This document shows positions 1-12,187 of a DNA stretch of 12,187 nt, piece after piece. The position numbers and the translations under genes were made by a program. Origin of the DNA: Candidatus Auribacterota bacterium. Its GTDB lineage: Bacteria; Auribacterota; JAFGBW01. The number at the start of each line of letters is the position of its first letter. Within the stretch, counting starts at the first letter, position 1. The stretch covers positions 1 through 12,187 of the forward strand of contig JAFGBW010000085.1 in the NCBI GenBank assembly GCA_016932965.1, read 5' to 3'. Under the pieces are notes generated by a model. The model did no database searches, was not told the DNA's origin, and saw only the letters and a program-made list of their open reading frames with translations.

Positions 1-738
1 AATGAATTCGCCCAGGCGCTTCATCTGGCAAAAACCGAAAACCTGCTGCTTCTGGATGCTGAAAATAAAATCATCCAGGCTGACCATGAAATTGCCGGAG
101 ACTATCTGGCAGAGCGCTGGAAACTCCCTTTCGGTCTGCGCAAGGCCATTTTGATGCATCACAACCCGCCTTTCCGGGAAAAATATATCCCGCCGGATGT
201 TTTAAAACTCATCTGCATCGTCAACCTGGCCAATACGCTCTGCAAGATGAGGAAGATCGGATTTTCCGGTAATGAAAAAATCACTGCTAAGGACGAATAT
301 GTCATGCAATGGATGCAAATTGAAGAAAACGATATTGAACGTTTCTTCCTTGAGATAGACAAGGAGCTCGCCACATCCAAGGAATTTCTGGGGATCATCA
401 CTTCAACTGAAGGCGAGGAGGCTGCCGGAGAAGCTTCTTCTGCCATGCGGCCCGCCGTCCTTTTGATTTATAAAAATAAGGAACGGGTTCTCATGCCATC
501 CTTGTTCGTTAAAAACCACGGTTTTGATTGCCATAAACTGGCACATGAAGCAGAACAAAAACCATTTCCGGCATACCCCAACCTCAAAGCGGTTTTGGTG
601 GATGAATTGAATTCCGATGAGATAGCCCAGTTGCGCACCCAAATTCAGAAAACAGGTCTGACCGTTCCGGTTCATCCTCTCCCTTTGAGTTTTAACTCTG
701 ACGAAATCCAGTCTTTTCTGGAAAGCCTGCATTCATAA
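1..738 (+). CDS. HDOD-domain signalling protein, 5'-truncated by the window edge
   Basis: Frame 1 is open from the first base, so the gene begins outside the window; 245 codons remain. The Met at 151 is internal because conserved sequence lies upstream of it. The visible N-terminal part matches the end of an HDOD (HD-related output) domain: an ADHEIAGDYLAERWKLP stretch (about visible residues 32-48) followed by AILMHHNP. This is the family pattern DHxxxGxxLxxxWxLP then the HH segment. HDOD proteins are cytoplasmic regulators in two-component or cyclic-nucleotide signalling and lack the catalytic HD pair of true HD phosphohydrolases. The last 90 or so residues (from AVLLIYKNKERVL) could be a degenerate receiver-like alpha/beta fold, but I see no clear phospho-acceptor motif. 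No output partner is visible. The next gene is 98 bp downstream with its own candidate promoter. Confidence 0.8.
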   Translation, partial: NEFAQALHLAKTENLLLLDAENKIIQADHEIAGDYLAERWKLPFGLRKAILMHHNPPFREKYIPPDVLKLICIVNLANTLCKMRKIGFSGNEKITAKDEYVMQWMQIEENDIERFFLEIDKELATSKEFLGIITSTEGEEAAGEASSAMRPAVLLIYKNKERVLMPSLFVKNHGFDCHKLAHEAEQKPFPAYPNLKAVLVDELNSDEIAQLRTQIQKTGLTVPVHPLPLSFNSDEIQSFLESLHS

Positions 739-779
739 GAATCCTATACCACCATCTTATTCCCCATCCTATTTTTTAA

Positions 780-807
780 ATGACAACCTTAAATAAAAGA
801 GTAAAAT
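780..807 (+). promoter_or_regulatory. Candidate sigma-70 promoter for the exported TPR-like gene
   Basis: A -35-like ATGACA (780-785, 5/6 to TTGACA) is followed after 16 bp by TAAAAT (802-807, 5/6 to TATAAT). Transcription would start near 814 and leave a short leader with the AAAGGA Shine-Dalgarno sequence before the ATG at 837. The region is AT-rich, so chance matches are likely. It is supported mainly by position and spacing. Confidence 0.35.
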
Positions 808-836
808 TGCATTCAAATTATAAAAGGAAACCATCC

Positions 837-1418
837 ATGAAAAGTATCTTCACTATAGCCGTCATTATTTTAAGCCTTCTCACCTTCCCGAAGATCTGTC
901 TGTCAGAAACGGATTCTTCTCCCGGATTCAGCATGATGCCGACCACTCCGGAAGGGCAGCAACGCCGGGAAAAATTCAAAAAAAATTTCCTGCAGCGTTT
1001 GAGAAAAGATTCAAATACGTTAACGCCGTTTCAGCTGAAAGAAATTGAAGATCTCTACCAGGTTGCCAATATACGTCCCCGCACGCCCGAGGCAAAACAA
1101 AATCTCCTCCAGATCATTTCCACGCCGGATTGGGAAGACGCTAATCGCACGGGCTGCGCTTTTCTTTATCTGGCCACCAATTTTACCGAAGGAGAGGAGA
1201 TGGAAGTCTATTTGAAAACCGCCATTCAATCCTACAGCGACTGCTGGTACGGAGACGGTGTTCAGGTTGGCGCTTACGGCCGCTATCTTCTCGGAAAATA
1301 TTACTGGGGAACAGGAAGAAAAGAAGAGGCCGTTACTCTTTTTAATGAGCTCAAGGATACCTATCCTGATTCCATCGGTCATTGCGGAGAATTACTAGTA
1401 GATAAAATTCCCAAATAA
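837..1418 (+). CDS. Small exported protein with a TPR-like C-terminal region, unknown function
   Basis: I chose the ATG at 837 over the in-frame ATG at 780. It has an AAAGGAAA Shine-Dalgarno sequence 7-8 nt upstream, and it puts a typical signal peptide at the very N-terminus: MKS, then a hydrophobic run to about residue 17, with a likely cut after CLS (residue 23). The mature protein is about 170 residues. It starts with a charged, helix-prone stretch (TPEGQQRREKFKKNFLQRL), then a helical region. It ends with a piece resembling a tetratricopeptide unit (LLGKYYWGTGRKEEAVTLF, then NELKDTYP), suggesting a periplasmic protein-interaction role. Three Cys in the mature part could form disulfides. 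I do not recognise the family. It is convergent with the minus-strand gene beyond a 650-bp gap. Confidence 0.75.
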   Translation: MKSIFTIAVIILSLLTFPKICLSETDSSPGFSMMPTTPEGQQRREKFKKNFLQRLRKDSNTLTPFQLKEIEDLYQVANIRPRTPEAKQNLLQIISTPDWEDANRTGCAFLYLATNFTEGEEMEVYLKTAIQSYSDCWYGDGVQVGAYGRYLLGKYYWGTGRKEEAVTLFNELKDTYPDSIGHCGELLVDKIPK

Positions 1419-1481
1419 TTCACCCTCATAAAAAATCATTCTTTAAATCATTTGTGGAATTAATGTGACACCAGATTCAAA

Positions 1482-1506
1482 ATGCCTCTTGCAGAGCCGG
1501 AGGCAT
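1482..1506 (+). other. Small hairpin downstream of the exported TPR-like gene
   Basis: ATGCCTC (1482-1488) is complementary to GAGGCAT (1500-1506) across an 11-nt loop. An alternative inner pairing CTCT/AGAG (1486-1489 with 1493-1496) is also possible. It lies 63 nt after the stop codon at 1418. The following bases are AAAATTATT rather than a T-run, so it is at best a weak or factor-dependent 3' end. Confidence 0.3.
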
Positions 1507-1650
1507 AAAATTATTCCCAGCTCAAAGCTTCATTTTATCAACCACTGAACGCGGCATATCATTAGCTTCATAAGTGGGGGAAAGAACGTTACATTAAACC
1601 AAGAGGCCTGTTCCCTGTCGGTGAAGGCGTTTGTTATCCTTTTATTTTTT

Positions 1651-1820
1651 AACCACGAAAAACACCAAAAGCACGAAATTCATAATCAAAAAAACTGCAT
1701 AGGATATAAAAAAAATCTTTCCATTTTCATGTCATGGGACTTCACATCTTGCCCTTGCCTTACGGCGACTTAGTCGTCCCTCTTCACCATCAAAGATTTC
1801 AAGGCGTGCATTTCGTGGTT
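1651..1820. repeat. 170-bp MITE-like element with inverted ends carrying TTTCGTG repeat units
   Basis: The left end AACCACGAAA (1651-1660) is the exact reverse complement of the right end TTTCGTGGTT (1811-1820), and similarity extends a few bases further in. Read on the minus strand, the left end (1680 to 1651) is three 9-nt units of TTTTCGTGN type ending in GGTT. The right end has about two units. The interior is non-coding and contains a small palindrome CGACTTAGTCG (1766-1776). CTTTTAT occurs on both sides (1639-1645 and 1827-1833) but not flush with the ends, so it is weak as a target-site duplication. It is probably a non-autonomous repeat or a pair of dispersed repeats in opposite orientation. 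No transposase is seen. Confidence 0.5.
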
Positions 1821-1897
1821 TCTAATCTTTTATATTCTTAAGGATAACTGATTATGATATTTTACCTTCATTTTTTAACATAGATGCCCCCCGTTTA

Positions 1898-1922
1898 TCA
1901 TCATGCCTTTAAGGCATGATGA
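1898..1922. repeat. Perfect 25-nt palindrome (12-bp arms, 1-nt centre)
   Basis: TCATCATGCCTT (1898-1909) and AAGGCATGATGA (1911-1922) are exact reverse complements around T1910. It could be an operator-type protein-binding site, a REP-like element, or an RNA hairpin protecting a 3' end. It is not followed by a T-run on either strand, so it is not a standard intrinsic terminator. It lies 145 bp beyond the stop of the minus-strand gene. Confidence 0.55.
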
Positions 1923-2066
1923 ATCTCAAATTGCAGACATTTCGCCTGCACTGCTTTGTAATAATTTTTTTCCTATAATCCTGTATCTGTAAAACTTCAA
2001 GAGCCATCTGCCAAAGACAAAGGGTTATCTGTTAAAATAATAATCGAGTCTGATTCTTCCTCTTAA

Positions 2067-3167
2067 TTAAGCCCCTCGCCCTACTTGGGATTGTCCGGCC
2101 AGATTTCCATTGGTACTTATCTGAACCCCCCAGGATATATACTCCAAAAGAGTAGGATAAACTACCAGACTTTTTCCAGTTCTGACATCGGTGGAAGCCA
2201 TTTTCCATCGCATCGGTTCCAAAATATAAGGCAAATGACTTTCTGAATGAAACTGATCTATCTCATTTTTACTTAAAGAAAACTCATTTCCTGAAGTATT
2301 AGGACGATTAAAAACATGTAAACCAACCTGAAGAGAAGCTCCTGATACTTCCTCACTGAAGTATCGCTCTCGCAACATGTGCATCCGTTTTTGTCCAATA
2401 TCTCCCCCATGTCTTTTCAATGCATCCGAACCCATTACTTGTATCCAACGATACGCTTTTCGGTATCGTTTCATTAATAAACCCAAAAAATCAGGAAATT
2501 GCCTATTTTCTCCCAAATCACTAAACCGAATCAATCCCACTTTTTCGAATGGCTGAATAAGTAATTTCACCATCATTCTTCTTCGCCTATAATTAGACAT
2601 CTTGCTTTTTTCTCCATCAGGTGTTAGACCAATAACAAGAAAATCCTCATCCGTATTATCACTTGCTAAATGAGCCAGCCATATCAATTCATGAGCAAGA
2701 GTCGGAAAATCATAAGCTCCAGAAACGATGCCCAGTGAAGTGGGGGTTCTATTCCAAGGTTTTAACTTCCCTGCAATGACTTTCCTCCTAATTTTTTCTA
2801 ATAAATCAAGAATAACTCGTTCATATGATAAAATTTCCTCTTTGGCTTTTCGTGGTAAAAAATCATATTCAGTTTGTCTAAATATCCGATAGTCTTCTTT
2901 AATTTTTTTAACCACAATTTTGTCGTACCGTTTTAACCATGCATCTATTATCCTCTTATCTTCCTTTGGAATTGATCGTTCCGGAAACCAGTCATCAGAT
3001 ACAATCTCTTCTTCAGGGATGTAATCCTTTATATTTGTCTGAGGGGCCAGACAGGCGCAGGGAACGGAAATCCGCGTTGTAAGGGAATCCGCATAAGTAT
3101 TCTGTCTATAGTCTAATAATAGCAGAAAGCAAAATAACAGCATGCCTGTAATATTACGTTTGATCAT
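2067..3167 (-). CDS. Exported NadD/NMNAT-like nucleotidyltransferase-fold protein
   Basis: 366 aa. The start at 3167 has AGGAAAG about 5 nt upstream and opens a signal peptide: MIKRN, a hydrophobic core at residues 6-18, and a likely cut after TYA (residue 26). Residues 50-140 are charged and helix-rich. Residues 145-345 match the HIGH-superfamily adenylyltransferase pattern. SGAYDFPTLAHELI (149-162) corresponds to the G-x-F-D/N-x-x-[HT]-x-x-H motif of NadD/NMNAT. VMGSDAL (244-250) corresponds to the GSD segment. MASTDVR (323-329) followed by YPTLLEYI (337-344) corresponds to ISSTxxR and the C-terminal PxxVxxYI. Family members transfer AMP from ATP to NMN or NaMN in the cytoplasm, so a signal peptide is unexpected. 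The next in-frame Met after the leader is far inside the domain start region (M190), so a cytoplasmic restart would lose motif 1. The gene is more AT-rich than its neighbours and runs against them, suggesting acquisition by transfer. Substrate and activity are unknown. Confidence 0.7.
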   Translation of the reverse strand: MIKRNITGMLLFCFLLLLDYRQNTYADSLTTRISVPCACLAPQTNIKDYIPEEEIVSDDWFPERSIPKEDKRIIDAWLKRYDKIVVKKIKEDYRIFRQTEYDFLPRKAKEEILSYERVILDLLEKIRRKVIAGKLKPWNRTPTSLGIVSGAYDFPTLAHELIWLAHLASDNTDEDFLVIGLTPDGEKSKMSNYRRRRMMVKLLIQPFEKVGLIRFSDLGENRQFPDFLGLLMKRYRKAYRWIQVMGSDALKRHGGDIGQKRMHMLRERYFSEEVSGASLQVGLHVFNRPNTSGNEFSLSKNEIDQFHSESHLPYILEPMRWKMASTDVRTGKSLVVYPTLLEYISWGVQISTNGNLAGQSQVGRGA

Positions 3168-3301
3168 AATCTTTCCTATTAACTGTTAATTTGCTTACCT
3201 GTTCCATGATTATTTGTCAAGATAGCACATTAAAATTCATTTCAACCTGGGTTAATCATATATAAAACCTGAAGGAAACAAAAAATCCTGCTTAATATAT
3301 T

Positions 3302-3339
3302 TTTTTCGTGCTCATTTATGTAATTCATGGTTAATAATA
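3302..3339 (+). repeat. Degenerate copy of the TTTTCGTGN repeat in the purD leader
   Basis: Three TTYRTG-type units (TTTTCGTGC, a TTTATGT core, then ATTCATGG) at 9-10-nt spacing are followed by TTAATAATA. It ends 50 nt before the purD ATG. The same layout, with identical TTTTTTCGTG (3301-3310) and GTTAATAATA (3330-3339) blocks, recurs upstream of purE. Confidence 0.5.
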
Positions 3340-3357
3340 TTATTTCCTTATTATTAA
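3331..3357. promoter_or_regulatory. AT-rich inverted repeat just upstream of purD, possible operator
   Basis: TTAATAATA (3331-3339) and TATTATTAA (3349-3357) are perfect 9-bp inverted arms around a 9-nt centre, ending 32 nt before the purD start. The position would suit a repressor site or a weak leader hairpin. It does not resemble the GC-centred E. coli PurR box. AT-rich sequence makes such symmetry easier to get by chance. Confidence 0.35.
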
Positions 3358-3389
3358 TCTTAGTCACGAAATGATAGGCGAAAACGAGG

Positions 3390-4661
3390 ATGAAAGTATT
3401 GATCATAGGCAGCGGCGGAAGAGAACATGCCCTGGCATGGAAACTCTCCCAATCCCCTCAGGTAAAGGAGATTTACTGCGCTCCAGGAAACGGAGGCATG
3501 CGTGGGTTCTGCATTCCGGTTTGTGTTGATGTAAAAGACTTAAAATCCCTGGCAGTCTTTGCCCAAAAAAAACAAATAGATCTCACGGTGGTCGGACCTG
3601 AAGACCCTTTGGTTGAAGGGATATCGGACATCTTCAAAGCCAAAGGACTCCTCATATACGGCCCTTCAAAAAATGCCGCCATGCTGGAAGGATCAAAGGA
3701 TTTTACCCGGCAGATCTGCTCACGCTCAGGAATCAAGATCGCCGAAGGCAGAACATTCACTGTGATCTCCCAGGCGCTGGCTTATCTGGATAAACAATCC
3801 TATCCGGTTGTCATCAAGGCAGACGGCCTGGCCGCAGGCAAGGGCGTCACCATAGCACAAAATCATGCCCAAGCCGTGGCCGCTGTCAAAGATGCCATGG
3901 AGCAAAAAATCTTCGGAAACGCCGGAAATAAAATCGTCATCGAGGAATTTCTGAAAGGATATGAAGTATCCGTTCTTTCGATTTGCTCCGGAACGGATGC
4001 CGTTGTTCTGGCCCCCTCTCAAGACCATAAACGCATTTTTGATCATGACAAAGGGCCTAACACCGGAGGCATGGGAACATTTTCGCCTGTTCCGGCCTTT
4101 TCTCCTCAACAACTCCAATGGACAAAGGATCACATTTTTGTGCCGGTTTTAAAAACCATGCTCAATCAGGGCATGCCTTATATCGGAACCCTGTTTGCCG
4201 GACTGATGGTTCTGGAAGACCACGATATCCGTGTTCTGGAATTCAACGTCCGCTTCGGGGACCCGGAAACCCAGGCCATACTTCCAAGGTTTCAGGGGGA
4301 TTTTTTTGAGATGTTATACAGGGCCTCCAAAGGAGAACCTCTTACGGATATCTCCTTAAAATGGGCTGAAGAATCCTGCGTCTGTGTGGTGGCCGCCTCT
4401 TCCGGATACCCCGGCTCCTATAAAAAAGGATTTGAAATAAAGGGTCTCGACCAGCCACTGGAAAAAGACTGCACAGTTTTTCACGCGGGAACAGAAAAAA
4501 AACAGGACCGTTTATTCACGAGCGGAGGCAGGGTGCTCTCGGTTGCTTCTCTGGGGAAAGACCTGAAAGAAGCCAAGGAGAAAAGCTATCGCGCATTGAA
4601 ACAGATTCATTTTGATGGAATGTATTACCGTACAGACATCAGCGACAAGGCGGGTATCTGA
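3390..4661 (+). CDS. purD: Phosphoribosylamine-glycine ligase (GAR synthetase)
   Basis: 423 aa, close to the usual 420-430. It catalyses ATP-dependent joining of glycine to 5-phosphoribosylamine, the second step of de novo purine synthesis, in the cytoplasm. Visible hallmarks are the N-terminal GSGGREHALAWKL (residues 7-19), APGNGG (31-36), VVGPEDPL (67-74), and the ATP-grasp KADGLAAGKGV (143-153) with EEFLKGYEVSVLS (185-197). They continue with QDHKR and GPNTGGMG (211-229), LEFNVRFGDPETQ (283-295) carrying metal/ATP ligands, and the terminal FDGMYYRTDI. The Shine-Dalgarno sequence is modest: TAGG lies about 11 nt upstream, while the GAGG abutting the ATG is too close. It is the first gene of the housekeeping run and is preceded by a repeat copy and an AT-rich inverted repeat. 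Glycine for this reaction would come from GlyA encoded downstream. Confidence 0.97.
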   Translation: MKVLIIGSGGREHALAWKLSQSPQVKEIYCAPGNGGMRGFCIPVCVDVKDLKSLAVFAQKKQIDLTVVGPEDPLVEGISDIFKAKGLLIYGPSKNAAMLEGSKDFTRQICSRSGIKIAEGRTFTVISQALAYLDKQSYPVVIKADGLAAGKGVTIAQNHAQAVAAVKDAMEQKIFGNAGNKIVIEEFLKGYEVSVLSICSGTDAVVLAPSQDHKRIFDHDKGPNTGGMGTFSPVPAFSPQQLQWTKDHIFVPVLKTMLNQGMPYIGTLFAGLMVLEDHDIRVLEFNVRFGDPETQAILPRFQGDFFEMLYRASKGEPLTDISLKWAEESCVCVVAASSGYPGSYKKGFEIKGLDQPLEKDCTVFHAGTEKKQDRLFTSGGRVLSVASLGKDLKEAKEKSYRALKQIHFDGMYYRTDISDKAGI

Positions 4662-4700
4662 TAAATATAGATTGAAAAACATCTTATTCCCCCATTGACT

Positions 4701-4737
4701 TTTTTCGTGTATTCGGAGTGTTTCGTTGTTAATAATA
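4701..4737 (+). repeat. Copy of the TTTTCGTGN repeat between purD and purE
   Basis: Three roughly 9-nt units (TTTTCGTGT, ATTCGGAGTG, TTTCGTTG) are followed by TTAATAATA. The blocks TTTTTTCGTG (4700-4709) and GTTAATAATA (4728-4737) are identical to those before purD, with 18 instead of 19 nt between them. The element starts 84 nt before the purE ATG, compared with 89 nt before purD. Confidence 0.5.
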
Positions 4738-4783
4738 GTGGACTTAATTTTATCAACCCTTCTTTCACAGGAGAGAATAAATC

Positions 4784-5287
4784 ATGAGCCAGAAATACCA
4801 AGCTCAAGTCGCCATAATCATGGGGTCTAAAACGGACTGGGAAATCATGAAAGCCGCCTCAGAGGCCCTAAAGGAGTTCCGGATCCGACATGAAGTCAAA
4901 GTCCTTTCAGCTCACAGAGCCCCTTCCAAACTGATAGAATATGTAAACGCGTCAGCGGAAAAAGGAGTTTCCGTCTTCCTTTGCGGAGCAGGCGGAGCCG
5001 CACACCTCGCTGGCGTGGTTGCCGCACATACCATATTACCAGTCATCGGTGTTCCGGTTTCATCTGGTGCCTTAAAAGGAATGGACGCCCTCTTATCCAC
5101 GGTGCAAATGCCCAAAGGAATTCCTGTTGCTACCGTGGCTGTTGACGGAGCCTATAATGCCGCTGTTCTGGCTGTTGAAATCCTGGCAGTTCATCAGCAG
5201 AAACTCAAAATAAAATTAAGAACGTATAAAAAAGAAATGGAAAAAAAGGTGCTCGCTTCTTCTGATTCACTGCAGAGTCATCATTAA
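4784..5287 (+). CDS. purE: N5-carboxyaminoimidazole ribonucleotide mutase (PurE)
   Basis: 167 aa, against about 160-170 for class I PurE. It rearranges N5-CAIR to CAIR in purine synthesis. The start is well supported by AGGAGAG (4769-4775) 8 nt upstream. Hallmarks are [12 protein letters not shown] (11-22; usually GSxSD, so the Ser is Thr here), LSAHRAP (41-47), [16 protein letters not shown] (68-83) containing the conserved His, PVIGVPV (86-92), and [16 protein letters not shown] (103-118). The tail after residue 137 is charged and variable. A purK partner is not in the window. If it is absent from the genome, this enzyme would have to act as the CO2-using type. It is 18 bp from the next gene, so they are likely co-transcribed. 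Confidence 0.95.
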
Positions 5288-5305
5288 CCGGAAAAATGAG
5301 GAACA

Positions 5306-5932
5306 ATGATCAACACCGATAATATGCCTCCTGAAGTGATCAGTAAAATCATCGCCATTGATCCGTTTTATCCTGAGCCTTCACTGGTTTCCATGGCAGG
5401 CCAATATTTAAGAGCCGGGAAAAAAGTCATTTTTCCGACTGAAACTGTTTACGGTCTGGGTGTCAATGCGGAAAATGAACCCTCTATATTGGAAGTATAC
5501 GATATAAAAAAACGTCCAAGAGATAAGCCGTTCAGTTACCATTTCGCCTCTCTGGATGAATACTTCCGTTTTTCCGGAAATGGTTGTGATGCGGACGCCA
5601 GGGAGTGGTTCCATAAATTGATCCCCCATCCGGTCACCCTGATCTATTACGATAATGTCCGGAAAATCAAAATAGGCGTGCGCATACCGGATCATCCGGT
5701 CGCAAAAGCCATTTTAAAGGAGGCCGGATGTCCGGTACTGGCTCCGAGCGCGAATTTTTCAGGAGACCCCCCTCCTGTCAGCATTGATGAGATCAATCCG
5801 TTGCTGGCACAAAGGATGGATCTCATCGTGGATTCCGGCAAAACGGACAATTTAAAGGAATCAACTGTGATTGACATTTCAGTGAATCCAGTTAAAGTTC
5901 TACGTCAGGGAGCCTATATTTTTAATGGATAA
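5306..5932 (+). CDS. tsaC: Threonylcarbamoyl-AMP synthase, TsaC/YrdC type
   Basis: 208 aa, the short TsaC form lacking the Sua5 C-terminal domain. It makes L-threonylcarbamoyl-AMP from threonine, bicarbonate and ATP for t6A modification of ANN-decoding tRNAs. Visible motifs are FPTETVYGLG (43-52), the KKRPRDKP basic loop (68-75), VRIPDHP (125-131), APSANFSG (146-153) and STVIDI (186-191). The usual PGPxT turn reads IPHPVT (106-111), a small departure. GAGGA lies only 3 nt before the ATG at 5306, which is tight. The next Met (residue 7) has no better site, so the first is kept. It sits 18 bp after purE. The N-terminal 25 residues precede the core domain and are not obviously conserved. Confidence 0.92.
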   Translation: MINTDNMPPEVISKIIAIDPFYPEPSLVSMAGQYLRAGKKVIFPTETVYGLGVNAENEPSILEVYDIKKRPRDKPFSYHFASLDEYFRFSGNGCDADAREWFHKLIPHPVTLIYYDNVRKIKIGVRIPDHPVAKAILKEAGCPVLAPSANFSGDPPPVSIDEINPLLAQRMDLIVDSGKTDNLKESTVIDISVNPVKVLRQGAYIFNG

Positions 5933-6001
5933 TGGGATAGAGCCGTATCGTCTTCTCATGATGCCATGCAACAGATAAAAAAATGCAATAAAACATAAAG
6001 A

Positions 6002-6463
6002 ATGATGAATGCTAAAATGAAAACCATCCTCTTTGTCTGCACCGGAAATACCTGCCGTTCACCCATGGCTCAATGTTATTTTGATCATCTGACACGGGGA
6101 AAAAATATCCGTACTTTCTCCGCAGGCACGGCCTCTCTCAATGGATTCCCCGCTTCATCTTTAGCCTCTCGCATCATGGCACGGTATCAACTGGATCTGA
6201 GTTCTCATAAAACCAGAAAAGTTGAAAAAGAACTATTGGATCAGTCGGACATGATCATCGTCATGACAGAATTCCATCGCGATTATCTGCTCCGCGAATG
6301 GCCTGAAACGGGAAATAAAATTTTTTTACTGAGGGAATTCGACAAAAATCCTCTTCAGGGAAGAATGGACATCGATGATCCGATGGGAGGGAGTGAGGAC
6401 TTTTACCAGCAGGTTTTTGATCTGATGAAAGAACCGCTGGAACGGCTGAGTGAGATGGTATAA
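6002..6463 (+). CDS. Low-molecular-weight phosphatase, YwlE-like (putative protein-arginine phosphatase)
   Basis: 153 aa, typical for the LMW-PTP fold. The P-loop is CTGNTCRSPMAQ (residues 13-24), giving the CX5R nucleophile Cys13 and Arg19. The catalytic acid loop is DDPMGG (125-130), with Asp126 as general acid. The Thr in the loop (residue 17) matches the Thr that marks Bacillus YwlE-type arginine phosphatases, where LMW tyrosine phosphatases have Ile/Leu. DPMGGSEDFYQQV also aligns well with YwlE. Arginine-phosphate specificity is inferred from that residue; no McsB-like kinase gene is in the window. Starts at Met1, Met2 (6005) or Met6 (6017, just before the conserved KTILFVCTG) are all possible, and none has a strong Shine-Dalgarno sequence. 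The tsaC / phosphatase / rpiB / glyA order is widely conserved. Confidence 0.9.
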   Translation: MMNAKMKTILFVCTGNTCRSPMAQCYFDHLTRGKNIRTFSAGTASLNGFPASSLASRIMARYQLDLSSHKTRKVEKELLDQSDMIIVMTEFHRDYLLREWPETGNKIFLLREFDKNPLQGRMDIDDPMGGSEDFYQQVFDLMKEPLERLSEMV

Positions 6464-6489
6464 ATAAAATTGAGAATTGAAATTAATAA

Positions 6490-6960
6490 ATGAATACCCC
6501 CGATAAATCTGCCGACTCCTTTTCACAAGAATCCAGATCAGTTGTTATAGGATCGGATCATGGTGGTTTCGATCTGAAGGAACACATCAAAATCCATCTT
6601 CAAAACGAAGGTTACATGATTGATGACAAAGGCTGCTTTTCATCCGAATCCTGTGATTATCCTGATTTCGGATACCAGGTGGCCCAATCTGTGGGTGAAA
6701 GACACCATGACAAAGGCATATTGATATGCAAATCCGGGATCGGCATGTCGATTGTGGCCAACAAGGTAAAAAATGTCAGGGCAGCTCTCTGCTATAATCA
6801 GGAAGCGGCAAGACTCTCAAGAGCCCATAATGACGCAAACATATTAGTCATGGGAAGCCATTTTGTTTCCCCCGCCGATGCTGTGGCAATCATACGGACG
6901 TTTTTTGAAACACCGTTTGAAGGAGGACGTCACTGCCGGCGCGTTGAAAAAATTGCATAA
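6490..6960 (+). CDS. rpiB: Ribose-5-phosphate isomerase B
   Basis: 156 aa. It interconverts ribulose-5-phosphate and ribose-5-phosphate, feeding PRPP and nucleotide synthesis. Motifs are VVIGSDHGGFDLKEHI (18-33), SCDYPDFG (54-61), GILICKSGIGMSIVANK (76-92) with active-site Cys80, VRAALCYN and NDANILVMGS. The loop that is commonly CGTGIG reads CKSGIG, placing Lys81 beside the catalytic Cys in the phosphate-binding loop. About 16 residues precede the first strand, so the N-terminus is slightly extended. The Shine-Dalgarno sequence is weak (TTGAGAATTGAA upstream). It lies 26 bp after the phosphatase gene, consistent with one operon. Confidence 0.95.
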   Translation: MNTPDKSADSFSQESRSVVIGSDHGGFDLKEHIKIHLQNEGYMIDDKGCFSSESCDYPDFGYQVAQSVGERHHDKGILICKSGIGMSIVANKVKNVRAALCYNQEAARLSRAHNDANILVMGSHFVSPADAVAIIRTFFETPFEGGRHCRRVEKIA

Positions 6961-7074
6961 GGAAAAAACACTTCACAACTCATGATAATTTCAAACTTTC
7001 TAAAAAATTAGCATGTCCGGTTAGGTTTTATATTTATTTTAATATGAATTTTTTACTAGGAGATTGAATTCAAG

Positions 7075-8337
7075 ATGAGCTACTTATCCAAAATAGATCC
7101 AGAGATTTTTAAAGCCGTCAACAGGGAAATCATCCGCCAGGAAACCTCCATTGAACTGATCGCCTCTGAAAATTTCACATCCATGGCAGTCATGGAGGCC
7201 CAAGGTTCAGTCCTGACGAACAAATACGCCGAGGGCTATCCGGCCAAAAGATGGTACAATGGATGCGAATTCATCGATCAGACTGAGCAACTGGCCATTG
7301 ACCGCGCCATCAAACTTTTCAGAAGTGAAGGCGCCAATGTTCAACCCCATTCAGGCTCCTCCGCCAACATGGCTGTTTACTTTGCCCTTTTAAATCCCGG
7401 AGACACCGTACTGGCCATGAGCCTGGACCATGGAGGACATTTGACGCACGGCCTGCAGCAGAATTTTTCGGGCCGTTTTTTTCATTTTGTCGCCTACGGT
7501 GTCTCACCCGAGGACGAAAAAATAGATTACGACATGATGGAAAAACTCGCGCTGGAACATAAACCCAAAATGATCACGGCCGGGGCATCCGCCTATCCGA
7601 GGATCATTGAATTTGAAAGAATCCGCAGGATTGCCGACAAGGTTGGCGCGCTCGTCATGGTGGACATGGCTCACATTGCCGGACTCGTGGCGGCCGGACT
7701 GCACCCATCTCCGGTTCCTCACTCTGACATCGTTACCACGACCACGCACAAAACTTTACGCGGACCCAGGGGCGGGCTCATTCTCTTCAGAAACCAGTAC
7801 GAGAAAGCCATCAATAAGCAGATTTTTCCGGGAATCCAGGGAGGACCTCTCGAACATGTCATTGCAGCCAAAGCCGTGGCCCTGAAAGAAGCCTCAGAGC
7901 CCTCTTTTAAAAATTACCAGACACAGGTAGTTAAAAATGCAAAGGCCCTTGCTTCGAAGCTGGCTTCATTGGGTTTGAGAATTGTGTCGGGCGGCACGGA
8001 CAATCATCTTCTCCTGGTGGATGTTTCTGCTTTGAATCTGACAGGAAAAGAGGTGGCCAATAATCTGCATTCAGCCCGAATCACGGTGAATAAAAATTTG
8101 ATCCCTTTTGACAAGCAAAGCCCGACCGTGACCTCCGGTATCCGTTTAGGAACCGCTGCGGTGACCACCAGGGGAATGAAAGAAAATGAAATTGAGAAAA
8201 TCGCTGTCTGGATCCACCAAATCTGTACTCAAATGGGGGATACCAAAGTGATTGAATCCGTCGGCAAGGAAGTGGCGAACCTGTGCAGACAGTTTCCGCT
8301 GTATCCAGATTTATATGAACAGTCGATAAAAGTATAA
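7075..8337 (+). CDS. glyA: Serine hydroxymethyltransferase
   Basis: 420 aa, normal family length. It is a cytoplasmic PLP enzyme converting serine and tetrahydrofolate to glycine and 5,10-methylene-THF. AGGAG (7058-7062) lies 12 nt before the ATG. Motifs are [12 protein letters not shown] (25-36), [18 protein letters not shown] (48-65), [17 protein letters not shown] (91-107), [23 protein letters not shown], and the PLP-lysine segment [14 protein letters not shown] with Lys226. HSGSSAN carries Ser where most family members have Gln (HSGSQAN). It is 114 bp after rpiB, the largest gap in this part of the cluster, so a separate promoter is possible, although I see no convincing -35/-10 pair. Its product glycine is a substrate of PurD encoded upstream. 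Confidence 0.98.
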
Positions 8338-8396
8338 TTCAAGATTAAAATCAAATTCGCCGATATGGATTACTTTAGGAAGGAATCGACAAACTC

Positions 8397-8849
8397 ATGA
8401 AATGTCCATTTTGCGCATGTCTTGAAGACAAAGTCATTGATTCCCGTGCCTCAACGGACGGGGCAAGCATCAGAAGACGCCGGGAATGCTTGAGATGCGA
8501 AAAAAGATTCACTACTTTCGAACAGATCGAAGAAGTGCCGATCATGATCATCAAGAAAAACGGCGCCCGGGAATCCTTTTCCATAAAAAAAATAAGAGAG
8601 GGCGTGATTAAAGCCTGTGAAAAAAGGCCGGTCAGCCTTGACCAGATAGACGCTCTGGTTTGTTTCGTGAATGAATCCGTGGAAAAAATGCAGGTGCGAG
8701 AAGTGGAGAGTCAGGTTATCGGCGAACTGGTCATGAAACAGCTCCAGGGACTGGATGAAGTGGCCTATGTCCGTTTTGCTTCCGTCTATCGCCAGTTCAA
8801 AGATGTCTCGCAATTCATGCGGGAATTGTCATCACTTTTAAAAAAATAA
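8397..8849 (+). CDS. nrdR: Transcriptional repressor NrdR
   Basis: 150 aa, the usual length. It is a nucleotide-sensing repressor of ribonucleotide reductase genes. The N-terminal zinc ribbon has Cys3, Cys6, Cys31 and Cys34 (MKCPFC ... CLRC) and the conserved VIDSR and IRRRRECLRC segments. The ATP-cone follows at residues 49-139 (PIMIIKKNGARESF, KIREGVIKACEKRPVS, YVRFASVYRQFKDVSQF). AGGAAGGA about 11 nt upstream supports the start. It is 59 bp after glyA. No NrdR-box pair was noticed in this window, so its targets lie elsewhere. Confidence 0.97.
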   Translation: MKCPFCACLEDKVIDSRASTDGASIRRRRECLRCEKRFTTFEQIEEVPIMIIKKNGARESFSIKKIREGVIKACEKRPVSLDQIDALVCFVNESVEKMQVREVESQVIGELVMKQLQGLDEVAYVRFASVYRQFKDVSQFMRELSSLLKK

Positions 8850-8856
8850 TAAACAA

Positions 8857-9870
8857 ATGATATCCCTCCCGCAGAGGCGCGGAGGCGGCGCAGAGAAAAA
8901 AATAGCCAGGCGGCGCAAACAGCTCAACAGATTCATGATGGTTGATCAAGCCATGAAAAACTTGTCCACTCCCTTTTATTCAAGTGAAGAATTAAAAGGC
9001 CCCCTCAGCTTCTGCGAGGGGCCGGATTCCGGTTTTTTTATCACAGACGAAATCGGCCATCAGATTGTCAGGATCGATCCAGATGGAAAACTCCTCTGGA
9101 AAACAGGTGAATTCGGAAACAAAAACGGCCAGTTTCATTATCCGACCGACTGTGCATGGGATGGAGAACGCCTTTATATCACGGACCGCTATAATCACCG
9201 CATCGTCTGTCTGGATGAGCAGGGAAAAACTATTTTCAGTTTCGGAAAACACGGAAAATCAAATGCCGAATTCAATGAGCCGTACGGCATCGCGGTGGAT
9301 CCCCACGGCCGTTTATTTATTTCGGATTCTGACAATCAAAAAATCAAGGTCTTTTCCTCAGATGGTGTTTTTCAATTCTCCTTTGGAGTCCCGGGTCCGG
9401 GTCAGGAATATTATGAGTCCCGGATATTCAAGGAACAAAGTGTTTATAAAAAATGGCGTGATGATCAATCCCGCTTCCACACCATTGAAAGTCACTTTTT
9501 TACGAGTGCGTTCCCCTTAGGCAATCTCGATCATCCTAAAGGACTGGCATTGGAAAAGGACCTCGTTGCTGTTGCTGATTACGGAGGAAGAGTCCAGATT
9601 TTTGATCTGACCGGGAATTGCAGGCATTCCCATTATCAAAAACAGGCTGAAGCAGTATCGTTGTTCTCTTTCTGCCAGTGGACCGCTTTTTTCATGGGAG
9701 AAATCTATTTTACGACGGAATTGTCCCCTGCTATCTTGAAAATATCCTCCGATGACCCGGAACTCTTTTTTGAATCCGAACATGAAATCGGAAAGTTTCT
9801 CTTCAGAAAAGACGGAACTATTTTCCATCTCTCCCCTTTTGAAAAAACGATTTTTCAAGTCAGCATTTAA
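8857..9870 (+). CDS. NHL-repeat beta-propeller protein, start uncertain
   Basis: 337 aa from the longest start. At least three NHL-type blades are visible. GFFITDEIGHQIVRIDPDGK (59-78) forms one. RLYITDRYNHRIVCLDEQGK (105-124) forms the next, with the linker FSFGKHGKSNAEFNEPYGIA. RLFISDSDNQKIKVFSSDGV (152-171) is the third. A fourth, HPKGLALEKDLVAVADYGGR with VQIFDLTG, follows a roughly 45-residue insert. NHL propellers bind proteins, peptides or RNA; the ligand is unknown. There is no signal peptide, so it appears cytoplasmic, unlike many bacterial NHL proteins. No Shine-Dalgarno sequence precedes 8857, and residues 5-25 are encoded by a dispersed CGCAGAGG repeat. The native start may instead be 8935, 8938 or 8953, just before the domain, although none of these has a clear ribosome site either. 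It lies 7 bp after nrdR. Confidence 0.8.
   Translation: MISLPQRRGGGAEKKIARRRKQLNRFMMVDQAMKNLSTPFYSSEELKGPLSFCEGPDSGFFITDEIGHQIVRIDPDGKLLWKTGEFGNKNGQFHYPTDCAWDGERLYITDRYNHRIVCLDEQGKTIFSFGKHGKSNAEFNEPYGIAVDPHGRLFISDSDNQKIKVFSSDGVFQFSFGVPGPGQEYYESRIFKEQSVYKKWRDDQSRFHTIESHFFTSAFPLGNLDHPKGLALEKDLVAVADYGGRVQIFDLTGNCRHSHYQKQAEAVSLFSFCQWTAFFMGEIYFTTELSPAILKISSDDPELFFESEHEIGKFLFRKDGTIFHLSPFEKTIFQVSI
8870..8898 (+). repeat. CGCAGAGG-unit dispersed repeat at the 5' end of the NHL gene
   Basis: The units CGCAGAGG (8870-8877), CGCGGAGG (8878-8885) and CGGCGCAGAG (8886-8895) run in tandem and end in an A-run. It is much more GC-rich than its surroundings and has no link to the nrdR or NHL reading frames. 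Arrays of this type recur in many environmental bacterial genomes (from memory; a self-BLAST would confirm). Read in frame, it gives the low-complexity QRRGGGAEKK. Confidence 0.55.
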
Positions 9871-9905
9871 TGCTTATCATCGATTCAATTCAAGCCATTC
9901 CTCTA

Positions 9906-9935
9906 TTGCATAACCCTATAAATATTTGCTATAAT
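9906..9935 (+). promoter_or_regulatory. Extended -10 promoter for the large exported protein
   Basis: TGCTATAAT (9927-9935) is a perfect extended -10 element (TGnTATAAT). TTGCAT (9906-9911), 18 bp upstream, gives a weak -35 (TTG only), which extended -10 promoters tolerate. The usual start site 7 nt after the -10 falls at 9942, the A of the ATG, so the mRNA is predicted to be leaderless. Confidence 0.65.
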
Positions 9936-9941
9936 CAAATC

Positions 9942-12187
9942 ATGAAAACGGCATCTATTTCCATGCTGCTTCTTTCCCTGTTTTTTCTCACTTCGGAAAC
10001 ACAGGGGGCACATGGTCCCCCATCCAATGAGACTGAGTTTGCCCTTGTTAATCCAGGACCTGATCCCATCATCCAGGGGGACCCGTATGGCACCCTTTCT
10101 TTTACGGTTGACCGAACATCCGGGAATAACCGCATCAACAAGGTTAGATTTACTTTTCCATCTGCCTTATATGAAGTCAGCGCCGCCACCCAGGGCCCCC
10201 AAGACTGGATAGTTACCCTGGGTCCTGCATTAACTCCTCCCTTGGAAAAAAACGTCGTGGAATTTTATTGTCCTGTTTCAGGTTCACAGATTTCCAATAA
10301 GACATTAAGATTCAGCATGATTGTCACGGGTATCAACGGGGGCACCATCCCCAACGCCGCTGCTGACGACAACAGCCATTATCTATCCAGCGTGGAAGCC
10401 TGGGATGATGATGGAGATTCCTGTCCCTACGACGGCGCCCCTGTTTCCTCTTTTCCCTGGTTACGGCAGGGGCTCTTCACCCAGTTGAACATTGTTCCAG
10501 ACACCATGCCGCTGGAGGCGGAGGCCACTTTTTATCTGAGCGTACAGAACCGGACAACAGCCCAGCAAACAGTCACGCCCATTACCCCGACACGCCTTGT
10601 CGATGGAAGACGAGTCGGGGAATTGACTTACGTTTCCGGCCCTGTCCCTTCAAATCAGACTTTTCTTTCAGGGGAGACAAAAGAATTCGTATATAAATAC
10701 CGGGCTACCCGGCTGCGTTCAACCCGCTATGTCTCAGGAGGAACCGGCTCAGGTGTTACTTCCAATGAATGCATTTCCAATGAAGTGGTGATCGGCGATG
10801 TGGGAGGACAGATGGTTGTGCCTTTGACTGCGGCAAACAACGAAGCCATCACACTGGCATTCCATGTTACAAACAATACAGACCATCCTTTGACCAATTT
10901 AAGGCCAATGGGGATTTCCTGGAGTGGCAAAAACGGCTTGAATAAACCGGTTCTGATTGACGGCCCCACCCCGCCTGGCCCTGTGCCATCTTTGGCGCCG
11001 GATTCGGAAATAGTGTTTTACTGGGTTTACCGGGTGTCCGGAGACCCGGGCGCTCAATATCTCTTTTCCGGACGGGTCCTGTCTGACCAGGAGGATACGG
11101 TAAGGGATCAGTCTGACTGGGGAACCATAGAAGTTTTTTCCGTGAGACTCGATCCTTTGATTGTCAGTTGTGGCGACACCGAGGTTCAATTCAATTTCTG
11201 GATTCAAAACGGAGGTTCCACGTCAGATTATATCAATCAGGTGACCATCATGCATCCGGATGCCAATTTTCAGCAATCACCACCGTATTTTATAGGCGCT
11301 TCAGGAGGGAACGCGAGTTCTTGGGACCCTTCTCCCACACCGGATGGTAAAGGTATTATTTTCACCCCCACATCAACAGGCGATGTCTTATATGGAACAA
11401 AAGGCATGACCCTTTCCATGAAATACAATATTCCGGATAAAACCATCTATCCCAATGAAACCCTGTTGACCTTTCCCGTGATATTGGAAGGCAGGGTTTC
11501 AGGTTCTTCTTATACAACCAACAAGCTTCCGTCATTCCGCATCATCAACTACTCCCTGGAAGTGCAGATGGTTCCTCCGCCGCCGACTTCCCCGCCGTAC
11601 TTATCCGCAGACGGATCCACCCAGCTCATGGTGAATGCCCGCCTGATGCAAAATGACGTTCCTGTTGCCAATGATGAAATCGATTTTACTGCTGAATATG
11701 ACAAGTACGCCAATCTCTTAATCCCTCCAAATATCACTCCGATTTCTTCCGTGACCGACCTGACCGGCCACGCCTTTTCCACTTTCACGGCTCCCAGATA
11801 CGAGCAGCAATCCCCTTCTGAAATCAGCGTGAACGTCGTTGCCTATTTTCCAAGAAAAAATATGACAGCCCGGTACGATCACATACGATTTACATACTGT
11901 GATAAACCTTCTTTTAAAGTTAAACTGCTCGAAGTCAAACAAAGAAAACATGTATACGAACCTGTATCGGAAGTGGAGTTGATTCCGGGTTCTGTCAGTA
12001 CTGTTCAGTTCCGGGTGACAATCACTGTTTTCGGAGCATCACAGATTATAAATATCCTGCGTAATACTTCAAAAGGAGCCACGACCATTACGTTTACCGA
12101 CAAGGAAAATAACGGCCAATCGAATTATACAGCCTACTTATCGACTGACTATCATAATATCCATGGATACAATCCCCCGGCATATAA
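9942..12187 (+). CDS. Large exported protein of Ig-like modules, 3'-truncated by the window edge
   Basis: The frame is open for 748 codons from the ATG at 9942 to the window end with no stop; the TAA in the last three bases is out of frame. Residues 1-23 form a signal peptide (MKTASISMLLLSLFFL, cut near TQG/AHG). After an N-terminal beta-rich segment (about 30-145) come three similar beta-sandwich-type modules (about 181-286, 288-400 and 413-535). Modules 1 and 2 share the layout V-x-GP..., then an acidic SGE/PDSE-x-x-FxYxYR. A proline-rich linker (MVPPPPTSPP, about 543-552) follows. Next is an invasin/Big_1-like segment (about 560-640: PVANDEIDFTAEY ... TDLTGHAFSTFTAP) and a further beta-rich part. 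No cell-wall anchor, membrane segment or enzymatic motif is visible. It is likely a surface or secreted adhesin-like or structural protein. There is no Shine-Dalgarno sequence; the adjacent extended -10 predicts a leaderless transcript. Confidence 0.8.
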   Translation, partial: MKTASISMLLLSLFFLTSETQGAHGPPSNETEFALVNPGPDPIIQGDPYGTLSFTVDRTSGNNRINKVRFTFPSALYEVSAATQGPQDWIVTLGPALTPPLEKNVVEFYCPVSGSQISNKTLRFSMIVTGINGGTIPNAAADDNSHYLSSVEAWDDDGDSCPYDGAPVSSFPWLRQGLFTQLNIVPDTMPLEAEATFYLSVQNRTTAQQTVTPITPTRLVDGRRVGELTYVSGPVPSNQTFLSGETKEFVYKYRATRLRSTRYVSGGTGSGVTSNECISNEVVIGDVGGQMVVPLTAANNEAITLAFHVTNNTDHPLTNLRPMGISWSGKNGLNKPVLIDGPTPPGPVPSLAPDSEIVFYWVYRVSGDPGAQYLFSGRVLSDQEDTVRDQSDWGTIEVFSVRLDPLIVSCGDTEVQFNFWIQNGGSTSDYINQVTIMHPDANFQQSPPYFIGASGGNASSWDPSPTPDGKGIIFTPTSTGDVLYGTKGMTLSMKYNIPDKTIYPNETLLTFPVILEGRVSGSSYTTNKLPSFRIINYSLEVQMVPPPPTSPPYLSADGSTQLMVNARLMQNDVPVANDEIDFTAEYDKYANLLIPPNITPISSVTDLTGHAFSTFTAPRYEQQSPSEISVNVVAYFPRKNMTARYDHIRFTYCDKPSFKVKLLEVKQRKHVYEPVSEVELIPGSVSTVQFRVTITVFGASQIINILRNTSKGATTITFTDKENNGQSNYTAYLSTDYHNIHGYNPPAY

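Follow-up and report, generated by a model that had tools for sequence, protein, structure and literature searches.

A putatively exported, NadD-like protein encoded by an orphan gene at an operon breakpoint in an Auribacterota genome

Our data suggest that a gene within the window (i.e., the whole stretch of 12,187 nucleotides analyzed here) encodes an exported protein whose main domain is related to NadD. We favor, with a probability of roughly 0.5, the reading that the gene was acquired or evolves very fast and that its exported, NadD-derived product handles nucleotidyl groups, with a substrate that is probably other than nicotinate mononucleotide (NaMN). The protein would leave the cytoplasm by Sec and signal peptidase I would remove its leader. 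Its main domain, derived from a NadD-type nucleotidyltransferase of the HIGH superfamily, would bind a nucleotidyl group, or move it onto or off a different partner, in the periplasm or extracellularly; action in the direction of breakdown, on imported or released nucleotide, may also be possible. To our knowledge, HIGH-type nucleotidyltransferases are cytoplasmic ATP- or CTP-dependent enzymes, and a secreted member, if true, raises the question of nucleotide chemistry in the bacterial envelope. It counts against our preferred reading that ATP is normally scarce outside the cytoplasm, where an ATP-type enzyme has no obvious cosubstrate. A single orphan sequence with an inferred fold and without homologues is a lead, not a discovery.

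2067..3167, minus strand: the whole gene, an intact open reading frame of 366 codons (366 amino acids)
3171..3177, minus strand: Shine-Dalgarno-like AGGAAAG, 3 nt upstream of the ATG (AGGA to ATG, 6 nt)

We found that the longest open frame arising by chance in 2000 Markov sequences of matched composition was 238 codons, compared to 366 codons here, and the open frame of the gene is therefore not due to chance. The remaining five frames over the gene contain 18-33 stops, and the GC content at codon positions 1, 2, and 3 is 47, 37, and 31%, a pattern of coding DNA. Residues 1-150 contain just three in-frame starts: ATG1, which has a good Shine-Dalgarno sequence, ATG9, which lies inside the leader, and GTG85, which has no Shine-Dalgarno sequence. 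No start codon is found just ahead of the NadD-like domain, so that GTG85 is the sole start that would omit the leader. This inventory indicates that the leader belongs to the protein, as far as the sequence tells, and bears out the preliminary description of this DNA, which had reported a reading frame with a good Shine-Dalgarno sequence and a leader at this position.

3090..3167, minus strand: predicted Sec-type signal peptide, residues 1-26, from the sequence, its hydropathy, and the (-3,-1) rule

Signal peptidase cuts follow the (-3,-1) rule. The leader (MIKRNITGMLLFCFLLLLDYRQNTYA, followed by DS) starts with K3/R4 and contains a hydrophobic core at about residues 6-18 (12-13 residues), and the predicted cut falls after residue 26, between TYA and DS, with T at -3 and A at -1. 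Divided into its parts (MIKRN, ITGMLLFCFLLLL, and DYRQNTYA, followed by D), it reads as having the positive n-region, the hydrophobic core of 7-15 residues, and the small -3 and -1 residues by which we recognized Sec export and cleavage by signal peptidase I. We infer export through Sec, followed by cleavage by signal peptidase I. No lipobox of the form [LVI][ASTVI][GAS]C was found, and the cysteines near the leader sit in LLFC, SVPC, and CAC. Some Omnitrophota enzymes may carry similar leaders, ending in CLAPQ-like stretches.

The hydropathy of the leader peaks at 2.95 (11 residues) at residue 8, and the best 19-residue mean is 1.43, which would be low for a membrane anchor. Since K3/R4 lies ahead of the core, an uncut leader would also be expected to place the domain outside. 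The short core and the charges thus disfavor the cytoplasm-facing membrane anchor that had been offered for this leader. We consider it unlikely that the protein is a cytoplasmic NadD paralogue, whether through an unused leader, an internal start, or a leader that anchors the domain on the inner side. The family's chemistry does require cytoplasmic ATP and the start codon has no support from homologues, but the available starts, the predicted placement of the C-terminus outside, and the NadD that the genome already has all speak against it.

2130..2738, minus strand: putative NadD-like nucleotidyltransferase domain, residues 144-346, from PF01467, hhalign to a NadD profile, and colinear alignment
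2691..2720, minus strand: motif 1, GAYDFPTLAH, residues 150-159, the T/HxGH site with Gly replaced by Ala
2601..2624, minus strand: TPDGEKSK, residues 182-189, which by alignment replaces the NPPH-K/R loop of NadD (loop role, PMC1249556)
2424..2432, minus strand: GSD, residues 246-248, with D248 aligned to Asp109 of E. coli NadD
2181..2195, minus strand: STDVR, residues 325-329, the ISSTxxR motif
2136..2159, minus strand: YPTLLEYI, residues 337-344, with Y343-I344 aligned to Tyr205-Ile206 of E. coli NadD

These four motifs (motif 1, GSD, STDVR, and YPTLLEYI) had been described earlier and were each found at the residues given for them. The NadD-like HIGH core proposed from them gains support from motif order and from profile alignment, and the similarity to NadD is remote. 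PF01467 matches residues 148-252 (E=0.0055) with 17.3 bits, below its curated cut-off of 21, and TIGR00125 gives a sub-threshold match (E=0.052). No other library match was of the right kind; these two are weak but correctly placed, and no library profile match for the protein attains its curated cut-off. The NadD model of NCBIfam (TIGR00482) gives no match up to E=5, while it finds the true NadD of the genome at 5.7e-50.

From proteins of the same phylum we made custom profiles of NadD (28 sequences) and CoaD (23 sequences), and plain HMM searching with them did not set the protein apart from shuffles. Hhalign with the NadD profile narrowly separates the protein (28.3-28.4) from shuffles (maxima of 24.0 for n=100 and 25.9 for n=400) and from 42 unrelated open frames (180 amino acids or longer, mostly real genes), of which the best, a PurM, scores 26.3; for reference, a true NadD scores 352, CoaD 46, and RfaE2 35. 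Against the CoaD profile, the score of the protein falls inside the shuffle range. Among 300,000 shuffled versions of the protein, none had the motif set with its order and spacing, and 5 had motif 1 alone. When the sequence through motif 1 was fixed and the tail was shuffled, the strict downstream motifs occurred in 0 of 200,000 shuffles and a relaxed version in 139 of 50,000. Of the 28 NadD proteins, 18 have the ordered set, compared to none of the CoaD proteins of the sample, and the alignment with NadD is colinear over residues 145-344, through the C-terminal EYI.

These comparisons make common descent with NadD likely, although not proven. A coincidence of motifs in a protein of some unrelated, unknown family seems improbable to us: every profile match is sub-threshold, the unrelated PurM comes near the score of the protein, and the structure models are uninformative, but neither the ordered nor the strict downstream set arose among the shuffles and the top library match is the right superfamily in the right place. 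The protein resembles NadD (TIGR00482) in having GxYD-x2-T-x-A-H, G-S-D, S-T-x-x-R, and the C-terminal EYI in the same order and spacing. It differs from NadD in its signal peptide, in about 115-120 extra N-terminal residues, and in the loop PDGEK in place of PPH-K/R, with 24% identity over the hhalign match. CoaD shares the TxxH form of motif 1 but does not share the NadD-type motif set. The superfamily members encoded elsewhere in the genome (NadD, CoaD, and an RfaE2-like protein) have no leader.

Mutants of E. coli NadD place His19, Arg46, and Asp109 in the active site, R46A being the most affected of the active-site mutants; furthermore, His45 stacks on the pyridine ring, the PPH45-R/K46 loop touches the pyridine ring and phosphates, and Tyr205-Ile206 are conserved at the C-terminus (PMC1249556). 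In our alignment Asp13 and His19 are kept as D153 and H159 (T156-L-A-H159), Asp109 is kept as D248 within MGSDAL, ISSTxxR is kept as ASTDVR, and Tyr205-Ile206 are kept within EYI. The PPH45-R46 loop corresponds to PDGE-K, with D-G-E aligned and K187 one position on, although the exact pairing is uncertain. The Trp that follows GxD in the NadDs shown is absent, and this region is replaced, with about 15 additional residues. As aligned, the residues that bind and orient nucleotide phosphates and ribose are kept; the loop and pocket that recognize NaMN are lost. Since the loop and the Trp region are lost, the protein is unlikely to be a NaMN adenylyltransferase. The earlier assertion that its motifs define an NMN/NaMN adenylyltransferase is unsupported on the same grounds, and also because TIGR00482 is not matched.

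It is possible, though less likely, that the protein is exported and non-catalytic, with the NadD fold now serving an envelope protein as a structural part or as a module for nucleotide binding. The lost equivalent of H45-R46, the change of Gly to Ala in TxGH, the additional helical region, and the ATP that is not expected outside the cell would all fit such a module. However, the equivalents of D13, H19, D109, and SSTxxR are all kept, although a dead domain would have no need to retain them, K187 could substitute for R46 from one position off its column, and the same change of Gly to Ala (HLAH) is found in the ordinary NadD of another genome (L005). We give only a small chance to the protein being a catalytically active, NadD-descended nucleotidyltransferase that, in the periplasm or extracellularly, would form or cleave either a dinucleotide or an activated nucleotide, even though ATP is normally absent there.

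2748..3020, minus strand: charged helix-rich linker or domain, residues 50-140, without a family match and with helices in a low-confidence model

The preliminary description had also set apart residues 50-140 as a helix-rich stretch additional to NadD, and our data support this. Searches of the profile library gave matches at noise level only over this stretch, and those of PHROGs and PADLOC gave only noise. Single-sequence AlphaFold models of the protein had a mean pLDDT of 32 and 35, and these models are unusable because no homologues were found. A fold search with them returned no NadD among the matches listed, and one NMNAT1-containing entry reached Z 3.2 over 47 residues, a match that we disregard.

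We found no homologue in the other 43 of the 44 genomes of the phylum, nor in about 340 more bacterial genomes (384 sampled across the domain, in partly overlapping sets). A pattern scan of 85,000 genomes gave no homologue and pattern scans of viral contigs gave nothing, where such scans catch only relatives with a shared short exact pattern and remote relatives could escape. The later pattern scans used hand-made motif decoys, for searching only. Tblastn against phages and plasmids gave nothing, a PDB sequence search gave no meaningful match, and our literature searches turned up no exported protein of the NadD type. Across all of these collections there was thus no homologue to show that the leader and motifs are conserved by selection. 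Apart from the protein itself, every hit that was inspected was either an ordinary NadD (L005) or unrelated. By the reading of their sequences, the unrelated ones are a SIR2-like protein (L008), a PD-(D/E)XK-like protein (L007), two-component genes (at L010 and L012), and glycosyltransferase genes (at L014), and three more (L009, L011, and L013), scanned for motif 1 only, do not contain it.

The genome encodes an ordinary NadD, a point that the preliminary description had raised. This 196-amino-acid protein is encoded beside coaBC, with CoaD and the RfaE2-like protein encoded elsewhere, and the NadD-like gene is therefore not needed for NAD synthesis. Window positions 3390-8849 retain the conserved operon purD-purE-yrdC-ptp-rpiB-glyA-nrdR. 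Relatives share the conserved order purF-purM-purH-purD-purE-yrdC-ptp-rpiB-glyA (upstream pur genes were named by sequence reading), with one genome (G001) being partial and breaking after yrdC, and the purH-purD junction is intact in those relatives that were read upstream of purD. Here purH is detached and lies on another contig (C189, L084:2119-3708) between a 679-amino-acid gene and an unrelated gene, and the NadD-like gene lies on the opposite strand at the purH-purD breakpoint. PurD is 52-53% identical to PurD of same-order genomes, so this contig is probably a genuine part of the genome and not a contaminant.

The gene has a GC content of 38.2% and a GC3 of 31%, compared to 44-49% and 43-56% for its neighbors, in agreement with the AT-rich composition described earlier. 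Since this is an orphan gene at an operon breakpoint, it was probably acquired or diverged very fast. Acquisition, which had already been suggested, is the simplest account given the low GC3 and the lack of any relative in the phylum. The repeat-rich flanks that had been cited for it were not recovered; we found just a few imperfect pairs of 14-29 nt. The same orphan status, low GC3, and breakpoint might point to a recently acquired foreign gene in decay and without present function, but 366 stop-free codons, a Shine-Dalgarno sequence, intact motifs, and strong codon-position composition make this very improbable. Beside the gene, in intergenic DNA, short inverted copies of AACCACGAAAA lie at window positions 1651-1665 and 1806-1820, and these may be of a kind that is dispersed in several bacterial groups.

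Elsewhere in the window, positions 151-738 hold a 195-amino-acid frame without a significant family match, the first part of which may resemble the end of an HDOD domain. The small protein encoded at positions 780-1418 probably has a signal peptide and gives a single weak match to TPR (PF13174, E=8.4e-05). Positions 8857-12185 encode an NHL-repeat protein and, after it, a large protein that probably has a signal peptide and runs off the end of the contig.
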